NCBI GenBank assembly: GCA_017473435.1
Contig: JAFULG010000003.1
Location: 62,001 to 126,000, forward strand
Length of the DNA: 64,000 nt
Origin: Clostridia bacterium
GTDB taxonomy: Bacteria > Bacillota > Clostridia > Oscillospirales > Acutalibacteraceae
Reading direction: 5' to 3'
Part shown: piece by piece, positions 1 to 64,000 of the stretch
How positions within the stretch are numbered: the stretch's first letter is position 1
Layout: each line of letters opens with the position of its first letter
The notes under the pieces: model-generated
Databases searched by the model: none
What the model was told of the DNA's origin: nothing
Seen by the model: only the letters and a program-made list of their open reading frames with translations
Program-made: the position numbers and the translations under genes

Positions 1-244
1 GAATGAGAGCCATTACGTCAACTTCGCTATCCTTTGAGGTATCAACGCCCATAAGAAGCTGAATGATATCAACAACGGAGAACTCAAACTTTGTCTGTAC
101 ATTGAAGGCTTCGAGGAGTGTTGTAAGCTGGCTTAACTCCTCTGAAACGGTACCGATTGCAAAGTGGAAAAGCTTAAGCATGATACCGATTACAATTGCT
201 CCGACTGAAAGAATCGGAGTGATAATTCTGTATGCTATTTTCAT
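1..244 (-). CDS. Partial membrane-anchored protein, unknown function
   Basis: Only the N-terminal 81 codons are inside the window; the gene runs off the left edge. The start ATG at 244 follows a clear AAGGAGA ribosome site. The protein begins with a long hydrophobic stretch (MKIAYRIITPILSVGAIVIG), which looks like an uncleaved signal anchor or first membrane helix. It is followed by a segment that is not obviously membrane-spanning (EELSQLTTLLEAFNV). It starts 29 bases after the glnS stop codon, so it is probably the last gene of a gltX-glnS transcript. I do not recognise a family from this fragment. Confidence 0.6.
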   Translation of the reverse strand, partial: MKIAYRIITPILSVGAIVIGIMLKLFHFAIGTVSEELSQLTTLLEAFNVQTKFEFSVVDIIQLLMGVDTSKDSEVDVMALI

Positions 245-272
245 TTTTATGTCTCCTTATCTCTTTACTACC

Positions 273-1928
273 TTATTTCCAGGACGAGTTGAGAGCAACC
301 GTTCTGTTGAATACAAGCTTATCCTCTGTTGACGTTGTGTCAACACAGAAGTAACCCTGACGCATAAACTGGAAGGTGTCCCCTGCTTTAAGCTCATTTA
401 CGCCATCTTCAAGGCGACAGCCTGAAAGAATTGTGAGCGAATCAGGATTAAGATTGTCCTTGAAGGAGCCTGCGCTCTCATCGGAGGGATTCGGGTTAAC
501 AAAGAGTCTGTCGTAAAGTCTTGCCTCGAACTCTACGGAATTTTTTGCACTTACCCAATGAAGAGTACCCTTTACCTTTCTGCCGTCAGGTGAGTTGCCG
601 CCCTTGCTTTCGGGATCGTAGGTGCAGTGAACTGCTGTTACCTCACCGTTTTCGTCGGTGTCGTAGCCGACGCACTTAACAAAATATGCACCTCTAAGTC
701 TTACCTCATTGCCGGGGAAGAGACGGAAATACTTCCTAGGAGGCTCAATCATAAAGTCTTCCTTTTCAACAAATATTTCCTTAGAGAAGCGGATTGTTCT
801 CGTGCCCATCTCAGGTCTGTCCTGATTTACGGGAAGCTCAATTTCCTCTACCAGATCCTCAGGGTAGTTATCAATAATAACCTTGAGAGGACGGAGAACC
901 GCCATACAACGGGGAGCATTCACGTTAAGATTATCTCTTACGCAAGCCTCCAGAAGTCCGAAATCAACAACGGAAAACGCCTTTGAAACGCCTACACGGC
1001 TGATGAAATCGCGGATTGCCTCAGCGGGATAGCCTCTTCTTCTCATACCGCTGATTGTAACCATTCTCGGGTCATTCCAACCGTCAACAATACCCTCGTT
1101 AACAAGCTGTAAGCACTTACGCTTACTTGTAAGGCAGTAGTTGAGGTTTAGCCTTGCAAACTCAATCTGTCTTGAGGGAGTTTCAAAGCCGAGCTCGCGA
1201 AGGAACCAATCGTAAAGAGGTCTGTGGTTCTCAAATTCAAGGGAGCAGAGTGAATGGGTTACACCCTCTCTTGTATCTGAAATAGGATGTGCAAAGTCAT
1301 ACATAGGATATACGCACCACTTGTCACCGGTCTGATGGTGGCTTACATGAGCAATTCTGTAAATAACAGGGTCGCGCATATTGATGTTAGGTGACGCCAT
1401 ATCAATTTTTGCACGAAGCACTCTTGCACCGTCAGGAAATTCACCGTCAGTCATACGCTTGAAGAGGTCAAGGTTTTCCTCAACGCTTCTTTCACGGTAG
1501 GGACTGTTCTTACCCGGCTCTGTAAGTGTACCTCTGTACTCTCGGATTTCGTCAGCGGTGAGATCACATACATAAGCCTTACCCATTTCGATAAGCTTTA
1601 TTGCGCATTCGTAGATAAAATCGAAGTAGCTTGATGCGTAAAGCACCTTATCCCACTTGTAGCCAAGCCAGAGGATATCCTCCTTAATAGCATCAACGTA
1701 CTCAACGTCCTCCTTTGAGGGGTTTGTATCGTCAAGACGAAGATTGCAGGTACCGCCGTATTTTTCAGCAGTTGAAAAGTCAATCTGTATAGCCTTTGCG
1801 TGACCGATGTGAAGGTAGCCGTTGGGCTCGGGAGGGAAACGGGTCTGCACGTGAGTGTAAACGCCCTTTTCTAGATCTTCATCAATGAAGTCGTGTATAA
1901 AATTGGAAACGCTTGTAATTTCTTCCAT
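273..1928 (-). CDS. glnS: Glutaminyl-tRNA synthetase
   Basis: Charges tRNA-Gln with glutamine (class I synthetase, cytosol). About 551 residues, the normal bacterial length. The HIGH signature is in [15 protein letters not shown] near the N-terminus. The KMSKS-type loop appears as LTSKRKC, followed by GWNDPRM, as in characterised GlnRS enzymes. The C-terminal half has the anticodon-binding beta-barrels. The reading frame extends 26 codons further upstream, but those codons lie inside a palindromic repeat. The ATG at 1928 is preceded by AAAGGAAG and starts MEEITSVSN, so I use it. Many Firmicutes lack GlnRS and use the GatCAB amidation route, so its presence next to gltX is notable. Confidence 0.95.
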
Positions 1929-1956
1929 TGTGTTCTTCCTTTCTGTGTTGTTGGGA

Positions 1957-2079
1957 CCCTCTCCGTCAGACCTACGGTCTGCCACCTCTCCCGAAGGGAG
2001 AGGCAAGATTTTATTCTCACCTTATTTACAAGGCGTGGCTCTCCCTATGGGAGAGCTGTCACGAAGTGACTGAGAGGGC
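1957..2079. repeat. Palindromic interspersed element between gltX and glnS
   Basis: About 123 bases bounded by imperfect inverted ends, CCCTCTCCGTCA on the left and the reverse complement of CCCTCTCAGTCA on the right (11 of 12 match). Inside are four hairpins in mirrored order: GACC-TAC-GGTC, CCTCTCCC-GA-GGGAGAGG, GCTCTCCC-TAT-GGGAGAGC and GTCAC-GAA-GTGAC. No open frame of its own. It lengthens the glnS frame artificially. It resembles REP/MITE-type elements of gut Clostridia. Confidence 0.75.
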
Positions 2080-2090
2080 ATTTTTCAGGA

Positions 2091-3746
2091 TTATCCCTTA
2101 TAAAACTCCATTGCCACGCTGAGTCTTGCCTTTACCTTATCCTCACCGAGAAGGCTCATAATAGCCCAAAGGTCAGGAGTGTTTCTTCTGCCGGTAACAG
2201 CAATTCTGATTACCGTTGAAACATCACCGACGTGACCCTTGAAGGCTTCGGGATTTTTCTTGTACTCCTTGACATTGGGAGTATAGCCGAGGGGCTCACA
2301 CAGAGCCTTTATACGGTCGAACCATCCCTGCTTGTCATCAGCGGCAGTATATTCCTTAAGGTATGCTTCAAGAATTTCGGCTGCAGCTTCCTTTGTAAGA
2401 TTTTCGGGAAGCTCATAATTCTTCTCGTAGATTTCATCAAAGAAATAGCTGATGTAGTCCTTGACCTCGCTGAAGCAGGCAATGTCCTTACGGGGCTTGG
2501 GGCCCTCACGGTCAATATTGAGAATATTTACGGAGAATTCCTCATCTCTTGTGAGAAGCTCATAAAGCTCCTTGTCGTATTCCTTTGCCCAGGCGACGGT
2601 ATAATCATAAACCTTTTTCGCATTCATTACGGAGATTACATTTTTGCTTACGTCGTTAAGCTTAACCATATCGAAAAGAGCACCTGAAACGCTCATCTTC
2701 TTGAGATTGAAGGGGAAGGTGTCGATATCGGCATCCTTGTTTATCTTTCTCCAGTCCTCGAAGTTAGAGTTCATAAGAGTCATAATGTACTCGTTTACGC
2801 TCTCCTTGGGATAACCCTGCTCAACGTAGAAGGTAACTGCTGCTTCGGGGTCCTTACGCTTACTGAGCTTACGCTTGCCGCCGTTTTCCTCCTTCATAAT
2901 AGGAGCAACGTGAGCGTATTTCGGCACCTTGAAGCCAAGGCACTTGAAAAGCTGGAGGTGAATGGGACAGCTTGACATCCACTCGTCACCGCGGACAACG
3001 TGAGTTGTTCTCATAAGGTGGTCGTCAACTGCGTGAGCAAAGTGATAGGTAGGAATACCGTCGGATTTGAGAAGAACAACATCCTGCACATTTTCGGGCA
3101 TTTCAATTTTGCCCTTTATCATATCGTCGAAGAAGCATTTTTTCTCTGCATCACCGGGGCTTCTGAGACGGAGTGTCCACTGCTTACCCTCGGCAAGATT
3201 CTTTTCGATATCAGAGAGTGTGAGATTGCGGCATTTTGCATAAGGTCCCCAATAGCCCTTCTGAGGCTCATTTTCCTGCTGAGCTCTGATTTCATCAAGC
3301 TCCTCTGCACTGCAGAAGCAGGGATAAGCAAGACCTTCGGAAACGAGCTGCTTTGCATAAACGTGGTAAATATCCTTACGCTTGCTCTGATAATAGGGGC
3401 CGTAGTCACCCTTTTCAATGTCTTCACCTACAACACCCTCGTCGGCAACAACATCAAAGGCTTCAAGGCCCTTGAGCATTACCTCAATGGCACCCTCAAC
3501 CTTACGCTTCTGATCGGTGTCCTCAACACGGACAAAGAAGATACCGTCTGTTACCTTTGCGGTTTTGTATGCAACCATACCTGCAAAGAGGTTACCGAAG
3601 TGGAGGAAGCCTGTAGGAGAGGGAGCAAGGCGTGTTACTCTTGCGCCTTCCTTGAGGTTTCTTGGAGGAAACATCTCTTCCATATCGGCAGGGGTTTTTG
3701 TTATATTAGGAAATAAAAGCTCGGCGAGCTTAAGATTATCGTTCAT
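2091..3746 (-). CDS. gltX: Glutamate--tRNA ligase
   Basis: Attaches glutamate to tRNA-Glu (class I synthetase). 551 residues, typical of the longer clostridial GluRS form. The HIGH-type motif is LHFGN in SPTGFLHFGNLFAG, and the KMSKS-type motif is KRKLSKRKDPEA. The WMSSCPIHLQLF region matches the Rossmann core of GluRS/GlnRS. The start ATG at 3746 follows an AGGAGG site. A sigma-A-like promoter lies about 50 bases upstream. glnS follows downstream after the palindromic element. Because glnS is also present this enzyme may be discriminating, which cannot be judged from sequence alone. Confidence 0.95.
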   Translation of the reverse strand: MNDNLKLAELLFPNITKTPADMEEMFPPRNLKEGARVTRLAPSPTGFLHFGNLFAGMVAYKTAKVTDGIFFVRVEDTDQKRKVEGAIEVMLKGLEAFDVVADEGVVGEDIEKGDYGPYYQSKRKDIYHVYAKQLVSEGLAYPCFCSAEELDEIRAQQENEPQKGYWGPYAKCRNLTLSDIEKNLAEGKQWTLRLRSPGDAEKKCFFDDMIKGKIEMPENVQDVVLLKSDGIPTYHFAHAVDDHLMRTTHVVRGDEWMSSCPIHLQLFKCLGFKVPKYAHVAPIMKEENGGKRKLSKRKDPEAAVTFYVEQGYPKESVNEYIMTLMNSNFEDWRKINKDADIDTFPFNLKKMSVSGALFDMVKLNDVSKNVISVMNAKKVYDYTVAWAKEYDKELYELLTRDEEFSVNILNIDREGPKPRKDIACFSEVKDYISYFFDEIYEKNYELPENLTKEAAAEILEAYLKEYTAADDKQGWFDRIKALCEPLGYTPNVKEYKKNPEAFKGHVGDVSTVIRIAVTGRRNTPDLWAIMSLLGEDKVKARLSVAMEFYKG

Positions 3747-3794
3747 TTTAATCCTCCTGACAAATTGGCATAATAACAGATTATAATTCAGTAT

Positions 3795-3823
3795 ATTATC
3801 TCAAATTTTGTAAGAAAATTCAA
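3795..3823 (-). promoter_or_regulatory. Probable sigma-A promoter for gltX
   Basis: On the minus strand TTGAAT (3823-3818) and GATAAT (3800-3795) are separated by exactly 17 bases. The site lies about 50 bases upstream of the gltX start. Confidence 0.55.
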
Positions 3824-3843
3824 GAGGTTAGAAGAAAAAATGT

Positions 3844-4006
3844 AAAGTTCTTTTGTTTCTTTTCTTACAAGAAAAGAAAGCCCGACCGGCGAGGTCATAA
3901 ATAAAACGGAATAAAAAACTTATTGTGTGATCAAATCCTGTGCTTATCATTCTCGCTCGCCGCGTGGCATTACTTTTTTTGTAAAAAAAGTAATCAAAAA
4001 AACTTT
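3844..4006. repeat. MITE-like element with ~50-base inverted ends
   Basis: The left end reads AAAGTTCTTTTGTTTC and continues into a CAAGAAAAG palindrome and CGGCGAGG. The right end is the reverse complement of a closely similar sequence (CTCGCCGCG, then AAAGTAAT, then AACTTT). Related copies occur near 27374-27421 and 52979-53031. The 63-codon frame across it encodes only repeat sequence. It fills most of the 336-base gap between rplQ and gltX. Confidence 0.65.
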
Positions 4007-4023
4007 GATTTTCACCCACGGAT

Positions 4024-4058
4024 ACAAAAAAATCCCACCTGCTTAAGCAGATGGGATT
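4024..4058 (-). terminator. Terminator of the S10-spc-alpha operon
   Basis: On the minus strand AATCCCATCTGCTT pairs with AAGCAGGTGGGATT (14 bp, one G-T pair) and is followed by TTTTTTT. It lies about 25 bases after the rplQ stop codon. Confidence 0.9.
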
Positions 4059-4082
4059 TTAATCAGTATTAACTCTGTATCA

Positions 4083-4424
4083 TCAGATGAGCTCAATGAT
4101 GCACATCTCAGCAGCGTCACCGCGACGGGGACCTGTCTTGATGATACGGCAGTAACCGCCGTTTACGTCCTTATACTTGGGGCTGATTTCGTCGAAGAGC
4201 TTCTTTACTACATCTTCCTTTGTGATGTATGCAAGAGCCTGACGCTTGTTGTGAAGGCTGTCCACTTTACCGAGAGTAATCATTTTCTCAGCCATAGCGC
4301 GAACTTCCTTAGCCCTTGTAACGGTGGTTTCAATGCTGCCTTTCTCTAAGAGATAAGTTACCATTCCTCTGAGCATAGCGTTTCTATGGTCGCTAGTTCT
4401 GCCGAGCTTTCTGGTACCTGCCAT
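4083..4424 (-). CDS. rplQ: 50S ribosomal protein L17
   Basis: Large-subunit protein near the peptide exit tunnel. 113 residues, the short bacterial form without a C-terminal extension. It begins [20 protein letters not shown], the family's diagnostic N-terminus, and contains [11 protein letters not shown]. It is the last gene of the ribosomal operon, 30 bases after rpoA, and a strong intrinsic terminator follows. Its position after rpoA is the standard alpha-operon order. Confidence 0.97.
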
Positions 4425-4454
4425 TTGAAATCACTCCTTTACTGTAGAATGTTA

Positions 4455-5405
4455 TTATTCGTCTTCGCTGCGAAGATCAAGACCGAATGAATGAAGCTTG
4501 TTGATAACTTCATCAAGGGACTTCTTACCAAGGTTACGAACCTTCATCATATCGTCCTCTGTCTTGTTTGTAAGATCTTCAACAGTGTTGATGCCTGCAC
4601 GCTTCAAGCAGTTGAATGAACGTACCGACAAATCAAGTTCCTCAATAGTCATCTCGAGAACCTTTTCCTTGGCGTCTTCGCCCTTATCAACCATTATCTC
4701 TGTGTCGTATGCCTCACCTGAGAGGTCGCCGAACAAAGCGAGATGTTCGTTGAGAAACTTGGCACCGAGTGAAACAGCTTCTGTGGCTGTTATTGTACCG
4801 TTTGTCCACACTTCAAGTGTGAGCTTGTCAAAGCCAATTTCTTGGCCGACACGAATGTCGTCAATAGTATAATTTGCCTTGAGAATCGGAGTGTAGATTG
4901 AGTCAATCGCAATTACACCGATAACAGGCTGCATGAGCTTCTTGTTCTGCTCAGCCGATACATATCCACGACCCTTGTTAACAGTGAGTTCCATATTGAT
5001 GTGAGCGTCCTTGTCAAGGGTGCAGATGTGATATTCGGGGTTGATAATTTCAACTTCTGAATCACATTTGATGTCGCCTGCAAGAACTTCGCCTTCGCCG
5101 CTTGCATCAATGTAAACTGTTTTGGGGCCTTCACCGTGAATCTTGAGGATTACGTTCTTAAGGTTGAGAATGATTTCAGTAACATCCTCTTTTACACCGG
5201 GAACGGTGGAGAACTCATGAAGAACGCCGTCAATCTTAACACTGGTGATTGCGTAGCCGGGAAGTGATGAGAGAAGAATTCTTCTCAGGCTGTTGCCGAG
5301 TGTCACACCATAGCCACGCTCTAACGGCTCAACGATAATCTTACCGTAGGTACCGTCAGCTGCTAATTCTGCAGTTTCGATTCTGGGCTTTTCAATGCCT
5401 ATCAT
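4455..5405 (-). CDS. rpoA: RNA polymerase alpha subunit
   Basis: Nucleates assembly of RNA polymerase and, through its C-terminal domain, contacts UP elements and activators. 316 residues, near the usual 314-330. The N-terminal dimerisation domain shows [20 protein letters not shown]. The C-terminal domain shows the helix-hairpin-helix segment [13 protein letters not shown], then [12 protein letters not shown]. It sits between rpsD and rplQ, as in other alpha operons. Confidence 0.98.
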
Positions 5406-5463
5406 GCAAAACCCTCCTTATTCTATTGTGGATGTGTTTACGGGTTATCCCGTGATTAAACTA

Positions 5464-6090
5464 TTACTTAGAATAGAATTCGACGATAAGGTGTTCTTCA
5501 ACGGGAGCATTGATCTGCTCACGATCGGGAAGAGCAACAACCTTAGCTTCGAGGTTTTCACGGTTAACATCGAGCCAAGCGGGAACGGGTCTTGATGCGT
5601 TTGCTTCAAGAACAGCCTTGATCTTTACGCTGTCGCGGCTCTTTGCTTTGATTGAAACGATGTCACCGGCCTTGAGAAGGTATGAAGGAATGTCAACCTT
5701 TTTGCCGTTAACAGTAAAGTGTGCGTGTGTTACAAGCTGTCTTGCTTCAGCTCTTGAAGAAGCCCAGCCGAGTGTGTAAACTACGTTATCAAGACGGCTT
5801 TCGCAGATACGAAGAAGGTTGTCACCGGTAACGCCGGTCTTCTTTTCAGCCATAATGAAGTACTTATGGAACTGACCTTCCTGAACACCGTAGTAACGTC
5901 TAGCCTGCTGCTTTGCACGAAGCTGAAGGCCATACTCAGAATTCTTTTTGCGGCTCTGGCCATGCTGACCGGGAGCGTAGGAACGACGCTCAAAAGCACA
6001 TTTGCCTGTGTAGCATCTGTCGCCCTTTAAAAAGAGCTTCTTACCCTCGCGGCGGCACATCTTACATACCGCACCTGTATATCTTGCCAT
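5464..6090 (-). CDS. rpsD: 30S ribosomal protein S4
   Basis: Primary 16S rRNA-binding protein that starts 30S body assembly. 208 residues. It is the zinc-binding version: Cys9, Cys12, Cys26 and Cys31 lie in [10 protein letters not shown] and DRCYTGKC. The S4 RNA-binding domain begins around [26 protein letters not shown] precedes the ATG. In many bacteria S4 represses the alpha operon; no recognisable S4 site was seen before rpsM here. Confidence 0.97.
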
Positions 6091-6105
6091 ACGTTTGTAC
6101 CTCCG

Positions 6106-6507
6106 TTATACGCGTCTTCTTTTCGGGGGACGGCAGCCATTGTGGGGAATGGGAGTAACGTCTTTGATCATTGTTACTTCCAGACCTGCTGTCTGTAAAG
6201 CTCTGATAGCAGCTTCACGACCAGCACCGGGTCCCTTAACATATACTTCAACGGTCTTCATGCCGTGTTCGATTGCAGCCTTTGCAGCTGTTTCAGCAGC
6301 TGTCTGAGCAGCAAAGGGGGTGGATTTTCTTGAGCCTCTGAAGCCCATTTCACCGGCACTTGCCCATGACACTGCGTTACCCTGCATATCAGTGATGGTA
6401 ACGATTGTGTTGTTGAAGGTGGATTGGATATGGGCGGCACCGCGGTCAATGTTCTTGCGCTCACGGCGACGACGAATTGTGGTAGCCTTTTTAGCAACCT
6501 TTGCCAT
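6106..6507 (-). CDS. rpsK: 30S ribosomal protein S11
   Basis: Platform protein of the small subunit, near the 3' end of 16S rRNA and the E site. 133 residues. Diagnostic segments are [33 protein letters not shown] and [15 protein letters not shown] at the C-terminus. It lies 18 bases after rpsM and 15 before rpsD, within the alpha-operon part of the cluster. Confidence 0.97.
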
Positions 6508-6525
6508 AATGGTATCCTCCTTAGA

Positions 6526-6894
6526 TTATTTCTTCTTATTGGCGATTGTCTTCTTGGGACCCTTACGAGTACGAGCGTTTGTCTTTGAACGCTGACCTCT
6601 TACGGGAAGGCCCTTTCTGTGGCGAACACCACGGTAGCAACCAATTTCAATAAGTCTTTTGATATCGAATGCTGTTTCTCTTCTGAGGTCACCTTCAACC
6701 TTTACGTTACGGTCGATGTACTCACGAAGCTTGGAAACGTCGTCCTCGGTAAGATCCTTAACTCTTGTGTCGGGATTGATACCTGTTGCAGCAACGATAT
6801 CTGTAGCGGTTTTACGACCAATACCAAAGATGTAAGTAAGAGCAATTTCAATTCTCTTATCTCTGGGAAGGTCAACACCTGAAATACGAGCCAT
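6526..6894 (-). CDS. rpsM: 30S ribosomal protein S13
   Basis: Head protein of the small subunit, contacting P-site tRNA and the L5 bridge. 122 residues. It begins [21 protein letters not shown], and the basic tail has RGLPVRGQ-type residues ([18 protein letters not shown]). An AGGAGG site precedes the ATG. First ribosomal gene after rpmJ, as in the usual infA-rpmJ-rpsM-rpsK-rpsD order. Confidence 0.97.
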
Positions 6895-6925
6895 TTGTTA
6901 AGCCTCCTTATTTACGGGCGTCAGA

Positions 6926-7039
6926 TTAGCCCTGACGCTGCTTGTGTTTGGGATTTTCGCAGATAACCATGATCTTGCCTTTACGCTTGATTACCTTGCA
7001 CTTTTCACATATCTTTTTTACAGAAGGTCTGACTTTCAT
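6926..7039 (-). CDS. rpmJ: 50S ribosomal protein L36
   Basis: Smallest large-subunit protein: 37 residues, starting [20 protein letters not shown]. It carries the zinc ligands of the C+ form (Cys11, Cys14, Cys27, His32), so it is not the zinc-independent paralogue used under zinc limitation. The gene is shorter than usual gene-finder cut-offs. The start ATG at 7039 follows AAAGGAGG. It lies between infA and rpsM, its standard position. Confidence 0.95.
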
Positions 7040-7072
7040 AGGATTGCCTCCTTTAAATTCAAACTGTCAGGT

Positions 7073-7291
7073 TTATTTTGATCTCCATGTAATGCGTCCG
7101 CGGGTCAGGTCATATGGAGACATTTCGACTGTGACCTTATCACCGGGAAGGATACGAATGTAATTCATTCTGAGCTTTCCCGATATATGCGCTAAAATTT
7201 TGTGACCGTTTTCGAGTTCGACCTGGAAGGTTGCGTTGGGAAGTGCCTCAACAACTGTTCCTTCGATTTCGATCATATCCTGTTTTGACAT
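7073..7291 (-). CDS. infA: Translation initiation factor IF-1
   Basis: Binds the 30S A site during initiation. 72 residues, one S1-like OB fold, starting [20 protein letters not shown] and ending in the typical [10 protein letters not shown]. It starts four bases after the stop codon of the small KOW protein gene, which suggests translational coupling. Confidence 0.97.
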
Positions 7292-7295
7292 AACT

Positions 7296-7544
7296 TTAAC
7301 CCCCTGGGTTCGCTATTTTATTAAGCTGTTTTCTGATGCTCCGGTTTGTTGCCATTGAGTGTTCATCGAGAACAAATTGAGTTTTCTCAAGGTGCTTAGG
7401 ATTTTTTGCCTTAGGCTTTTCCAGCCTTCTGCCCTTTCCGTTACACACCATAACTCTTTTTCCGTCAAAGTCCGTAACCGTAAGCAGCTCACCTTTATCG
7501 TGACCTGCAACGGAAACCAGAACCTGTCCCTTCACATATTCCAT
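7296..7544 (-). CDS. KOW-domain RNA-binding protein (L14e/RplN-like, Clostridia)
   Basis: 82 residues if it starts at the ATG at 7544 ([19 protein letters not shown]). The frame also has an ATG two codons earlier at 7550, but AAGGTG lies only one base from that codon and seven from the one chosen. The N-terminal ~35 residues are a KOW motif ([18 protein letters not shown]), which binds RNA in several ribosomal proteins. The rest is basic ([16 protein letters not shown]). Small KOW genes at this place between map and infA are common in Clostridia. The exact role is not established, but the context suggests ribosome function. Confidence 0.8.
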
Positions 7545-7555
7545 TCTCATTCACC

Positions 7556-8305
7556 TTAAGGCTGTGTGAGAATTACGGGGCCGTCCTTTGTGATAGCCAC
7601 TGTATGCTCAAAATGTGCGGAAAGCTTTCCGTCAAGGGTCTTTACCGTCCATCCGTCGGGGAGGACCTTCACCCTTGCAGTACCTTGATTGATCATCGGC
7701 TCAATAGCGAGTGTCATGCCCGGTAACAGGCGTACGCCTCGGCCGGCTGTGCCGAAATTCGGCACACTGGGATCTTCATGTAATGCCTTACCGATGCCGT
7801 GTCCGGTATACTCACGGACCACACCGTAGCCTTGTTCTTCGCAAAAGCTCTGAACCGCATAGGCTATATCACCGATTTTGCCGCCGGGAACCGCAGCCTC
7901 GATTGCCTTATAAAGACTCTCTCGGGTTACGTCCATCAGCCGCTTTGCCTCATCGGAGATTTCTCCGCAAGCAAAAGTGGCGGCATTGTCGCCGTTATAG
8001 CCGGCTATTTTCGCTCCCAGGTCAATGGAAACAATGTCCCCTGACTTAAGGATGCGTTTTTTATCAGGTATTCCATGAATGACCTCATCATTTATGGAAA
8101 TGCATGCAGTAGCCGGGAAACCGTACAAGCCAAGGAAGTTAGGTTCAGCTCCCTGACTTTTGATGTAATCATAGGCGATCTTGTCAATCTCCCAGGTTGA
8201 AATACCCGGTCTGACCGCCTCTCCGGCCACCTTGAGCGCTCCTGCTGATATCCTGCAGGCTTCCTTCATCAAAGCAAGCTCGCGGGATGTTTTGAGCACT
8301 ATCAT
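7556..8305 (-). CDS. map: Methionine aminopeptidase, type I
   Basis: Removes the initiator methionine from new proteins; a cytosolic dinuclear metalloenzyme. 249 residues without the N-terminal zinc-finger extension. Visible metal-site segments: SIDLGAKIAGYNGDNAATF (first Asp ligands), GHGIGKALHEDPSVPNFG (His ligand), IEPMINQG (Glu ligand) and AHFEHTVAI (last Glu). Two bases separate it from adk, and its stop codon sits just before the KOW gene start. Confidence 0.97.
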   Translation of the reverse strand: MIVLKTSRELALMKEACRISAGALKVAGEAVRPGISTWEIDKIAYDYIKSQGAEPNFLGLYGFPATACISINDEVIHGIPDKKRILKSGDIVSIDLGAKIAGYNGDNAATFACGEISDEAKRLMDVTRESLYKAIEAAVPGGKIGDIAYAVQSFCEEQGYGVVREYTGHGIGKALHEDPSVPNFGTAGRGVRLLPGMTLAIEPMINQGTARVKVLPDGWTVKTLDGKLSAHFEHTVAITKDGPVILTQP

Positions 8306-8307
8306 GC

Positions 8308-8940
8308 TTATTCCTCCAATGCTTTAAGGACAAGGGCTGATGTATCAGCAACCTCTTCCTGTCCCTCTACGATGAAGAGCTTACCCTTCTTTTCGTAGAA
8401 ATCCTTAAGCGGCTCGGTCTGACTGTGATATACATCAAGTCTTTCCTTAACCGTGTTGGGATGGTCGTCAGCTCTGATGATAAGCTCTGCACCGCAAGCG
8501 TTGCAGATGCCATCCTTTTCAGGCTTCTTGTAGAGAAGGTGATATGAATTACCGCAAGCGGGGCATACTCTTCTGCCACTCATTCTCAGGACGATTTTTT
8601 CATCGGGAACCTCGATGTCGATAACCTTATCAATTTCGATGCCCATTTCGTCAAGAGCCTCAGCCTGAGGGATTGTTCTGGGGAAGCCGTCAAGGATGAA
8701 GCCGTTATTGCAATCATCCTCGCTGAGGCGTTCCTTTATGATTCCGATAACAACGTCATCGGGTACGAGCTGACCTGCGTCAATGAATTCCTTGGCTTTG
8801 AGTCCCATTTCTGTGCCGTTCTTAAGAGCTGCACGGATAATGTTACCTGTTGAGATGGTGGGGATTGAAAGCTTTTCGCAGATGAATTCTGCCTGTGTGC
8901 CTTTACCTGCACCGGGTGCACCTAAAAGAATTAACTTCAT
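8308..8940 (-). CDS. adk: Adenylate kinase
   Basis: Interconverts AMP and ATP with two ADP, maintaining adenylate balance. 210 residues. P-loop GAPGAGKGTQ at the N-terminus, DGFPRT in the core, and a long LID domain with four cysteines (CPACGNSYH and CNACGAEL), the zinc-binding LID common in Gram-positive bacteria. It lies between secY and map, the standard Firmicutes arrangement. Confidence 0.97.
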   Translation of the reverse strand: MKLILLGAPGAGKGTQAEFICEKLSIPTISTGNIIRAALKNGTEMGLKAKEFIDAGQLVPDDVVIGIIKERLSEDDCNNGFILDGFPRTIPQAEALDEMGIEIDKVIDIEVPDEKIVLRMSGRRVCPACGNSYHLLYKKPEKDGICNACGAELIIRADDHPNTVKERLDVYHSQTEPLKDFYEKKGKLFIVEGQEEVADTSALVLKALEE

Positions 8941-8960
8941 GGTTACGTCTCCTTTATTAA

Positions 8961-10268
8961 TTAGTCAAGGAATCCCTTGTAGTGTCTCATCATCATCTGG
9001 CTTTCAAGCTGCTTAACTGTTTCAAGAGCAACGCCAACTACGATGATAAGTGATGTACCGCCGAGTGACAGAGTCATGGGTGCACCAATAAGATTTGTAA
9101 ACAGTGTGATTACGTTGGGGAACAGAGCAACTACTGAGAGAAGCAATGCACCGAGAAGTGTAATTCTGTTAAGAATCTTCTTGATGTAATCGGCAGTGGG
9201 TTTACCGGGACGAAGTCCGGGAATCATACCGCTGTTCTTTCTGATGTTGTTAGCCATTTCAACGGGATTATACTGGATGCTTGCATAGAAGTAAGCGAAG
9301 AACAGGATAAGCACGAAGTAAATGATTGAATAGAACCAGTGGCTTGTCTTAAAGAGATTGAAGAAACCTGCAAACTTCTCAACCTTATCCTCTGAGAGGA
9401 ACATCTCTACTGTGGGAGGAAGTGAAAGGATTGATGAAGCGAAGATAACGGGAAGAACACCTGACATATTAACCTTGATGGGGATATGAGTGCTCTGACC
9501 GCCGTACATCTTACGGCCTACAACACGCTTTGCGTACTGTACGGGAATTCTTCTTTCTGCGTTGTCCATCCATACGATGAAAGCGATCATCGCAAGAAGG
9601 CAAACTACAACAGTAGGAACAAGTGCATAGTATGCAGTGTTGTCCAGCTGAATGTAATACCACAGTGATGAAATGATTGTGGGGATACGTGAAACGATAC
9701 CTGCAAAAAGGATGATTGAGATACCGTTACCGATACCCTTTTCATTTACCTGCTCACCGAGCCACATAACGAAGGTTGAACCTGCTGTGAGACAGAGGAT
9801 AACTGCAAGAGCTTCAACAACGAGTGCAAAGCCCTTGAAGTCGCCTACGATATAGCCCTGGCTTCTGAGGTAGATGAAGTATGCTGTACTCTGTAAAAGA
9901 GCAAGAGCAACTGTGGTGTATCTTGTAATTGTAGCAATCTTCTTTCTGCCCTCTTCGCCTTCCTTTGAAAGCTTTTCAAGGTAGGGAATTGCAACAGAGA
10001 GAAGCTGAATAATAATCGAGCTGTTGATGTAGGGTGTGATTGACAGTGCAAAGATTGTACCGTATGCAAAAGCATCACCTGTCATCATAGCAAGATAGTT
10101 CATAAATGTTTCGCCGTTAGGATCAATGATACCGTTTTCAGCGAGGATGTTAGTGAAGGGTACCGGAATAGCAGCACCGATTCTGAAAATTACTACTATA
10201 AGTGCAGTGAAGAGGAGCTTCTTACGAAGATCTGCAATCTTCCAAGCATTTATAAAAGTACTAATCAT
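8961..10268 (-). CDS. secY: Protein translocase subunit SecY
   Basis: Pore-forming subunit of the SecYEG channel in the cytoplasmic membrane. 435 residues with about ten membrane helices. Conserved segments include RIGAAIPVPFTN near helix 1, the plug region, NEKGIGNGISIILFAGI, and the C5 loop GMIPGLRPGKPTADYI. It starts one base after the rplO stop, so the two genes are translationally close. adk follows after 20 bases. Confidence 0.98.
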   Translation of the reverse strand: MISTFINAWKIADLRKKLLFTALIVVIFRIGAAIPVPFTNILAENGIIDPNGETFMNYLAMMTGDAFAYGTIFALSITPYINSSIIIQLLSVAIPYLEKLSKEGEEGRKKIATITRYTTVALALLQSTAYFIYLRSQGYIVGDFKGFALVVEALAVILCLTAGSTFVMWLGEQVNEKGIGNGISIILFAGIVSRIPTIISSLWYYIQLDNTAYYALVPTVVVCLLAMIAFIVWMDNAERRIPVQYAKRVVGRKMYGGQSTHIPIKVNMSGVLPVIFASSILSLPPTVEMFLSEDKVEKFAGFFNLFKTSHWFYSIIYFVLILFFAYFYASIQYNPVEMANNIRKNSGMIPGLRPGKPTADYIKKILNRITLLGALLLSVVALFPNVITLFTNLIGAPMTLSLGGTSLIIVVGVALETVKQLESQMMMRHYKGFLD

Positions 10269-10269
10269 G

Positions 10270-10713
10270 TCAGATCACCTCGGTCTTTCCGCCTGCTGCC
10301 TCAATCTTCTGCTTTGCAGATTCGCTGAAAGCGTTAGCCTGAACTGTGAGCGCCTTGGAAATTTCGCCGTGACCGAGAACCTTTACGCCGTCAAGAGCCT
10401 TCTTAACGAGACCCTTTTCGATGAGTGAATCGATTGTTACTGTTTCGCCGGCTGCGTAAGCCTTTTCGAGAGCTGCAACATTTACGATAGCCATTTCTGT
10501 ACCGAAGATGTTAACAAAGCCTCTCTTGGGGATTCTTCTCTGAAGGGGCATCTGACCGCCTTCAAAACCGGGACGCATGCCTCTGCCGGCACGTGCCTTC
10601 TGGCCCTTATGACCTTTACCGGCTGTCTTACCCTGACCTGATGCGGGACCACGGCCGATACGCTTACGGCTCTGTGTTGAACCTGCTGCAGGTGAAAGTT
10701 CGTGCAATTTCAT
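10270..10713 (-). CDS. rplO: 50S ribosomal protein L15
   Basis: Late-assembly large-subunit protein. 147 residues from the ATG at 10713 ([22 protein letters not shown]). GGAGGTG lies six bases upstream. An upstream GTG in the same frame overlaps that site and is unlikely to be used. The glycine- and arginine-rich N-terminal extension ([20 protein letters not shown]) reaches into 23S rRNA. Order rpmD-rplO-secY is standard. Confidence 0.96.
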
Positions 10714-10731
10714 GTTTCGCACCTCCTCAAT

Positions 10732-10911
10732 TTAAGCTTCAGTAACTTCGAGAAGGTGAGAAATCTTCTTCACCTTACCCTGAGTCTGGGGATTGTTGGG
10801 CTGTACAGTCACATCCCCGATTTTCTTAAGACCAAGTGCCTGGGCGGTAGCAATCTGATCCTTCTTTGAGCCGATAAGGCTCTTAACAAGCTTAATCTTA
10901 ACCTGTGTCAT
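10732..10911 (-). CDS. rpmD: 50S ribosomal protein L30
   Basis: Short large-subunit protein of 59 residues: [19 protein letters not shown] at the start, [13 protein letters not shown], and [14 protein letters not shown] at the end. These match the single-domain ferredoxin-like L30 fold. The start ATG at 10911 is preceded by AGGAGG. It lies between rpsE and rplO, as expected. Confidence 0.95.
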
Positions 10912-10925
10912 CTTGAACGCCCTCC

Positions 10926-11426
10926 TTAACCTAAGATTTCTTTAGCGGTCTTACCGCGGATTTCTGCAACTTCTTCTACGTTGCGAAGCTTTGAAAGACC
11001 GTCGATTGTAGCTCTAACAACATTACAGGGGTTGTTTGAACGAAGAGCCTTTGTACGGATGTCCTTGATACCTACTGTTTCAACAACAGCACGAACGGGA
11101 CCGCCGGCGATAACACCGGTACCGGGAGCAGCGGGCTTGAGAAGAACAACGCCTGCGCCGAATTTACCGATAATCTCGTGGGGAATGGTTGTGCCCTTGA
11201 GAGCAACCTTCATAAGGTTCTTCTTTGCATCTTCGATACCCTTACGGATAGCGTCAGGAACTTCACCTGACTTACCGAGGCCGAAACCGATGATGCCATT
11301 GCCGTCACCGACAACTACGAGAGCAGCGAACTTAAAGATTCTACCACCCTTAACTGTCTTTGAAACACGGTTGATGGCAACAACACGCTCTGTAAGTTCA
11401 TAAGCTGATGCGTCAATTTTAGTCAT
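10926..11426 (-). CDS. rpsE: 30S ribosomal protein S5
   Basis: Small-subunit protein at the mRNA entry side that affects decoding accuracy. 166 residues. The N-terminal double-stranded RNA-binding fold shows [21 protein letters not shown] and [19 protein letters not shown]. The C-terminal domain shows [19 protein letters not shown]. Fifteen bases separate it from rpmD. Confidence 0.97.
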
Positions 11427-11444
11427 TGTAAATATCCTCCTTGC

Positions 11445-11804
11445 TTAGAACTTAAGTCCGCCGGCACGAGCACCATCTGCGAGCTCAGCCACACGACCGT
11501 GATAAATGTAACCGCTTCTGTCGAAAACGCATTCATCAATGCCCTTTTCGATTGCGCGCTTTGCGAGTGTTTCGCCCACCTTGTGAGCTGCCTCTTTGTT
11601 TCCGCCGTATTCAGTGAAATCCTTTTCTGTTGTTGAAGCTGCTGCGAGTGTAACACCTGCAACATCATCAATCAACTGAGCATAGATGTGGCTGTTGGAA
11701 CGGTAAACATTAAGACGGGGACATGCTGCAGTACCGCTGATCTTAGCACGTACGCGCTTCTGTCTCTTTTTTCTTGCTTTATTGCTATCTTGTCTGCTAA
11801 CCAT
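11445..11804 (-). CDS. rplR: 50S ribosomal protein L18
   Basis: 5S rRNA-binding protein of the central protuberance. 119 residues, basic N-terminus ([17 protein letters not shown]), then [19 protein letters not shown] and the C-terminal [20 protein letters not shown]. It lies between rplF and rpsE in the usual spc order. Confidence 0.97.
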
Positions 11805-11828
11805 TGTATTGTCACTCCTTTACCAATC

Positions 11829-12371
11829 TTATTTGCCCTTACCGGCTTTACCTTCTTTGCGGCGAACGTATTCGTCAACATATCTGATACCTTTGCCCTT
11901 GTAGGGTTCGGGAGGTCTGTGTTCACGAACTTCTGCTGCAAACTGGCCAACCTTTTGCTTGTCGGGACCGCTGATGATAACCTTGTTGGGTGAGGGAACT
12001 TCGATTGTGATGCCGTCGATTTCGGGCATTACAACGTCGTGTGAGAAACCAATCTTCATTGAAAGAGCGTTGCCCTTCTTTTCAGCACGGTAACCGATAC
12101 CGTTGATTTCAAGTTCCTTCTTGTAGCCGTTAGCTACACCCTCGATCATATTAGCGATAAGGGTACGGGTAAGACCGTGAAGTGATCTGTTTTCTTTCTG
12201 ATCGTTAGGACGAGTAACAATAATTGTTGCATCGTTCTTTTCGATGTTCATGTTGCTGTGGAAGGTTCTTGTAAGAGTGCCCTTGGGACCCTTAACAGTT
12301 ACTGTACTGCCGTCAACAACAACGTCTACTCCTGCGGGAATCGCAATAGGAGCTCTACCAATTCTTGACAT
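11829..12371 (-). CDS. rplF: 50S ribosomal protein L6
   Basis: Large-subunit protein near the stalk base and factor-binding site. 180 residues, two repeated alpha/beta domains. It starts MSRIGRAPIAIPAGVDV. The C-terminal signature is PEPYKGKGIRYVDEYVRRKEG. Thirteen bases after rpsH and 24 before rplR. Confidence 0.97.
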   Translation of the reverse strand: MSRIGRAPIAIPAGVDVVVDGSTVTVKGPKGTLTRTFHSNMNIEKNDATIIVTRPNDQKENRSLHGLTRTLIANMIEGVANGYKKELEINGIGYRAEKKGNALSMKIGFSHDVVMPEIDGITIEVPSPNKVIISGPDKQKVGQFAAEVREHRPPEPYKGKGIRYVDEYVRRKEGKAGKGK

Positions 12372-12383
12372 TTCAGTACCTCC

Positions 12384-12782
12384 TTACCAGATGAATGCAA
12401 GAACTTCGCCGCCAACGTTAGCCTTGCGAGCGTCCTTGTCAGTCATGATACCCTTGGGTGTTGAAAGGATTGCGATACCGAGACCCTTCATAACCTTGGG
12501 CATATCTTCAACATTTGTGTAAATTCTGAGACCGGGCTTAGATACTCTTCTGAGACCTGTAATAACCTGGCTCTTGTTGGGACCGTACTTAAGCTGTACT
12601 TCCATAATTCCCTGCTTACCGTCTTCTTCAACGGTGAAGCCCTTGATATAACCTTCATCAACAAGAATCTGAGCAATTGCCTTCTTCATGTTGGATGCAG
12701 GAATCTTAACTGAGTCGTGTTTTGCTGAGTTAGCGTTACGAATTCTTGTAAGCATATCAGCGATTGCGTCTGTAACTTGCAT
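12384..12782 (-). CDS. rpsH: 30S ribosomal protein S8
   Basis: Central-domain 16S rRNA-binding protein. 132 residues. It begins [20 protein letters not shown] and ends with the conserved [21 protein letters not shown] region. In other bacteria S8 represses the spc operon through a site near rplE; I could not identify such a site here. Confidence 0.97.
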
Positions 12783-12815
12783 TATTCCTTTACCTCCTTA
12801 ATAATTTGCAATTGC

Positions 12816-13001
12816 TTACCAGCTTGCCTTCTTGACGCCAGGGATCTGACCTGCGTGAGCAAGTTCTCTGAAGCAGATACGGCATACTCCGTACTTACGG
12901 AGATAAGCGTGAGGTCTGCCGCAGATTTTGCATCTGTTGTATGCTCTTGTTGAGTACTTTGCTGCTCTCTGCTGTTTAACTTTCATTGAAGTCTTTGCCA
13001 T
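12816..13001 (-). CDS. rpsN: 30S ribosomal protein S14, type Z
   Basis: Small-subunit head protein. 61 residues, the short zinc-binding form, with Cys24, Cys27, Cys40 and Cys43 in [15 protein letters not shown] and VCRICF. It begins [20 protein letters not shown]. It sits between rplE and rpsH. Some annotations name this form rpsZ. Confidence 0.96.
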
Positions 13002-13019
13002 TGCTACTTACCTCCTTAA

Positions 13020-13559
13020 TTATTTCTCGAAGGGAGCGCCCATAAGTGAAAGGAGCTCTCTTGCTTCTTCGTCATTCTTGGATGTGGTTACGAAGCAGAT
13101 GTCCATACCACGAACCTTGTCGATCTTATCGTATTCGATTTCAGGGAAAATAAGCTGTTCCTTGATACCGATTGAGTAGTTACCTCTGCCGTCGAAAGCG
13201 TTGGGGTTGATTCCTCTGAAGTCACGAACTCTGGGGAGTGCGAGGTTGAAGAATCTGTCGATGAACTCATACATCTTTTCGCCGCGGAGAGTAACCTTAA
13301 CGCCGATTACCATGCCCTCACGAAGCTTGAAGTTAGCAACTGACTTTTTAGCCTTACAGAGTACAGGCTGCTGACCTGTGATTGTTCTGATATCTGTAAC
13401 GATAGCATCGAGAACCTTTGAGTTCTGGATAGCATCGCCACAAGCTACGTTGATTACTACCTTGTCAAGCTTAGGGATTTGCATAACGCTTTTGTAACCG
13501 AACTTTTTCATCATCTGAGGTGCAACCTCATTGACATAGAGCTCTTTTAATCTTGCCAT
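13020..13559 (-). CDS. rplE: 50S ribosomal protein L5
   Basis: Binds 5S rRNA and forms the B1b bridge to S13. 179 residues from the ATG at 13559 ([19 protein letters not shown]). Another ATG two codons upstream at 13565 is closer to the GGAGG (two to three bases), which is poor spacing. Conserved segments: [35 protein letters not shown] and [20 protein letters not shown]. Follows rplX, standard spc order. Confidence 0.95.
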
Positions 13560-13578
13560 TGTCATGTTCCTCCCTTAA

Positions 13579-13908
13579 TTATTCAAAGTGTGCGCCGCAG
13601 CCGTCTTTTTTGCATACGCGCATTTTCTTACCCTTTTCATCGATAACGTGACCGACTCTTGTGGGTCTGCCGCACTTGGGGCAAACAAGCTGAACCTTAC
13701 TTGCGTAAAAAGCTGCTTCTGCCTTGATGATGCCGCCTGCTTCGCCCATCTTACGGGGCTTAACGTGCTTTGAAACAATGTTAACGCCCTGAACGATTAC
13801 TTTACCTTCTGAGGGGCTAACCTGCATAACCTTACCCTTAGCGCCACGATCTTTACCGTTGATAACAACGACTGTGTCGCCTGTTTTAACATGAACCTTA
13901 TTATTCAT
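13579..13908 (-). CDS. rplX: 50S ribosomal protein L24
   Basis: Early assembly-initiator protein of the large subunit. 109 residues. The KOW motif is at the N-terminus ([20 protein letters not shown]), followed by [12 protein letters not shown]. The C-terminus has paired cysteines ([14 protein letters not shown] and CKKDGCG), suggesting a small zinc-binding tail. Between rplN and rplE. Confidence 0.96.
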
Positions 13909-13920
13909 CGTGACACCTCC

Positions 13921-14289
13921 TTAAAGTACTTCGGGAGCGAGTGAGAGAATCTTAAGGAAATCCTTTTCACGAAGCTCTCTTGCTACCGGTCCAAAGATAC
14001 GGGTACCCTTGGGGTTTTTGTCTTCCTTGATGATAACGGCTGCATTTTCGTCGAAACGAATGTATGTGCCGTCCTCACGGCGAACGCCTGTTGCAGTACG
14101 TACAACTACTGCCTTGACAACGTCGCCCTTCTTTACGATTCCGCCGGGTGCTGCCTTCTTAACAGAAGCAACAATGACGTCACCGATATTAGCATATCTT
14201 CTACCTGTGCCGCCGAGAACACGAATGCACATGATTTCCTTTGCACCTGTGTTGTCAGCAACCTTGAGATAAGTCTGCTGCTGGATCAT
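13921..14289 (-). CDS. rplN: 50S ribosomal protein L14
   Basis: Large-subunit protein at the subunit interface. 122 residues, the canonical length. It begins [21 protein letters not shown] and has [21 protein letters not shown] and [26 protein letters not shown]. Between rpsQ and rplX. Confidence 0.98.
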
Positions 14290-14317
14290 TGTGTTTGGCC
14301 TCCTTTAGCTGCACCAA

Positions 14318-14572
14318 TTATTTGGCTTTTTCGATAATTTCTACAACGCGCCATCTCTTATCTTTTGAAAGAGGGCGGGTTTCCATAATGAGAACGCGGT
14401 CACCGATGCCACACTCGTTCTTTTCGTCGTGAGCCTTTACCTTGATGGTACGGTTAACGATCTTCTTGTAAAGAGGGTGTCTGACCTTATCCTTGATTGT
14501 AACAACAACGGTCTTGTCCATCTTATCGCTGGATACGATGCCGACCTGTGTCTTTCTGAGGTTTCTTTCCAT
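14318..14572 (-). CDS. rpsQ: 30S ribosomal protein S17
   Basis: 16S rRNA-binding OB-fold protein. 84 residues. Conserved features: [20 protein letters not shown] near the start, [20 protein letters not shown], and the C-terminal [20 protein letters not shown]. The start follows an AAAGGGAGG site, 18 bases after rpmC. Confidence 0.97.
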
Positions 14573-14590
14573 AATTCAGTCCTCCCTTTC

Positions 14591-14794
14591 TTAAGAATTA
14601 GCGCCGTGAAGCTCGATGTCACGCTGAACAGTCTTGATTCTTGCGATATCCTTCTTAACAGCACTGATTCTCATGGGGTTGCTAAGCTTGTTAACAGCCT
14701 GCTGGAAGCGGAGGTTAAAAAGTTCCTTCTTAAGCTCTGCGAGCTTTGCATCCATCTCAGCGGCGGACAGTTTTCTGATTTCATTTGCTTTCAT
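14591..14794 (-). CDS. rpmC: 50S ribosomal protein L29
   Basis: Peptide-exit-site protein that helps dock SRP and trigger factor. 67 residues, two long helices: [20 protein letters not shown] and LKKELFNLRFQQAVNKLSNP. Its start codon overlaps the rplP stop (TAATG), so the two genes are probably translationally coupled. Confidence 0.96.
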   Translation of the reverse strand: MKANEIRKLSAAEMDAKLAELKKELFNLRFQQAVNKLSNPMRISAVKKDIARIKTVQRDIELHGANS

Positions 14795-15225
14795 TACTGT
14801 TCACCATCCTTTTCCTGTTCTGCTTTAGTTACGAATTTACACTTGATGGGGAGCTTGTTAGCTGCAAGACGCATAGCCTCACGAGCAACTTCCTCATCAA
14901 CGCCCTTGATTTCAAACATTACTCTGCCGGGCTTAACAACGGCTACCCAATATTCGGGTGAACCCTTACCTGAACCCATTCGGGTTTCAGCAGGCTTCTG
15001 AGTGATGGGCTTATCAGGGAAAATCTTGATCCAAACCTGACCGCCACGCTTGATGTAACGGGTCATAGCGATACGGGCTGCTTCAATCTGTCTTGAAGTG
15101 ATCCATGAAGGCTCAAGAGCTACAAGACCGAAATCACCGTAGGTTACCTTGTTGCCCTTATGAGCAGCGCCCTTAAGACGGCCACGCTGAACCTTACGAC
15201 GTTTTACACGCTTAGGTAATAACAT
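14794..15225 (-). CDS. rplP: 50S ribosomal protein L16
   Basis: Large-subunit protein contacting A-site tRNA. 143 residues. It begins [19 protein letters not shown] and contains [20 protein letters not shown] and [20 protein letters not shown]. It overlaps rpsC by one base upstream and rpmC by one base downstream, so it sits in a tightly coupled trio. Confidence 0.98.
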
Positions 15226-15929
15226 TATTTAGCTCCTCCTTCTCTGTTTTCCTTGCGGGGTCTGCGACGAGCGGGTCTTTCACGCTTCTCGTTGTTGGAA
15301 ACCTGAAGAACTTCGCCTGTGTAGATCCATACTTTTACGCCGATACGGCCGTAAGTTGTTTTTGCTTCTGCGAAACCGTAGTCAATGTCAGCACGGATTG
15401 TCTGAAGAGGAATTGTACCCTCTTTGTAAGTTTCGCTTCTTGCGATTTCAGCACCGCCTACACGACCTGAAACCTGGCACTTGATACCCTTTGCGCCGAG
15501 CTTCATAGCTCTGCCGATTGCCTGCTTGAGAGCACGACGGAAGGAAATTCTTCTTTCGAGCTGTGAAGCAATGCTTTCAGCTACAAGCTGAGCATTAACG
15601 TCGGGGTTCTTGATTTCAATGATGTTGAGAGAAACCTCTTTACCGAGCTTCTTCTCAAGAGTAGCCTTAAGCTTCTCAATTTCTGCGCCGCCGCGGCCGA
15701 TTACCATACCGGGCTTTGCAACGTGAATGTTGATACGAACGCGCTTTGCTGTTCTTTCAATCTCAACCTTGGGTACACCTGCGGGAGCGAGGGTTTCAAG
15801 GAGATATTCACGAAGTTCATAGTCCTCTACGAGGTTTGCGCCGAAGTCGCTCTTCTTAGCATACCAACGTGATTCCCAGTCTTTGATTACACCGATACGA
15901 AGACCGGTGGGATTAATTTTCTGGCCCAT
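15225..15929 (-). CDS. rpsC: 30S ribosomal protein S3
   Basis: mRNA-entry-channel protein with helicase-assisting role. 234 residues. It begins [20 protein letters not shown]. The KH domain is seen in [20 protein letters not shown]-like sequence ([19 protein letters not shown]). The C-terminal domain shows [20 protein letters not shown] and [12 protein letters not shown]. The basic tail [17 protein letters not shown] is a little longer than in many relatives. Confidence 0.97.
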
Positions 15930-15947
15930 GTTTTACCTCCTCCTAAC

Positions 15948-16280
15948 TTATTCTGCTTCCTTGAGTACAAGGGTGATATGAGATGTTTTCTTATTGATAC
16001 GGAAAGCTCTGCCTTGAGCTCTGGGGCGGATTCTCTTAAGAGTGGGGCCCTGACCAACGTAGCATTCTGCAACGTAGAGCTTTGACATGTCCATATCCTT
16101 GTTTTCTGCATTAGCCATTGCTGACTTTAAAAGCTTTGCAACAACCTCACACGCAGCCTTAGGCGTGTATTTGAGAATTGCCATTGCCTTTTCAGCAGGC
16201 TGATTTCTGATAAGGTCGAGAACGATCTTAACCTTACGAGGTGCGATACGCACGAAAGTAACTTTTGCTGTTGCTTCCAT
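15948..16280 (-). CDS. rplV: 50S ribosomal protein L22
   Basis: Lines the peptide exit tunnel; its beta-hairpin is a site of macrolide-resistance mutations. 110 residues. Conserved features: [40 protein letters not shown] and the hairpin [20 protein letters not shown]. No insertion or deletion in the hairpin is apparent. Confidence 0.97.
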
Positions 16281-16300
16281 TTTAATACACTCCTTTCGAC

Positions 16301-16582
16301 TTATTTACCGTTGTTTGAGGTCTTGGAACCTGCGTGACCCTTGAAGGTTCTTGTGGGAGCAAATTCACCGAGCTTGTGACCGATCATATCTTCTGTTACA
16401 TAAACGGGAACGTGCTTACGTCCGTCATGAACAGCGAAGGTGTGGCCAACAAAGTCAGGGAAAATTGTGCTGCTGCGGCTCCATGTCTTAAGAACGATTT
16501 TCTCGCCCTTTTCATTCATCTTGATGACTCTATCGTAAAGTTTTTCCTGTACGTAAAAGCCTTTTTTAGTGCTTCTGCTCAT
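16301..16582 (-). CDS. rpsS: 30S ribosomal protein S19
   Basis: Head protein in the A-site finger bridge. 93 residues. It begins [20 protein letters not shown] and contains [20 protein letters not shown] and [19 protein letters not shown]. Between rplB and rplV. Confidence 0.97.
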
Positions 16583-16605
16583 TATTTTTAGCTCCTTTCA
16601 TCGAC

Positions 16606-17439
16606 TTATTTGTCGTTACGACGCTTAACAATAAGCTTGTCTGAACGATTCTTCTTAGCGCGAGTCTTGTAGCCGAGAGCAGGCTTGCCCCAAGGAGTAA
16701 CAGGACCGGGACGACCGATGGGTGACTTACCTTCACCACCACCGTGGGGGTGATCGCAGGGGTTCATAACTGAACCGCGGACTGTAGGTCTGATACCCAT
16801 GTGACGTGTACGACCTGCCTTACCGATCTTAACGTTTTCGTGGTCTTCGTTGCCTACAACACCAACTGTTGCCATGCAAAGCTCTGAAACCTTACGAAGT
16901 TCGCCTGAGGGAAGTCTGAGAAGAGCGTAACCGCCTTCCTTAGCCATAAGCTGTGCTGAGTTACCAGCTGCTCTAGCAAGCTGACCGCCTCTGCCGGGAT
17001 AAAGCTCAACGTTGTGGATAAATGTACCTGTGGGGATGTTTGTGAGAGGAAGAGCGTTACCTGACTTGATGTCAGCGCCTGCGCCTGCTTCTACAACATC
17101 GCCAACCTTCAGGCCTGAAGGAGCGAGGATGTATCTCTTCTCGCCGTCTTCATACTGAAGAAGAGCAATGTGAGCTGATCTGTTGGGATCGTATTCGATG
17201 GTAGCAACTGTTGCCTTTACATCGAACTTATCTCTCTTGAAATCGATGATACGGTACTTTCTTCTGTTTCCGCCGCCTCTGTGACGAACGGTGATACGAC
17301 CGTAGCTGTTACGACCGCTTTTCTTGTTGAGAGGAGCAAGGAGGCTCTTCTCGGGACCGCACTTTGAAAGTGCAGAATAGTCTGTAACTGACATATTACG
17401 TGTGCCGTTTGTTACAGGCTTTAAAACACGAATTGACAT
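16606..17439 (-). CDS. rplB: 50S ribosomal protein L2
   Basis: Core large-subunit protein beside the peptidyl-transferase centre. 277 residues from the ATG at 17439 ([16 protein letters not shown]). An in-frame GTG three codons earlier overlaps the AGGAG ribosome site and is unlikely. Conserved segments: [40 protein letters not shown], and the active-centre loop [20 protein letters not shown] with its essential histidine. A 99-base gap with hairpins separates it from rplW. Confidence 0.97.
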
Positions 17440-17500
17440 TTTGTTCACACTCCTATCTGGTTTAGCGTAGGATTGTCTAACCTACATACATTGCCATACG

Positions 17501-17522
17501 GATTTGAATTTTATTTCAAATC
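17501..17522 (-). other. Intercistronic hairpin between rplW and rplB
   Basis: GATTTGAA pairs with TTCAAATC across a six-base loop, within the 99-base rplW-rplB gap. This gap is far wider than most in the operon. A second weak pairing, GTAGG with CCTAC, lies nearby (about 17467-17485). It could be an RNA processing or stability element; there is no T run, so it is not an intrinsic terminator. Confidence 0.35.
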
Positions 17523-17538
17523 GGCATCCTTTTATTGA

Positions 17539-17835
17539 TTAAAGGAGACCGTCGAAGAAATCGATTGTATCGGAATCTTCTGTGAGGGTTACGATAGCCT
17601 TCTTCCAAGCGGGGGTGTAGCCTTCGTAACGGCCGTAGCGTCTGAGGTGACCCTTGCAGTTAAGTGTGTTAACCTTGGAAACCTTTACGCCGAAAACCTC
17701 TTCAACTGCTGCTTTGATTTCAGCTTTGTTTGCATCCTTAGCAACCTTGAAGGTGTACTTTTTGAATGCTGTGCCCATCATTGATTCTTCAGTGATAACG
17801 GGCTTGAGGATGATATCATGTGCTGTTCTTTTCAT
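17539..17835 (-). CDS. rplW: 50S ribosomal protein L23
   Basis: Exit-tunnel rim protein and docking site for trigger factor and SRP. 98 residues. It shows [15 protein letters not shown] at the start, [20 protein letters not shown] and the basic [20 protein letters not shown]. It shares one base with the rplD stop codon, indicating coupling. Confidence 0.97.
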
Positions 17836-18458
17836 TATGCATAAACCTCCTCAATCTTAGCAACTGCGTCCTTGAGAACAACGATGCTGTTGCAGTTAAG
17901 AATATCATATACATTAAGTGTGTTTACAAGAGTTGTCTTGCAGCCTGCAATGTTTCTTGCACTTCTGTAGATGATGTCATTCTTTTCGGGAAGAACGATA
18001 AGTGTCTTCTTACCAGTTTCGAGAGCTGAAAGAACCTTAACAACTTCCTTTGTCTTGATAGCGTCAAGCTTGAGATCGTCAAGAACGATAAGCTCGTTAG
18101 CAGCAACCTTTGAAGAGAGAGCTGACTTCATAGCGAGTCTTCTAACCTTCTTGTTGATGCTGAAGCCGTAGTCACGGGGCTTGGGACCGTGTGCGATACC
18201 GCCGTGATACCACTGGGGAGCTCTTGTTGAGCCCTGTCTTGCACGGCCTGTGCCCTTCTGTCTCCAGGGCTTCTTGCCGCCGCCGCTAACTTCTGAACGT
18301 GTGAGGGTTGACTGTGTACCCTGACGCTGATTTGCAAGATAGTTAACAACTACAAGGTGCATAGCTGAGGTGTTGGGTTCGATACCGAAGATACCGTCAG
18401 CGAGATCCATATCTGCAACCTTTTTTCCGTTTACGTCAAATACTGATACGTTAGGCAT
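17835..18458 (-). CDS. rplD: 50S ribosomal protein L4
   Basis: Large-subunit protein whose loop lines the exit tunnel. 207 residues. Conserved: [40 protein letters not shown] (tunnel loop) and [20 protein letters not shown]. In E. coli L4 also represses the S10 operon through its leader. Whether the long leader found upstream of rpsJ here binds L4 is unknown. Confidence 0.97.
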
Positions 18459-18475
18459 TTCTTAGAGCTCCTTTC

Positions 18476-19108
18476 TTATGATTTTTTTACGCTGTTAGCT
18501 ACCACTACGATGCCCTTCTTGGGACCGGGGATTGCACCCTTGATAGCGATGAGGTTGTTTTCTGCATCAACCTTAACAACGTCGAGGTTCTGGATTGTAA
18601 CTCTTTCGCAGCCGAGGTGACCTGCCATCTTCTTACCTTTGAAGATACGGGCGGGGTCGATAACACCGAGTGAACCAGCGTGTCTTGCAACGGGGCCGGT
18701 ACCGTGTGTTTCCTTAAGTCTGCCGAAGTTCCATCTCTTGATTACGCCTGCTGTTCCCTTACCCTTGCTTGTGCCGACTACGTCTACCTTTTCGCCAGCT
18801 GCAAAGATGTCAGCCTTGATTACGTCGCCTACGTTGAGAGCGCTGTCGTCTTCAAGTCTGAATTCCTTAAGAACCTTCTTGGGACCAACGTTTGCCTTGT
18901 CGAAGTGACCCTTCTCAGGCTTGTTTGTTCTTGTTACCTTCTTGTCTTCGAAGCCAAGCTGAACTGCATTGTAACCGTCATTTTCAACTGTCTTCTTCTG
19001 AACTACTGTGCAGGGACCGAGCTCAACTACGGTTACGGGGATTACGTTACCCTTTTCGTCGAAAACCTGAGTCATGCCGATCTTTCTGCCGATAAGACCT
19101 TTTTTCAT
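18476..19108 (-). CDS. rplC: 50S ribosomal protein L3
   Basis: Assembly-initiator protein close to the peptidyl-transferase centre. 210 residues. It begins [20 protein letters not shown]. The conserved core [20 protein letters not shown] continues to [15 protein letters not shown] 90-base gap separates it from rpsJ. Confidence 0.98.
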
Positions 19109-19133
19109 GTTTGTTATCCTCCTTTGGTTATTG

Positions 19134-19149
19134 GTTGCCGTCCGGCAAC
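19134..19149 (-). other. Hairpin before the rplC ribosome site
   Basis: GTTGCCG and CGGCAAC form a perfect 7-bp stem with a two-base loop in the 90-base rpsJ-rplC gap, roughly 10-15 bases ahead of the rplC AGGAGG. A loop of two is strained, so the real stem is probably six pairs. It might tune translation of rplC; there is no T run. Confidence 0.35.
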
Positions 19150-19198
19150 GTGACCTTATTTCCTGTTTTGTGTTAACCGGGTATAGAAATCAGTTTGT

Positions 19199-19510
19199 TT
19201 ATCTCTTGATTTCGATTTCAACACTTGCAGGAATCTCAAGACTTGTCAGAGCTTCTACGGTCTTAGGTGTAGGTCTGATGATGTCGATGAGTCTCTTGTG
19301 AGTTCTCTGCTCAAACTGCTCACGGCTGTCCTTGTACTTATGAACAGCGCGAAGAATTGTTACGACTTCCTTTTCTGTGGGAAGAGGAATGGGACCTGAA
19401 ACTGTAGCATTTGTACGCTTTGCAGCCTCAACGATCATTTCTGCAGCCTTGTCAACAAGGTTGTGGTCGTAACCCTTAAGTCTGATACGGATCTTTTCCT
19501 TTACTGCCAT
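19199..19510 (-). CDS. rpsJ: 30S ribosomal protein S10
   Basis: Head protein of the small subunit, also the NusE antitermination factor in other bacteria. 103 residues. It contains [40 protein letters not shown] and [20 protein letters not shown]. It is the first gene of the operon. GGAGGC precedes the ATG. A promoter and a leader of about 350 nucleotides lie upstream. Confidence 0.98.
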
Positions 19511-19866
19511 TTTGTTTGCCTCCTAATTAAGAATTAGTAGGGCGTTGCTTATTTTTTACGCTCGCCCGGGTGTTTGTAGCCCGGTTATTTTAAAAACCGG
19601 AAACTTGATATTTCCGGTCGTCAGCTCAAATAAGCACAGTTCACCCCATACGCTGTTTAAGTCCGAAGCGCAGAATTCCCCTAAGGAGAACCGCACCCGA
19701 CCTTAACGCAAGATAACAGCGTTAAAGATGAAATATAGATCGCCCGGTTTTAAATCGGACATACTCCGCGGAAATTTCCTGCCTCAGAGGACAGCCACCT
19801 CCCGCATCATCGCATATCGTTTAGGTTATGTGAAGACAGAGTTATACCCAAACCCGTTTCACATGC
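19511..19866 (-). promoter_or_regulatory. Long structured 5' leader of the S10 operon
   Basis: The distance from the inferred transcription start (about 19866) to the rpsJ start is about 355 nucleotides and holds no credible gene. Direct observations: a perfect hairpin TTAACGC...GCGTTAA (19703-19725); a closing stem GGTCG (19702-19698) with CGACC (19620-19616); a terminator hairpin at 19592-19617; and two alternative stems after it (CCGGTT with AACCGG, 19581-19600; CCGGG with CCCGG, about 19566-19584). The closing stem uses bases of the terminator's 5' arm, so the two cannot form fully at once. Control by a ribosomal protein such as L4 is an inference. Confidence 0.55.
19592..19617 (-). terminator. 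Attenuator-like terminator inside the S10 leader
   Basis: On the minus strand CCGGAAA, a seven-base loop, then TTTCCGG and TTTTT. It has all parts of an intrinsic terminator, yet lies about 80 bases upstream of rpsJ in the same direction as the operon, inside the leader. This fits premature termination control. Confidence 0.6.
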
Positions 19867-19872
19867 CTGAAT

Positions 19873-19901
19873 ATAATAACATAGCCCCGGGTGTTTGTCA
19901 A
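19873..19901 (-). promoter_or_regulatory. Sigma-A promoter of the S10 operon
   Basis: Minus strand TTGACA (19901-19896), exactly 17 bases, then TATTAT (19878-19873): consensus -35 and a near-consensus -10. The start would be about 19866. From here to the MFS gene (19902-20286) I see only AT-rich sequence, two hairpins and a GGCCC repeat, with no gene. Confidence 0.8.
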
Positions 19902-20175
19902 TAGTTTTTCACTAAAAAGTTTGTGAAATTTGCAAGATTTTTTCAGGCGTTTTTTGTGCACTATTTATTGTGATTTAACTGACAAAAGTATACTAAATAT
20001 AGGATGACTTCCGCCCTGTACACAAGTATTTTTATGCTTCTATGCTTTATTATATATGATGGTATGTGGATTTTGGTGAAAAACGGCTTGAGGAAATAAA
20101 AAACTTTATACGTCAGCTCCAATATAAATGAAGCCGCACAACTATTAAACTCGAACAACTAATAAAACAAAAGAA

Positions 20176-20222
20176 TGAGGGGACTCTGTCCCCTCACCCC
20201 TGCAAGCTTTTGTAAAAGCTTG
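20176..20222. repeat. Pair of perfect hairpins after the MFS gene
   Basis: TGAGGGGAC-TCT-GTCCCCTCA (20176-20196) and CAAGCTTTT-GT-AAAAGCTTG (20203-20222), each with nine-base perfect arms. They lie beyond the 3' end of the MFS gene and before the S10 promoter region. They could serve as terminator/insulator hairpins, and they resemble dispersed clostridial palindromes. No good T run follows on either strand. Confidence 0.5.
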
Positions 20223-20258
20223 ACCAAAACTTTTATTGTTTTATGCTGTTTGCATTTA

Positions 20259-20281
20259 CTCGGCCCTTTGGCCCTTGGCCC
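20259..20281. repeat. GGCCC repeat, solitary end
   Basis: CTCGGCCCTTTGGCCCTTGG, then CCC, lies six bases beyond the MFS stop codon. It closely matches the terminal inverted repeats of the 23891-24094 element, so it is a third copy of that end in the window. Confidence 0.6.
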
Positions 20282-20286
20282 TTTTC

Positions 20287-22164
20287 TTAATCAGCGTTTT
20301 CCTCTTCAATCTTATCAATAATCTCCTGAGGAACTGCCTCACCGTGCTTAACGAACATAATGAGGATGATTGCAAGACCGAACATAATCGGGCTGTAATA
20401 GAACAGCGACATATATGTGCCGGCAAACATTCTGATAAAGCCGTAAACGATGGGAGAAGCAATCTGTGCTGAGAAGGTAGCTGTGTAGTAGTAACCGGTG
20501 AAGGTACCAACCTTTTCAACACCGCCGATTTCAAGAACAAGAGGAAGTGTGTTAACGGTGATGAACATATTTGCAGCACCGCCGAGAACAAGAACGGGAT
20601 AAATGAGAACACGGAGAATCTTTGTTACACTGTCAACAGTTTCAACAATTGCTCCGAGTGCTACATCAACAGTAGATGCCTCTGTACCGAGAACTGTATT
20701 TGCAACGTTGATGATTTCATCGAAGATGCTCTCACCGAGAGTTGAGGTGAGATGTGTCTCGTAGGCTGCATAATAGCCCTTGACTGCATCTGTCTGCTCG
20801 TCACCGCTCTTATAAGCAAGATAACCTTCAATGCTGAGAACCTCATCCTCTGAAAGGCTTCTGCCCTCTGCCTGAGCGGCATCACTTACAGTTGCGTTGT
20901 AAGCGTTGATGTTTTCGTCTACTGCGATATATGCGTTGTTTACTGTTACGTAATCGTTGATTGAAAGATCCTTACCGCCGAGCATACCGAGGAATACACC
21001 GAAGAACACAATGAACGCTGCAAGGAACACAGCAAGGCCGCCGATAATAGTCTTCTTTCTGCCGAACTTTGTTCCGAACTTACCTGCAGGAATAGCAGCC
21101 ACACCTGAGCATACTGCAAAGATGAGCATAATGAAGGTTGCCTCGGAGGTAATCATGTGAAGGATTTCCTGTGCGAAAAGAGAGAAGAATGTGGTGATAG
21201 CATTAGCTGCACAGAAAAGGAAGAAAAGTGTGCCGAGCATAAACACAAGACTCTTTCTTTCACCCTTTGAAAGCTTCATAGCCTTAAGCTCTGCCTTCTT
21301 CTGCTTTGCTGCTTCCTTCTGAGCCTTTTTGAGAGCTTTTTCGTCAGCGTACTGATTGGCATCAGCCTTGATTCTGATACTGGTATCCTCTTCCTTAACG
21401 AAGAAAAGAAGAATAAGCATACCGATAATCATAACAAGTGAACCAACGATGAAAACATAGGGGAAGGAAACGGTTTCATCAGCCTTGATTTCAGCCTTGC
21501 TGTAGCCTGCGAAAAGTGTGCACAGTGCAATACCGATTGTACCTGCAACCATACCTACGGCCGAACCGATACCGCCCATAAGGTTAATGATTGCGTTACC
21601 CTCTGAACGAAGCTCAGGAGGAGTAAGGTCGGGCATGAGAGCAACAACGGGAGCTCTCCACAAGGACATTGAGAAAACAAAAAGAATGATTACAAGCATT
21701 GTAAGAGGAAGCTGTAATTCGCCCTCTGTTTTAAGTGCAACAACGGGAATCAAAGCAAAAAGTAACGCTGAAATGGGAGCAACACCTACAATAAAAGGAC
21801 GGCGTTTACCGAGCTTTGAGTGGCAGTTATCGGAAAGCTTACCGAAGGTAGGCTGGAAGATAACACCGAAGATATTATCAAATGTCATAATGATACCGAT
21901 GAAAAGGGGTACCAATGAAAAACCGCCCGTTGCGGAAATTGTACTCTGACCCTGTGCCTCTGCGAATTCGCCAATCCAGGGAATAGCCTTCGCAAGAGAA
22001 GCGCTGAGGTTTGTAATAAATTCGCTTTCGGTAAGAATTTTGTTAAGAATCTTTGTGATGTAGGGATCATAAATCGCCCACGCTATTGAGGTTGCCAAGA
22101 AACCGAAGCCGGTTAATATGGTCTTTTTGACATTAAGCTTCTGCTTTTTTGCTTGTTCTGCCAT
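20287..22164 (-). CDS. MFS transporter, SLC45/GPH-like sugar-type
   Basis: About 625 residues from the ATG at 22164 (MAEQAKKQKLNVKK), which follows AAAGGAG; the longer frame upstream has no ribosome site. Twelve membrane helices are plausible. GKLSDNCHSKLGKRRPFIVG carries the D-x6-G-RRPF type loop seen in SLC45 sucrose/GPH family carriers. Unusual features are a charged cytoplasmic loop rich in Ala/Lys (about 275-305) and a ~110-residue hydrophilic insertion (from KDLSINDYVTVNN to about TVDSVT) between two helices in the C-terminal half. The substrate cannot be told; a sugar is inferred from the family. Confidence 0.75.
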   Translation of the reverse strand: MAEQAKKQKLNVKKTILTGFGFLATSIAWAIYDPYITKILNKILTESEFITNLSASLAKAIPWIGEFAEAQGQSTISATGGFSLVPLFIGIIMTFDNIFGVIFQPTFGKLSDNCHSKLGKRRPFIVGVAPISALLFALIPVVALKTEGELQLPLTMLVIILFVFSMSLWRAPVVALMPDLTPPELRSEGNAIINLMGGIGSAVGMVAGTIGIALCTLFAGYSKAEIKADETVSFPYVFIVGSLVMIIGMLILLFFVKEEDTSIRIKADANQYADEKALKKAQKEAAKQKKAELKAMKLSKGERKSLVFMLGTLFFLFCAANAITTFFSLFAQEILHMITSEATFIMLIFAVCSGVAAIPAGKFGTKFGRKKTIIGGLAVFLAAFIVFFGVFLGMLGGKDLSINDYVTVNNAYIAVDENINAYNATVSDAAQAEGRSLSEDEVLSIEGYLAYKSGDEQTDAVKGYYAAYETHLTSTLGESIFDEIINVANTVLGTEASTVDVALGAIVETVDSVTKILRVLIYPVLVLGGAANMFITVNTLPLVLEIGGVEKVGTFTGYYYTATFSAQIASPIVYGFIRMFAGTYMSLFYYSPIMFGLAIILIMFVKHGEAVPQEIIDKIEEENAD

Positions 22165-22198
22165 GTCAAAACTCCTTTCTTTTACATATAGTATTTCA

Positions 22199-22227
22199 AT
22201 TATAGTGCTTTCTGCAGGAAAAAGCAA
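22199..22227 (-). promoter_or_regulatory. Promoter for the MFS transporter gene
   Basis: Minus strand TTGCTT, 17 bases, TATAAT (22204-22199), about 35 bases upstream of the start codon. The spacer includes CTGCAG within a TTTCTGCAGGAAA inverted repeat that could be an operator. Confidence 0.65.
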
Positions 22228-22295
22228 TGTGTAAAAAAATTTTCGGCATAGTGTACATTGTTAAATTGGCATAATTATGCAATATAACAGATAGA

Positions 22296-22324
22296 TTGAC
22301 TTAAGGGATTTTTTATGCTATATT
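22296..22324 (+). promoter_or_regulatory. Promoter for the O-antigen-ligase-like gene
   Basis: TTGACT (22296-22301), 17 bases, TATATT (22319-22324). It diverges from the MFS promoter about 70 bases away. Confidence 0.65.
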
Positions 22325-22377
22325 ACCCCTTGCAATAACAGTTACTGATATAATTGTATATAAAGAAGGTTAACGCT

Positions 22378-23892
22378 ATGAAAACTAAAGTGCAGGCAAA
22401 AAAAGCCGTTAAAACTCCCCTGCAGAATGCAGTTATATATTATCTAATAGGCATTATGTTCGGACTGCCTCTGATTTTCACAGATAAATATTTTAATATA
22501 ACAGAAACAAAAAGCATCTTTTTTCATATTATAAGTATTGCGCTTACAGCCTTTGTTGTATGCGGAGGCTCTAAAACTAAAAATCCGGAAGCAACCAGAC
22601 CTCCTGTCGGCAGCGTTTTAAAATTGAACGACTTATCCGTTTCTGATAAGGCTATGGCGCTTTTCTGCGGAGTAATGCTTGTAAGTTCTTTGCTTTCATC
22701 ATACAGCGACACCTGGCTGGGTCTTTCATCAAGATATCAGGGCTTCTATACAATATTTATATATACGGTAATTTACTTTATTATATCGAGAAATTTCACA
22801 TCCGCTCAGGGCTTTCTGTTTTTTGCGGTTTTTGCCTTCTCAATAGTATCCGTCCTGGGTGTGCTTCACTGCTACAGCATTGATCCCCTCTCTCTTTACG
22901 AGGGAATTGCCGAAAAATACAAGACAACATTTATTTCAACTATAGGAAACATAAATTTCTACAGCAGCTATATGTGCCTTCTTATGCCTCTTGTTGTGTG
23001 TGGCTTCTGCCTGAGCGTAGGGAAAATCAGCCGAACGGTTTATACCGCCGCTCTTATCATCGGCTCCTTTGGTATGATGGTAACCTCAAGCGAGAGCTTT
23101 GTTGTAGGCTTCGGCTTCTCACTGCTTATTATGCCTCTTTTCTTTTACAGCAGACCTCACAGACTCAAAAGATTTCTTGTAAGCATAGTTATCATCGTGC
23201 TTTCCACTCAGGCATATATGCTCATTTACAACCTTGCCGACAACGGAAACATCGCTGTTTCAAGGCTTCTGAAAATCCTTGTAAATCCATATATATCTGC
23301 GGTAATAATTATCTGCTGTGCACTCGCCTATTTAATCGTACATAAATACCCCGACAAAATAAAAATTCTCAAGGTAATTTACCCTCTTTGCCTTGTAGTA
23401 TTTGTACTTGTTATCGGAATCTGCTTTATACTCGCGAACACCGTAGGACTCCCCCGCTTTAACGGAGCTTTTAAAATCACCTCGGAATGGGGCACCTACA
23501 GGGGAAAAATATGGCGCTTCTGTGTAAAAACCTATCTGTATGAATACTCCTTCAAGGAAAAGCTTTTTGGCACCGGACTTGAAACCCTTCACAAGGTAAC
23601 AGCTTCGGCAAAGCTGTTTGAACGAAAAAGCCTTGACCAGGCACACAACGAATATCTTCAGTATCTTATGACCACAGGCATTGTGGGGCTTTCCGCATAT
23701 CTCGGTGTTATCGCGAGCGTAATTTATACAGTAGTTAAAAAGCTCAGGGAAAGCACTCTTGCCGTAGCGCTCCTCACAGCTCTTATAGCTTACTGGATGC
23801 AGGCAACGGTAAACATTGCACAACCCTTTACAACCCCCATTGTATATGTTTATATTGCGTGCATTGCGGGAATGGCGAGGAAGAGTAGGTGA
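22378..23892 (+). CDS. O-antigen ligase/polymerase family membrane protein
   Basis: About 504 residues from the ATG at 22378, preceded by AAGAAGG; the frame extends to a TTG upstream without a good site. At least ten hydrophobic segments are visible. A long extracytoplasmic loop after helix nine or ten contains FNGAFKITSEWGTYRGKIWR and FGTGLETLHKV, then DQAHNEYLQYLMTTGIVGLS; the H-N-x-Y/F-L motif with TGI-GL is the Wzy_C (O-antigen ligase) signature. It probably transfers or polymerises surface glycans outside the membrane. No other glycan genes are adjacent; the sugar-phosphate transferase at 59 kb could be functionally linked. The stop codon abuts a GGCCC repeat. Confidence 0.75.
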   Translation: MKTKVQAKKAVKTPLQNAVIYYLIGIMFGLPLIFTDKYFNITETKSIFFHIISIALTAFVVCGGSKTKNPEATRPPVGSVLKLNDLSVSDKAMALFCGVMLVSSLLSSYSDTWLGLSSRYQGFYTIFIYTVIYFIISRNFTSAQGFLFFAVFAFSIVSVLGVLHCYSIDPLSLYEGIAEKYKTTFISTIGNINFYSSYMCLLMPLVVCGFCLSVGKISRTVYTAALIIGSFGMMVTSSESFVVGFGFSLLIMPLFFYSRPHRLKRFLVSIVIIVLSTQAYMLIYNLADNGNIAVSRLLKILVNPYISAVIIICCALAYLIVHKYPDKIKILKVIYPLCLVVFVLVIGICFILANTVGLPRFNGAFKITSEWGTYRGKIWRFCVKTYLYEYSFKEKLFGTGLETLHKVTASAKLFERKSLDQAHNEYLQYLMTTGIVGLSAYLGVIASVIYTVVKKLRESTLAVALLTALIAYWMQATVNIAQPFTTPIVYVYIACIAGMARKSR

Positions 23893-24094
23893 GGGCCGAG
23901 GGCCAAAGGGCCAAGGGCCGAGAAGGGGAAAAGTATCAACTCCGAAGCACATTTAATACTGATATAAAAGTTAAACAGGTAATTTCAAAAAAATGAGATT
24001 ACCTGTTTTTGTTATAATTAATCAATACGAGCTGATAAAACAAGTGAATTGCTTTACCTGTGCTCGACCCTTGGCCCTTTGGCCCTCGGCCCTC
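23891..24094. repeat. MITE-like element with 32-base terminal inverted repeats
   Basis: The left end (23891-23922, beginning GAGGGCCGAGGGCCAAAGGG) and the right end (24063-24094) are inverted copies differing at one base of 32. The element is 204 bases long, has no gene, and contains a central hairpin terminator. It lies between convergent genes: the left end starts within the TGA of the O-antigen-ligase-like gene, and the right end encodes the last codons of the copper ATPase. No clear target duplication was seen. Confidence 0.75.
23973..24008. terminator. Bidirectional terminator between convergent genes
   Basis: AAACAGGTAATTTC pairs with GAGATTACCTGTTT around an A-rich loop and is followed by TTTTTG on the plus strand. 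On the minus strand the run is weaker. It lies in the middle of the 204-base element. Confidence 0.65.
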
Positions 24095-26315
24095 CAATCA
24101 TATTCAACCTCAGCGCATTCATCACAACGCAAAAGCTCGAAAGGCTCATAGCAGCTGCTCCGAACATAGGATTAAGCTCCCAGCCAAAAAGAGGAATCCA
24201 TACGCCCGCTGCAAGAGGTATCCCTATAACATTATAGATAAAAGCCCAGAAAAGATTTTCATGAATATTCCGAAGGGTCTTTCTGCCTATGTGTATCATA
24301 TCACATACACTCTCAAGGTCATTCCTGACAAGAACAACGTCTGCCGCATCAACAGCAATATCCGTACCTGCACCTATAGCTACACCGAGATCGGCACCGG
24401 TAAGAGCAGGAGCATCGTTTATACCGTCACCTACCATTGCAACCGGATTCTTTCCTTTAAGCTCTCTTATCACTCTTTCCTTTCCGTCAGGAAGTACACC
24501 TGCAATAACTTTGTCTATACCCACCTGCTTTGCAATCTCCGACGCTGTATCCTCGTTGTCTCCCGTGAGCATAACCGTCTCAATTCCCATTTTGTGAAGC
24601 CTTGCAACTGCTCTTCGGCTACTTTCCTTAACCGTATCCGCTACCGCTATTATACCTGCAAGCTCATAGCCGCAGGCAAAATACAAAACAGTTTTACCCT
24701 GCTTTGAAAAAGCATCTGCCTTTTCTCTGATTTCATCAGCCACATTGCAAAAACACGAAATATAGCTGTAGTTTCCGCCGTACACATCTTTACCGTTAAG
24801 CTTTCCTTTAAGTCCCTTACCCGTAACAGCTTCAAAATCTGATACACCGCAAGCTTCAACCGCCTTCTCTTCTCCGTAAGCAACAACCGCCTTAGCAAGA
24901 GGATGTTCACTTTTCGCTTCAAGTCCGACAGCAATATCAAGCAGCTCTCTTTCGCCAAAGCGGCCACAAGTCAGCATATCCGTAACCTCAGGCTCACCCT
25001 TTGTAACCGTGCCGGTTTTATCTAGGGCAACAATTTTTATTCTGCCTGCCTTTTCGATCGCCTCAGCGGTTTTAAAAAGTATTCCGCTTTTTGCACCAAC
25101 ACCGTTGCCCACCATTATAGCCACCGGAGTTGCAAGACCGAGAGCACAAGGACAACTTATAACCAGAACAGAGATACCTCTCGCAAGTGCGAATCCGAGC
25201 TCTGCACCGCATAAAAGCCACACAACGCATGTTATTACGGCGATCACCATAACTGCAGGAACAAACACACCTGCAACCTTATCTGCCGCCTTTGCAATAG
25301 GAGCCTTACCTGCGGCGGCATCACTCACCATTTTTATAATCTGAGAAATTGTTGTATCCTCTCCTACGGCAACAGCCTCACACTTAAGATAACCTGACTG
25401 ATTGATTGTAGCGGCACTCACTCTGTCACCAACACTCTTATCCACGGGAATACTCTCACCGGTAAGACTGCTCTCATTTATTGCGCTTTCGCCTTCGGTT
25501 ACAACGCCGTCTACAGGCACGCTGTCACCCGGCTTCAGGATAAAGATATCTCCTTTTTTTACCTCGGAAACGTTAACCGTTACTTCTTCGCCGTTTCTGA
25601 AAAGCCTTGCAGTTTTGGGTTTTAAATCCATAAGAGCCTTAAGCGCCGTTGTGGTCTTACCCTTGCTCTTGTTTTCAAGCATTTTGCCGAGAGTAATAAG
25701 TGCAAGTATCATTGCTGCCGATTCAAAGTAAAGGTTATGACGAAGCTCCATAACCTCTGTCATATCACCAAGCCTCTGTGCATTCACTAACATAACAAGC
25801 ACTGCAATGCTCCACAGAAATGACGCCCCCGAGCCGAGAGCGACAAGGGTATCCATATTAGGAGCCTTGTTCATTATCCCCTTGAAGCCATTGACGAAAA
25901 ACTTTCGGTTTATAACCATAACAACAGCCGCAATTATCATCTGTAGAATCGCATTAAGCACAGCGTTTTCCTCAATGAAAGCAATCTGCGGTAAGGAAAG
26001 CATATGACCCATAGCGATATACATGAGCAAAGCTGAAAGCACAAGCGAAACAATGAGCCGTCTGACAAGTCTGACCGTTTCCCTATCGTCCGTGTTTTCC
26101 GCGCTATTTTTTTCTTCCTTTTGCGTTTTTATTCCGTAGCCTGCCTTTTTAACGGCGGCTATTATATCCTTCTCGGAAGCTGTTCCTTCAACAGTAAGAG
26201 TGTTTGTTAAAAGGTTAACCGAGCAGCTTTCTACACCCACAACAGGCTTAACTGCTTTTTCCACCCTTGCACTGCAAGCGGCACAGGACATTCCAGTAAC
26301 ATTGAACTGTTGCAT
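24054..26315 (-). CDS. copA: Copper-exporting P-type ATPase
   Basis: About 753 residues from the ATG at 26315, five bases after GAGGTG. It pumps Cu(I) out of the cytosol. One N-terminal heavy-metal domain with GMSCAAC (Cys11, Cys14). Then come TGES in the actuator domain, the membrane CPC motif in SCPCALGLATP, phosphorylation site DKTGT, the HP motif SEHPLAKA, and GDGINDAPAL. The last helices carry YN (FIYNVIGIP) and MSLSS, the Cu(I)-specific P1B-1 signature. The final ~13 residues (from GGPRAKGPRVEHR) are encoded by the terminal repeat of the adjacent element, so the native C-terminus was probably replaced. Confidence 0.93.
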   Translation of the reverse strand: MQQFNVTGMSCAACSARVEKAVKPVVGVESCSVNLLTNTLTVEGTASEKDIIAAVKKAGYGIKTQKEEKNSAENTDDRETVRLVRRLIVSLVLSALLMYIAMGHMLSLPQIAFIEENAVLNAILQMIIAAVVMVINRKFFVNGFKGIMNKAPNMDTLVALGSGASFLWSIAVLVMLVNAQRLGDMTEVMELRHNLYFESAAMILALITLGKMLENKSKGKTTTALKALMDLKPKTARLFRNGEEVTVNVSEVKKGDIFILKPGDSVPVDGVVTEGESAINESSLTGESIPVDKSVGDRVSAATINQSGYLKCEAVAVGEDTTISQIIKMVSDAAAGKAPIAKAADKVAGVFVPAVMVIAVITCVVWLLCGAELGFALARGISVLVISCPCALGLATPVAIMVGNGVGAKSGILFKTAEAIEKAGRIKIVALDKTGTVTKGEPEVTDMLTCGRFGERELLDIAVGLEAKSEHPLAKAVVAYGEEKAVEACGVSDFEAVTGKGLKGKLNGKDVYGGNYSYISCFCNVADEIREKADAFSKQGKTVLYFACGYELAGIIAVADTVKESSRRAVARLHKMGIETVMLTGDNEDTASEIAKQVGIDKVIAGVLPDGKERVIRELKGKNPVAMVGDGINDAPALTGADLGVAIGAGTDIAVDAADVVLVRNDLESVCDMIHIGRKTLRNIHENLFWAFIYNVIGIPLAAGVWIPLFGWELNPMFGAAAMSLSSFCVVMNALRLNMIGGPRAKGPRVEHR

Positions 26316-26339
26316 TTCTACACCTCGTTTCATACTATA

Positions 26340-26368
26340 ATTTTAAGCATCACAGCTATTATTGTCAA
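26340..26368 (-). promoter_or_regulatory. Promoter for the copper ATPase gene
   Basis: Minus strand TTGACA (26368-26363), 17 bases, TAAAAT (26345-26340). A clear CopY or CsoR operator was not recognised. Confidence 0.7.
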
Positions 26369-26388
26369 CAAAAGAAAATAAAATTTAA

Positions 26389-26417
26389 TTGAAAATACTG
26401 TTTCCGGATGATATAAT
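26389..26417 (+). promoter_or_regulatory. Promoter for the aldo/keto reductase gene
   Basis: TTGAAA, 17 bases, TATAAT (26412-26417), about 32 bases upstream of the start codon. It diverges from the copA promoter; the -35 boxes are about 20 bases apart. Confidence 0.7.
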
Positions 26418-26448
26418 TCAGATAAACAAATATAAGGAGAAAAAAACT

Positions 26449-27360
26449 ATGTATAAAATTGAGCTCGGAAAAACAGGCTTACAGGTGCCTACCGTCGCTG
26501 TAGGCTGTATGAGAATAAGCAATATGAATGAAAAAGAGGTGAGCGCCTTTGTTGACACCGCCCTTCAGAACGGTGCTAACTTTTTTGATCACGCCGATAT
26601 TTACGGTGACGGTAAGAGTGAGGAGGTTTTCGGCAAGGCTGTTGCCGCGCTGAACAGAGAAGACCTTATTATTCAGACAAAGTGCGGTATCCGCAAGGGT
26701 CAGTTTGACTTTTCCTATGAGCATATTATCTCCTCTGTTGACGGAAGTCTTAAGCGTCTGCGCACGGATTATATTGACGTGCTTCTGCTCCACCGCCCCG
26801 ATGCGCTTATGGAGCCCGAGGAGGTTGCCCGAGCCTTTGAAGAGCTGAAGACAAAGGGCAAGGTGCGTCACTTCGGTGTATCCAATCAGAACCCCTATCA
26901 GATGGAGCTTCTCCAATCCTGCCTTGATATGCCTCTTTGTGCAAATCAGCTTCAGCTTTCCATAATGCACGCGCCGATGATTCAGGCGGGCATCAATGTG
27001 AATATGTATAACGATTCAGCTACAAACCGCGACGGAGGTGTGCTTGACTACTGCCGCCTTAAGAAAATCACGATTCAACCCTGGTCACCGATGCAATACG
27101 GCTTTTTCGAAGGCTGTTTCGTGGACAACAGAAAATTTCCGAAGCTAAACAAGGTGCTTAAGGAAACAGGTGACAGATACGGAGTTTCAAAGACGACGGT
27201 TGCTTTTGCGTGGTTACTCCGTCACCCTGCGAAGATGCAGCCTGTTACGGGTACGACTAATCTTACGAGGCTTACTGACTGCATAAAGGCGAGTGAGGTT
27301 AAGCTCAGCCGTGAAGAATGGTATGAGATTTACCGTGCAGCGGGAAATATACTGCCGTAA
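26449..27360 (+). CDS. Aldo/keto reductase
   Basis: About 303 residues from the ATG at 26449, after AAGGAG. NAD(P)H-dependent reduction of aldehydes or ketones in a TIM barrel. Visible catalytic-type residues: Asp and Tyr in FFDHADIYGDGKSEEVFG, Lys in QTKCGIRKG, and His in IDVLLLHRPDAL. The cofactor segment is at the C-terminus (HPAKMQPVTGTTNLTRLTDC). It resembles the YdhF-type subfamily. The physiological substrate is unknown. It converges on jag with a shared terminator. Confidence 0.85.
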   Translation: MYKIELGKTGLQVPTVAVGCMRISNMNEKEVSAFVDTALQNGANFFDHADIYGDGKSEEVFGKAVAALNREDLIIQTKCGIRKGQFDFSYEHIISSVDGSLKRLRTDYIDVLLLHRPDALMEPEEVARAFEELKTKGKVRHFGVSNQNPYQMELLQSCLDMPLCANQLQLSIMHAPMIQAGINVNMYNDSATNRDGGVLDYCRLKKITIQPWSPMQYGFFEGCFVDNRKFPKLNKVLKETGDRYGVSKTTVAFAWLLRHPAKMQPVTGTTNLTRLTDCIKASEVKLSREEWYEIYRAAGNILP

Positions 27361-27373
27361 AATAAGAAAGCGA

Positions 27374-27421
27374 AAGTTCTTTTGGTTGCTTTTCTTTCAA
27401 AAAAAGTAACCAAAAAACTTT
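27374..27421. repeat. AAAGTTCTTTTGGTT palindrome, family of 3844-4006
   Basis: AAAGTTCTTTTGGTTGCTTT and its approximate reverse complement (AAAGTAACC, AAAAAACTTT) form a near-perfect long hairpin. It matches the ends of the element at 3844-4006 and the copy at 52979-53031. It lies between the aldo/keto reductase and jag. Confidence 0.6.
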
Positions 27422-27445
27422 TCTTGTTTCTGTCTCCACATACAA

Positions 27446-27472
27446 AAAACCTCCCGAATCGGGAGGTTTTCT
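27446..27472. terminator. Bidirectional terminator between jag and the reductase
   Basis: AAAACCTCCCGA pairs with TCGGGAGGTTTT. The minus strand continues TTTTTTG, a strong terminator for the rpmH-to-jag operon. The plus strand continues TTTTC, weaker. Confidence 0.85.
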
Positions 27473-27474
27473 CA

Positions 27475-28467
27475 TCAGTTAATCTTGCCGTAAAGGGAAA
27501 CCTTTTCAGCGCCGGCATCAGTTCTGGGTGCTCTTGTGGGAGCATCAACACGGTTGCTCTGTGAGCGTCCGCCTCTGTTGCCGCCGCGGTTGTAGCCGCC
27601 GCGTCCGCCTCTGCCTCTGTTGTAGCCACCCTTTGAGGGGTGTGTGGGCTTAACGCCCTCTGCAAGGGTAATAACCACTCTTCTTGATGCATCAGCACCA
27701 ACGGAATGTGAGGTTACGCCTTCAATTTCCTGAACCGCTGTATGAATGATTCTTCTTTCATAGGGGTTCATGGGCTCAAATGTAACATTTCTGCCGTATT
27801 TAAGTACCTTCTCAGAATTCTTCTTTGCAAGCTCTCTGAGAGTGTTCTTTCTCTTTTCACGATAGCTTCCTACATTGATGGAAATACGTGAATATTCACC
27901 GTCCTGCTTTGTCTTGTTAGCAACAAGTCTCGTAAGGTACTGGATGGAGTCGAGGGTCTCACCTCTTCTGCCGATTACAATACCGTAATCCTCGCCGCAG
28001 TCAAGCTCAAGGATAATCTCATTTTCCTCTGTACGGAAAGCCTGAATATCAACATTCTCAACACCCATACCCTTTACAACAGCTGTAATGTAATCAACCG
28101 CTGCTGTAATGCTCTTGCTTGAAGCAGCATCAACTGAAGTTCTCTCAGCTTCCTTTGCGGGAGCCTTGGGAGCCTCTGCTTTTTCAGCCTTGGGAGCTTC
28201 CTTCTTCTCTGCCTTAGCAGCAGGCTTCTCAGCCTTGGGAGCCTTTTCAGCCTTCTTAGCGGGAGCCTTTTTCTCGGGTGCGTCAGGAGTTTCATAATAT
28301 GCTCTTGCTTTTGCAGGTGAGCCGCCGAAAAGTCCGAGGATCTTCTTAGTGGGCATTGAGATAATCTCTGTATGCACATCGGCAAGTGCGGGAGCGTTAA
28401 GCTGTGCACGGGCGTTTGAAAGAGCCTCCTCAACGGTTGCACCTGTAGCCGTAGCTTCATGTATCAT
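27475..28467 (-). CDS. jag: Jag/KhpB RNA-binding protein (SpoIIIJ-associated)
   Basis: 330 residues. Domain order: Jag_N (about 1-55, MIHEATATGATVEEALSNAR to GLFGGSPAKAR), a low-complexity Ala/Lys/Pro/Glu linker (about 60-115), a KH domain with the GxxG loop in GIVIGRRGETLDSIQYL, and an R3H domain (REKRKNTLRELAKKNSEKV to TSHSVGADASRRVVI). An unusual ~55-residue tail is rich in RGG/GYNRG repeats. KhpB, with KhpA, binds RNA and influences cell division and elongation in Gram-positives. It is last in the rpmH-rnpA-yidD-yidC-jag operon, the usual order. Confidence 0.93.
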   Translation of the reverse strand: MIHEATATGATVEEALSNARAQLNAPALADVHTEIISMPTKKILGLFGGSPAKARAYYETPDAPEKKAPAKKAEKAPKAEKPAAKAEKKEAPKAEKAEAPKAPAKEAERTSVDAASSKSITAAVDYITAVVKGMGVENVDIQAFRTEENEIILELDCGEDYGIVIGRRGETLDSIQYLTRLVANKTKQDGEYSRISINVGSYREKRKNTLRELAKKNSEKVLKYGRNVTFEPMNPYERRIIHTAVQEIEGVTSHSVGADASRRVVITLAEGVKPTHPSKGGYNRGRGGRGGYNRGGNRGGRSQSNRVDAPTRAPRTDAGAEKVSLYGKIN

Positions 28468-28521
28468 TTTGTTATCACCACCGTTTGTTGTGTTATTATT
28501 TAAATAGGATAAAATTCTGAA

Positions 28522-29556
28522 TTATTCTGCTTCGGTTTCGCTTTCCTTTTTAAGGATTGCTTTTCTGTTCTTCTCGTAGGAACGGCGGTAAACCGTCTCG
28601 TCAACCATAAGCTTTGCAATTGTCTTTCTCGGAGCATAGATATGACCGAGAATAAGTGTCTGTACAAATGCAAGAACATTGGAAAGAATCCAGTACATAC
28701 CCATAGCAACAGGCATTGACCAGGTAAACATTACAGACATAAGAGGCATTGAAAGCATCATGCAACCCATCATCTGCTGATTATCCATCTGACCGCTGTT
28801 CTTCTTCTGTCTTGCCTGAGTAAGAAGACTTGTAAGAAGTGATGTAAGACCGGAAAGCACGGGAATTAAGAGAACAAGGATTGATGCCTTGCTGATACCG
28901 TGCTGAGCATAGAATTCACTGGGAATTGAACCGAGGTCGATTCCGAAAACAGAGAAATCAAATGCACGGATCTTTTCAATTTCTGTGCCGAACTGTGTGA
29001 GAAGCTCGGGCTTTGCTTCAACGATTGCATCGATGTTAGAAATAATTGTTGCCTCAACATATGCAGCTGCAGAATTTGCCTTCTTGGCAATGTTTCCGGC
29101 TGTTTCGGCAATATCAACACCCTGTGCAGCGTTAGTGATTGTAACCATAACGCTCTCAAAAGCCTTGACTGCCTCTCCTGAAATTTCAAGAACATAAGTA
29201 AGAGGCTTACGGATGATTCCGTAAAGACCCCAGAGAATAGGAAGCTGGAAAAGCAGAGGAGCACAGCTCGCACCCATTGTTGAATAACCCTCACGCTGGT
29301 AAAGCTCGCTTGTTTCCTGCTGAATTTTCATGTTCCTCTCCTGAGGAGCATAATCCTGATATTTTTCTCTGATTCTCTTAAGCTTAGGCTGAAGACGAAC
29401 CATTTTAGCAGAAGACTTCTGCTGTTTGATAGTTGCAGGCAAAAGAATTGCACGGAAGAATAAAGTAAAGAGAACAAGTGCAAGTCCGTAATTACCTACA
29501 ATAGGAAGAAGAAATCTGAACAGATAACCGAAAATGCCGTATAAGAAATCAAACAT
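28522..29556 (-). CDS. yidC: Membrane protein insertase YidC/SpoIIIJ
   Basis: Inserts proteins into the cytoplasmic membrane. 344 residues. The hydrophobic start MFDFLYGIFGYLFRFLLPIV is not obviously followed by a lipobox cysteine. The core 60K-IMP fold starts at NYGLALVLFTLFFRAILLP, with the conserved Arg in that hydrophilic groove. C-terminal helices include MMLSMPLMSVMFTW and MGMYWILSNVL. A central extracytoplasmic segment of ~90 residues (FESVMVTITNAAQGV onward) is longer than in Bacillus. The gene lies between yidD and jag. Confidence 0.95.
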   Translation of the reverse strand: MFDFLYGIFGYLFRFLLPIVGNYGLALVLFTLFFRAILLPATIKQQKSSAKMVRLQPKLKRIREKYQDYAPQERNMKIQQETSELYQREGYSTMGASCAPLLFQLPILWGLYGIIRKPLTYVLEISGEAVKAFESVMVTITNAAQGVDIAETAGNIAKKANSAAAYVEATIISNIDAIVEAKPELLTQFGTEIEKIRAFDFSVFGIDLGSIPSEFYAQHGISKASILVLLIPVLSGLTSLLTSLLTQARQKKNSGQMDNQQMMGCMMLSMPLMSVMFTWSMPVAMGMYWILSNVLAFVQTLILGHIYAPRKTIAKLMVDETVYRRSYEKNRKAILKKESETEAE

Positions 29557-29601
29557 TTTTTAAATTTCCTCTCGTGAATTTTTCCCGAAAAGTACAATAA
29601 G

Positions 29602-29832
29602 TTAACCATGCCTGTCCTTTTTTGGCGGCACGGGATCAAAGCCCCCCGGTGAAAGAGGGTTGCAACGCAAAACACGCCACGCGGCAAGAAGGCTGCCCTT
29701 CAGTGCTCCATGGGTTTCAATCGCTTCTATGGCATAGCATGAGCAGGTAGGATAATACCTGCACATCGGCGGAAGATGAGGCGAAATGTGCCTGCGGTAA
29801 AATCGGATGACTGCTAAAAGCGCCCTCTTCAT
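29602..29832 (-). CDS. yidD: Membrane protein insertion efficiency factor YidD
   Basis: 76 residues, a small membrane-associated protein that assists YidC. It shows [20 protein letters not shown], then [20 protein letters not shown] and [17 protein letters not shown], the conserved Cys/Pro-rich core. The start overlaps the rnpA stop codon by four bases (ATGA), a coupling typical of this locus. Confidence 0.95.
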
Positions 29833-30179
29833 TCAATGGCACCGACCTCTCGTAAGCATTCCACCATAGCAAGGCGCACCTTTTCGGTTTTCAGATATTT
29901 CGTCTTGCTTCTTGCAACAAAGACAAAATCCAAATTCCCCTTAAAGGTATATTCCTCACTTACAGCTCTGAACGCTGCCCTTATTACTCTTCTGGAACGG
30001 TTGCGTTCAACTGCATTGCCGATTTTTTTACTTGTAGTAATACCGACACGGCAAACACCCACACGGTTCTTGTTTGAATAAACAACCAGTGCAGGTCGCG
30101 CGCAGGACTTTCCGCGGTGATATGCACGCTGAAAGTCAGTATTTTCAGTTAAAGAAAGGTATTTCTGCAAAAAAATCAA
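29829..30179 (-). CDS. rnpA: Ribonuclease P protein component
   Basis: Protein subunit of RNase P, which trims tRNA 5' ends. Up to 116 residues. The RNR motif is [13 protein letters not shown] after KKIGNAVE, and [19 protein letters not shown] is the N-terminal substrate-binding cleft. There is no ATG at a fitting place; candidate starts are TTG at 30179 or TTG at 30170. GGGA lies at a better distance from the second. The start is therefore uncertain by three codons. It follows rpmH. Confidence 0.93.
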
Positions 30180-30205
30180 ATCCCAACACAGTAAAGTGAA
30201 CTACT

Positions 30206-30225
30206 GTAAAAGTATATACTTTTAC
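30206..30225. other. 20-base perfect palindrome between rpmH and rnpA
   Basis: GTAAAAGTATATACTTTTAC reads the same on both strands. It sits in the 78-base rpmH-rnpA gap. It could fold into a hairpin in the mRNA (processing site between the two genes) or be a protein-binding site. Confidence 0.4.
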
Positions 30226-30257
30226 AAAGGATTGCGGCAATTAAGCCGTGAGTTTAA

Positions 30258-30392
30258 TTAGTATGTGAGCTGCTTTCTGCCCTTTGCACGACGACGTGCA
30301 AGTACCTTGCGGCCGTTTCTTGTGGACATTCTCTTACGGAAGCCGTGCTCCATCTTTCTGTGACGCTTCTTGGGCTGGTAAGTTCTTTTCAT
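30258..30392 (-). CDS. rpmH: 50S ribosomal protein L34
   Basis: 44 residues: [20 protein letters not shown], then [20 protein letters not shown] and QLTY. The very basic sequence and fixed length are diagnostic. The start ATG at 30392 follows AGGAGG. It is the first gene of the rpmH-rnpA-yidD-yidC-jag operon. Confidence 0.97.
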
Positions 30393-30520
30393 TGCGTTAA
30401 CCTCCTTTTAATAATAAATTTTGTAAAATTAAAACGGGACACATTGCTCAAGTAGTGTAAGTAGTAACGCAATATGAGTCCGACGCTTTTAAATTAACAG
30501 GCGATAACTCGCGGAAAGTT

Positions 30521-30549
30521 ATTATACAACAAACAATTTACTTTGTCAA
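30521..30549 (-). promoter_or_regulatory. Promoter of the rpmH operon
   Basis: Minus strand TTGACA (30549-30544), 17 bases, TATAAT (30526-30521): full consensus. The transcript start would be near 30513, giving a 120-nt leader. No cluster of DnaA boxes (TTATCCACA-like) was seen here. Confidence 0.85.
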
Positions 30550-30584
30550 TCTTTTTTGACAAAACATTTTGCTCATTGCCGTTT

Positions 30585-31409
30585 TCAATGCTGAAGATAG
30601 CGTCCGTCAACGTAACCGTATTGTGTTCTGCCGTCGAGATAAACGCTGACATAAAGCCAGTTAACGTCATAAGCCGAATAACCTATTACAGTAACTGTGC
30701 GCATATAAGGAATTGTTCCCAGTCGTCTGCAATCCCTTGAAGCACCTGTTCTGAGGTTAAGACCTTCCTTATCCAGAACAACAGTATCAATTCTGTTGCT
30801 GTAATAATAATACCTGTACAGAAGCTCCAGGTCTGTATTCGGATTACTGTAAGTAAGGTATGCCGTGCTCACCCAACCGCAGGTAACTCCATCCATAAGT
30901 CGCACGTAGGTCCAACCGGGAGAATCCGCTCTGTTGCCTATTTCTGTCATAGCTGTTCCCTGCTTAAGAATACTCAGATCCGCATACTGCTTACCGGATC
31001 CCTTACGAAGATACAGACCCTCCTCCGGCTCAACATAATATATACTGCCCAGCATAGGGTAATCCGGTTCAACAATGCCCTTGCTGTCTGTCGGCTTTGT
31101 CCCCGAAGCCTTGGTAGTTGTTACCTTTACGGTCGTTTCAACCGGTTTTTTCGTTGTGCTCATTTCTGTAGCTTCGGTACTTTCCGCCGGAACATCAACC
31201 TGAATTTTATAACCGTCGCTTTTACCTAAAAAGACCCCCACGACAAATATTCCGACAACAAGTATGGCAACCGCACAACAAAGTCCTATTATAAGAGCAT
31301 TATTTTTCCGCTCTGTCCTTTGCGCAGCTGTTCCCGCCGAAGGATTTCCGCACTGTGAACAGTACTTTTCATTTTCACCGATTTCTTTACCGCAATTCGC
31401 GCAATACAT
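30585..31409 (-). CDS. Zinc-ribbon, membrane-anchored protein with two SH3-like domains
   Basis: 274 residues. The N-terminal zinc ribbon is MYCANCGKEIGENEKYCSQC (Cys3, Cys6, Cys17, Cys20). One membrane helix is near 37-62 (ALIIGLCCAVAILVVGIFVV). A Thr/Lys-rich linker (about 75-110) follows, then two bacterial SH3-type domains: YYVEPEEGLYLRKGSGKQYA with GWTYVRLMDGVTCGWVSTAY, and VVLDKEGLNLRTGASRDCRR with WLYVSVYLDGRTQYGYVDGR. The SH3 part should lie outside and may bind cell wall, while the zinc ribbon stays in the cytosol. Cotranscribed with the gene at 31455-32357. The function is not known. Confidence 0.75.
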   Translation of the reverse strand: MYCANCGKEIGENEKYCSQCGNPSAGTAAQRTERKNNALIIGLCCAVAILVVGIFVVGVFLGKSDGYKIQVDVPAESTEATEMSTTKKPVETTVKVTTTKASGTKPTDSKGIVEPDYPMLGSIYYVEPEEGLYLRKGSGKQYADLSILKQGTAMTEIGNRADSPGWTYVRLMDGVTCGWVSTAYLTYSNPNTDLELLYRYYYYSNRIDTVVLDKEGLNLRTGASRDCRRLGTIPYMRTVTVIGYSAYDVNWLYVSVYLDGRTQYGYVDGRYLQH

Positions 31410-31454
31410 TTTAGTTCCCCCTACTGTTAATGTTTCCTTTTATTTAAACAATCC

Positions 31455-32357
31455 TTACCAACAAAGCACAGTGCCGTCCCTGTCCTTTATTACAAAGCTT
31501 CCGTCCTCGGTCAATGCTTCCTCTGTGACTGTGCCCTCTTCGTCCATTGTTATCTTTTTTAACATTCTTTCGTGAATAAAGCCGAATTTGTCCTCGGCCT
31601 CAAAATAAAGCTCAAAGGTATCACCAACGCCGTAGCCGGGGAAGGTTTTATAAATACGAATATGCTCATCGTCGCCGGTTTCCTCCTCGGCAAGCACCTT
31701 GCCGTTAACCTTGTAAATGAGCTTTGCGTTTTTGAAGTTATCAGACTCTTCATCGTCAAGCATCAAAACAACAGTACCGTCAACTATAATACCACTTTTC
31801 TCGCTCCAGGTGATATCATCGAATATAAACGTTGCATTGGAATTAGGTATATACTCCCAATAAAGTCCGCCGAGATTCCACTCCAAATCCTCGGTCTGTG
31901 ATTTTCCGTCTGCCTTTATAACAAGCGTTACGGGCACATCACCCTTACCGTCAAAAATATCTCTTTCAAATTCAGCGGTAAACGCGGTGGAGCTTCCGCT
32001 CTTTTTCAGTCCGACCGTTTCTCCGCCGAATTCAAGCGCAAGTGCAGAATCCTCTACGACAGCCTTGGGAACAATTTTAACCTTGACGGGAACAGTCATT
32101 TTCTCTGCATCAAGCTCACCGTATTCAAAATCAAAAGAAGTGATAAGACTTGCTTCCTGCTTATCGCGACGGTTAATGTCACCGATTTCGGAAATAATTG
32201 AGTTCACATTTGACCTTACCTGCTGAATACTGTTGGAAAGATTGTTATTGATGTTATCAAGTCTGGAATCAAGCTTTGATAACGCAAATAAATTATAAAC
32301 AAGCAACACCGTCAGCAGAGCAATTATAATTTTCTGATTACGGATAGTTTTCTCCAT
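31455..32357 (-). CDS. Membrane-anchored protein with coiled coil, unknown function
   Basis: 300 residues. One N-terminal membrane helix (KIIIALLTVLLVYNLFAL) is followed by a predicted coiled coil of ~45 residues (KLDSRLDNINNNLSNSIQQV to ISEIGDIN). The rest looks like two beta-sandwich domains, for example SFDFEYGELDAEKMTVPVKV and DITWSEKSGIIVDGTVVLML. It probably sits on the outer face of the membrane. I recognise no family. It is the first gene of a two-gene unit with the SH3 protein. Confidence 0.65.
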   Translation of the reverse strand: MEKTIRNQKIIIALLTVLLVYNLFALSKLDSRLDNINNNLSNSIQQVRSNVNSIISEIGDINRRDKQEASLITSFDFEYGELDAEKMTVPVKVKIVPKAVVEDSALALEFGGETVGLKKSGSSTAFTAEFERDIFDGKGDVPVTLVIKADGKSQTEDLEWNLGGLYWEYIPNSNATFIFDDITWSEKSGIIVDGTVVLMLDDEESDNFKNAKLIYKVNGKVLAEEETGDDEHIRIYKTFPGYGVGDTFELYFEAEDKFGFIHERMLKKITMDEEGTVTEEALTEDGSFVIKDRDGTVLCW

Positions 32358-32394
32358 TGTTTTTACCTCCTTTTAGTGTTTTTTTGTCAATTTC

Positions 32395-32423
32395 AGTATA
32401 ACAAAACACCCGGCTGCTGTCAA
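32395..32423 (-). promoter_or_regulatory. Promoter for the coiled-coil membrane protein gene
   Basis: Minus strand TTGACA (32423-32418), 17 bases, TATACT (32400-32395), about 40 bases before the start codon, which has an AGGAGG site. Confidence 0.75.
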
Positions 32424-32640
32424 TTAAAAAATTTAAGCAAGTGTCAGCAACAACGGTCCACCATATAAAGCGATCCTACGCAAAAAAACAGCACAACGTG
32501 TCCCTACGGAATCGTCCGAAGAAAAAACGTTAAATCAGATTCGAATCTCCGAGGCTTTAAGATTAAGATACAGAAGGCGTTTTCTTCACCCCGAAGGCGT
32601 ACAAGGGTACGTCGAGTGGGTGAAAAAACGTCTAAAAAAT
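32424..32640. other. Gene-free stretch with stacked inverted repeats
   Basis: No credible gene. AGATTCGAATCT is a perfect palindrome. GCGTTTTCTTCACCC (from 32577) pairs with GGGTGAAAAAACGT (to 32631), enclosing an inner CGTAC/GTACG stem. CGTGTCCCTACG-type sequence near 32490 resembles dispersed repeats in other gut Firmicutes. It may act as a buffer between gapA and the next operon. Confidence 0.4.
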
Positions 32641-32641
32641 C

Positions 32642-32674
32642 AAAAAAAACAAGCACTCCGAAAGAAGTGCTTGT
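32642..32674 (-). terminator. Terminator of gapA
   Basis: Minus strand ACAAGCACT, eight-base loop, AGTGCTTGT, then TTTTTTT. About 45 bases after the gapA stop codon. Confidence 0.85.
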
Positions 32675-32717
32675 CCGTTTTTGATTTTTGGTCTGCGCTT
32701 AATATTAAAGCTTCAGA

Positions 32718-33731
32718 TTATGCAAGCTCTGCGAAGTACTTGATTGTACGAACCATCTGGCTTGTGTATGAGTTTTCGTTGTCGTACCAAGCAACAACCT
32801 GTACCTGATAGAGACCGTCTTCGATCTTTGTTACCATTGTCTGAGTAGCATCGAAGAGTGAGCCGTATCTGATACCAACGATATCGGATGAAACGAGCTC
32901 TTCCTCTGTGTAACCGAAGGATTCGGAAGCAGCAGCCTTCATAGCAGCGTTGATGCCTTCCTTAGTTACGTCGTCACCCTTAACAACTGCAACAAGGATT
33001 GTTGTTGAGCCTGTGGGAGTGGGAACTCTCTGAGCTGAACCGATAAGCTTGCCGTTGAGTTCGGGAATTACAAGACCGATAGCCTTAGCAGCGCCTGTTG
33101 AGTTGGGAACGATGTTTGCAGCAGCTGCACGTGCTCTTCTGAGATCGCCCTTTCTGTGAGGACCGTCGAGAACCATCTGATCACCGGTGTAAGCGTGAAC
33201 AGTTGTCATGATACCGCTCTGGATAGCTGCATACTCGTTAAGAGCCTTAGCCATGGGAGCAAGGCAGTTTGTTGTGCAGGAAGCAGCAGAGATGATTGTA
33301 TCTTCAGCTGTAAGAGTCTTTTCGTTAACTGAGAAAACGATTGTCTTGAGGTCGTTACCTGCGGGAGCAGAAATAACTACCTTCTTTGCACCTGCTTCGA
33401 TGTGAGCAGCTGCCTTATCCTTTGAGCAGAAGAAACCTGTGCACTCGAGAACTACGTCTACACCGATTTCGCCCCAGGGAAGTTCTGCGGGGTTGGGCTT
33501 AGCGTAGATCTTGATTTCCTTGCCGTCAACTGTGATTGAGTCTTCGCCTGCTTCTACGGAGTGACCGTCATATCTGCCCTGAGCAGTATCGTACTTAAGA
33601 AGATGAGCAAGCATCTTGGGGCTTGTGAGGTCGTTGATAGCAACAACTTCATAACCTTCTGCACCGAACATCTGACGGAATGCAAGACGGCCGATACGAC
33701 CAAAACCGTTAATAGCAACTTTTACTGACAT
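32718..33731 (-). CDS. gapA: Glyceraldehyde-3-phosphate dehydrogenase, type I
   Basis: Glycolytic oxidation of glyceraldehyde-3-phosphate to 1,3-bisphosphoglycerate. 337 residues. NAD fold [13 protein letters not shown]; Asp near residue 34 (INDLTSP), which favours NAD over NADP; catalytic Cys about 152 in [12 protein letters not shown]; His in the [10 protein letters not shown] segment; C-terminal [15 protein letters not shown]. It is a single-gene unit with its own promoter and terminator. Transcribed away from the flavin reductase. Confidence 0.97.
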
Positions 33732-33782
33732 AATGATTTACCTCCAAAAATTGAATTGAAAAATAAATTTTTAACCTTTAAT

Positions 33783-33811
33783 ATATTAACCGATTACAGA
33801 ATTTTTTGCAA
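33783..33811 (-). promoter_or_regulatory. Promoter for gapA
   Basis: Minus strand TTGCAA (33811-33806), 17 bases, TAATAT (33788-33783). The untranslated leader would be ~45 bases, ending in GGAGGT. Confidence 0.6.
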
Positions 33812-33867
33812 CCTTTTTTAAAAGATTTTTTCTGTGAATTGAAATATTTGACATTCTCACCAAAAAC

Positions 33868-33932
33868 TTGACCCTTAAAGTCAAAAAGGGTGTAATACTT
33901 ATATAGACACAATAGTATTTTTATGCTATAAT
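33868..33932 (+). promoter_or_regulatory. Tandem candidate promoters with inverted repeats before the flavin reductase
   Basis: P1: TTGACC (33868-33873), 17 bases, TGTAAT (33891-33896). P2: TAGACA (33904-33909), 17 bases, TATAAT (33927-33932). P1 contains nested inverted repeats: TTGAC with GTCAA (33868-33884), and ACCCTT with AAGGGT (33871-33891), a plausible operator. Confidence 0.5.
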
Positions 33933-33999
33933 GCATATCATAAAAAATATAAGCTTATGCTGTTAAAAACATAATAAACAGATTTTCAGAGGTGTTAAT

Positions 34000-34497
34000 A
34001 TGAAAGAGATCAACATAAAAGAGCTTAACGAAAGTGCCGTTTCTCTCTTCGACAAGCGTTGGGCACTTATCACCGCAGGCAACGAAAGCAGCTGGAACAC
34101 GATGACCGCCTCCTGGGGAGCGCTCGGCGAGCTTTGGAATAAGGACGTCTGCTTCTGCTTCATCCGCCCTCAGAGATATACCTATGAATTTACCGAAAAA
34201 GAAGACTTTTTCACATTAAGCTTTTTCGGTGAAGAATACAGGAAGGCACTTGTCTACTGCGGAAAAAACAGCGGACGTGACGTTGACAAGGCAAGCGAAA
34301 CCGGCCTTACACCCAAAGCCGTTGACGGCAGTATGAGCTTTGAAGAAGCGGAAATTGTACTTGTCTGCAAAAAGCTGGCCTTTCAGGACATCAATCCCGA
34401 GGGCTTCATCGACCGGACGGTAGACAGCACATGCTATCCCGATAAGGATTACCACAGAATGTACATCGGCGAAATTGTAAAGTGCTACGTAAAATAA
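34000..34497 (+). CDS. Flavin reductase family protein (FMN-binding split barrel)
   Basis: 165 residues. It begins MKEINIKELNESAVSLFDKR, then WALITAGNESSWNTMTASWG, in which NTMTASWG is the FMN-contacting segment of DIM6/NTAB-type proteins. The end has KDYHRMYIGEIVKCYVK. These proteins bind FMN and may reduce flavin or act on small molecules; the partner is unknown. A single-gene unit with its own promoter candidates and terminator. GAGGTG precedes the ATG. Confidence 0.8.
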   Translation: MKEINIKELNESAVSLFDKRWALITAGNESSWNTMTASWGALGELWNKDVCFCFIRPQRYTYEFTEKEDFFTLSFFGEEYRKALVYCGKNSGRDVDKASETGLTPKAVDGSMSFEEAEIVLVCKKLAFQDINPEGFIDRTVDSTCYPDKDYHRMYIGEIVKCYVK

Positions 34498-34506
34498 AAA
34501 AGATAA

Positions 34507-34543
34507 ACGGAGCTGTAAAAAAATTTTACAACTCCGTTTTTTA
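34507..34543. terminator. Terminator after the flavin reductase gene
   Basis: ACGGAGCTGTAAAA pairs with TTTTACAACTCCGT (one mismatch) and is followed by TTTTTTATTTT on the plus strand. On the minus strand it also ends the 34546-36555 gene, with a weaker T run. Confidence 0.85.
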
Positions 34544-34545
34544 TT

Positions 34546-36555
34546 TTACGCTTGTGCCAATCTTTCAACAACAGCAAAGGGAATTGTAACCTCTTCCACA
34601 ATACCGTTTTCATTTACATAATAGAAGGTAAGACCGTTTTCCGTAAAGGCACATGCACTTTCGTAAAGAATCGTACCGAAGCCGTCCTCGTCATCGGGAA
34701 TTTCATCGTCAGAGTAATAGTACTTATCCTCTTCTTCCTCGTAATACTCTTCGTCTTCAACAACCTCGTCGTATTCGTCGGTTACTTCCTCAACCTTTGC
34801 TTCGGGGATAATGCTTTCGTATTCATAGCCGTTGTAGATTCTGTAAAGAATCTCACTTACTGCCATATAATCCTTACCCACAAGCACATCTTTTGAAACA
34901 AATTCACCGGTAGTCTTATCAAACACGTATCCGTCAACATTTCTTGCGAAGAGTTTTACACCTTCATCCTTAACTTCCTCGGCAGCTTCATTGACAACTT
35001 CCTCATCCGATTCTTCATATTCACTTTCTTCAACAGCCTGAGTTGTTTCGGGAACGGTCTGTACGGGAGTCGGATCTGTAACACCGATTTTTTCAACGAT
35101 GGAGATATAATTCTCGTTTTCGTAGCTTACCCTTGCGATAACTGTTTCTGTCAACGGAAGGTCGCTGTCCTTTCCGCCCTGACTTATAAAGCTCTCATAA
35201 GCCTTCTGTGCAGAATCGACTCTGAGACTGTAAGAATTAACAGCATCGATAAAGAACCTGTTTATAGCCTGATAGCCTGCATTATCCTCTGTGAATTCAG
35301 GATATTCAAAGGTGTATCTGCAATAAACCTTACCGTCATTTGTCTTGCCCTCAATCACCTGCTTTTTGATTTTATAGGTTCTTGCTTCAACAAGCTTACC
35401 GTTGGAATCAAAAATAGGTGTGGTGCTTATTCTTTTAATTTTAAAGGAAAGAGTGCCGTTCTGAGTATCGTCAACCTTTTCCGTTACAAGATAGTAGGTA
35501 TCTGTCTGTACATTATCTTCCGTGTAGAAGTGGCACTCGGAATAATAGCAGCCGTCAAGAACTCTCTTACTCTTTGTGATTTCAGCCTTGACAACAGGAG
35601 TTGCATTCTGCATAACGGGAGCAAAATAATAATATCCGTCATAATAATAGCAGTCTTTTACATTTACCTCGCGGCAAGGCTCCAAGCCGAAAATTGACAG
35701 CATATCATCAATCTTTTTATCTTCTATTCTATAATAAGAATATTCTCCCTTTTCTGCGTCACAAAATCTCAGCGCAGGATCTGCCTCTGTCTGCAAAGAC
35801 GGATTTTCATTGTAAATCCTTGAATAAATTCCGCCTGCATCACCGGGATTAACTCTGCCGAGGAAGGCTTCAACATCAGTAAACTCGCTGTTATAATCCG
35901 TTTTCACGGCTGCATAGCACCTTGCAAGAACCTCCTCAAGCATAAGCTCCTCCTGAGCGGAAAAGCCTACAGCGGCAACAACCTTTTCTACCGGTTCGGT
36001 TGTCTCCAGAGTATCTGTGCTTATTTTAAGTGCTGAAAGTGACGCTCCAAGCACAGCCACTACACACATAATTGCAATAATAGCAGCAAATGTTTTATTT
36101 TCTTCTTTTCTGTTTACAGGCGGTTCACGGCGAACAGGCCTTTTCTTTTTCGCCAGGGGCTTTACCTCTTCAACGACCTCTGCCGGCTGCTCCTCCGGCT
36201 CGGCTTTTGACTCAACAGAAGAGCTGTCGCTATGCAAGCTGAAAGTCTCCTCTGCCTGTTCAGGCTCAGCCTTGAAAACCTGAGTTGCCTCAACCTGCTG
36301 TTGCTCTTCAATCTCAGACCCATCACCGTAATTTTCGGCTTCCTGCTGAACACTTAAGGCTTCTTTAGAATATTCGCTGCGGTCAGCATTATCGGAAAAG
36401 CTTGAAATATCGGTAAATTCCATCGGTGCTTTATATTCGGTGTATTCAGGATATTCCGGTACCGCAACGGCAAATTTCTCCCTATTCTCCTTTCCGCACT
36501 TGGGACAGAAGGAGTAAGAATCATCATATTCAGCTGAACAGTTTTTACAAATCAT
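34546..36555 (-). CDS. Zinc-ribbon membrane protein with acidic regions, unknown function
   Basis: About 669 residues from the ATG at 36555 (MICKNCSAEYDDSYSFCPKC), eight bases after AGGAG. The four cysteines (3, 6, 17, 20) form a zinc ribbon. An acidic, low-complexity cytosolic segment (30-155) leads to one membrane helix (about 156-177, AAIIAIMCVVAVLGASLSAL). The large C-terminal part is extracytoplasmic and has a very acidic stretch (EEYYEEEEDKYYYSDDE). The region around 460-520 resembles DUF3298-type folds only vaguely. It shares architecture with the SH3 protein at 30585-31409. It starts 40 bases after the HAD gene, so probably joins that operon. Confidence 0.6.
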   Translation of the reverse strand: MICKNCSAEYDDSYSFCPKCGKENREKFAVAVPEYPEYTEYKAPMEFTDISSFSDNADRSEYSKEALSVQQEAENYGDGSEIEEQQQVEATQVFKAEPEQAEETFSLHSDSSSVESKAEPEEQPAEVVEEVKPLAKKKRPVRREPPVNRKEENKTFAAIIAIMCVVAVLGASLSALKISTDTLETTEPVEKVVAAVGFSAQEELMLEEVLARCYAAVKTDYNSEFTDVEAFLGRVNPGDAGGIYSRIYNENPSLQTEADPALRFCDAEKGEYSYYRIEDKKIDDMLSIFGLEPCREVNVKDCYYYDGYYYFAPVMQNATPVVKAEITKSKRVLDGCYYSECHFYTEDNVQTDTYYLVTEKVDDTQNGTLSFKIKRISTTPIFDSNGKLVEARTYKIKKQVIEGKTNDGKVYCRYTFEYPEFTEDNAGYQAINRFFIDAVNSYSLRVDSAQKAYESFISQGGKDSDLPLTETVIARVSYENENYISIVEKIGVTDPTPVQTVPETTQAVEESEYEESDEEVVNEAAEEVKDEGVKLFARNVDGYVFDKTTGEFVSKDVLVGKDYMAVSEILYRIYNGYEYESIIPEAKVEEVTDEYDEVVEDEEYYEEEEDKYYYSDDEIPDDEDGFGTILYESACAFTENGLTFYYVNENGIVEEVTIPFAVVERLAQA

Positions 36556-36595
36556 TACTTTCACTCCTATTTGTTACTGATTAAGCCTATGATAA

Positions 36596-37276
36596 TCAGA
36601 TATATTCAAGAAGCTGCTTTATCTCTGTGATTTCCGCTTCAACGCCTTCGTTTCCGAGACCCTTTCCGTAAAAATCACCGTAATTCATTCTGATAGCCTT
36701 CATGTCTGCGCTGAGAGCACCCTGAATATCGTTAACCGGATGATCTCCGACAAAAAGAGCTTCTTCATTTTTAACGCCCGCTCTTTTGCAGGCCTCATCA
36801 AAAATGCCTCTTGCAGGCTTGTAAATTCCGATATCACCGGAAACCACAACAACATCAAACATATCTCTTATACCTGCTGTATCGAGCTTTATGTTCTGCA
36901 GAGAGGAAACGCCGTTTGTTATACAGCCGAGAATATAGCCTCTCTTCTTGATTTCCTCAAGCACCTCAATTGCACCGTCAAGCATTACAATATGCTTTCC
37001 GAAGTCATAGTTGAAGCTGTCGTAAAGCTCCTGCATGGGAGGATGTTTTTCCCACTTCCAAAGCTTAATAATCTCAGGGAAGTACACCTCTCTGTCCTTG
37101 TATCCGCCGTCAACATACTCTTCCATTTCATCAAGCTTCTGAAGGCGCTCAGCCTCGCTTATGCCGGGAAAATATTTAGTAAGGAAATCTTCACAGTAAA
37201 GTCTGTAGGCGCCTTTTCTGCTCTGGAGAGTATCATCAAAATCAAAAAATATTGCTTTTACATCCAACTTAGCCAT
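36596..37276 (-). CDS. HAD-superfamily hydrolase
   Basis: 226 residues. HAD motif I is FFDFDDTLQSRKGAY, motif II TNGVSS, motif III Lys in YKPARGIFDE, and motif IV GDHPVNDIQGA. The helical cap (about 20-90) suggests a YjjG/HAD_IA phosphatase for a small phosphorylated metabolite. It overlaps the ribF end by eight bases, so is translated with it. It might dephosphorylate FMN-related or nucleotide substrates, but this is only inferred from position. Confidence 0.85.
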   Translation of the reverse strand: MAKLDVKAIFFDFDDTLQSRKGAYRLYCEDFLTKYFPGISEAERLQKLDEMEEYVDGGYKDREVYFPEIIKLWKWEKHPPMQELYDSFNYDFGKHIVMLDGAIEVLEEIKKRGYILGCITNGVSSLQNIKLDTAGIRDMFDVVVVSGDIGIYKPARGIFDEACKRAGVKNEEALFVGDHPVNDIQGALSADMKAIRMNYGDFYGKGLGNEGVEAEITEIKQLLEYI

Positions 37277-38189
37277 TTTTACTTACCTCGTCATATACAT
37301 TTCTTGCCGTAACAATGTCCTTTTCGATTTGCGCCGAAAGGGCATCAATGTCAGGGAATTTAATTTCATCTCTTATAAATCTTAGAAGGCTTACTTCAAC
37401 ATTTTTCCCGTAAAGATCACCGGAAAAATCAAATATGCAGGTTTCACTTCGCATTGATGAATTTGCAACGGTAGGTCTTACACCCACATTTGTAACCGCC
37501 GGATACCATTTATTATCAAGCAGTACCTTTGAAGCATAAACTCCATATCTCGGAACAATGAAATCCTCGGGAAAGCCCTGATTTATTGTCGGAAAGCCCA
37601 GGACTCTGCCAAGGCCGTCACCTTTTTTCACCGTAAAATCATAAGAAAAGCAATAACCGAGCATCGTATTTGCCTTTTGAATTTCGCCATTTGAAATAAG
37701 TTCTCTTATTGTAGTAGAGGAAACAACCTCACCGTCAACAAGAACGGCCTCCTCAGCAAACAGCTTCACTCCGCGTCTTTCAAGCTCATCACCCAAAGAT
37801 TTGGCATCGCCTCTGCCGCCCTTACCGTAATGATAATCAAAGCCGCAGGAAACAACCCTGGCATTAAGCCCGTCAATAAGAATTCTATCAATAAATTCAT
37901 TAGGAGAATAATCCATTGCCTCACGAAAATTAAAAGGAACCACTGTGAATCCCTTTTCCGTCAGAATCTCCTTTTTCTTTTCCTCGCTTAAAAGCATCGG
38001 AGGAACGTCGCCTGAAATCAGCTTTCTCGGATGAATATCGAAAAGCATAACAACCGGGACGAGATTTTCCTTTTCAGCCCATTTAAGAGCAGTATCGAGT
38101 ACTGCCTTATGTCCGAGATGTATTCCGTCAAAATATCCCAAAGCAACTGCTGTGCCCTGATTTTTTATTTTTTCGGGTAATTGAAACAT
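37269..38189 (-). CDS. ribF: Bifunctional riboflavin kinase/FAD synthetase
   Basis: Makes FMN from riboflavin and FAD from FMN. 306 residues. The N-terminal adenylyltransferase domain shows ALGYFDGIHLGHKAVL and FDYHYGKGGRGD. The C-terminal kinase domain shows KKGDGLGRVLGFPTINQGFP and PRYGVYASKVLLDNKWYPAV. It follows truB by 12 bases, standard for this operon. The start ATG at 38189 is preceded by GGAGG-type sequence. Confidence 0.96.
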   Translation of the reverse strand: MFQLPEKIKNQGTAVALGYFDGIHLGHKAVLDTALKWAEKENLVPVVMLFDIHPRKLISGDVPPMLLSEEKKKEILTEKGFTVVPFNFREAMDYSPNEFIDRILIDGLNARVVSCGFDYHYGKGGRGDAKSLGDELERRGVKLFAEEAVLVDGEVVSSTTIRELISNGEIQKANTMLGYCFSYDFTVKKGDGLGRVLGFPTINQGFPEDFIVPRYGVYASKVLLDNKWYPAVTNVGVRPTVANSSMRSETCIFDFSGDLYGKNVEVSLLRFIRDEIKFPDIDALSAQIEKDIVTARNVYDEVSKNG

Positions 38190-38201
38190 ACTCCGCCTCC
38201 G

Positions 38202-39092
38202 TTAAAGCTCTACATAAACCCTTTTCACCTTAAGCTGTATTTTATCCTCCGTGATTTCACCGAGGCCGAGAAAACGCCCCTCACGTGAATACACCTTATA
38301 AAGACCTGTCTGAGGAATAATTTTCAGTCTTTCGGTATCAAGCTCACCGCCGTTTGAAAAGCGCTTGGCCTGATTGTCAGTTACCTTTATTATATCATAA
38401 GGAATCAACCTGTCAACTGTATGAAGCGAAGACTCTTCTTCACCCTTTTCACAAAGAGCCGTAAGCTCCTCAAGAGTAAGGCAGTCGGCAATATCCACAC
38501 CGTTTGCCTTTGTGCGCTCGAGCTTTGTCATAACCGCACCGCAACCGAGTCTTTTTCCCATATCGTCAATAAGCGTCCTTATATAAGTTCCCTTACTGCA
38601 GGAAACATCAATTTCAAATTCATTTTCGCCCTCATAATCTGTAAGAGAAAGAGAATAGACAGTAATCTGCCGTTTTTCCCTTTCCACCTCAATCCCCTGC
38701 CTTGCAAGGTCATAAAGACGTACACCGTCCTTTTTGAGAGCGGAATACATAGGAGGCACCTGAAAAATCTCTCCCGTAAAATCAGGAATGATTTTTTCAA
38801 TATCCTCTCGTTTTACATTAACTTCGCTTTCCGTCAGCACCTGACCCGTTATATCAAGGGTATCGGTGGTCTTACCGAGAAGAAATCTGGCTCTGTAAGA
38901 CTTGTCGCTGTCGGGTATAAAGTCGATAAATCTCGTAGCACCGCCTACAGCAACAGGAAGCACTCCGGTCGCCATAGGGTCAAGAGTGCCCGTATGGCCT
39001 ACTTTTTTTGTAGAAAAAATCCGTCTTAATCTGCTTGCGGCAAAAAATGAGGTCATGCCCTCATCCTTGTTTAAAAACACAAAACCTGTCAT
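38202..39092 (-). CDS. truB: tRNA pseudouridine(55) synthase
   Basis: Isomerises U55 in the T arm of tRNAs. 296 residues. It begins MTGFVFLNKDEGMTSFFAAS; the catalytic Asp is in VGHTGTLDPMATGVLPVAVG. It has KDGVRLYDLARQGIEVER and SCSKGTYIRTLIDDMGKRL. The C-terminus holds a small PUA-like domain. About 100 bases with a palindromic repeat separate it from nrnA. Confidence 0.96.
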   Translation of the reverse strand: MTGFVFLNKDEGMTSFFAASRLRRIFSTKKVGHTGTLDPMATGVLPVAVGGATRFIDFIPDSDKSYRARFLLGKTTDTLDITGQVLTESEVNVKREDIEKIIPDFTGEIFQVPPMYSALKKDGVRLYDLARQGIEVEREKRQITVYSLSLTDYEGENEFEIDVSCSKGTYIRTLIDDMGKRLGCGAVMTKLERTKANGVDIADCLTLEELTALCEKGEEESSLHTVDRLIPYDIIKVTDNQAKRFSNGGELDTERLKIIPQTGLYKVYSREGRFLGLGEITEDKIQLKVKRVYVEL

Positions 39093-39109
39093 CGGTTACA
39101 CCTCTTTCA

Positions 39110-39186
39110 GGACCGCAGGTCATCTGCAGACGACCCTTACGCCGCTAATGCGGTCGCCCCTTCCTTTAAAAGGAAGGGGTTGTCCC
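39110..39186. repeat. Palindromic repeat between nrnA and truB
   Basis: Bounded by GGAC and GTCC, with hairpins GCAG-GTCAT-CTGC (39115-39127), CGACC ... GGTCG (39131-39155) and the perfect CCCCTTCCTTT-A-AAAGGAAGGGG (39157-39179). There is no T run in the transcript direction, and it lies inside the operon, so it is a REP-like insertion rather than an operon end. Confidence 0.65.
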
Positions 39187-39190
39187 CATA

Positions 39191-40141
39191 TCACAGTAAG
39201 CTCTCGAGAATAAAAGCCACTGTTTTGTTCTTTGCTTCCTCCGGCGTACACTTCATTTCACAGCCTGCCGCCCTTGCGTGACCGCCGCCACCGAAATGAG
39301 CACATATAAGTGACGCATCATAATTCTCGCTCGTTCTTACGGAAATACCCGTTTTACCGTTATCCTCCTGCTTTACCGTAAGTCCGATTTCAACCCCTTC
39401 AATCTGCCTTGTTATAGGCTTGATTGCATCAAGGTCCGATTTGTCACAGTTACAGCTTTCAAGCATATCCTTTGTAACGGTTATAACTGCAACTCTGCCC
39501 TCTGCGTAAAATTCAAGACTCTGAAGACAAAGCTTTTCAAGCATAATACTGTTCATGCTTTTTGTCTCAAACATTTTAATGTTTATTCCGGTATGATCCG
39601 CACCCTTTTCAATAAGTTCTGCAGCAATGCGATGGGTACGCGGAGTAACATTTGAATATCGGAAGCAACCGGTATCTGTACTCATGCCCGTATATAGGCA
39701 GTCAGCGATTTTATTGTCAATTTCAACACCGAGAGCCTCAATAACGCCGAAAAGTATTTCGCAAGCGGAGGCACTTTCGCTTTCACAATAAGTTTTTTTA
39801 GCAAAAAGCCTTGCTGTACCGTGATGATCGAAGGAAAGATCTACCCTCTCGCCGTAAAGCTCATTGTATCTTTCGCCAAGAAGCTTTCTTTCAGCAACAT
39901 CCACACTTACAATAAACTTTTCCTCAAAGTCCTCATTCTCTACACCTTCATAAAGATAAGAAAACTTTGAGGGTATTTTATCATCGCAGGAAAGCCTTGC
40001 CCTTTTCCCCATAGACTTCAGAGCCCTGAGCAGAGCAAAGCCGCTTCCGAGGGTATCACCGTCGGGATTTCTGTGGCAAAGAATGAGAATATCATCGGCA
40101 TTTTTAAGCTCGTTTACAGCCTCAGAAAAATCAACCCTCAT
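39191..40141 (-). CDS. nrnA: DHH-family oligoribonuclease/pAp phosphatase NrnA
   Basis: Degrades nano-RNA and dephosphorylates pAp. About 316 residues from the ATG at 40141 (MRVDFSEAVNELK), after AAGGTGA. The upstream frame lies within rbfA. DHH domain: LCHRNPDGDTLGSGFAL, VDVAERK and DHHGTARLF. DHHA1 domain: FGGGGHARAAGCEMK. It overlaps the end of rbfA by 11 bases. Confidence 0.93.
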   Translation of the reverse strand: MRVDFSEAVNELKNADDILILCHRNPDGDTLGSGFALLRALKSMGKRARLSCDDKIPSKFSYLYEGVENEDFEEKFIVSVDVAERKLLGERYNELYGERVDLSFDHHGTARLFAKKTYCESESASACEILFGVIEALGVEIDNKIADCLYTGMSTDTGCFRYSNVTPRTHRIAAELIEKGADHTGINIKMFETKSMNSIMLEKLCLQSLEFYAEGRVAVITVTKDMLESCNCDKSDLDAIKPITRQIEGVEIGLTVKQEDNGKTGISVRTSENYDASLICAHFGGGGHARAAGCEMKCTPEEAKNKTVAFILESLL

Positions 40142-40487
40142 CGCTTTCACCTTTGTTTTCAAGCTTTTTAAACATATTGAAGCCCTGCTCAATTGAGTCA
40201 TCAGCAACAAATTTAAGCTCGGGAGTCTTTCTCAGATGAAGCCTTGAACCTACCTCACGGCGGATAAAGCCCGTTGCGGCAGTAAGACCCTTAACTGCCT
40301 CTTTTGCTGACTCAATGCCCTTAAGATCGCTGACGTAAACCTTTGCATATGAAGCGTCGGAGCTTACCTCAACGCGGACAACAGTGAGCATTTTACCCAT
40401 TACACGGGGGTCCTTAAGCTCCCGTGTAACGGCAATTATTTCTCTGCGAATATCTTCGCTTACTCTGTTAATTCTGAAACCTGCCAT
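40131..40487 (-). CDS. rbfA: Ribosome-binding factor A
   Basis: Late 30S maturation factor acting on the 16S 5' helix. 118 residues, one KH-like domain. MAGFRINRVSEDIRREIIAV at the start, DPRVMGKMLTVVRVEVSSDA, and VKGLTAATGFIRREVGSRLH. It follows infB and precedes nrnA in the usual order. Confidence 0.96.
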   Translation of the reverse strand: MAGFRINRVSEDIRREIIAVTRELKDPRVMGKMLTVVRVEVSSDASYAKVYVSDLKGIESAKEAVKGLTAATGFIRREVGSRLHLRKTPELKFVADDSIEQGFNMFKKLENKGESDEG

Positions 40488-40513
40488 GGTATATATCCTT
40501 TCTGACAGTCAAA

Positions 40514-42967
40514 TTAGTCGCGGTATTCTTCCATCATGAAGCACTCGAAAATATCGCCTTCCTTGATGTCATTGAACTTTTCAAGACCGATACCGCATTC
40601 AAAGCCGGTCTGCACTTCCTTTACGTCATCCTTGAAACGGCGGAGAGAGGAGATTGAATCCTCGGTGATAACAATACCGTCACGGACAACACGGATAAGT
40701 GCATTTCTCTGTACCTTACCCTCAAGAACATAGGAGCCTGCAATTTTACCGGCAGAGGAAAGATTCATAACAGTTCTTACCTCAATACGTCCGAGAGCAA
40801 GCTCACGGAACTTAGGAGCAAGCATACCCTTCATAGCAGCTTCAATTTCTTCAAGGCAGTCGTAAATAACTCTGTACATTCTCATTTCAACGCTGTCACG
40901 CTCTGCAAGAGCAACCGCGTTTGTATCAGGACGAACGTTGAAGCCTACGATGATAGCGTTTGAAATAGCTGCAAGCTGTACGTCTGATTCGTTGATTGCA
41001 CCAACGCCGCCGTGAATTACGCACACCTTTACTTCCTCGTTGGAAAGCTTTTCAAGGTTCTGCTTAACAGCTTCAACTGAGCCGTTAACATCAGCCTTTA
41101 CAACAATGTTGAGCTGCTTGAGCTCGCCTTCCTTAAGTGAAGAGAAGAGATTGTCGAGTGTAACCTTCTGCTGTGCGTTCCACTCTGCCTGCTTTGCCTC
41201 GTGCTTTTTCTTTTCAACAAGCTCTCTTGCAAGCTTTTCATCGGAAGCAACATCAAAAATGTCACCTGCGTTGGGTGTAACGTCAAGACCTGTGATTTCA
41301 ACGGGAACAGAAGGACCTGCCTGCTTGATTCTCTGGCCTCTTTCGTTTGACATAACTCTTACACGGCCAACGGACTGACCTGCAACAACAATGTCACCTG
41401 CGTTGAGTGTACCGTTCTGAACGAGGAGTGTTGCGATAGGACCGCGGCCCTTGTCGAGTCTTGCTTCAATAACAACACCCTTTGCGGCTCTGTTGGGATT
41501 AGCCTTAAGCTCTGACATTTCAGCAACAAGAAGGATTGATTCAAGAAGATTGTCAATACCCATATGAGTCTTTGCGGAAACGGGAACACAGATTGCTTCA
41601 CCGCCCCATTCCTCGGGAACAAGACCGTGCTCTGTGAGTTGCTGCTTGATTCTGTCGGGGTTTGCGCCTTCCTTATCCATTTTATTAATAGCAACAATAA
41701 TCTGAACGCCTGCTGCTTTAGCGTGGTTGATAGCTTCGATAGTCTGGGGCATAATACCGTCATCAGCAGCAACAACAAGAACTGCGATGTCAGTTGCCAT
41801 AGCGCCTCTTGCTCTCATTGAGGTGAAAGCAGCGTGACCGGGAGTATCAAGGAAAGTAATCTTCTGACCGTCAAGGTCAACTCTGTAAGCACCGATATGC
41901 TGTGTGATACCGCCTGCTTCTGTTGCAGTTACGGAAGCGTTACGGATAGCGTCAAGAATTGAAGTCTTACCGTGGTCAACGTGACCCATAACACAGACAA
42001 CGGGATCTCTGGGAAGAAGATCGTCCTCTGCGTCCTGATGGTCGTCGATGATTCTTTCTTCGATTGAAACAACAACCTCTTTTTCTACCTTTGCACCAAG
42101 CTCTGTAGCAACAATTTCAGCTGTATCAAAGTCGATAACCTGATTTACCGTTGCCATTGTACCGAGCTTGAACATTTCCTTAATAACCTCTGCGGCTGTT
42201 CTTCTGAGCATTTCAGCAAGCTCACCGACGGTGATTTCATCAGGGATTTTGATTGTAAGAGTTTTCTTTGCTCTTTCAGCGGCAATTCTCTTGAGCTTTT
42301 CAGCCTCTGTCTCTCTCTTGCCTGAACGCATACCCTGCTTTCTGTACTGCTGAGACTTCTGCTTGAGCTTCTGCTTTGAAGCGCCCATATCATTATCGCG
42401 TCTGCCGCCCTGTGATGCCATTTCATCATACTTTTCGTTGTACTTTTCAAGATCAACGTTACTGCTTCTTGTGTCGATTGTTCTCTTTTCGCCCTTTGTT
42501 CTTGCCTGAAGCTTGTCGCTCTTTTCCTTTTTGGGCTGAGCATTCTGCTGAGGCTGTGCAGACTTCTTTTCGGGAGCAGGCTTCTTTTCGGGAGTCTTGG
42601 GAGCCTCCTTTGTCTGGGGCTTATCTGCCTTAGGAGCATCTTTCTTGGAAGCAGCCTTCTTTTCGGGAGCCTTGGGAGCATCTTTCTTTTCTGCAGACTC
42701 TGCCTTTGCCGGCTCTTTCACTTCTTCCTTTACAGGAGCAGCCTTTTCAGCCTTTGCCTTTTCACCTGCGGCAAAATATGAATCAAAGGATTCAACCTGA
42801 GCGTTCTGTGTAAGGGTATCAAAAATCACATTGAGCTCTTTATCCTCAAGGGCTGTACTGTGCTTTTTGGGTTCATCGGAATATTTTTCAAGGATAGCAA
42901 TAATATCCTTGCTGTTTAAGCCGAAGTCCTTTGCGACCTCGTGAATTCTGTACTTATCTCTTGGCAT
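40514..42967 (-). CDS. infB: Translation initiation factor IF-2
   Basis: GTPase that brings fMet-tRNA to the 30S subunit. About 817 residues from the ATG at 42967 ([20 protein letters not shown]), after AAAGGAA; the longer frame upstream lacks a site. An IF2_N segment is at the start. A ~120-residue Ala/Lys/Pro/Glu low-complexity region (60-180) follows. A second IF2_N domain ([20 protein letters not shown]) leads to the G domain with [21 protein letters not shown] and NKMDK. Domains II-IV end with [17 protein letters not shown]. Confidence 0.97.
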
Positions 42968-42989
42968 AGTGTCATTCCTTTCTGCCTTA

Positions 42990-43316
42990 TTAGTCAGCGT
43001 TAATCTGACCTTCTTCGTATCTCTTAACAAGAGCCGAGGCAAAGCCCTCATCGGTAACGGTAATCACCGCCGCCTTACTGCCTATCGCCTTTGAAAGCTC
43101 TGTTATCTCATAGTTTACAATAATTACGGGTATGTTCTTTCCTTCAAAGCTGCAGGCATGCTTCATTTCCTTTTTCAGCCTTTCGGAGCCTTCCTCGGAA
43201 ACGATACAAAGCTGCGCCTTATTTTTAACAACGGAGGAAACTGCGGCATCGTGACCGAGGCAAAGGTTGCCCGATCTTCTTGCCATACCTAAAAGACTTA
43301 AGAATTTATCATTCAT
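42990..43316 (-). CDS. ylxQ: L7Ae-family ribosomal-type protein YlxQ
   Basis: 108 residues. It begins [20 protein letters not shown], then [20 protein letters not shown], the L7Ae/L30e fold that binds kink-turn RNA. Homologues in Bacillus bind k-turns, but the in vivo role is unsettled. It overlaps the ylxR stop by eight bases and precedes infB. Confidence 0.88.
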
Positions 43317-43602
43317 CGCTCTCTATCTCCGCCGCCATTTTTTCGAATACCTCTTCGGGAATCTGACATTCGAGTGCCCTTTGGAAACGCTTTGCCTTCG
43401 CGGCAACCTGAAGACACTTTACATTTTTGCATATATATGCTCCCCTACCTGCCATTTTACCGGTTTTGTCGAGGCTTACAGTATAGGTTTCTACACCGTT
43501 TTCCTCACCCGTTCTGGTTTTTACAACCCTGACAAGCTCTTTCTTCGGAAACATTTCACCGCAACCGAGGCATTTTCTCATGGGTATTTTTTTTGTTGTC
43601 AT
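43309..43602 (-). CDS. ylxR: YlxR-family RNA-binding/NAP protein (DUF448)
   Basis: 97 residues. It shows MRKCLGCGEMFPKKELVRVV and then GRGAYICKNVKCLQVAAKAK, the conserved GRGAY(I/V)C core of DUF448. In B. subtilis the homologue affects gene expression and has been reported to interact with RNase P. Between nusA and ylxQ, standard order. Confidence 0.9.
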   Translation of the reverse strand: MTTKKIPMRKCLGCGEMFPKKELVRVVKTRTGEENGVETYTVSLDKTGKMAGRGAYICKNVKCLQVAAKAKRFQRALECQIPEEVFEKMAAEIESDE

Positions 43603-43620
43603 TTTATAACCCTCTTAAAA

Positions 43621-44682
43621 TCAATCGTTTGCCTGACTGAGGGGCTTGATATCAATTTTCCAGCCTGTGAGCTTTGCGGCAAGGCGAACATTCTGACCCT
43701 TGTTGCCGATGGCAAGTGAAAGCTGGCTGTCAGGCACTACTGCGCGGCAGCTCTTCGCACCGTTTTCATCAACGGTAACGGTAAGCACCTCTGCAGGAGC
43801 AAGTGCTGCTGCAATATATTTTTCGGGTTCTTCGCTGAAGCGTACAATATCAATCTTTTCGCCGCAAAGACAGTCAACGATGTTGCTTACTCTCTGACCT
43901 CTGGGACCGATGCAAGCACCTACAGCATCAACATTTTCGTCGTGGCTATTAACTGCGATCTTTGTTCTTGAGCCTGCTTCTCTTGAAACGGAAACGATTT
44001 CAACCGTACCGTCGTAAATTTCAGGAACCTCCTGCTCAAAGAGTCTCTTTACAAGACCGGGATGCTTTCTTGAAATTGTTGCATAGCTTGAACCGCTTTC
44101 CTGGCTGATGGATGCAACATAAACCTTGATAAGCTGACCTGCCTGAAGCTCTTCTCCGGGGATCATATCAGACTTATTGAGAATTGCGTTTGCTCTGCCG
44201 ATTTCGATTGAAGCATCGCCTGTATCGGAATAAACCATATTTACCTTTGCGGTAACAACTTCCTGATATCTGTTCTGGAATTCCTTTGCGGCAATATCTC
44301 TTTCAGCCTCGCGGATACCCTGACGGATAACGCTCTTCGCTGTCTGAGCAACAATTCTGCCGAACTTCTTGGGCTCAAGAGGAAGTTCAATGATTCCACC
44401 TACCATAGCGTTGGGATCGTAGTTTCTTGCTTCATCAAGGGTCATCTGTGCGCCGGGCTCGAGAACCTCGTCAACAACCTCAATTTTAACGTAAACCTTC
44501 ATGCTCTTTTCTTCGGGATTGATTTCACAGACAACGTTGTCCTTGTTACCGTAGCTGTTTCTTGTTGCTGAAATGATAGCAGCCTTGATTTTATCGTAGA
44601 TGTACTCTGAGGAAATGCCCTTTTCTGTTTCGAGCATCTGTACTGCTTCGAAAAATTCTTTGTTCATTTTTTTGTCATTCAC
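43621..44682 (-). CDS. nusA: Transcription termination/antitermination factor NusA
   Basis: Binds RNA polymerase and nascent RNA. 353 residues, the short Gram-positive form without C-terminal acidic repeats. N-terminal domain (FFEAVQMLETEKGISSEYIY), S1 domain (about 135-200), then KH1 with IGPRGQRVSNIVDCLCGEKI and KH2 with AIGNKGQNVRLAAKLTGWKI. Follows rimP by 28 bases. Confidence 0.96.
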   Translation of the reverse strand: MNDKKMNKEFFEAVQMLETEKGISSEYIYDKIKAAIISATRNSYGNKDNVVCEINPEEKSMKVYVKIEVVDEVLEPGAQMTLDEARNYDPNAMVGGIIELPLEPKKFGRIVAQTAKSVIRQGIREAERDIAAKEFQNRYQEVVTAKVNMVYSDTGDASIEIGRANAILNKSDMIPGEELQAGQLIKVYVASISQESGSSYATISRKHPGLVKRLFEQEVPEIYDGTVEIVSVSREAGSRTKIAVNSHDENVDAVGACIGPRGQRVSNIVDCLCGEKIDIVRFSEEPEKYIAAALAPAEVLTVTVDENGAKSCRAVVPDSQLSLAIGNKGQNVRLAAKLTGWKIDIKPLSQAND

Positions 44683-44710
44683 CTTTCTTTAATCTATTGG
44701 TCACTTTTAT

Positions 44711-45181
44711 TTACATATCGAAGTCATCGAGCTTTACCCATGATGCTTCTTTTTTTGTAAAGGTTATTCCGCTTTCGTCATCACATCTTATTGTGATGCT
44801 TCCGTCGTCAAAGATTTCAAGCACGCCTGAAAACTCTCTTTTGCCCTCAACGGGTCTTATCATTTTCACTTTGATTTTTTCACCGATATTTGAAAGAAAA
44901 TGCTCGTCTCTTACAAGCTCTCTTTCAATTCCGGGCGAGCTTACTTCAAGGCAGTAAGCCTGTTCAATGGGGTCAGCTTCATCAAGAGGGCCGTTGATTG
45001 CATGGGTCATATCAACACAGTCGTCGATACTCACTCCGCCGTCCTTATCGATGAAAATGCGAAGATACCACTGAGAGCCTTCCTTAAGGAAACGAACATC
45101 CCACAAACGAAGACCCAATTCCTTCGCAACGGGCTCAGCAAGCTCCCAGACCGTTTTCACGGTATTTCCGCCTTTTGCCAT
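44711..45181 (-). CDS. rimP: Ribosome maturation factor RimP
   Basis: Needed for 30S assembly. 156 residues. LRLWDVRFLKEGSQWYLRIF, FIDKDGGVSIDDCVDMTHAI and the YCLEVSSPGIERELVRDEHF signature are all present. It is the first gene of the rimP-nusA-ylxR-ylxQ-infB-rbfA-nrnA-truB-ribF operon. Confidence 0.95.
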   Translation of the reverse strand: MAKGGNTVKTVWELAEPVAKELGLRLWDVRFLKEGSQWYLRIFIDKDGGVSIDDCVDMTHAINGPLDEADPIEQAYCLEVSSPGIERELVRDEHFLSNIGEKIKVKMIRPVEGKREFSGVLEIFDDGSITIRCDDESGITFTKKEASWVKLDDFDM

Positions 45182-45228
45182 AAAACCACTCCTTTTAAAA
45201 TATTCAGTTGTAAATTTGCAATAAAGAA

Positions 45229-45257
45229 GAGTGGGCTTCTTTCCGAAAAGCCCACTC
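45229..45257 (-). promoter_or_regulatory. Leader hairpin before rimP
   Basis: AGAGTGGGCTT and AAGCCCACTCT form a perfect 11-bp stem in the ~90-nt leader between the promoter start (about 45270) and rimP. Only TTC follows, so it is not a clear terminator. It might stabilise the mRNA, regulate entry, or be an attenuator remnant. Confidence 0.45.
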
Positions 45258-45276
45258 TACCATAGAGATCAACCGT

Positions 45277-45305
45277 ATTATAACACTATTTTGCTGATTT
45301 ATCAA
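45277..45305 (-). promoter_or_regulatory. Promoter of the rimP-nusA-infB operon
   Basis: Minus strand TTGATA (45305-45300), 17 bases, TATAAT (45282-45277). It starts just after the stop of the DUF4434 gene. Confidence 0.8.
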
Positions 45306-45326
45306 TAGTTTTTTGAAAGTTTTTCA

Positions 45327-46682
45327 TCAGACCCTTGCTTTCTCTGAGCAGTTACCTGCCGCGTCAAACGCAGTTACGGTATAAGTGTCCTTCATTCTGC
45401 CTTTTTCATCAGCACAGACAAGCTCGCCACCTGCAAAGGTTTCAACTCTCATAAGGAATTTACCGTTCTTTTCAATTCTGTAGTATGCCACGCCGAAATT
45501 ATCTTCCGCTTCATCCCAGGTAAGCTCAATTCCGTTTTCTGTTTCCGACTTTACAAGTCCGTTCACTTTTCCTGGAGCCTCGGATTCAAGAACATAGTCA
45601 TTTTCAAGGTAATCCTTGTAGGTATCCATAAACATACTGCTTGCAAACTTAAGGCTGTAATAATGGTTAAATGAAAAGGTAATAATATTTTCCGCATAAG
45701 CAGAGGCAATATCCATCTGTCTTACAAGCCTGTCAAAGGTAGCGGGAACATAAACCGTGTTTTCTGTAGCAGAGGGACCTGTAATACCGTCAGTAAGAGT
45801 GTCAGGGGTTGCTGTTGTAAAGCACTCTACATTAGCCCAGAGCTTCACATCCGCATCACAGGTTTTTATGGCCTGAGCATAATTAGCCCATACCCTCTTA
45901 AGATCCTTTTCCTTGATCCAGCCTGCTCCTACAGCATCCTGAGGGCAGTAAATATCACCGTCTCTGAAGTCAGTATATTCAAAAAAGCTGACAATCTGAG
46001 CAAGAGAAAGCATCGGACCGCCTGAAAGATAATTTGAATAAAACGGACTTAAAAGCAGAGGAAGGGAAGGATCTGTTTCGGTGAGCTTTCCGAGAATCCC
46101 GTTAATTCCGTCAGCAAGACGCTTAACCCCGATTATATTAAGCAGGTTATTGCTGATTTCGGGCACAAAATACCAACCGAAGAAGGTATCCTCATAGCCA
46201 TCATAATAATCAGCGTAAATTTCCTGTGCCATTTTCTGACTCGTCACACAAACCTCGGCATACTGATCTGTAAGAGCCGTCTCCGTCCAGAAATCATCAA
46301 ACATCGCAAGGGGAACAAAAAGTTTTATCCCTGCTTTTTTACAATGGTAAAGAGCTTTTGCAAGCACATCGTTTTCGCTTCTGTAAGCGTTTTCAAATTC
46401 AGGAAGCTTACTGTCATAGTAAATATTCCATTCTCCGCCGCTCTTTTCCGATGACTTGGTTGCAAGATCCTGAACAATAAGATATTCAAGACCGCATTCC
46501 TTCATGTACTGCATTTCGCTTTCCCATTGTTCGTCGTCCCAACTGCTGCTTGCCCAGGACTGAATGAAGCTGCCTGTAAAAGCAGGCTCACATTTCTTTT
46601 CCGACGGAACAGCGAAGCCCGAAAAAGCTACTGTAAGAAAAGCAACAAATGCACTTATAATTTTTTTAACGAGAACAAACAT
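45327..46682 (-). CDS. Secreted DUF4434 (TIM-barrel) protein with a fibronectin-III-like domain
   Basis: 451 residues. Signal peptide MFVLVKKIISAFVAFLTVAF, then cleavage near SGFAVPS. The main domain (about 32-360) starts FTGSFIQSWASSSWDDEQWE and YLIVQDLATKSSE, matching the DUF4434 glycosidase-like barrel as I know it. The C-terminal ~85 residues (PGKVNGLVKSETENGIELTW to TVTAFDAAGNCSEKARV) look like a fibronectin type III fold. A role on extracellular sugars is inferred; catalytic residues are not established. It lies between rlmH and the rimP promoter. Confidence 0.65.
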   Translation of the reverse strand: MFVLVKKIISAFVAFLTVAFSGFAVPSEKKCEPAFTGSFIQSWASSSWDDEQWESEMQYMKECGLEYLIVQDLATKSSEKSGGEWNIYYDSKLPEFENAYRSENDVLAKALYHCKKAGIKLFVPLAMFDDFWTETALTDQYAEVCVTSQKMAQEIYADYYDGYEDTFFGWYFVPEISNNLLNIIGVKRLADGINGILGKLTETDPSLPLLLSPFYSNYLSGGPMLSLAQIVSFFEYTDFRDGDIYCPQDAVGAGWIKEKDLKRVWANYAQAIKTCDADVKLWANVECFTTATPDTLTDGITGPSATENTVYVPATFDRLVRQMDIASAYAENIITFSFNHYYSLKFASSMFMDTYKDYLENDYVLESEAPGKVNGLVKSETENGIELTWDEAEDNFGVAYYRIEKNGKFLMRVETFAGGELVCADEKGRMKDTYTVTAFDAAGNCSEKARV

Positions 46683-46705
46683 AACCGTTTCCTCCTTTTA
46701 TGCTA

Positions 46706-47188
46706 TTACTTATGGTACCTTGTACCCATAGAAATCTGTGAGGCTCTGTAAAGCTGCTCAAGAAGCATAATCCTCGCAAGCTGATGAGGGAAGGTCATTC
46801 TGCTCATTGAAAGCTTGTACTTGCTTTTCATTTTGACCTCATCGGAAAGCCCGAAAGATCCTCCGATAATAAACACCGCATTGCTCACTCCGGAAAGAGC
46901 AAGGTTGTCAAGCTCTGCAGAAAGCTCCTCACTGCTTCTCTGCTTACCCTCAATGCACATTGCAAACACCGCCGAGCCCTTAGGGATTTTTTCAATTATT
47001 TTTTTGCCCTCTGCATCAAGAGCCCTGTCAATTTCCTTCTGAGAAGGATTTTCCGAAAGCTTTTCAGCAGGTATTTCCGTTACCGTAAGCTTACATATCG
47101 TCTGCATCCTTTTAAGGTACTCCGCCGAAGCATCACGCAGATATTGTTCTTTAAGCTTTCCTATACAGATAATATTAAGGTTTACCAT
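46706..47188 (-). CDS. rlmH: 23S rRNA (pseudouridine1915-N3)-methyltransferase
   Basis: SPOUT-fold enzyme that methylates helix 69 pseudouridine 1915. 160 residues. LNIICIGKLKEQYLRDASAE at the start; the knot region has FIIGGSFGLSDEV and MTFPHQLARIMLLEQLYRAS; it ends GTRYHK. The AGGGAGG site precedes the ATG. Between the walJ-like gene and DUF4434. Confidence 0.96.
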   Translation of the reverse strand: MVNLNIICIGKLKEQYLRDASAEYLKRMQTICKLTVTEIPAEKLSENPSQKEIDRALDAEGKKIIEKIPKGSAVFAMCIEGKQRSSEELSAELDNLALSGVSNAVFIIGGSFGLSDEVKMKSKYKLSMSRMTFPHQLARIMLLEQLYRASQISMGTRYHK

Positions 47189-47210
47189 AAGCCCTCCCTA
47201 CCGAACACGA

Positions 47211-47999
47211 CTAAAAGCGTATAATTCCTTCATCGTTTTCCTTTTTGTTGACCTGAAGAATACAGTCTCTTCCGTTAACTGCTCCGATTTCACAAAGAGC
47301 CGCAAGGCTTGTCTGAAAGGCAAGATCAGGAAAATTATTTTCATCACTGAGATGACCGAGAAAAACTCTGCTCGTACCCTTCTGCACAAGCTCCTTTACA
47401 AATTCGGCACAGGCATCGTTTGAAAGATGTCCTCTGTCGGAAAGTATACGACGCTTAAGATAATAAGGATAGGGGCCGTTCTGGAGCATCCCCACATCGT
47501 GATTGGATTCAAGCATAACAAGACTGCACCCGATAATATTTTCACGCATTTCATCTGTAATGCATCCTGTGTCTGTTGCAATCGCCGCCTTCTGTCCGTC
47601 AGAAAAGGTTATCTGATAGCCGCAGCTATCCACACTGTCGTGAGGTGTAGTGAAAGGCTTTACAAAAATATCACCAAGATCAAGACCTTTTTCGTCAAGC
47701 ACCGCATAAGGAAATTTAGCTGTAACCTGACCGCCCTCCTCAAGCATTTTCAGCGTGCCCGCCGAGGCGAAAACGGGTATATTAAAGGTTGAGGCAAGAA
47801 TACGCATACCCTTGATATGATCACTGTGCTCATGAGTAATAAATATACCGGAAAGCCGCGACGGGTCAAGCTCTCTTGAAATAAGAGCCTCCTTGAGCTT
47901 CTTTGCACTCACTCCCGCATCTATGAGAATCCCCGTTTTAGCCGACCCGATAAAGGTGGCATTGCCTGACGAGGATGAAAAAAGTGAACAGAAACGCAA
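47211..47999 (-). CDS. walJ: MBL-fold metallohydrolase, WalJ/YycJ-like
   Basis: About 262 residues if the TTG at 47999 is the start (RFCSLFSSSSGNATFIGSA), which puts the first residues where YycJ proteins begin and places GGAGGT eight bases upstream. The longer frame with an ATG at 48068 adds 23 residues without a site. Metal motif THEHSDHIKG (HxHxDH), then the VMLESNHDVGM and LGHLSDENN histidines. WalJ homologues help coordinate cell division with DNA replication in B. subtilis; walRK is not in this window. Confidence 0.82.
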   Translation of the reverse strand: MRFCSLFSSSSGNATFIGSAKTGILIDAGVSAKKLKEALISRELDPSRLSGIFITHEHSDHIKGMRILASTFNIPVFASAGTLKMLEEGGQVTAKFPYAVLDEKGLDLGDIFVKPFTTPHDSVDSCGYQITFSDGQKAAIATDTGCITDEMRENIIGCSLVMLESNHDVGMLQNGPYPYYLKRRILSDRGHLSNDACAEFVKELVQKGTSRVFLGHLSDENNFPDLAFQTSLAALCEIGAVNGRDCILQVNKKENDEGIIRF

Positions 48000-48168
48000 T
48001 TTTATGTACCTCCGAAAATATTGAACTGCTTTCACAAAAGCCTGCTCCTGATTAAGTGCAAAGTTCAAAATACAAATAATTATAATTTATTCTTTTACAG
48101 TTGAGGGAAGCTACCTGAAGCTATGCAAAAATCTCTCACCGCAATTTTGCGTTTTGCATTTTAAAAAT

Positions 48169-48190
48169 AGCTGCCGAAAAAACGGCAGCT
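48169..48190 (-). terminator. Terminator of murA
   Basis: AGCTGCCG, a six-base loop, CGGCAGCT; the minus strand continues ATTTTTAAAA. It lies 12 bases past the murA stop codon. Confidence 0.8.
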
Positions 48191-48201
48191 GTTTTATAAT
48201 T

Positions 48202-49491
48202 TTAGCCTGCACTTCCGACTTTTTCGCTGTCGGGAGTAATAGTTTTACGGTAAATATCGGCTCCAACATTGCGGAGCTTTTCAACATAATCCTCATAACC
48301 GCGGTCAATATAGATTATATCCTCAATTTCCGTCTTGCCTCTTGCAATAAGACCGGCAATAATCATAGCCGCACCTGCACGAAGGTCGTCAGCTCTTACA
48401 GGAGCTCCCGTGAGCTCAGGCACACCCTGGAAAACAGCAATTGTGCCGTCAACCTGAACATTAGCGCCCATTCTTATAAGTTGGTCAATATACTTAAAGC
48501 GGTTATCCCACACACTTTCAGAAACAATACTGGTTCCGTTGGCAACGGAAAGAAGCACAGCCATCTGAGGCTGCATATCCGTGGGGAAGCCGGGGTGAGG
48601 CATTGTTTTCACATTGCACTTTCTGAACTTGCCGTCAGAAACAATACGCACAGCCTCATCGTACTCCGTAACGCTTACACCACATTCAAGAAGCTTTGCA
48701 GTAATAGATTCAAGGTGTTTGGGAATAACATTCTTGACAAGCACATCGCCGCCCGTTGCGGCAGCCGCTACCATATAAGTACCTGCCTCAATCTGGTCGG
48801 GAATAATAGAATAAGTACAACCGTGAAGATTCTGCACACCGTGAATTTTGATTACGTCTGTACCGGCACCTCTTACATCGGCACCCATTGCATTAAGGAA
48901 GTTTGCAAGGTCAACAATGTGAGGCTCCTTTGCTGCGTGCTCGATAATCGTAAGTCCTCTTGCCTTTACCGCGGCAAGCATAATATTGATTGTTGCACCT
49001 ACAGAAACCTTATCCATATAGATAGCGCTGCCTGTAAGGTGGTCAGCCTTTGCATTGATCATAGCATTTTCAACGGTAACGTTTGCACCGAGAAGCTCAA
49101 AACCTCTTATATGAAGGTCGATAGGTCTTACACCGAAATTGCATCCGCCGGGAAGTGCAACCTTGGCTCTTGAATATCTGCCGAGAAGAGCACCGATGAG
49201 ATAATATGAAGCACGCAGCTGCTTTGTCATCTCATGGGGGATGATATATGAGTTTACGGTTTTTGTATTGATTTCAACTGTATGCTTATTGATAATCTTT
49301 ACCTGTGCACCCATCTGGGTGAGAATTTTAAACATACAGGTAACGTCACTTATGTTGGGAAGGTTTTCAATTCTGCAAACATCCTGTGCAAGGAGAGTTG
49401 CAGGAATAATTGCAACAGCAGCATTTTTAGCGCCGCTTATTTCTATTTCACCGGACAGTCTGTTGCCGCCGTGGATAACCAGCTTTTCCAA
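48202..49491 (-). CDS. murA: UDP-N-acetylglucosamine 1-carboxyvinyltransferase
   Basis: First committed step of peptidoglycan synthesis (enolpyruvyl transfer to UDP-GlcNAc). 429 residues. MEKLVIHGGNRLSGEIEISG and AKNAAVAIIPATLLA at the start. The active-site loop reads LPGGCNFGVRPIDLHIRGFE and keeps the Cys that fosfomycin attacks, so the enzyme should be sensitive. C-terminal DDLRAGAAMIIAGLIARG. Monocistronic with a terminator. The minus-strand leader is ~130 nt. Confidence 0.97.
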   Translation of the reverse strand: MEKLVIHGGNRLSGEIEISGAKNAAVAIIPATLLAQDVCRIENLPNISDVTCMFKILTQMGAQVKIINKHTVEINTKTVNSYIIPHEMTKQLRASYYLIGALLGRYSRAKVALPGGCNFGVRPIDLHIRGFELLGANVTVENAMINAKADHLTGSAIYMDKVSVGATINIMLAAVKARGLTIIEHAAKEPHIVDLANFLNAMGADVRGAGTDVIKIHGVQNLHGCTYSIIPDQIEAGTYMVAAAATGGDVLVKNVIPKHLESITAKLLECGVSVTEYDEAVRIVSDGKFRKCNVKTMPHPGFPTDMQPQMAVLLSVANGTSIVSESVWDNRFKYIDQLIRMGANVQVDGTIAVFQGVPELTGAPVRADDLRAGAAMIIAGLIARGKTEIEDIIYIDRGYEDYVEKLRNVGADIYRKTITPDSEKVGSAG

Positions 49492-49903
49492 AATTAAATC
49501 TCCTCTTTCATTTTTTCTTCAGAAAACATCCGTTTCCTGTTCACAGGCCCGGGGCCCGAGTATATATCCAGGGACAAGGCGGTACAAAAACAAGGGATTA
49601 AGAGTAAAAAATCCGCCAAGTCAACTAAGGTCGCTATTCAACTGCTGTATTATACCACCAAAAATCAAAAAAGAAAAGACATTTTCACGCATTTTGTTCA
49701 ATATATACTAAATATTCCTTGTCTTTTTGTTTTTTTAGTTGTAAAACCAAGTAAAAATGCCTTATGTATGCCTTGATTTTAGTTTTTCACAAAAGTGTTT
49801 ATAAACAACTGTCAATTTTTTAAACACAAAAACAAAAGAATGTTGAAAAGCCTTTTCTTTTTTGATATAATCAATCCGTAATTAAAAACGAGGAGAAATT
49901 TTT
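49492..49903. other. murA/LUD divergent upstream region
   Basis: No gene seen. On the minus strand a TATAAT (about 49650-49655) could start murA with a weak -35, giving a leader of ~150 nt. GGCCCGGGGCC (49547-49557) is a perfect 11-base palindrome in that leader. The right part (49690-49840) is AT-rich, with the LUD promoter at its end. Confidence 0.4.
49843..49871 (+). promoter_or_regulatory. Promoter for the LUD protein gene
   Basis: TTGAAA (49843-49848), 17 bases, TATAAT (49866-49871). The start codon follows ~32 bases later with GAGGAG before it. Confidence 0.75.
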
Positions 49904-50539
49904 ATGGATAACTTAAAAAAAGCTAGAGAAAATCAGGCAAAATCAATTATAAAAAATATCGAAAAACGCAATATGACAGCCTACTACTGCGAAAGCAAGG
50001 AAGCCTGCTGTGAAAAGGTGCTTGAAATAATCGGAAACGGCAAAAGCGTAAGCTGGGGCGGCACAATGAGCTCAAAAGAGTGCGGCATCCCTGAGGCACT
50101 TAAGGCTAACCCGGACTGCACCGTTTTTGACAGAGCTGACTGGCCTGCCGATAAGCTTAACGAATTCTACAAAACCGCATTTTTCTGCGATTATTTCATT
50201 ATGGGAACAAACGCTATCACTCTTGACGGTGAGCTTGTGAACATTGACGGCTTCGGCAACCGCCTTGCAAGCCTCATTTTCGGACCCGAACACGTAATTG
50301 TGATTGCAGGTATGAACAAGGTTGCAACAGACGTCCCCGAAGCTCTTCACAGAGTAAGAAACATCGCTTCACCTCCTAACACGGTACGCCTGGGCAAAAA
50401 CACTCCCTGCGCCGCCGACGGCAGATGCCATGACTGCTACAGTCCCGACTGCATCTGCAATCAGGTTGTTATCACAAGAAGAAGCAGAGCAAAAGACAGA
50501 ATTATTGTTCTGCTTGTTAATGATAATCTGGGATTTTAA
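49904..50539 (+). CDS. LUD-domain (lactate-utilisation type) protein
   Basis: 211 residues. MDNLKKARENQAKSIIKNIE, then SVSWGGTMSSKECGIPEAL, DYFIMGTNAITLDGELVNID and VIVIAGMNKVATDVPEALHR match the LUD/DUF162 fold. The C-terminus has a cysteine cluster (CAADGRCHDCYSPDCICNQV) that could bind metal. Related LutC-type proteins act in lactate oxidation, but no lutA/lutB is adjacent, so the role is not assigned. Confidence 0.82.
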   Translation: MDNLKKARENQAKSIIKNIEKRNMTAYYCESKEACCEKVLEIIGNGKSVSWGGTMSSKECGIPEALKANPDCTVFDRADWPADKLNEFYKTAFFCDYFIMGTNAITLDGELVNIDGFGNRLASLIFGPEHVIVIAGMNKVATDVPEALHRVRNIASPPNTVRLGKNTPCAADGRCHDCYSPDCICNQVVITRRSRAKDRIIVLLVNDNLGF

Positions 50540-50572
50540 AAAAGCAGTAGATAACGAGTAGCAAGCAGAAAG

Positions 50573-50587
50573 GGCACCCTTCGGGTG
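50573..50587. other. Hairpin between the LUD gene and rarA
   Basis: GCACCC-TTC-GGGTGC forms a stable small hairpin, about 35 bases after the LUD stop codon. No T run follows. It may mark an mRNA end formed by other means, or a processing site; the 85-base gap holds no clear promoter for rarA. Confidence 0.35.
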
Positions 50588-50624
50588 CTGTATACAATCA
50601 TAATCAGAATTGAAAGGTGACACA

Positions 50625-51899
50625 ATGAAAGCACCACTTGCAGACAGAATAAGACCGCTTACGATTGATGATATGGTAGGTCAGCAACACCTGCTCGGCG
50701 AAGGTAAAGCGCTTCGCAATATAATCGAATCGGGCGAGCTTCCGAATCTTATATTTTACGGACCCTCGGGCATAGGCAAAACAACCCTTGCTTCGATTAT
50801 CGCCCGTAAAACAAACCGAAAGCTTCACAAGCTCAACGGCACAAGCGCCGGCACCGCGGATATCCGCGCAATAGTAAATGAGCTTGACACCCTTGCCGCA
50901 CCCAACGGCATACTGCTTTATCTTGATGAGATTCAGTACTTCAACAAAAAGCAACAGCAGACTCTCCTTGATTATATCGAAAGAGGAGAAATCACTCTCA
51001 TTGCCTCCACAACAGAAAACCCTTACTTTTACATACACGGGGCAATCCTTAGCCGTAGCACGGTTTTCGAATTCAAGAGCGTTACACCCGAGGATATTAT
51101 CCCTGCGGTAAACAGAGCCTTCAACTTCCTTGAAAAGGAAAAGGGCGTAATAATCAATGCCGATGACAGGACTATGCTTCACATTGCACGCTCCTGCGGC
51201 GGCGATGTAAGAAAGGCAATGAACAGCGCTGAGCTTTGTGTTCTGAGCACTCTCCCTGACGAAAAGGGTGAAATCAACATCACCTTTGAAACCGCCGATG
51301 AGCTGACACAGAAAAGCGCTATGAAATATGACCGCGAGGGTGACGAGCACTACGACATACTTTCCGCCTTTCAGAAGAGTATGCGCGGCTCCGACGCCGA
51401 CGCAGCTCTTCACTACCTTGCAAGGCTCCTTGAAGCAGGCGACCTACCGAGCGCAACAAGGCGCCTACTTGTCTGTGCAAACGAGGATGTGGGTCTTGCC
51501 TATCCCATGATTATACCCATTGTCAAAGCAGCGGTTGATACTGCGCTTATGGTAGGACTCCCCGAGGCAAGGATTCCCCTTGCAAATGCCGTTGTGCTTG
51601 TATGCAACAGCCCCAAGTCAAATTCCGCCTACCTTGCCTATGATATGGCGGCGGCAGACATAAGAAGCGGCAACTCGGGACCTATCCCCCGTCAGCTTCA
51701 GAACAAGCATTTTGACGGTGAGGACAATCAGAACAAGGGGCAGTTTTACAAGTACCCTCACGATTATCCGAATCATTGGACAGCACAGCAATATCTGCCC
51801 GATAAGATTAAGAACAGGACTTATTATGTTCACGGAGAGAATAAGACCGAGCAGGCGGCAAAGGAATATTGGGAGAAGGTGAAGCACGATTTCAAATAG
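50625..51899 (+). CDS. rarA: Replication-associated recombination ATPase RarA/MgsA
   Basis: AAA+ ATPase of the clamp-loader family that acts at stalled forks. About 424 residues from the ATG at 50625, after AAAGGTGA. LADRIRPLTIDDMVGQQHLL at the start; Walker A GPSGIGKTTLA; Walker B LYLDEIQYF; sensor ASTTENPYF; ARSCGGDVRKAMNSAE; and the C-terminal NSAYLAYDMAAADIR and PIPRQLQNKHFDGE. The last codons and TAG stop sit in the first hairpin of the array that follows (loop CAAATAG). Confidence 0.94.
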   Translation: MKAPLADRIRPLTIDDMVGQQHLLGEGKALRNIIESGELPNLIFYGPSGIGKTTLASIIARKTNRKLHKLNGTSAGTADIRAIVNELDTLAAPNGILLYLDEIQYFNKKQQQTLLDYIERGEITLIASTTENPYFYIHGAILSRSTVFEFKSVTPEDIIPAVNRAFNFLEKEKGVIINADDRTMLHIARSCGGDVRKAMNSAELCVLSTLPDEKGEINITFETADELTQKSAMKYDREGDEHYDILSAFQKSMRGSDADAALHYLARLLEAGDLPSATRRLLVCANEDVGLAYPMIIPIVKAAVDTALMVGLPEARIPLANAVVLVCNSPKSNSAYLAYDMAAADIRSGNSGPIPRQLQNKHFDGEDNQNKGQFYKYPHDYPNHWTAQQYLPDKIKNRTYYVHGENKTEQAAKEYWEKVKHDFK

Positions 51900-52082
51900 A
51901 AATCGTGCTTCAATGAAATAAATCCCTAAGGGGATTTATGAAATATGCCTTACGGCATATGAAATAGCTACGCTATGAAATGCACTGCGGTGCATAGGGA
52001 TTTATTTTATTTCACATTTTGCCTATGGCAAAATATTTCATAATCCGTCAGGATTATTTCATATTGCGAAGCAATATTTCAT
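51881..52082 (+). repeat. Hairpin array 1, upstream of the four-helix-bundle gene
   Basis: Eight hairpins of different sequence: GAAGCACGATTT/AAATCGTGCTTC (51881-51911, spans the rarA stop), AAATCCC/GGGATTT (51920-51937), ATGCC/GGCAT (51945-51958), ATAGC/GCTAT (51964-51976), TGCAC/GTGCA (51981-51994), ATTTTGCC/GGCAAAAT (52016-52034), TAATCC/GGATTA (52041-52056) and ATATTGC/GCAATAT (52061-52077). Loops are 3-7 bases. The linker between hairpins is ATGAAAT in the left half and ATTTCAT (or TTTCAC) in the right half. A longer-range pairing (51916-51928 with 51995-52007, 13 bases) encloses hairpins 3-5. Thirty bases separate the array from the gene start, so it is probably transcribed. Confidence 0.8.
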
Positions 52083-52111
52083 TAAAACAACCTGACACAG
52101 GAGCTAAAACG

Positions 52112-52450
52112 ATGAAAGAAAACAAACTTGTAGATTTATCAATGGATTTCGCAGTAGACATTCTTATGTTGTGCGAAACTATAAAAGGACATTATTCTTC
52201 TACCAACCAACTTGAACGCTCGGCAACCTCAATCGGTGCAAACATTCATGAAGCTAACTATGCTCAAAGCAAAGCGGACTTCATCTCCAAATTGAAGATA
52301 TCATTAAAGGAATGTTACGAATCAGAATTTTGGTTAGAGCTTTTTATAAAAGCCGAATTGTCAGACAAAGAAAAACTGCACAATTTATTGGTTAAATGCG
52401 GAACAATCCGCCGTATACTCATTGCATCAATTAACACAGCAAGCAAATAA
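52112..52450 (+). CDS. Four-helix-bundle protein (S23/bIVS, TIGR02436-type), copy 1
   Basis: 112 residues from the ATG at 52112 (AGGAG upstream); the frame extends to 52019 only through the hairpin array. MKENKLVDLSMDFAVDILML, then ERSATSIGANIHEANYAQSK, DFISKLKISLKECYESEFWL and a last helix ending ILIASINTASK. The S-x-G-x-N-IxEA/HEA core with FxxKL is typical of the four-helix-bundle proteins encoded in 23S rRNA intervening sequences and of Avd accessory proteins. No rRNA or reverse transcriptase is nearby. Helices 1-4 are all predicted. A paralogue lies at 56641-56994, also behind a hairpin array. Confidence 0.85.
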   Translation: MKENKLVDLSMDFAVDILMLCETIKGHYSSTNQLERSATSIGANIHEANYAQSKADFISKLKISLKECYESEFWLELFIKAELSDKEKLHNLLVKCGTIRRILIASINTASK

Positions 52451-52463
52451 CAAACGTAAAAAA

Positions 52464-52497
52464 ATCAGGTGTTCTACCCAAAGGTAAAACACCTGAT
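52464..52497. terminator. Bidirectional terminator after the four-helix gene
   Basis: ATCAGGTGTT pairs with AACACCTGAT, with a further TACC/GGTA pairing inside. The minus strand then has TTTTTTTAC; the plus strand has CTTTTTT a few bases on. It separates copy 1 from the DUF4829 gene. Confidence 0.8.
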
Positions 52498-52505
52498 TAT
52501 CTTTT

Positions 52506-52919
52506 TTAAGCATATCCCCATGTAACGAGCTCCCATTGGCCGTCCTTTACTCTTGCAAGGTACCAATCCCAGGTATAAAGCCTGTTTGTGTTCCAGGCAC
52601 CGAAACGACTTTTCAAGGGACTTCGGAAAGCTGAATTGAAGACAATACACTCTTCATAATTCGCAGGCTCATTCAGGCTTCTGCAATAATCAAGCTCATC
52701 AGCATTGCTGAACTTCAATGAAAACAGAACACATCCTTCCATTTCCTCAACCTTTTCCATAACAACCTTCGCAGCCGAATCGATATCGTCTTTGGAATAC
52801 TCAGTACAGTTGTTATAATCAACCCTTACGCCCCCGGGATTACCAAAGATCCAATTAGCCGCTCCAACTGCAGAAATGCAAAGAACAAATACAAGTACAG
52901 CGATAATTGTTTTTTTCAT
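52506..52919 (-). CDS. Secreted/anchored DUF4829-like protein
   Basis: 137 residues. Signal-like start MKKTIIAVLVFVLCISAVGA. The rest has YSKDDIDSAAKVVMEKVEEM, LFSLKFSNADELDYCRSL and the ending TWDWYLARVKDGQWELVTWG, which fits the DUF4829 pattern as I recall it. Small extracytoplasmic domain of unknown role. Start ATG preceded by GAGTGAT only, a weak ribosome site. It converges on the four-helix gene. Confidence 0.6.
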   Translation of the reverse strand: MKKTIIAVLVFVLCISAVGAANWIFGNPGGVRVDYNNCTEYSKDDIDSAAKVVMEKVEEMEGCVLFSLKFSNADELDYCRSLNEPANYEECIVFNSAFRSPLKSRFGAWNTNRLYTWDWYLARVKDGQWELVTWGYA

Positions 52920-52978
52920 TTTATCACTCTTTTCATTCTACCATTTTAATGAGCAACAAATCTGCACATAACATTTCA

Positions 52979-53031
52979 TCGCTCGCCGCGGGGCGTTACC
53001 TTTCTTGAAAGAAGGGTAACCCAAAGAACTT
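52979..53031. repeat. CTCGCCGCG/AAAGTT repeat, family of 3844-4006
   Basis: CGCTCGCCGCGGGGCGTTAC followed by CTTTCTTGAAAGAAGG, then GTAACCCAAAGAACTTT. It aligns with one end of the element at 3844-4006 (CTCGCCGCGTGGCATTAC ... AAAAAACTTT), with about four-fifths of the bases the same by eye. It lies between the DUF4829 and histidine-kinase genes. Confidence 0.6.
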
Positions 53032-53037
53032 TAATTC

Positions 53038-55827
53038 TTACTTCTTCAGCTTCACCTTCGCCGTGAACAAGTCACCGTTAATGCTTATTTCAAGCTCTCC
53101 GCCCTGCACATCGCAAAGGCTCTGCGCAATAGAAAGCCCGAGACCGTTGCCCTCTGTCGAGCGTGACTCGTCACCGCGGACAAAACGCTCCTTAAGCTGA
53201 TCTGCCGTAATGTTCAGCGGCAGCTCGGAAATGTTCTTGAAGGTAACAACACCCCATTCACCCTCCTGCTTTACACTGACATAAACTCTCGTGCCGTAAA
53301 GTGAATACTTTTCAACGTTGACAATAAGATTTTCCATCACTCTGTAAAGGAGCTTACCGTCAGCCTGTACCGTCAGCTCCCTTTCGGGAAATTCGGCAAC
53401 AACATTAAGCTTTTTCTTTTCAAGTCCGTCAGCGTGCTCACCTAAAAGCTGGCTTACCATTTCATTGAGACTGACCTCAACAAACTCTACTTTAATATTG
53501 CCTGTTGATGCCTTTGATGCTTCAACAAGGTCCTCAATAAGCTTTTTAAGTCTGTCGCTCTTTTCACCGAGAACATCCAGATACTCTATTGCATCGGAGT
53601 CGTTTATCTCGCACTTTTTCAGAAGCTCAACATAGTTGATTATGCTTGTCAGCGGAGTTTTCAGGTCATGTGAAACATTTGTGATAAGCTCCGTTTTTGT
53701 CTGCTCCTGCTTTACAGCTTCTTCAACTGCCGTCTTAAGTCCGTCGCGAAGGCTCATAACCTTATCGGCGCTTTCCCTGAGAGTTTTAGGCATAGCGTAG
53801 GTGTTGATGTAAACATTATAGTTACCCTGACGGATTTCCTCGAGGGCGGTGAAAATCTTATGCATACTACCAACAAAGCGGATAACCCATACAAGCACAC
53901 CGGCATTGAACAGTACCCACGGAACGCTGATAAAGCATGTTCCGTTATTCATCACTTCAATAGAAGCACAGAAACCGAGGAACAGATTAGCTACGGCAAC
54001 AATGCCGATTCTGATAAGTGTACCCTTTGCAAACTCCCTTGTGTAAAGGAATTTTTCGTCAATGACAGCCTTTATCTTTTCTTTGTAGAATTTTATGCAC
54101 CATCTGATGATCCACACAAGGGAAAGCCTCTTAAAGAGTGTCCTTGCCTTGATGTGTCTCACGATAAAGAGCACAAGGTCAAGCACAAGCACGGCAATAA
54201 GAGCCGCAAGCACGCAGCAGACCTTAATGAAGGTTTTGGGCACCTCGTCGGCAAGCTCGTCGACTGCCCATATTGCAAGTGCAAACACACCGAAGCCTAA
54301 AAGTCCGTCGATTGCAATTCTCAAATCGACAAAAATTCTGTCGGTCTTTAAAAGATAAGCTTCCTTTTCGCCCTTTCTTCTGCCTGCGGTTATAACAAGA
54401 TAAATAAAGCAGACAAGGAAAAGCATTCCCATAACACCAAGGGTAAGTGCAAGGTCGCCTATAATCTCCTCAGCAAGTGCGATCTGTGTCCCCACCGTTC
54501 TGAAGCGGTCTGTTTCAGGGTAGTCACCGTGCATATCAACAGCGAAGTAACAACCCCAGCCGTCGGCACTCTCATCAACAAAGGGTGTGCCGTCATCATA
54601 AAGGTAACGGATTGCGGTAACCGCAGTAGTAGGTTCGGGTGAAGCAGCCGGTGCAGATACAGGAGTGGTAACTTCCTCCCCGTTTACATTAACAACAACC
54701 ATGGTTGTCTGTGGCTGAGTTGTTACTACAGTCGTAAGAAGAGTTGTTGTATCGTAGTAATATCCGTACTCGTCGCTGTAGTGACGGTAACCGTTAAAAC
54801 CTCCATAGGTGTAATAGTCTCCGTTAGGAAGATGCATATCTCCGTAGCCGTTGCCGTAGCAATAAAAGCCGAATGCTTCAAGCTTTTTTATAATCTCCTC
54901 ACGGGTGCTTTTTGCATCAAGACCGTCAATGTTGGTGTAGACCTTTCCCCCGCCTGCATTGATATAGTACTTACCCGAAGGATATTCTTCATTCAGAGTA
55001 TCGGCAAATTTCTGATAATTTCTTTTGAATTCCTCCGCCGAGCCGTAGGTGTCATATTTTAAAAAGTCATAGTTATCAATGGTTGCCTTAAATACCTCAT
55101 CATTTATTTTAAAAGCATAATAGCCGGGCTTGTAGGTTGTCACAATGCGGTATTCATCTGCGCCCTCATAATAATCGTCATCGTAATAGTCATAGGTATC
55201 AAGAATCTGATAGTTATTATTAAGCTTGAAAACACCGTCAGCCTTAAGCTCCTCAGCCTTCTTTTTAACATCTTCGTTGTCAACATATTTAACAACACCG
55301 CTTGACTGCCCGAAAAGCTGATTGTAGCTAATGCCGTAATCCGTAATATTCCACACGTAAAGCTCTCTTGTGCTTCCGCTGTATTCGGCATCGGCAATGA
55401 GACCCAGAGGAGTTACAAGTCCCTTTTCAACCAGGGCAAGATAAAGGTTGAACTCATCTGCAATAACATGATTGATAAGATTCTGTCTTGAACGCTTATA
55501 GATTTCATCATTGTTTTTTTCAATGCTGCTTTTCCATTGATTGTAGGCCTCTTCGCTTCCGTCACCGTAACGGCCGACCGTGCTTTCGAGCCCATAGGAA
55601 AAGTCGCTCATATGATGCTTAAAGGTGCTTGTTTTGGTGAGCTCCTGATTCATATAAATGCTTCTGACAGCATCACCGTAAGCGTAATCACTTATATTGT
55701 ACTCATCCACCTTGTAAAGTGTGCTCAGTGCACTGCTTGTGCAGTTGACAACACAGCAGATGCAAAGCATAAATGCAATAATTTTTAAAAGTGTTCTTCC
55801 GTTAAAATTTTTCAATTTTGTATCCAA
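53038..55827 (-). CDS. Sensor histidine kinase with a large extracytoplasmic domain
   Basis: 929 residues, much longer than usual. First membrane helix near 13-30 (LLKIIAFMLCICCVVNCTS). An extracytoplasmic domain of about 425 residues follows, with Tyr- and Asp-rich segments (YDYYDDDYYEGADEYRIV) and a Thr-rich stretch (TTTLLTTVVTTQPQTTMVVV). Then come several helices (about 465-700) and a HAMP-like segment. The H box ITNVSHDLKTPLTSIINYVE carries the phosphorylated His; the N box is ENLIVNVEKYS and the G box GNGLGLSIAQSL. It overlaps the response-regulator gene by 26 bases. It probably senses an external signal; VanS-like but without a van cluster. Confidence 0.9.
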   Translation of the reverse strand: MDTKLKNFNGRTLLKIIAFMLCICCVVNCTSSALSTLYKVDEYNISDYAYGDAVRSIYMNQELTKTSTFKHHMSDFSYGLESTVGRYGDGSEEAYNQWKSSIEKNNDEIYKRSRQNLINHVIADEFNLYLALVEKGLVTPLGLIADAEYSGSTRELYVWNITDYGISYNQLFGQSSGVVKYVDNEDVKKKAEELKADGVFKLNNNYQILDTYDYYDDDYYEGADEYRIVTTYKPGYYAFKINDEVFKATIDNYDFLKYDTYGSAEEFKRNYQKFADTLNEEYPSGKYYINAGGGKVYTNIDGLDAKSTREEIIKKLEAFGFYCYGNGYGDMHLPNGDYYTYGGFNGYRHYSDEYGYYYDTTTLLTTVVTTQPQTTMVVVNVNGEEVTTPVSAPAASPEPTTAVTAIRYLYDDGTPFVDESADGWGCYFAVDMHGDYPETDRFRTVGTQIALAEEIIGDLALTLGVMGMLFLVCFIYLVITAGRRKGEKEAYLLKTDRIFVDLRIAIDGLLGFGVFALAIWAVDELADEVPKTFIKVCCVLAALIAVLVLDLVLFIVRHIKARTLFKRLSLVWIIRWCIKFYKEKIKAVIDEKFLYTREFAKGTLIRIGIVAVANLFLGFCASIEVMNNGTCFISVPWVLFNAGVLVWVIRFVGSMHKIFTALEEIRQGNYNVYINTYAMPKTLRESADKVMSLRDGLKTAVEEAVKQEQTKTELITNVSHDLKTPLTSIINYVELLKKCEINDSDAIEYLDVLGEKSDRLKKLIEDLVEASKASTGNIKVEFVEVSLNEMVSQLLGEHADGLEKKKLNVVAEFPERELTVQADGKLLYRVMENLIVNVEKYSLYGTRVYVSVKQEGEWGVVTFKNISELPLNITADQLKERFVRGDESRSTEGNGLGLSIAQSLCDVQGGELEISINGDLFTAKVKLKK

Positions 55828-56491
55828 TTCCCCACACCACCTTTATATATTTCGGGTTCTTCGTGTCAAACTCAAGCTTTTCACGGATTCTTCTTATATG
55901 TACCGTAACAGTTTTTTCCGTTGAAAATGCCTTTTCGTTCCACACGTTTTCGTAAATCTGAACTGAGGAGAGGGTGCGACCCATATTGAGCATAAGGTAC
56001 TCAATAATTTTGTACTCCGTTGCGGTGAAGCGTATCTCCTCACCGTCAAGGGTAACGCTCCTCGCCTTTGTGTCAAGCACAAGTCCGCCGGTTTTGATTA
56101 TATGGCTTTCGCCCTCAATGGAGCCGAGAGAAACATAGCGCCTTATCTGGCTTTTGACCCTTGCACAAAGTTCTAACGGATTAAAGGGCTTTGTAACATA
56201 ATCGTCACCGCCGAAGGTAAGCCCTGCAATTTTGTCCGTGTCCTCACTTTTTGCTGAAAGGAAAATGAGTGGCACATTGCTTTTCTCACGGATTTTCAGC
56301 GTAGCGGAAATCCCGTCCATCCTCGGCATCATTATATCCATAACAATGCAGTGGATTTTCTCCCTTTCCATAATCTCCAACGCCTCTGCACCGTCATAGG
56401 CACAGAACACATTATAGGAATCAGCCTTAAGGTAAATTTCAATTGAACGGACAATGGCTTTATCGTCGTCACAGACGAGCACGTTGTACAT
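55802..56491 (-). CDS. OmpR/VanR-family response regulator
   Basis: 229 residues. The receiver domain has VLVCDDDKAIVRSIEIYL, the phospho-acceptor Asp52 in CIVMDIMMPRMDGI, and LIFLSAKSEDTDKIAGLTFG with KPFNP. The winged-helix domain is EIRFTATEYKIIEYLMLN, then VTVHIRRIREKLEFDTKNPK. It starts after GGAGGAG. Its stop lies inside the kinase gene (26-base overlap). The promoter is uncertain: two TATAAT-like boxes lie within 100 bases upstream with weak -35 sequences. Confidence 0.93.
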   Translation of the reverse strand: MYNVLVCDDDKAIVRSIEIYLKADSYNVFCAYDGAEALEIMEREKIHCIVMDIMMPRMDGISATLKIREKSNVPLIFLSAKSEDTDKIAGLTFGGDDYVTKPFNPLELCARVKSQIRRYVSLGSIEGESHIIKTGGLVLDTKARSVTLDGEEIRFTATEYKIIEYLMLNMGRTLSSVQIYENVWNEKAFSTEKTVTVHIRRIREKLEFDTKNPKYIKVVWGIGYKIEKF

Positions 56492-56640
56492 TTAAATCTC
56501 CTCCTTTCAGGGTACGGTTTTATTATAAGGGGTAAAAATTAAAAGTGGTGATTATAATTATAACAGATTTATTACAATTTATAAATAGGGAAGCAGCCGC
56601 AACACTAAATTTTGCATTGCGACTGTTGTTATCAAAGACT

Positions 56641-56994
56641 TTATTTCATATTCTCCTTTGCAGTTCTGCAAGAAGCTATCAACATAACTCGTAATGATGA
56701 GCATTTGGCGGAAAGCTCTTTATAAGTAGGCTCGTCTATATAATCGGTTCTTCGCAGCAATTCAAGCCAATAGCCAGTTTCTTTTGCTTCCTTTAAAGCG
56801 ATTTCGAGCTTGGAAATAAAATCCTTTTTACCGTGTGCGTATTGTGCCTCGTGAATATTGGCACCGATACTTGTACCGCTTCTTCCAATCTGCTCATGAA
56901 CAATAGATTCACGGTTTGCCTTCAGATGCTTCACAAGATTTATAATATCAACGGCAAAATCCATTGAAAGCTCTACAAGCTTATTTTCCTTCAT
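56641..56994 (-). CDS. Four-helix-bundle protein (S23/bIVS, TIGR02436-type), copy 2
   Basis: 117 residues, start after GGAGGAT. MKENKLVELSMDFAVDIINL, EQIGRSGTSIGANIHEAQYA, DFISKLEIALKEAKETGYWL and LRVMLIASCRTAKENMK. The first ~17 residues differ from copy 1 at one position, while the middle and C-terminus diverge, so they are paralogues rather than a recent duplication. It lies downstream of hairpin array 2 with a promoter between array and gene. No neighbouring rRNA, RT or transposase. Confidence 0.85.
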   Translation of the reverse strand: MKENKLVELSMDFAVDIINLVKHLKANRESIVHEQIGRSGTSIGANIHEAQYAHGKKDFISKLEIALKEAKETGYWLELLRRTDYIDEPTYKELSAKCSSLRVMLIASCRTAKENMK

Positions 56995-57017
56995 AAGACA
57001 ATCCTCCTTTTTTTATT

Positions 57018-57046
57018 ATCATAACACAAAATCTGATACAATTCAA
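57018..57046 (-). promoter_or_regulatory. Promoter for four-helix-bundle copy 2
   Basis: Minus strand TTGAAT (57046-57041), 17 bases, TATGAT (57023-57018). The -35 box directly abuts the last CATCAT-type unit of the array. The start codon is ~24 bases after the -10 box. Confidence 0.6.
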
Positions 57047-57215
57047 TGATGCATCGCCTTATGGCGATATGATGCTATGCTGTCGCATAGTGATGTTGCT
57101 CGTTATCCCTCGCAATGATGCGATGTTTGCCAAAATCAATCAGCGAAGCGTCATCATCAGGCATAGCCGACATCATCAGCGTAAGCGACATCATTTGCCG
57201 AAGGCAAACATCATT
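57047..57215 (-). repeat. Hairpin array 2, upstream of four-helix-bundle copy 2
   Basis: Plus-strand coordinates: ATCGCC/GGCGAT (57053-57068), CTATGC/GCATAG (57075-57090), TTGC/GCAA (57096-57115), three short hairpins of shared form CA-GC..GC-G (about 57141-57150, 57158-57169, 57177-57187) and TTTGCC/GGCAAA (57194-57208). The linker is ATGATG or TGATG on the left and CATCAT on the right. A 10-base pairing GATGTTTGCC (57122-57131) with 57203-57212 spans the right half and competes with the last hairpin. In gene orientation the linker again runs ATGATG first and CATCAT last, the same mirrored plan as array 1. Confidence 0.75.
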
Positions 57216-57259
57216 CAAAAACAAAAATCCTTCGCTTAAGCGAAGGATTTTTGTTTTTG
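57216..57259. terminator. Terminator of the tRNA genes, 22-bp perfect palindrome
   Basis: CAAAAACAAAAATCCTTCGC then TT, followed by its exact reverse complement: 44 bases, 22-bp stem with no loop bases. It directly follows tRNA-Glu, overlaps its encoded CCA end and gives T-rich sequence on both strands, so it should terminate in both directions. It abuts the outer edge of hairpin array 2. Confidence 0.8.
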
Positions 57260-57332
57260 GTGACCCGGACGGGAATCGAACCCGTGTTACCGCCGTGAAA
57301 GGGCGGTGTCTTAACCGCTTGACCACCGGGCC
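57258..57332 (-). tRNA. tRNA-Glu (anticodon TTC), CCA encoded
   Basis: The acceptor stem pairs GGCCCGG with CCGGGTC (one G-T). D arm GTCAAGCGGTTAAGAC, anticodon arm CCGCC-CTTTCAC-GGCGG with TTC, T arm CGGGT-TCGATTC-CCGTC, discriminator A and genomic CCA. Body 57261-57332. Confidence 0.95.
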
Positions 57333-57384
57333 TTATATGTAAAAGAGGAGGATCGCGTATCCGTCACTCTTTATTTTACTGAAA

Positions 57385-57461
57385 TGGTAGCGGCAGTGGG
57401 ACTTGAACCTACGACCTTTCGGGTATGAACCGAACGCTCTAGCCAACTAAGCTATGCCGCC
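57385..57461 (-). tRNA. tRNA-Met (anticodon CAT), elongator-type, CCA encoded
   Basis: Acceptor GGCGGCA/TGCCGCT with one G-T pair; D arm AGCTTAGTTGGCTAGAGC; anticodon arm TTCGG-TTCATAC-CCGAA with CAT; T arm GTAGG-TTCAAGT-CCCAC; then A and CCA. The closed first pair argues against an initiator tRNA. Body 57388-57461. A tRNA-Ile2 with lysidine-modified CAT cannot be excluded, but the body resembles elongator Met. Confidence 0.92.
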
Positions 57462-57492
57462 ATGTCTACGCCGCTCAACACAACGCTTGCAT

Positions 57493-57521
57493 ATTATATT
57501 ATACAATCTTTGATTTGTCAA
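57493..57521 (-). promoter_or_regulatory. Promoter of the tRNA-Met-tRNA-Glu unit
   Basis: Minus strand TTGACA (57521-57516), 17 bases, TATAAT (57498-57493): full consensus, about 30 bases upstream of tRNA-Met. Confidence 0.8.
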
Positions 57522-57573
57522 TACTTTTTTTGATTTTTTTCAAAAATTTTTTCATAGTTATTTTTCGCACTTT

Positions 57574-58020
57574 TCAGCCTCTGATACTGCCGAAAAATCT
57601 CGTCAGAACATCGGCACATTCCTTTTCCATAAAGCCTCCGATCACCTGCGGTTTACTCATAAAAGGCATATCACAAAGGTCACACACACTACCTATGGCA
57701 CCACCTTTTTCATCGTAGGCACCAAAAACAACTCTATCTATTCTGGAGGCCATAATCGCACCCGTACACATAGGACAAGGCTCAAGAGTAACATACATTG
57801 TACACCCATCGAGCCTCCAGGAGGAAAGCGCTTCACAGGCAGCGTTTATCGCCTCGGTTTCCGCATGAGACAAAGCATTCTGCTTCATTTCTCTTTTATT
57901 ATATCCCTCGGCAATGATTTTATTCTCTTTTACAATCACCGCTCCGACAGGAACCTCTCCTGCCTCAGCCGCTTTTTTTGCATTTTCAACGGCTGTGCGC
58001 ATAAATTCCTCTTTTATCAT
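57574..58020 (-). CDS. tadA: tRNA-specific adenosine deaminase
   Basis: Converts A34 to inosine in tRNA-Arg(ACG). 148 residues. The zinc site is HAETEA, with PCPMCTGAIMASRI supplying the two Cys; VPVGAVIVKENKIIAEGYN precedes it. The tail FGSIRG is short. GAGGAAG precedes the ATG. It is transcribed toward the tRNA genes, with a sigma-A tRNA promoter in between. Confidence 0.95.
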   Translation of the reverse strand: MIKEEFMRTAVENAKKAAEAGEVPVGAVIVKENKIIAEGYNKREMKQNALSHAETEAINAACEALSSWRLDGCTMYVTLEPCPMCTGAIMASRIDRVVFGAYDEKGGAIGSVCDLCDMPFMSKPQVIGGFMEKECADVLTRFFGSIRG

Positions 58021-58038
58021 AACTTCCTCAAAAAAATA

Positions 58039-59049
58039 TTATTGACCGGGATTTATATATTCAAGCGTTACATAAAGCATATATATCATTGTAATTATCA
58101 TTGTAGGACTCAGAAAGAACGCCTTGATTTTTTCGCCTGTGCTGAGAAGGCTCCTGTTCTGCCAAAGCTTGACATCACGGGAATGATTGACAAAATATAA
58201 CAGACACAGCAGACCGGCTCCGATAAGGCCGTAAAGAGCAAGAGCATAGGGTATTGCAATCTGTTCCTCACCGTAACGCTCACTCAGGTAATATACTATT
58301 ATAGACAGAGAATTGTTCAGAGCATGGATAATTATACCGGTCCAGATTGTTCCTGTTTTAACAGAAAGATAACCGAGAGCAAAGCCTGCCATAAGAGCAA
58401 AAGGAGCCTGTACCATATTACCGTGCATTGCAGCAAACACAACAGAAGAAACAGCAATAGCAAAGCTGTCGCCGTAAAATCTCAGGCTGCCCATAACATA
58501 ACCTCTGAGAGCAATTTCCTCAACCAGTGCAGCAGTTATTGCAATACGGAAAAAGGTGAGAATAACTCCGCCGACTCCGTGAGCCATAGGAATATCAGGC
58601 GCCGACAGCTCCACATTGAAGCTGTCGAAAAACATTGTAATATAGCTGTTGATGATGTTGCCAAGCATACAAAGACCTACACCCGCAATAACCGCCGGAA
58701 GCATAAGCTTTGCCCTGAAAGGTGCACCGAGAGAAGGTATATCAGAAGCTCCCGAAGCTGTCTTCATTTTCTTGCCGAAAAAGAGAAAAGGCAGAAGCAT
58801 ACCCAGAATAACAATAAGTATATCCGCAGCACTGCTGAAATATGCATCGTCATAATATCTGTCAGCAAGATCAAACAGCTTAATTGCAATGATAATCAAG
58901 CTTTGCAAAAGAACAGATGCAATAACCGCTCCGCCCGTATAAAGACCGAGCTTTTTCAAAGTTGATTTCTCTTTTTCTCTGCGGATAAAATAATCGGGAT
59001 AAAAATCCTGATTTGTGCTGTACTGAAAGCCCCTGAAATTGTTATACAT
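58039..59049 (-). CDS. CPBP-family intramembrane metalloprotease
   Basis: 336 residues with about eight membrane helices. The conserved EExxxR motif is LVEEIALRGYVMGSLRFYG. The other metal-binding His are in VFAAMHGNMVQAPFALMAGF and GIIIHALNNSLS. These proteases (Abi/CAAX type) cleave within membranes; roles range from peptide processing to bacteriocin immunity. No adjacent precursor peptide gene was found. It lies 18 bases upstream of tadA, likely the same transcript. Confidence 0.88.
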   Translation of the reverse strand: MYNNFRGFQYSTNQDFYPDYFIRREKEKSTLKKLGLYTGGAVIASVLLQSLIIIAIKLFDLADRYYDDAYFSSAADILIVILGMLLPFLFFGKKMKTASGASDIPSLGAPFRAKLMLPAVIAGVGLCMLGNIINSYITMFFDSFNVELSAPDIPMAHGVGGVILTFFRIAITAALVEEIALRGYVMGSLRFYGDSFAIAVSSVVFAAMHGNMVQAPFALMAGFALGYLSVKTGTIWTGIIIHALNNSLSIIVYYLSERYGEEQIAIPYALALYGLIGAGLLCLLYFVNHSRDVKLWQNRSLLSTGEKIKAFFLSPTMIITMIYMLYVTLEYINPGQ

Positions 59050-59055
59050 AATAAA

Positions 59056-60447
59056 TTACTCCCCGGCTTCTTCTTTTTCTATTTTAGCCGTCGTCTGTGA
59101 TGCATCAACGCCTTCGGTGCTTGTAGGAACGAACATAACCTTGAAGGTCATAAGCATAAGCTTGAAATCCTCAAGCAAAGACTGATTTGCAACGTACATA
59201 AGATCCATCTGCACCTTATCATAAGGCGGTGTATTGTATTTACCGTAAACCTGTGCATAACCGGTGAGACCGGCTTTAACCTGAAGTCTCAGAGCAAATT
59301 CGGGAATATCCTTCTCGTACTGAGCTGCTATCTCCGGTCTCTCGGGTCTGGGGCCGACAAAGGACATATCACCCTTAAGGATGTTGAAAAGCTGAGGAAG
59401 CTCATCAAGACGTGTTGCTCTTATAAATTTACCTACAGGTGTGATTCTGCTGTCGCCCTCAGATGCGAGTCTTGCAACGCCGTCCTTTTCGGCATTCTGT
59501 ATCATACTTCTGAATTTGATAAGCTCAAAGGTTTTGCCGTTAGTTGTAAGTCTCACCTGTTTATAGAAAACAGGACCGCCGTCATATGCCTTGACAGCAA
59601 TAGCTGTAGCTACAGTAAAGGGAAGAGAAATTATAATAGCAATAAGTGAAAGCACAATGTCGAAAAATCTCTTGACTACAAGATAAATAAGACCTGCATC
59701 ACTTCTTCTGCAACGGTAAACAGGCACATTGAGAAGCTGAATAGTTCTGCCGCCACGGATAATGGTATCCGAAATTTTCGGCTTCACGTAAGCAACCTTA
59801 CCGTTGGCGATACAGAATTTAACAACCTCATTACGGTAATCAGAGGGTACACCGCAAAGAAAAACAGCGTCAACCTTCTTTATATTCCTGAACAGATCAT
59901 TAAGCGGAATTTGTTCACAGTTAACGGTTTCAAGCACAGTGAAACGTTTATCCATACTCTTTATGCCCTTAAGAGAACGGTAAGAGTCAACATTACCGAA
60001 AACAACAATAGTTCTTTTCGGCTTGTGTATTTTAAAATAGAAATGATCGGTAAGATAGCACCAGCCTGCAGCTATAACAGAAAAAATAACGAACATTCCC
60101 ACAAAGGGCCATACAGGCAGAAGCTTATAGCTGAGCAGTGAAAAAACAACGTAACAAATTCCCTGAAGGAAGCCGACCGCGATAATCTGCGAGAAAATAA
60201 GATCCCACACGGGAGATGTTCCCACAAGAAAGCCGCCGTAAACCTTAACGAAGGAAATGTAAACAGCAACAATCAGTACGCCCATAAGATAGTTACCCAA
60301 GCGGAAGAAGGGCGTAGGAAGATTAGGGTTATAGTAAACGAGCCAGCTGTAATAGATAATACCTGAAAAGAAAGCTGTTATAAGAAGCTTCATAAAATAC
60401 AGAACAATTTTTTCCTGTTTATTCGGGGTTACATTTTTATTATTCAT
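59056..60447 (-). CDS. Polyprenyl-phosphate sugar-1-phosphate transferase (EPS biosynthesis)
   Basis: 463 residues. Four or five N-terminal membrane helices (TAFFSGIIYYSWLVYY onward), a nucleotide-binding-like middle (KRTIVVFGNVDSYRSLKGIK), then the catalytic domain: KRFFDIVLSLIAIIISLP, GPVFYKQVRLTTNGKTFELI, KFRSM and LDELPQLFNILKGDMSFVGP. It belongs to the WbaP/exopolysaccharide phosphotransferase family and starts assembly of an EPS or glycan repeat on undecaprenyl phosphate. No glycosyltransferases are adjacent. AGAGGA precedes the ATG. Confidence 0.92.
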   Translation of the reverse strand: MNNKNVTPNKQEKIVLYFMKLLITAFFSGIIYYSWLVYYNPNLPTPFFRLGNYLMGVLIVAVYISFVKVYGGFLVGTSPVWDLIFSQIIAVGFLQGICYVVFSLLSYKLLPVWPFVGMFVIFSVIAAGWCYLTDHFYFKIHKPKRTIVVFGNVDSYRSLKGIKSMDKRFTVLETVNCEQIPLNDLFRNIKKVDAVFLCGVPSDYRNEVVKFCIANGKVAYVKPKISDTIIRGGRTIQLLNVPVYRCRRSDAGLIYLVVKRFFDIVLSLIAIIISLPFTVATAIAVKAYDGGPVFYKQVRLTTNGKTFELIKFRSMIQNAEKDGVARLASEGDSRITPVGKFIRATRLDELPQLFNILKGDMSFVGPRPERPEIAAQYEKDIPEFALRLQVKAGLTGYAQVYGKYNTPPYDKVQMDLMYVANQSLLEDFKLMLMTFKVMFVPTSTEGVDASQTTAKIEKEEAGE

Positions 60448-60571
60448 ATCAAATATCCTCTGTTAATCATAAATCGATTTATTTTATACTGAAATAATTT
60501 GTCAAATAAAAACTAAAACTCAATATATAGTATCATAAAAATTCCGATAAGTAAAGACCCAAAATCAACAT

Positions 60572-60603
60572 AAAAAAATCGGCGACACTTAAAAGCGTCG
60601 CCG
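60572..60603 (-). terminator. Terminator of the secreted protein gene at 60620-61552
   Basis: GGCGACGCTT pairs with AAGTGTCGCC (one G-T), and the minus strand continues ATTTTTTTA. It ends just downstream of the stop codon. Confidence 0.85.
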
Positions 60604-60619
60604 TAGAAGTATTTGTTTA

Positions 60620-61552
60620 TCAATAGGTGAATTCCCAGGTTTCATCAAGATTACCTTCGAAATCAGCATCGCCTGAAACAAATGCAATCTTAGCAGCACC
60701 AAAGCCGGTCATGGGCATCTTGTTCACAAGCTTGATAACCTGACCTGCAGGGTTAACAGTAACCTCAACGGTTGAACCGGGATATTCCATTTTTGAATCA
60801 GTGATGCTTACACCTGAGGGAAGGTCAAGACCCATAAGGTTAAGATAACCTATAGCAACTGAGTTGTGTGCAGGAATGGGGCTTGCAGCCGTAGTTGACT
60901 CAGGAACAAGAATTACAGTATATACTGTATTTTCGCCCTGCTTTGTTGCTGTTGCGCTTGCAACGCCATCAACTGTAAGTGCAAAATCCTTTGTTGCATC
61001 GTTTGAGGGAGGAATTGCTTCTTTGACGGGCTTTGTTTTACCGTCGGGATATGTTGCTGTACCGTTTGCAACCTTAATGATTTCATCCGTAGGCTCACCT
61101 ACAAGGTTTGAAATAATACCGTTTACAGTGCTTCTGACAGATTCAGCTGAAAGTCTTGTAAGATTAACGGTAATATACTCTGTTTTGTGAGCGGTCATAT
61201 TCTGCTCATTCTTAACCTTATTAACAGCCTCTGAAACCTTAGCAAGAATCTGCTCCTTTGAAAGAGCTGAAACATCAACGCTTGTGTCAGAGCCGGGTGT
61301 TGCGGCACTGTCGGGAGTTGAGGGATTAACAGCAGGAACACTGCTCTGTGTTGAAGGCTGAACCTGAATAACATCCTGCTGAACAGGCTGTGAGGTTGTA
61401 GGCTCAGTTGTCTGAGGAGCCTGACTTGCAGCTACTGTGCTGTTTGCACTTGCAATTTTTTTCTTTTCACGCATTGCACCGATTTCAATACCCATAAGTA
61501 AAATCCATACTGCAAGCACTAATGCAATTATTGCCTTAACTTCTTTTTTCAT
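60620..61552 (-). CDS. Secreted/anchored repeat-linker protein, unknown function
   Basis: About 310 residues from the ATG at 61552 (MKKEVKAIIALVLAVWILLM), with AAAGGAG ten bases upstream. An N-terminal anchor helix leads to a long Ser/Thr/Gln/Pro-rich linker (30-95, with TTEPTTSQPVQQDVIQVQPS). The folded part has ALSKEQILAKVSEAVNKVKN and TVTLVPESTTAA-like segments and ends VSGDADFEGNLDETWEFTY. It looks like an extracytoplasmic domain of roughly 200 residues. No family was recognised. The linker suggests crossing the wall. Confidence 0.6.
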   Translation of the reverse strand: MKKEVKAIIALVLAVWILLMGIEIGAMREKKKIASANSTVAASQAPQTTEPTTSQPVQQDVIQVQPSTQSSVPAVNPSTPDSAATPGSDTSVDVSALSKEQILAKVSEAVNKVKNEQNMTAHKTEYITVNLTRLSAESVRSTVNGIISNLVGEPTDEIIKVANGTATYPDGKTKPVKEAIPPSNDATKDFALTVDGVASATATKQGENTVYTVILVPESTTAASPIPAHNSVAIGYLNLMGLDLPSGVSITDSKMEYPGSTVEVTVNPAGQVIKLVNKMPMTGFGAAKIAFVSGDADFEGNLDETWEFTY

Positions 61553-61629
61553 TGAACCATATCTCCTTTGAAGCAATATACAAGACCGAACATTCCGTCC
61601 GATTCAAGTGACAACTATACTTATTTAAT

Positions 61630-61658
61630 AACATACCTAAAAAAACCGGATTTGTCAA
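61630..61658 (-). promoter_or_regulatory. Promoter for the secreted protein gene
   Basis: Minus strand TTGACA (61658-61653), 17 bases, TATGTT (61635-61630). Confidence 0.6.
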
Positions 61659-61933
61659 TAGAACAGAAAAAATTTTACATATTTAACACATCATTTTTTC
61701 ACAGCAACCCCTTCTTTTACGACCTTTTATTCAAAAAAGCTGTTTTAAAATTAAAAAGATGCTGTTTTCGCACTTTACTTTAACATTTCTTAACAAATCT
61801 TCTAACAACATGCACAAACAAATATAATACTTTTTAACCAATATGTTATATTTTCACAAATTCTATTGAATTTTAGTTTTCATAGTGATATTATGTTATA
61901 TGTATAAAAATCTAAACTTAAAGAGGTGTTGAA
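61659..61933 (+). promoter_or_regulatory. AT-rich region and promoter upstream of glgB
   Basis: No gene. The glgB promoter is TTGAAT (61866-61871), 17 bases, TATTAT (61889-61894). GAGGTG precedes the start codon. The rest is AT-rich with no clear operator; AACATTTCTTAACAAATC near 61780 is only a loose repeat. Confidence 0.6.
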
Positions 61934-63868
61934 ATGGCTGAGAAAAAAATCCTTGGCGACGATGTTGCCTTGTATCTTTTTCATCAGGGAAACAATATGA
62001 AAGCCTATGAATATATGGGCTGTCATAAAGTAAAAGATGAAAAGGATCTTTTCTCCTTCCGTGTATGGGCTCCTCACGCAAGAGCCGTAAGCGTTATCGG
62101 TCAGTTTAACGACTGGGATGAAAGCCGCGGCGTTATGACAAAAATCAACGATGCCGGTATGTGGGAATGCTACCTCAGCGGAGTAAAAGCTTTTGACGCT
62201 TATAAATTTCTTGTCACCGCTGCCGACGGCAAAAAAAACGCCAAAGCTGACCCCTATGCCTTTCATACTGAAACAAGACCGGGAACGGCCTCAAAATATT
62301 TTGAGCTTGACGGCTACAAATGGAGCGACAGCAAATGGCAGAAGCAAAAGGAGACCGTAAATGTTTATGCTTCACCTATGAACATTTACGAGGTGCATGC
62401 CGGCTCCTGGAAGCAGCATAAAGACGGTAACCCTTACACCTACCGCGATCTTGCAAAAGAGCTTGTTCCCTATGTAAAGGATATGGGTTACACCCACATT
62501 GAATTCATGCCCCTTTCGGAATATCCCTTCGACGGTTCCTGGGGCTATCAGGTAACAGGTTATTTTTCCGCAACCTCCCGCTTCGGCACACCCCACGATT
62601 TCATGTATCTTATTGATACCTGCCACAAAAACGGAATTTCCGTTATACTTGACTGGGTGCCCGCCCACTTCCCCAAGGATGAGCACGGACTCAGAATGTT
62701 TGACGGAGAGGCCTGCTACGAATACAAGGACCCCAAAAAGGGCGAACACAAGGAATGGGGCACAATGGTATTCGACTTCGGCAGAAACGAGGTTATCTCC
62801 TTCCTTACAAGCTCAGCCGCCTTCTGGTTTGACAAATACCACATAGACGGACTTAGGGTTGACGCTGTTGCCTCTATGCTCTACCTTGATTACGGCAGAG
62901 AAAACGGTCAGTGGGTCGCTAACAAATACGGAGGTAACGAAAACCTTGAGGCTGTGGAATTTTTCCGCAAGCTTAACAGCGGTATTTTCCGCGAGTTCAA
63001 AAATCCCCTTATGATTGCAGAAGAAAGCACCGCCTGGCCTCTTGTGACCAAGCCTGCCGATATCGGCGGTCTCGGCTTCAACTTCAAATGGAATATGGGA
63101 TGGATGAATGATGCACTGAAATATTTCTCAATGGACGGTCTTTCAAGAAAGTTCAACCACAATCTTCTCACCTTCTCATTTTTCTATGCTTTCTCGGAAA
63201 ACTTCGTTCTTCCCATTTCTCACGATGAGGTTGTACACGGCAAATGCTCTCTTATAGGTAAGATGCCCGGCGAATACGAGGACAAATTCAGAGGTATACG
63301 TTCCTTCTTCGGTTATCTTATGGCTCACCCCGGTAAGAAACTTACCTTTATGGGTCAGGAATTCGGACAGTTCATTGAATGGAAATACGACAGCGGTCTT
63401 GACTGGGTTCTGCTCGACTACGAAAAGCACCGTCAGTTAAAGGAATATGTAAAAAAGCTCAACCATATTTATCTTAAGCATCCCGCCCTCTGGGAAATTG
63501 ATTACAGCTGGGAAGGCTTCAAATGGCTCGTAAGCGATGACCACACCAACAGTGTAATTGCTTTTTCAAGAAGAGACTCAAAGGGCGAAGAGTTAATAGT
63601 TGCCGCAAACTTCACCCCCGTAACCAGAAAAAAATACTCCTTTGGTGTTGAAAACGAAGGTGTCTACGAGGTTATCCTCAACTCAGACGACACAGCCTTC
63701 GGCGGAGAAGGAAAAGGCACCAAAACAAAGGTTACTTCGAAGAAAAAAGGAATGCACGGTTTCGATAACAGCATCACGCTGGATCTCCCCGGACTTTCCT
63801 TCCTTCTTCTGAAATACAAAGGCAAGCCCGCTAAAAAACCAGTCAAAAAAACATTACAAAATAAATAA
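61934..63868 (+). CDS. glgB: 1,4-alpha-glucan branching enzyme
   Basis: Forms alpha-1,6 branches in glycogen (GH13_9, cytosol). 644 residues. The N-terminal CBM48-type domain shows [20 protein letters not shown]. The barrel has [16 protein letters not shown], the nucleophile Asp in [15 protein letters not shown], the acid Glu in [11 protein letters not shown] and [11 protein letters not shown]. It has a C-terminal all-beta domain and a basic tail ([14 protein letters not shown]). It is followed after 14 bases by glgC, so a glycogen operon begins here. Confidence 0.96.
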
Positions 63869-63882
63869 CAGGAGGAATTACT

Positions 63883-64000
63883 ATGCTCAAGAAAACAGAA
63901 TGTCTCGCTATGCTTCTTGCAGGCGGACAGGGCAGCAGACTTGGTATCCTTACCAAAAACATTGCAAAGCCGGCAGTACCCTACGGCGGTAAATACCGCA
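63883..64000 (+). CDS. glgC: Glucose-1-phosphate adenylyltransferase, partial
   Basis: The first 39 codons only; the gene continues past the right edge. [20 protein letters not shown] then [19 protein letters not shown] matches the ADP-glucose pyrophosphorylase N-terminus, including the GGxGxRL nucleotide site and the [11 protein letters not shown] activator region. GGAGGA lies before the ATG. The order glgB-glgC supports glycogen synthesis. Confidence 0.93.

Follow-up and report, generated by a model that had tools for sequence, protein, structure and literature searches.

An inverted hairpin array upstream of an IVP/S23 gene in a Clostridia bacterium: a candidate minimal mobile element with a seven-nucleotide repeat

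The window, the whole stretch of 64,000 nucleotides analysed here (contig JAFULG010000003.1 of a Clostridia bacterium of the gut, positions 62,001 to 126,000), contains a compact array of hairpins at 51880–52082. The array sits after rarA and leads into a gene for an IVP/S23 four-helix-bundle protein. It consists of seven hairpins and one flanking hairpin, linked by ATGAAAT, which turns into ATTTCAT mid-array. No rRNA match at gathering score is present in the window. The features of this locus and of a second unit are as follows.

51880–51912, no strand: hairpin H0, 14-bp perfect stem, loop AAATA, containing the rarA stop codon
51911–51986, +: match to Rfam Gut-1 (RF01706), 55.5 bits (gathering score 50), model positions 1–77
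51913–51919, +: linker 1, ATGAAAT
51918–51939, +: hairpin H1, whose 5' arm alternatively pairs with the centre at 51995–52007
51938–51944, +: linker 2, ATGAAAT
51943–51960, +: hairpin H2
51959–51965, +: linker 3, ATGAAAT
51964–51976, +: hairpin H3
51975–51981, +: linker 4, ATGAAAT
51980–51995, +: hairpin H4
51995–52007, +: centre, where the H1 5' arm has its alternative pairing partner (long-range stem)
52009–52015, −: linker 4', ATTTCAC (inverted)
52016–52034, +: hairpin H5
52030–52100, −: another Gut-1 match, in the opposite direction and under the cut-off, 46.6 bits (G000:C13:114030-114100)
52035–52041, −: linker 3', ATTTCAT
52040–52057, +: hairpin H6
52056–52062, −: linker 2', ATTTCAT
52061–52077, +: hairpin H7, containing GCGAAGC
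52076–52082, −: linker 1', ATTTCAT
52099–52103, +: likely ribosome-binding site AGGAG of the IVP gene
52112–52450, +: IVP/S23 four-helix-bundle gene, 112 aa (PF05635, TIGR02436)
56641–56994, −: second IVP gene
57046–57214, −: second inverted array, linker ATGATG/CATCAT
57217–57259, −: terminator-like hairpin between a tRNA (57261–57332) and the second array

The initial annotation described eight hairpins joined by a constant seven-base linker that flips mid-array. All eight hairpins are located, but the first, H0, lacks a linker on one side, unlike the inner hairpins bounded by two. Many arrays elsewhere are preceded by a terminator-like hairpin, and H0 stands in its place. The 7-nt string is constant, but part of it also belongs to the outermost AT pairs of the stems, which leaves GAA/TTC as the unpaired core. 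The array as first described is confirmed. With a detector that counts linker-hairpin-linker intervals, the array scores 6, whereas 2000 dinucleotide shuffles scored 0 (1490), 1 (509) or 2 (1) and never higher. Across the window, a score of at least 3 was seen in 4 of 749 frames of 340 bp, all starting at 51681–51936. The proposed 13-base pairing between 51916–51928 and 51995–52007 is also present, within a long-range pairing of 51912–51928 with 51995–52011 (94% complementary). On paper, the array could also adopt a nested linker-to-linker fold with four-way junctions in a chain.

The gene downstream was expected to encode an S23/bIVS-type four-helix protein, and it does. Its product scores 80.4 for PF05635 and 94.5 for TIGR02436, against curated cut-offs of 33.8 and 24. 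The domain profile matches name no catalytic domain in it. Its fold resembles 2RLD and 2GSC and, more weakly, Avd of DGRs. The likeness to Avd (TM 0.73–0.80 to 4DWL and 8UB7) is at the level of the fold, with 14–17% identity and a Foldseek E of 0.04 or worse. DGRs are marked by a reverse transcriptase together with template and variable repeats, and of their components the comparison covered this accessory protein. In the downstream flank of the gene, repeats are not above background. The second array-gene unit of the window (56641–57259) has the linker CATCAT/ATGATG and a detector score of just 2.

The array was suspected to be linked to the gene. Eighty close IVP homologs were sampled, and 64 were scorable after 16 with short flanks were dropped. 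At least six copies of a 6-mer are seen upstream at 48 of the 64 loci, compared with 1/64 downstream and 0/64 far from the gene; the remaining 16 fall under the repeat threshold. Among 169 loci screened there were no duplicates and one near-duplicate pair. The association between array and IVP gene is not chance. The initial annotation would have regarded it as chance if most homologous genes lacked arrays. Most of the family sample does lack them: hairpin scores of at least 3 are found upstream of 16/87 IVP genes (0/87 downstream) and of at least 2 at 24/87. The link nevertheless holds inside one clade. All 24 arrays scoring at least 2 fall in a single clade (38/87 rows; support 100/99) in the tree of 87 IVPs. 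The link runs from gene to array within this clade, and other sampled clades tend to have heptamer-repeat flanks instead. Linker similarity tracks IVP protein similarity (Mantel r 0.476; 0/5000 permutations as high), a concordance that simple co-inheritance of gene and array would equally produce.

Two origins had been offered for the diversity of the arms: selection on structure and linker, or snap-back copying. In 14 arrays, the hairpins are homologous by position across species, and own arms give values of 3.9–6.4 compared with 2.6–3.7 for swapped arms. For the H1 5' arm and the centre, the value is 7.46 for own and 4.6 for swapped pairs, reaching at least 7 in 11/14 arrays. Selection on structure and linker is supported. 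Snap-back as the source of arm diversity is rejected because positionally homologous hairpins covary.

The initial annotation could not match the unit to a named system. Its first half is in fact the candidate sRNA Gut-1 of Rfam, above the covariance-model threshold of 50 bits, and half-arrays elsewhere in this genome likewise match Gut-1. The portion of PMC2864571 available describes Gut-1 only as a noncoding RNA of human gut sequences. The array could be a structured RNA which is transcribed, folds into a multi-branched form, and either controls the gene or associates with IVP, much as an RNA partner of Avd would. Besides the Gut-1 match, the covarying arms agree with this reading. Avd belongs to a ribonucleoprotein reverse transcriptase in DGRs, according to the titles of 8UB7 and other entries. 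Also, at the window locus there is, as first noted, no clear promoter between array and gene (no exact TATAAT; the best match has 2 mismatches), which would make read-through from rarA possible. The loops, however, speak against it. Their polarity flips between the halves, from 67 TNC and 4 GNA to 11 and 66 (Fisher 3.6e-25), so no single transcript would carry one loop type. G.U pairs are also few: 2479 stem pairs, picked by complementarity and therefore inflated in their Watson-Crick share, include 11 G.T, 6 A.C and 20 other mismatches. G.T and A.C mismatches are too few for a strand test, and loop polarity was used for this reason. Finally, many homologs have a terminator-like hairpin before the array and TATAAT after it. 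The structured RNA is hence considered unlikely. Loop polarity and the rarity of G.U pairs speak for hairpins of DNA rather than a single folded RNA, and such DNA-level features argue against noncoding RNA as the sole form of the Gut-1 unit. Here, what was described as Gut-1 makes up one of the two inverted halves of an IVP-linked unit whose sequence features suggest DNA.

Exact TATAAT between array and gene is seen in 28/84 arrays, compared with 9/84 shuffled spacers and 6/147 shifted stretches. Under a strict definition of a terminator (an arm of at least 6 without mismatch, ending in TTTT, although the T-run often lies within the stem or is broken), 8/81 arrays and 3/287 controls have one ahead of them. 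A looser test for terminator-like hairpins (arm of at least 8 within 75 nt), which may count an array hairpin where the first linker was missed, gives 48/83 versus 8/219. A tRNA lies within 250 nt 5' of 39/77 arrays versus 1/213, a preference for sites after tRNA genes.

As the array sits just upstream of a likely promoter and its linker tracks the protein, it could be merely the control region of the IVP gene, an operator bound by IVP for autoregulation, with no mobile element involved. This is improbable considering the arrays that lie away from IVP genes. The initial annotation had seen a sign of chance in arrays occurring equally often away from these genes. They do occur there, as 13 Gut-1 matches are found at about 10 places in this genome and one place adjoins an IVP gene. 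Taken together, the two conditions give a mixed outcome, in which the direction from gene to array holds inside the one clade. Up to 34 Gut-1 matches are found per genome. Their median is 14 in genomes with a placed clade IVP and 0 in those without, and nevertheless 7/19 genomes without one contain matches. Furthermore, a clean insertion of about 125 bp consists of a solo half-array without the gene. The site is empty in 5/5 relatives, a comparison between species in which target duplication is unreadable and which loss of an ancestral copy also fits. The repeats that flank the gene on either side in other clades are likewise unexpected for an operator. The suggestion that array and gene could be a mobile element gains support from the apparent clean insertion and from the array-gene association.

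Solo arrays are commoner than gene-linked ones in this genome. With no catalytic domain named in IVP, the arrays could be selfish or host-tolerated palindromic repeats, similar to REP or MITE, spread by other machinery with IVP as a nearby passenger. The gene-repeat association across several phyla and the clade-specific repeat sequences make this very improbable. In REP, BIME and REPIN with RAYT, the short hairpins share a constant foot, occur as inverted pairs and are accompanied by a linked gene. The window unit likewise has short hairpins, inverted pairs and a linked gene. Unlike in REP/REPIN, its constant part is the 7-nt linker, and hairpins differ within the array instead of repeating a similar palindrome in each copy. 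The linked gene, as scanned, is a four-helix bundle matching PF05635 only and no Y1/HUH transposase. A CRISPR-like array was also considered and rejected: the linkers are 7 nt and invert, and the spacers are hairpins, versus direct repeats of about 23–50 nt with unique spacers.

Heptamer repeats whose orientation reverses from one side of the gene to the other tend to accompany IVP genes in Cyanobacteria, Spirochaetes, Bacteroidetes and Bacillota, in 23S rRNA, and in one RNase P RNA gene. Autocorrelation of the IVP flanks peaks at 7 and 14 nt, and the window linker is also 7 nt. The lag-7 values are 0.481 versus 0.260, 0.364 versus 0.249 and, in a further set, 0.371 versus 0.271. Inverted 7-mers flank 20/24 cyanobacterial plasmid IVP genes versus 0/48 shifted controls, and exact inverted pairs passed in just 7/25 phylum-wide IVP loci. 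In Dolichospermum, the IVP cassette is flanked by helicase and methyltransferase genes, which are adjacent in two related plasmids read. Based on Rfam, four IVP loci are inside 23S rRNA and one is inside RNase P RNA; the four 23S rRNA loci have heptamer-like flanks.

The cyanobacterial heptamer repeats are named STRR, and a case in RNase P is known. Heptamer tandem repeats (STRR, TAACTGA, GGGAATC) share with these loci a 7-nt unit and an intergenic, sporadic distribution, and the cyanobacterial plasmid IVP genes are heptamer-flanked. The accessible portions of PMC4679880 and PMC4692102 name neither a mechanism nor an IVP partner for them. Intervening sequences of 23S rRNA, as far as the sources seen describe them, have an ORF of the same protein family (S23/IVP), insertion in helix tips and inverted ends. 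RNase III cuts such sequences out of the transcript. In the Coxiella IVS, tandem heptamers GACAGAT precede the ORF, according to the part of PMC4990558 seen. The window unit differs in being outside rRNA, in having hairpins between heptamers, and in placing both inverted halves upstream rather than flanking the ORF with complementary terminal repeats. An open-access word search, which covers papers in part, returned none linking heptamer repeats or Gut-1 to IVP in general; the Coxiella paper comes closest.

Array and gene together probably represent a minimal mobile element, here called an IVP element, in which one Avd-fold IVP/S23 protein recognises a clade-specific 7-nt repeat, in this case interleaved with DNA hairpins. 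The 7-nt repeats, inverted relative to each other, would make up the two ends of the element. Other IVP clades tend to have them as simple heptamer tandems that flank the gene. In the window clade, both inverted halves lie together upstream, each heptamer alternating with a stable DNA hairpin. IVP, a pentamer in solved relatives, would bind the heptamer of its own clade. The recognised form would be DNA, in the shape of GNA-looped hairpins that are extruded or single-stranded. Such binding would recruit copying or insertion machinery, which is placed in trans because the unit encodes IVP only. Solo arrays would be non-autonomous copies.

That one protein family recurs in distant bacteria with 7-letter repeats in opposite orientations suggests a single, widespread type of tiny mobile element, which may explain several unexplained repeats. 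In the literature examined, of which parts were seen, heptamer repeats, 23S intervening sequences and Gut-1 are each reported without a known mechanism or partner. The common protein family with a 7-nt border repeat gives one testable hypothesis for all three: does IVP bind its own heptamer? There is about an even chance that the Gut-1 "RNA", the intergenic heptamer repeats of cyanobacteria and others, and the intervening sequences of 23S rRNA and RNase P RNA all belong to one bacterial mobile-element superfamily, as its ends, its solo relics and the forms that reside in RNA genes. It would move without its own transposase or reverse transcriptase. A pentameric Avd-fold protein would read a 7-nt repeat, both changing together, and the element would settle within hairpins or next to them, for example at tRNA terminators or the tips of rRNA helices, the window clade having evolved DNA-hairpin ends. 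This suggests mobile elements with a single protein of no known catalytic domain. It also cautions that what is catalogued as a structured RNA motif may in fact be an element of DNA.

Another solo array, L012, was rejected as an insertion difference since G015 has an array at the same place. At this shared site, G000 contains four hairpins and G015 two; whole hairpin units can be gained or lost. Just one flank of the site was matched in G002 and G005, and neither in G003 and G008. Separately, among the six genomes scanned, the half-array end motif GGTCTGCGACGC has four copies in G000 and two in G002.

The initial annotation placed an array of hairpins upstream of the four-helix gene. The array is found at 51880–52082 as claimed, and the finding as a whole goes further than was claimed. 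Seven hairpins (H1–H7) are tied together by linkers, and the centre is a second complement for the 5′ arm of H1. A second unit lies further along the window.

51880–51912: eighth hairpin (H0), before the first linker; includes the rarA stop codon
51913, 51938, 51959, 51975: four forward linkers, ATGAAAT
51995–52007: centre of the array
52009: inverted linker, ATTTCAC
52035, 52056, 52076: inverted linkers, ATTTCAT
52112–52450, plus strand: IVP gene
56641–56994, minus strand: second IVP gene
57046–57214: second array, preceding the second IVP gene; linker ATGATG/CATCAT
57217–57259: terminator-like hairpin beside the second array
57261–57332: tRNA gene beyond the terminator-like hairpin

Arrays were scored by counting intervals in which a hairpin is flanked on both sides by a constant 6-mer. 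The main array scores 6, and 2000 dinucleotide shuffles score 0 (1490), 1 (509), or 2 (1). Scores of at least 3 are seen in four of 749 window frames, all overlapping the main array. The second array scores only 2. The gene at 52112–52450 belongs to PF05635/TIGR02436, and its product is modelled with four helices (mean pLDDT 95). The first half of the array corresponds to Rfam Gut-1 (RF01706; 55.5 bits, cut-off 50). Gut-1 is listed by Weinberg et al. (PMC2864571) as a likely noncoding RNA, seen in human gut sequences only.

This genome contains four matches to PF05635, of which one is interrupted by a stop, and 13 Gut-1 matches at about 10 places, one of which adjoins an IVP gene. Four half-arrays (L001, L004, L007, and L013) have a common end motif, approximately GGTCTGCGACGC(T/A)ATTATAA, with four copies in this genome and two in the related genome G002 among six genomes searched. 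These half-arrays could form a non-autonomous family of their own. An S10-Clostridia ribosomal protein leader (RF03136) is present at 19740–19818 on the minus strand.

The first IVP set consists of 87 genes, 83 from 27 related genomes and four from this genome, scored over at most 640 bases on either side of the gene. Hairpin scores of at least 3 are seen upstream of 16/87 and downstream of 0/87. In this set the detector finds no arrays at most genes, and the 24 arrays scoring at least 2 all belong to a single 38-row clade (support 100/99) in a tree with few columns and many open forks. The array–gene rule is therefore a property of one IVP clade. For a second set, 13 clade proteins were aligned, named genomes were scanned with that alignment, and the best 80 of 571 loci, with titles such as Clostridia and Oscillospiraceae, were taken; the two sets have no identical gene in common. 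The hairpin score is at least 3 in 42 of these best 80. Among those with full flanks, the best 6-mer has at least six copies, in either orientation, in 48/64 upstream, 1/64 downstream, and 0/64 far upstream stretches. The corresponding numbers in the first set, clades pooled, are 27/72, 3/72, and 2/72. Gut-1 matches are present in 19 of 20 genomes with a placed clade IVP (median 14) versus seven of 19 others (median 0; p = 1.4e-4), some of which may have a clade IVP among the 18 of 105 rows left unplaced. Inside the genus, the same comparison of 14 versus 10 genomes gives p = 0.004. A tRNA gene lies within 250 bases 5′ of 39 of the 77 arrays with enough sequence, versus 1/213 control stretches.

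Fourteen arrays follow a strict 4+4 plan of TGAAA and TTTCA. Each hairpin position shows 10–13 different left arms among them. The mean complementarity of arms is 3.9–6.4 within their own array and 2.6–3.7 when swapped between arrays; the hairpins are therefore positional homologues, maintained through compensating changes. The 5′ arm of H1 scores 7.46 with its own centre and 4.6 with swapped ones. Its score reaches at least 7 with the centre in 11 of the 14, and with H5, H6, and H7 in 0, 2, and 0. In 69/90 arrays, forward linkers and inverted linkers are equal in number or one apart.

Watson–Crick pairs make up 2442 of the 2479 stem pairs counted in 81 arrays, a share inflated by the picking of stems by complementarity. 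The mismatches are G·T (11), A·C (6), and others (20), with G·T barely above A·C. The loops of the first half are TNC/TNNC (67), GNA/GNNA (4), or other (17), and those of the second half 11, 66, and 62, respectively (Fisher 3.6e-25). Based on this switch, GNA-type loops occupy the minus strand in the first half and the plus strand in the second. Among DNA mini-hairpin loops, C(GNA)G is known for its unusual stability. The presence of the same loops in both halves is true of no single transcript. Exact TATAAT is seen between array and gene in 28/84 loci versus 9/84 shuffled spacers and 6/147 shifted stretches; with at most one mismatch, the numbers are 59/84, 46/84, and 35/147. Right before the first linker, 10 of the 14 strict ones show the end of a hairpin whose stem pairs an A-run with a T-run. 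An array between such a hairpin and TATAAT would fall outside both transcription units. At the main array of the window, neither a promoter nor a T-tract was seen when both were looked for, and read-through is thus possible there. From the sequences, we infer that the arrays are DNA hairpins rather than one RNA.

Linkers vary among loci (TGAAAT, GAAATC, CAATTC, ATGAAT, CTTCAC, ATGATA, ATATCG, AGTTAT, and others) and are near-uniform inside any one array. A clear two-way linker is present in 90 of 169 loci, and in these the similarity of linkers tracks protein identity (Mantel r 0.476; 0/5000 permutations as high, their mean being −0.001 and sd 0.05). Five or six linker bases are common to 58–65% of pairs whose proteins are at least 60% identical, and to at most 7% of those below 50%. 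This concordance fits recognition of the linker by the protein without proving it, as joint inheritance of gene and array would predict the same pattern.

The solo half-array L007 (contig C71) represents a clean insertion, about 125 bases long, and both flanks are present, a few bases apart, in all five relatives searched. Another solo array, L012, is at the same place in the related genome G015, with two hairpins there versus four here and no clean insertion difference. Whole array units are thus gained or lost. In the other four genomes, one flank or none of L012 was matched. Behind rarA, where only loci placed by script were compared, G002 (RarA stretch 93% identical) has no array before the contig end 167 bases on, and G015 (95%) has a decayed-looking array with a different linker plus CAGTAGT heptamers. 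No array is seen in the stretches displayed for G003, G008, and G006. RarA ends in KVKHDFK in this genome versus KIKK in G015. The additional codons and the stop lie within H0 (51885–51899), so the array insertion may have changed the end of the protein.

IVP genes outside the clade show no hairpin arrays, and many of them have tandem heptamers. A tblastn search of plasmids gave 26 records, mostly from Nostoc and other cyanobacteria, and also from Treponema, Monoglobus, Bernardetia, and Chlorohelix; 24 of the 26 were fetched. A 7-mer present at least twice upstream and, as reverse complement, two or more times downstream is seen in 20/24 plasmid loci, some mutually related, versus 0/48 shifted controls and 1/24 in the best of 20 shuffles. 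An example, from Nostoc and Dolichospermum, is TAATTCG ×4, gene, CGAATTA ×4. Such inverted heptamers are also seen in 11/16 viral-collection loci, including two near-duplicate pairs (controls 1/28), and in 7/25 phylum-wide Bacillota loci (controls 0/50). Among lags 2–15, the base autocorrelation of flanks peaks at lags 7/14 for plasmids (0.481/0.451 versus 0.260/0.261), other-clade Clostridia (0.364/0.338 versus 0.249/0.247), and Bacillota (0.371/0.347 versus 0.271/0.277). The hairpin clade has no 7-nt peak (0.279 versus 0.254), as expected if hairpins space its heptamers. In Dolichospermum, an IVP cassette with heptamers lies between helicase and methyltransferase genes. These flanks are matched along a shorter stretch by ten related records (H30–H39), two of which were read; in these, the distance between the helicase and methyltransferase genes is 65 and 24 bases, without IVP.

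Among six Bacillota loci checked with Rfam, four (two near-identical) are located within 23S rRNA and one within RNase P RNA, with degenerate heptamers on either side of the gene. At the RNase P locus L297 (1229–2003), the flanks are heptamer-like and the RF00010 match spans the insertion. Heptamer repeats have reportedly been found in cyanobacterial RNase P RNA. As summarized in PMC4990558, the Coxiella intervening sequence (IVS) has up to three tandem GACAGAT units ahead of the S23 ORF, and IVS origin is called unclear. A paper on TAACTGA heptamers (PMC4679880) states that there is no evident mechanism of transfer. The window unit and the 23S IVS agree in protein family and repeat length. 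However, the window unit is not in rRNA and both of its halves are upstream, and thus it is not an IVS by definition.

The IVP fold matches the solved S23 proteins 2RLD and 2GSC (five chains each), and more weakly Avd of diversity-generating retroelements (TM 0.73–0.80, 14–17% identity, E 0.04 or worse). The Xanthomonas S23 protein is a ring-shaped homopentamer, according to the published summary in PMC4990558. As the likeliest mechanism, we propose that an IVP ring would bind several copies of its own heptamer simultaneously, so that two inverted ends would be held together. Hairpins in the window's clade would hold the heptamers in single-stranded form or at a spacing suited to binding, and host or neighbouring enzymes would copy or insert the complex beside hairpin-rich sites. 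Anatomy and distribution are observations here, and heptamer binding, the form of the nucleic acid, and the enzyme are proposals. The finding carries a broad, testable unifying hypothesis.

IVP genes are also seen within CRISPR loci of cyanobacterial plasmids, as cas2–IVP–cas1 (L244, 1024–3115; L248, 1102–2858) or between csx2 and cas1 (L254, 1–3324). Five cyanobacterial or Chloroflexi cassettes (L155, L151, L161, L253, and L255) lie in defence-like loci, one annotated drmD/PglX, flanked by helicase and methyltransferase genes or by DUF1156 and Swt1/HEPN genes. The IVP gene adjoins XisH/XisI or XisI genes in L153 (2202–2938) and L247 (2006–2341); the heptamer-repeat paper (PMC4679880) also mentions XisH/XisI co-occurrence. 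Immediately 3′ of the Nostoc IVP gene in L153 (1891–2190), CGACTT is repeated 35 times in 300 bases.
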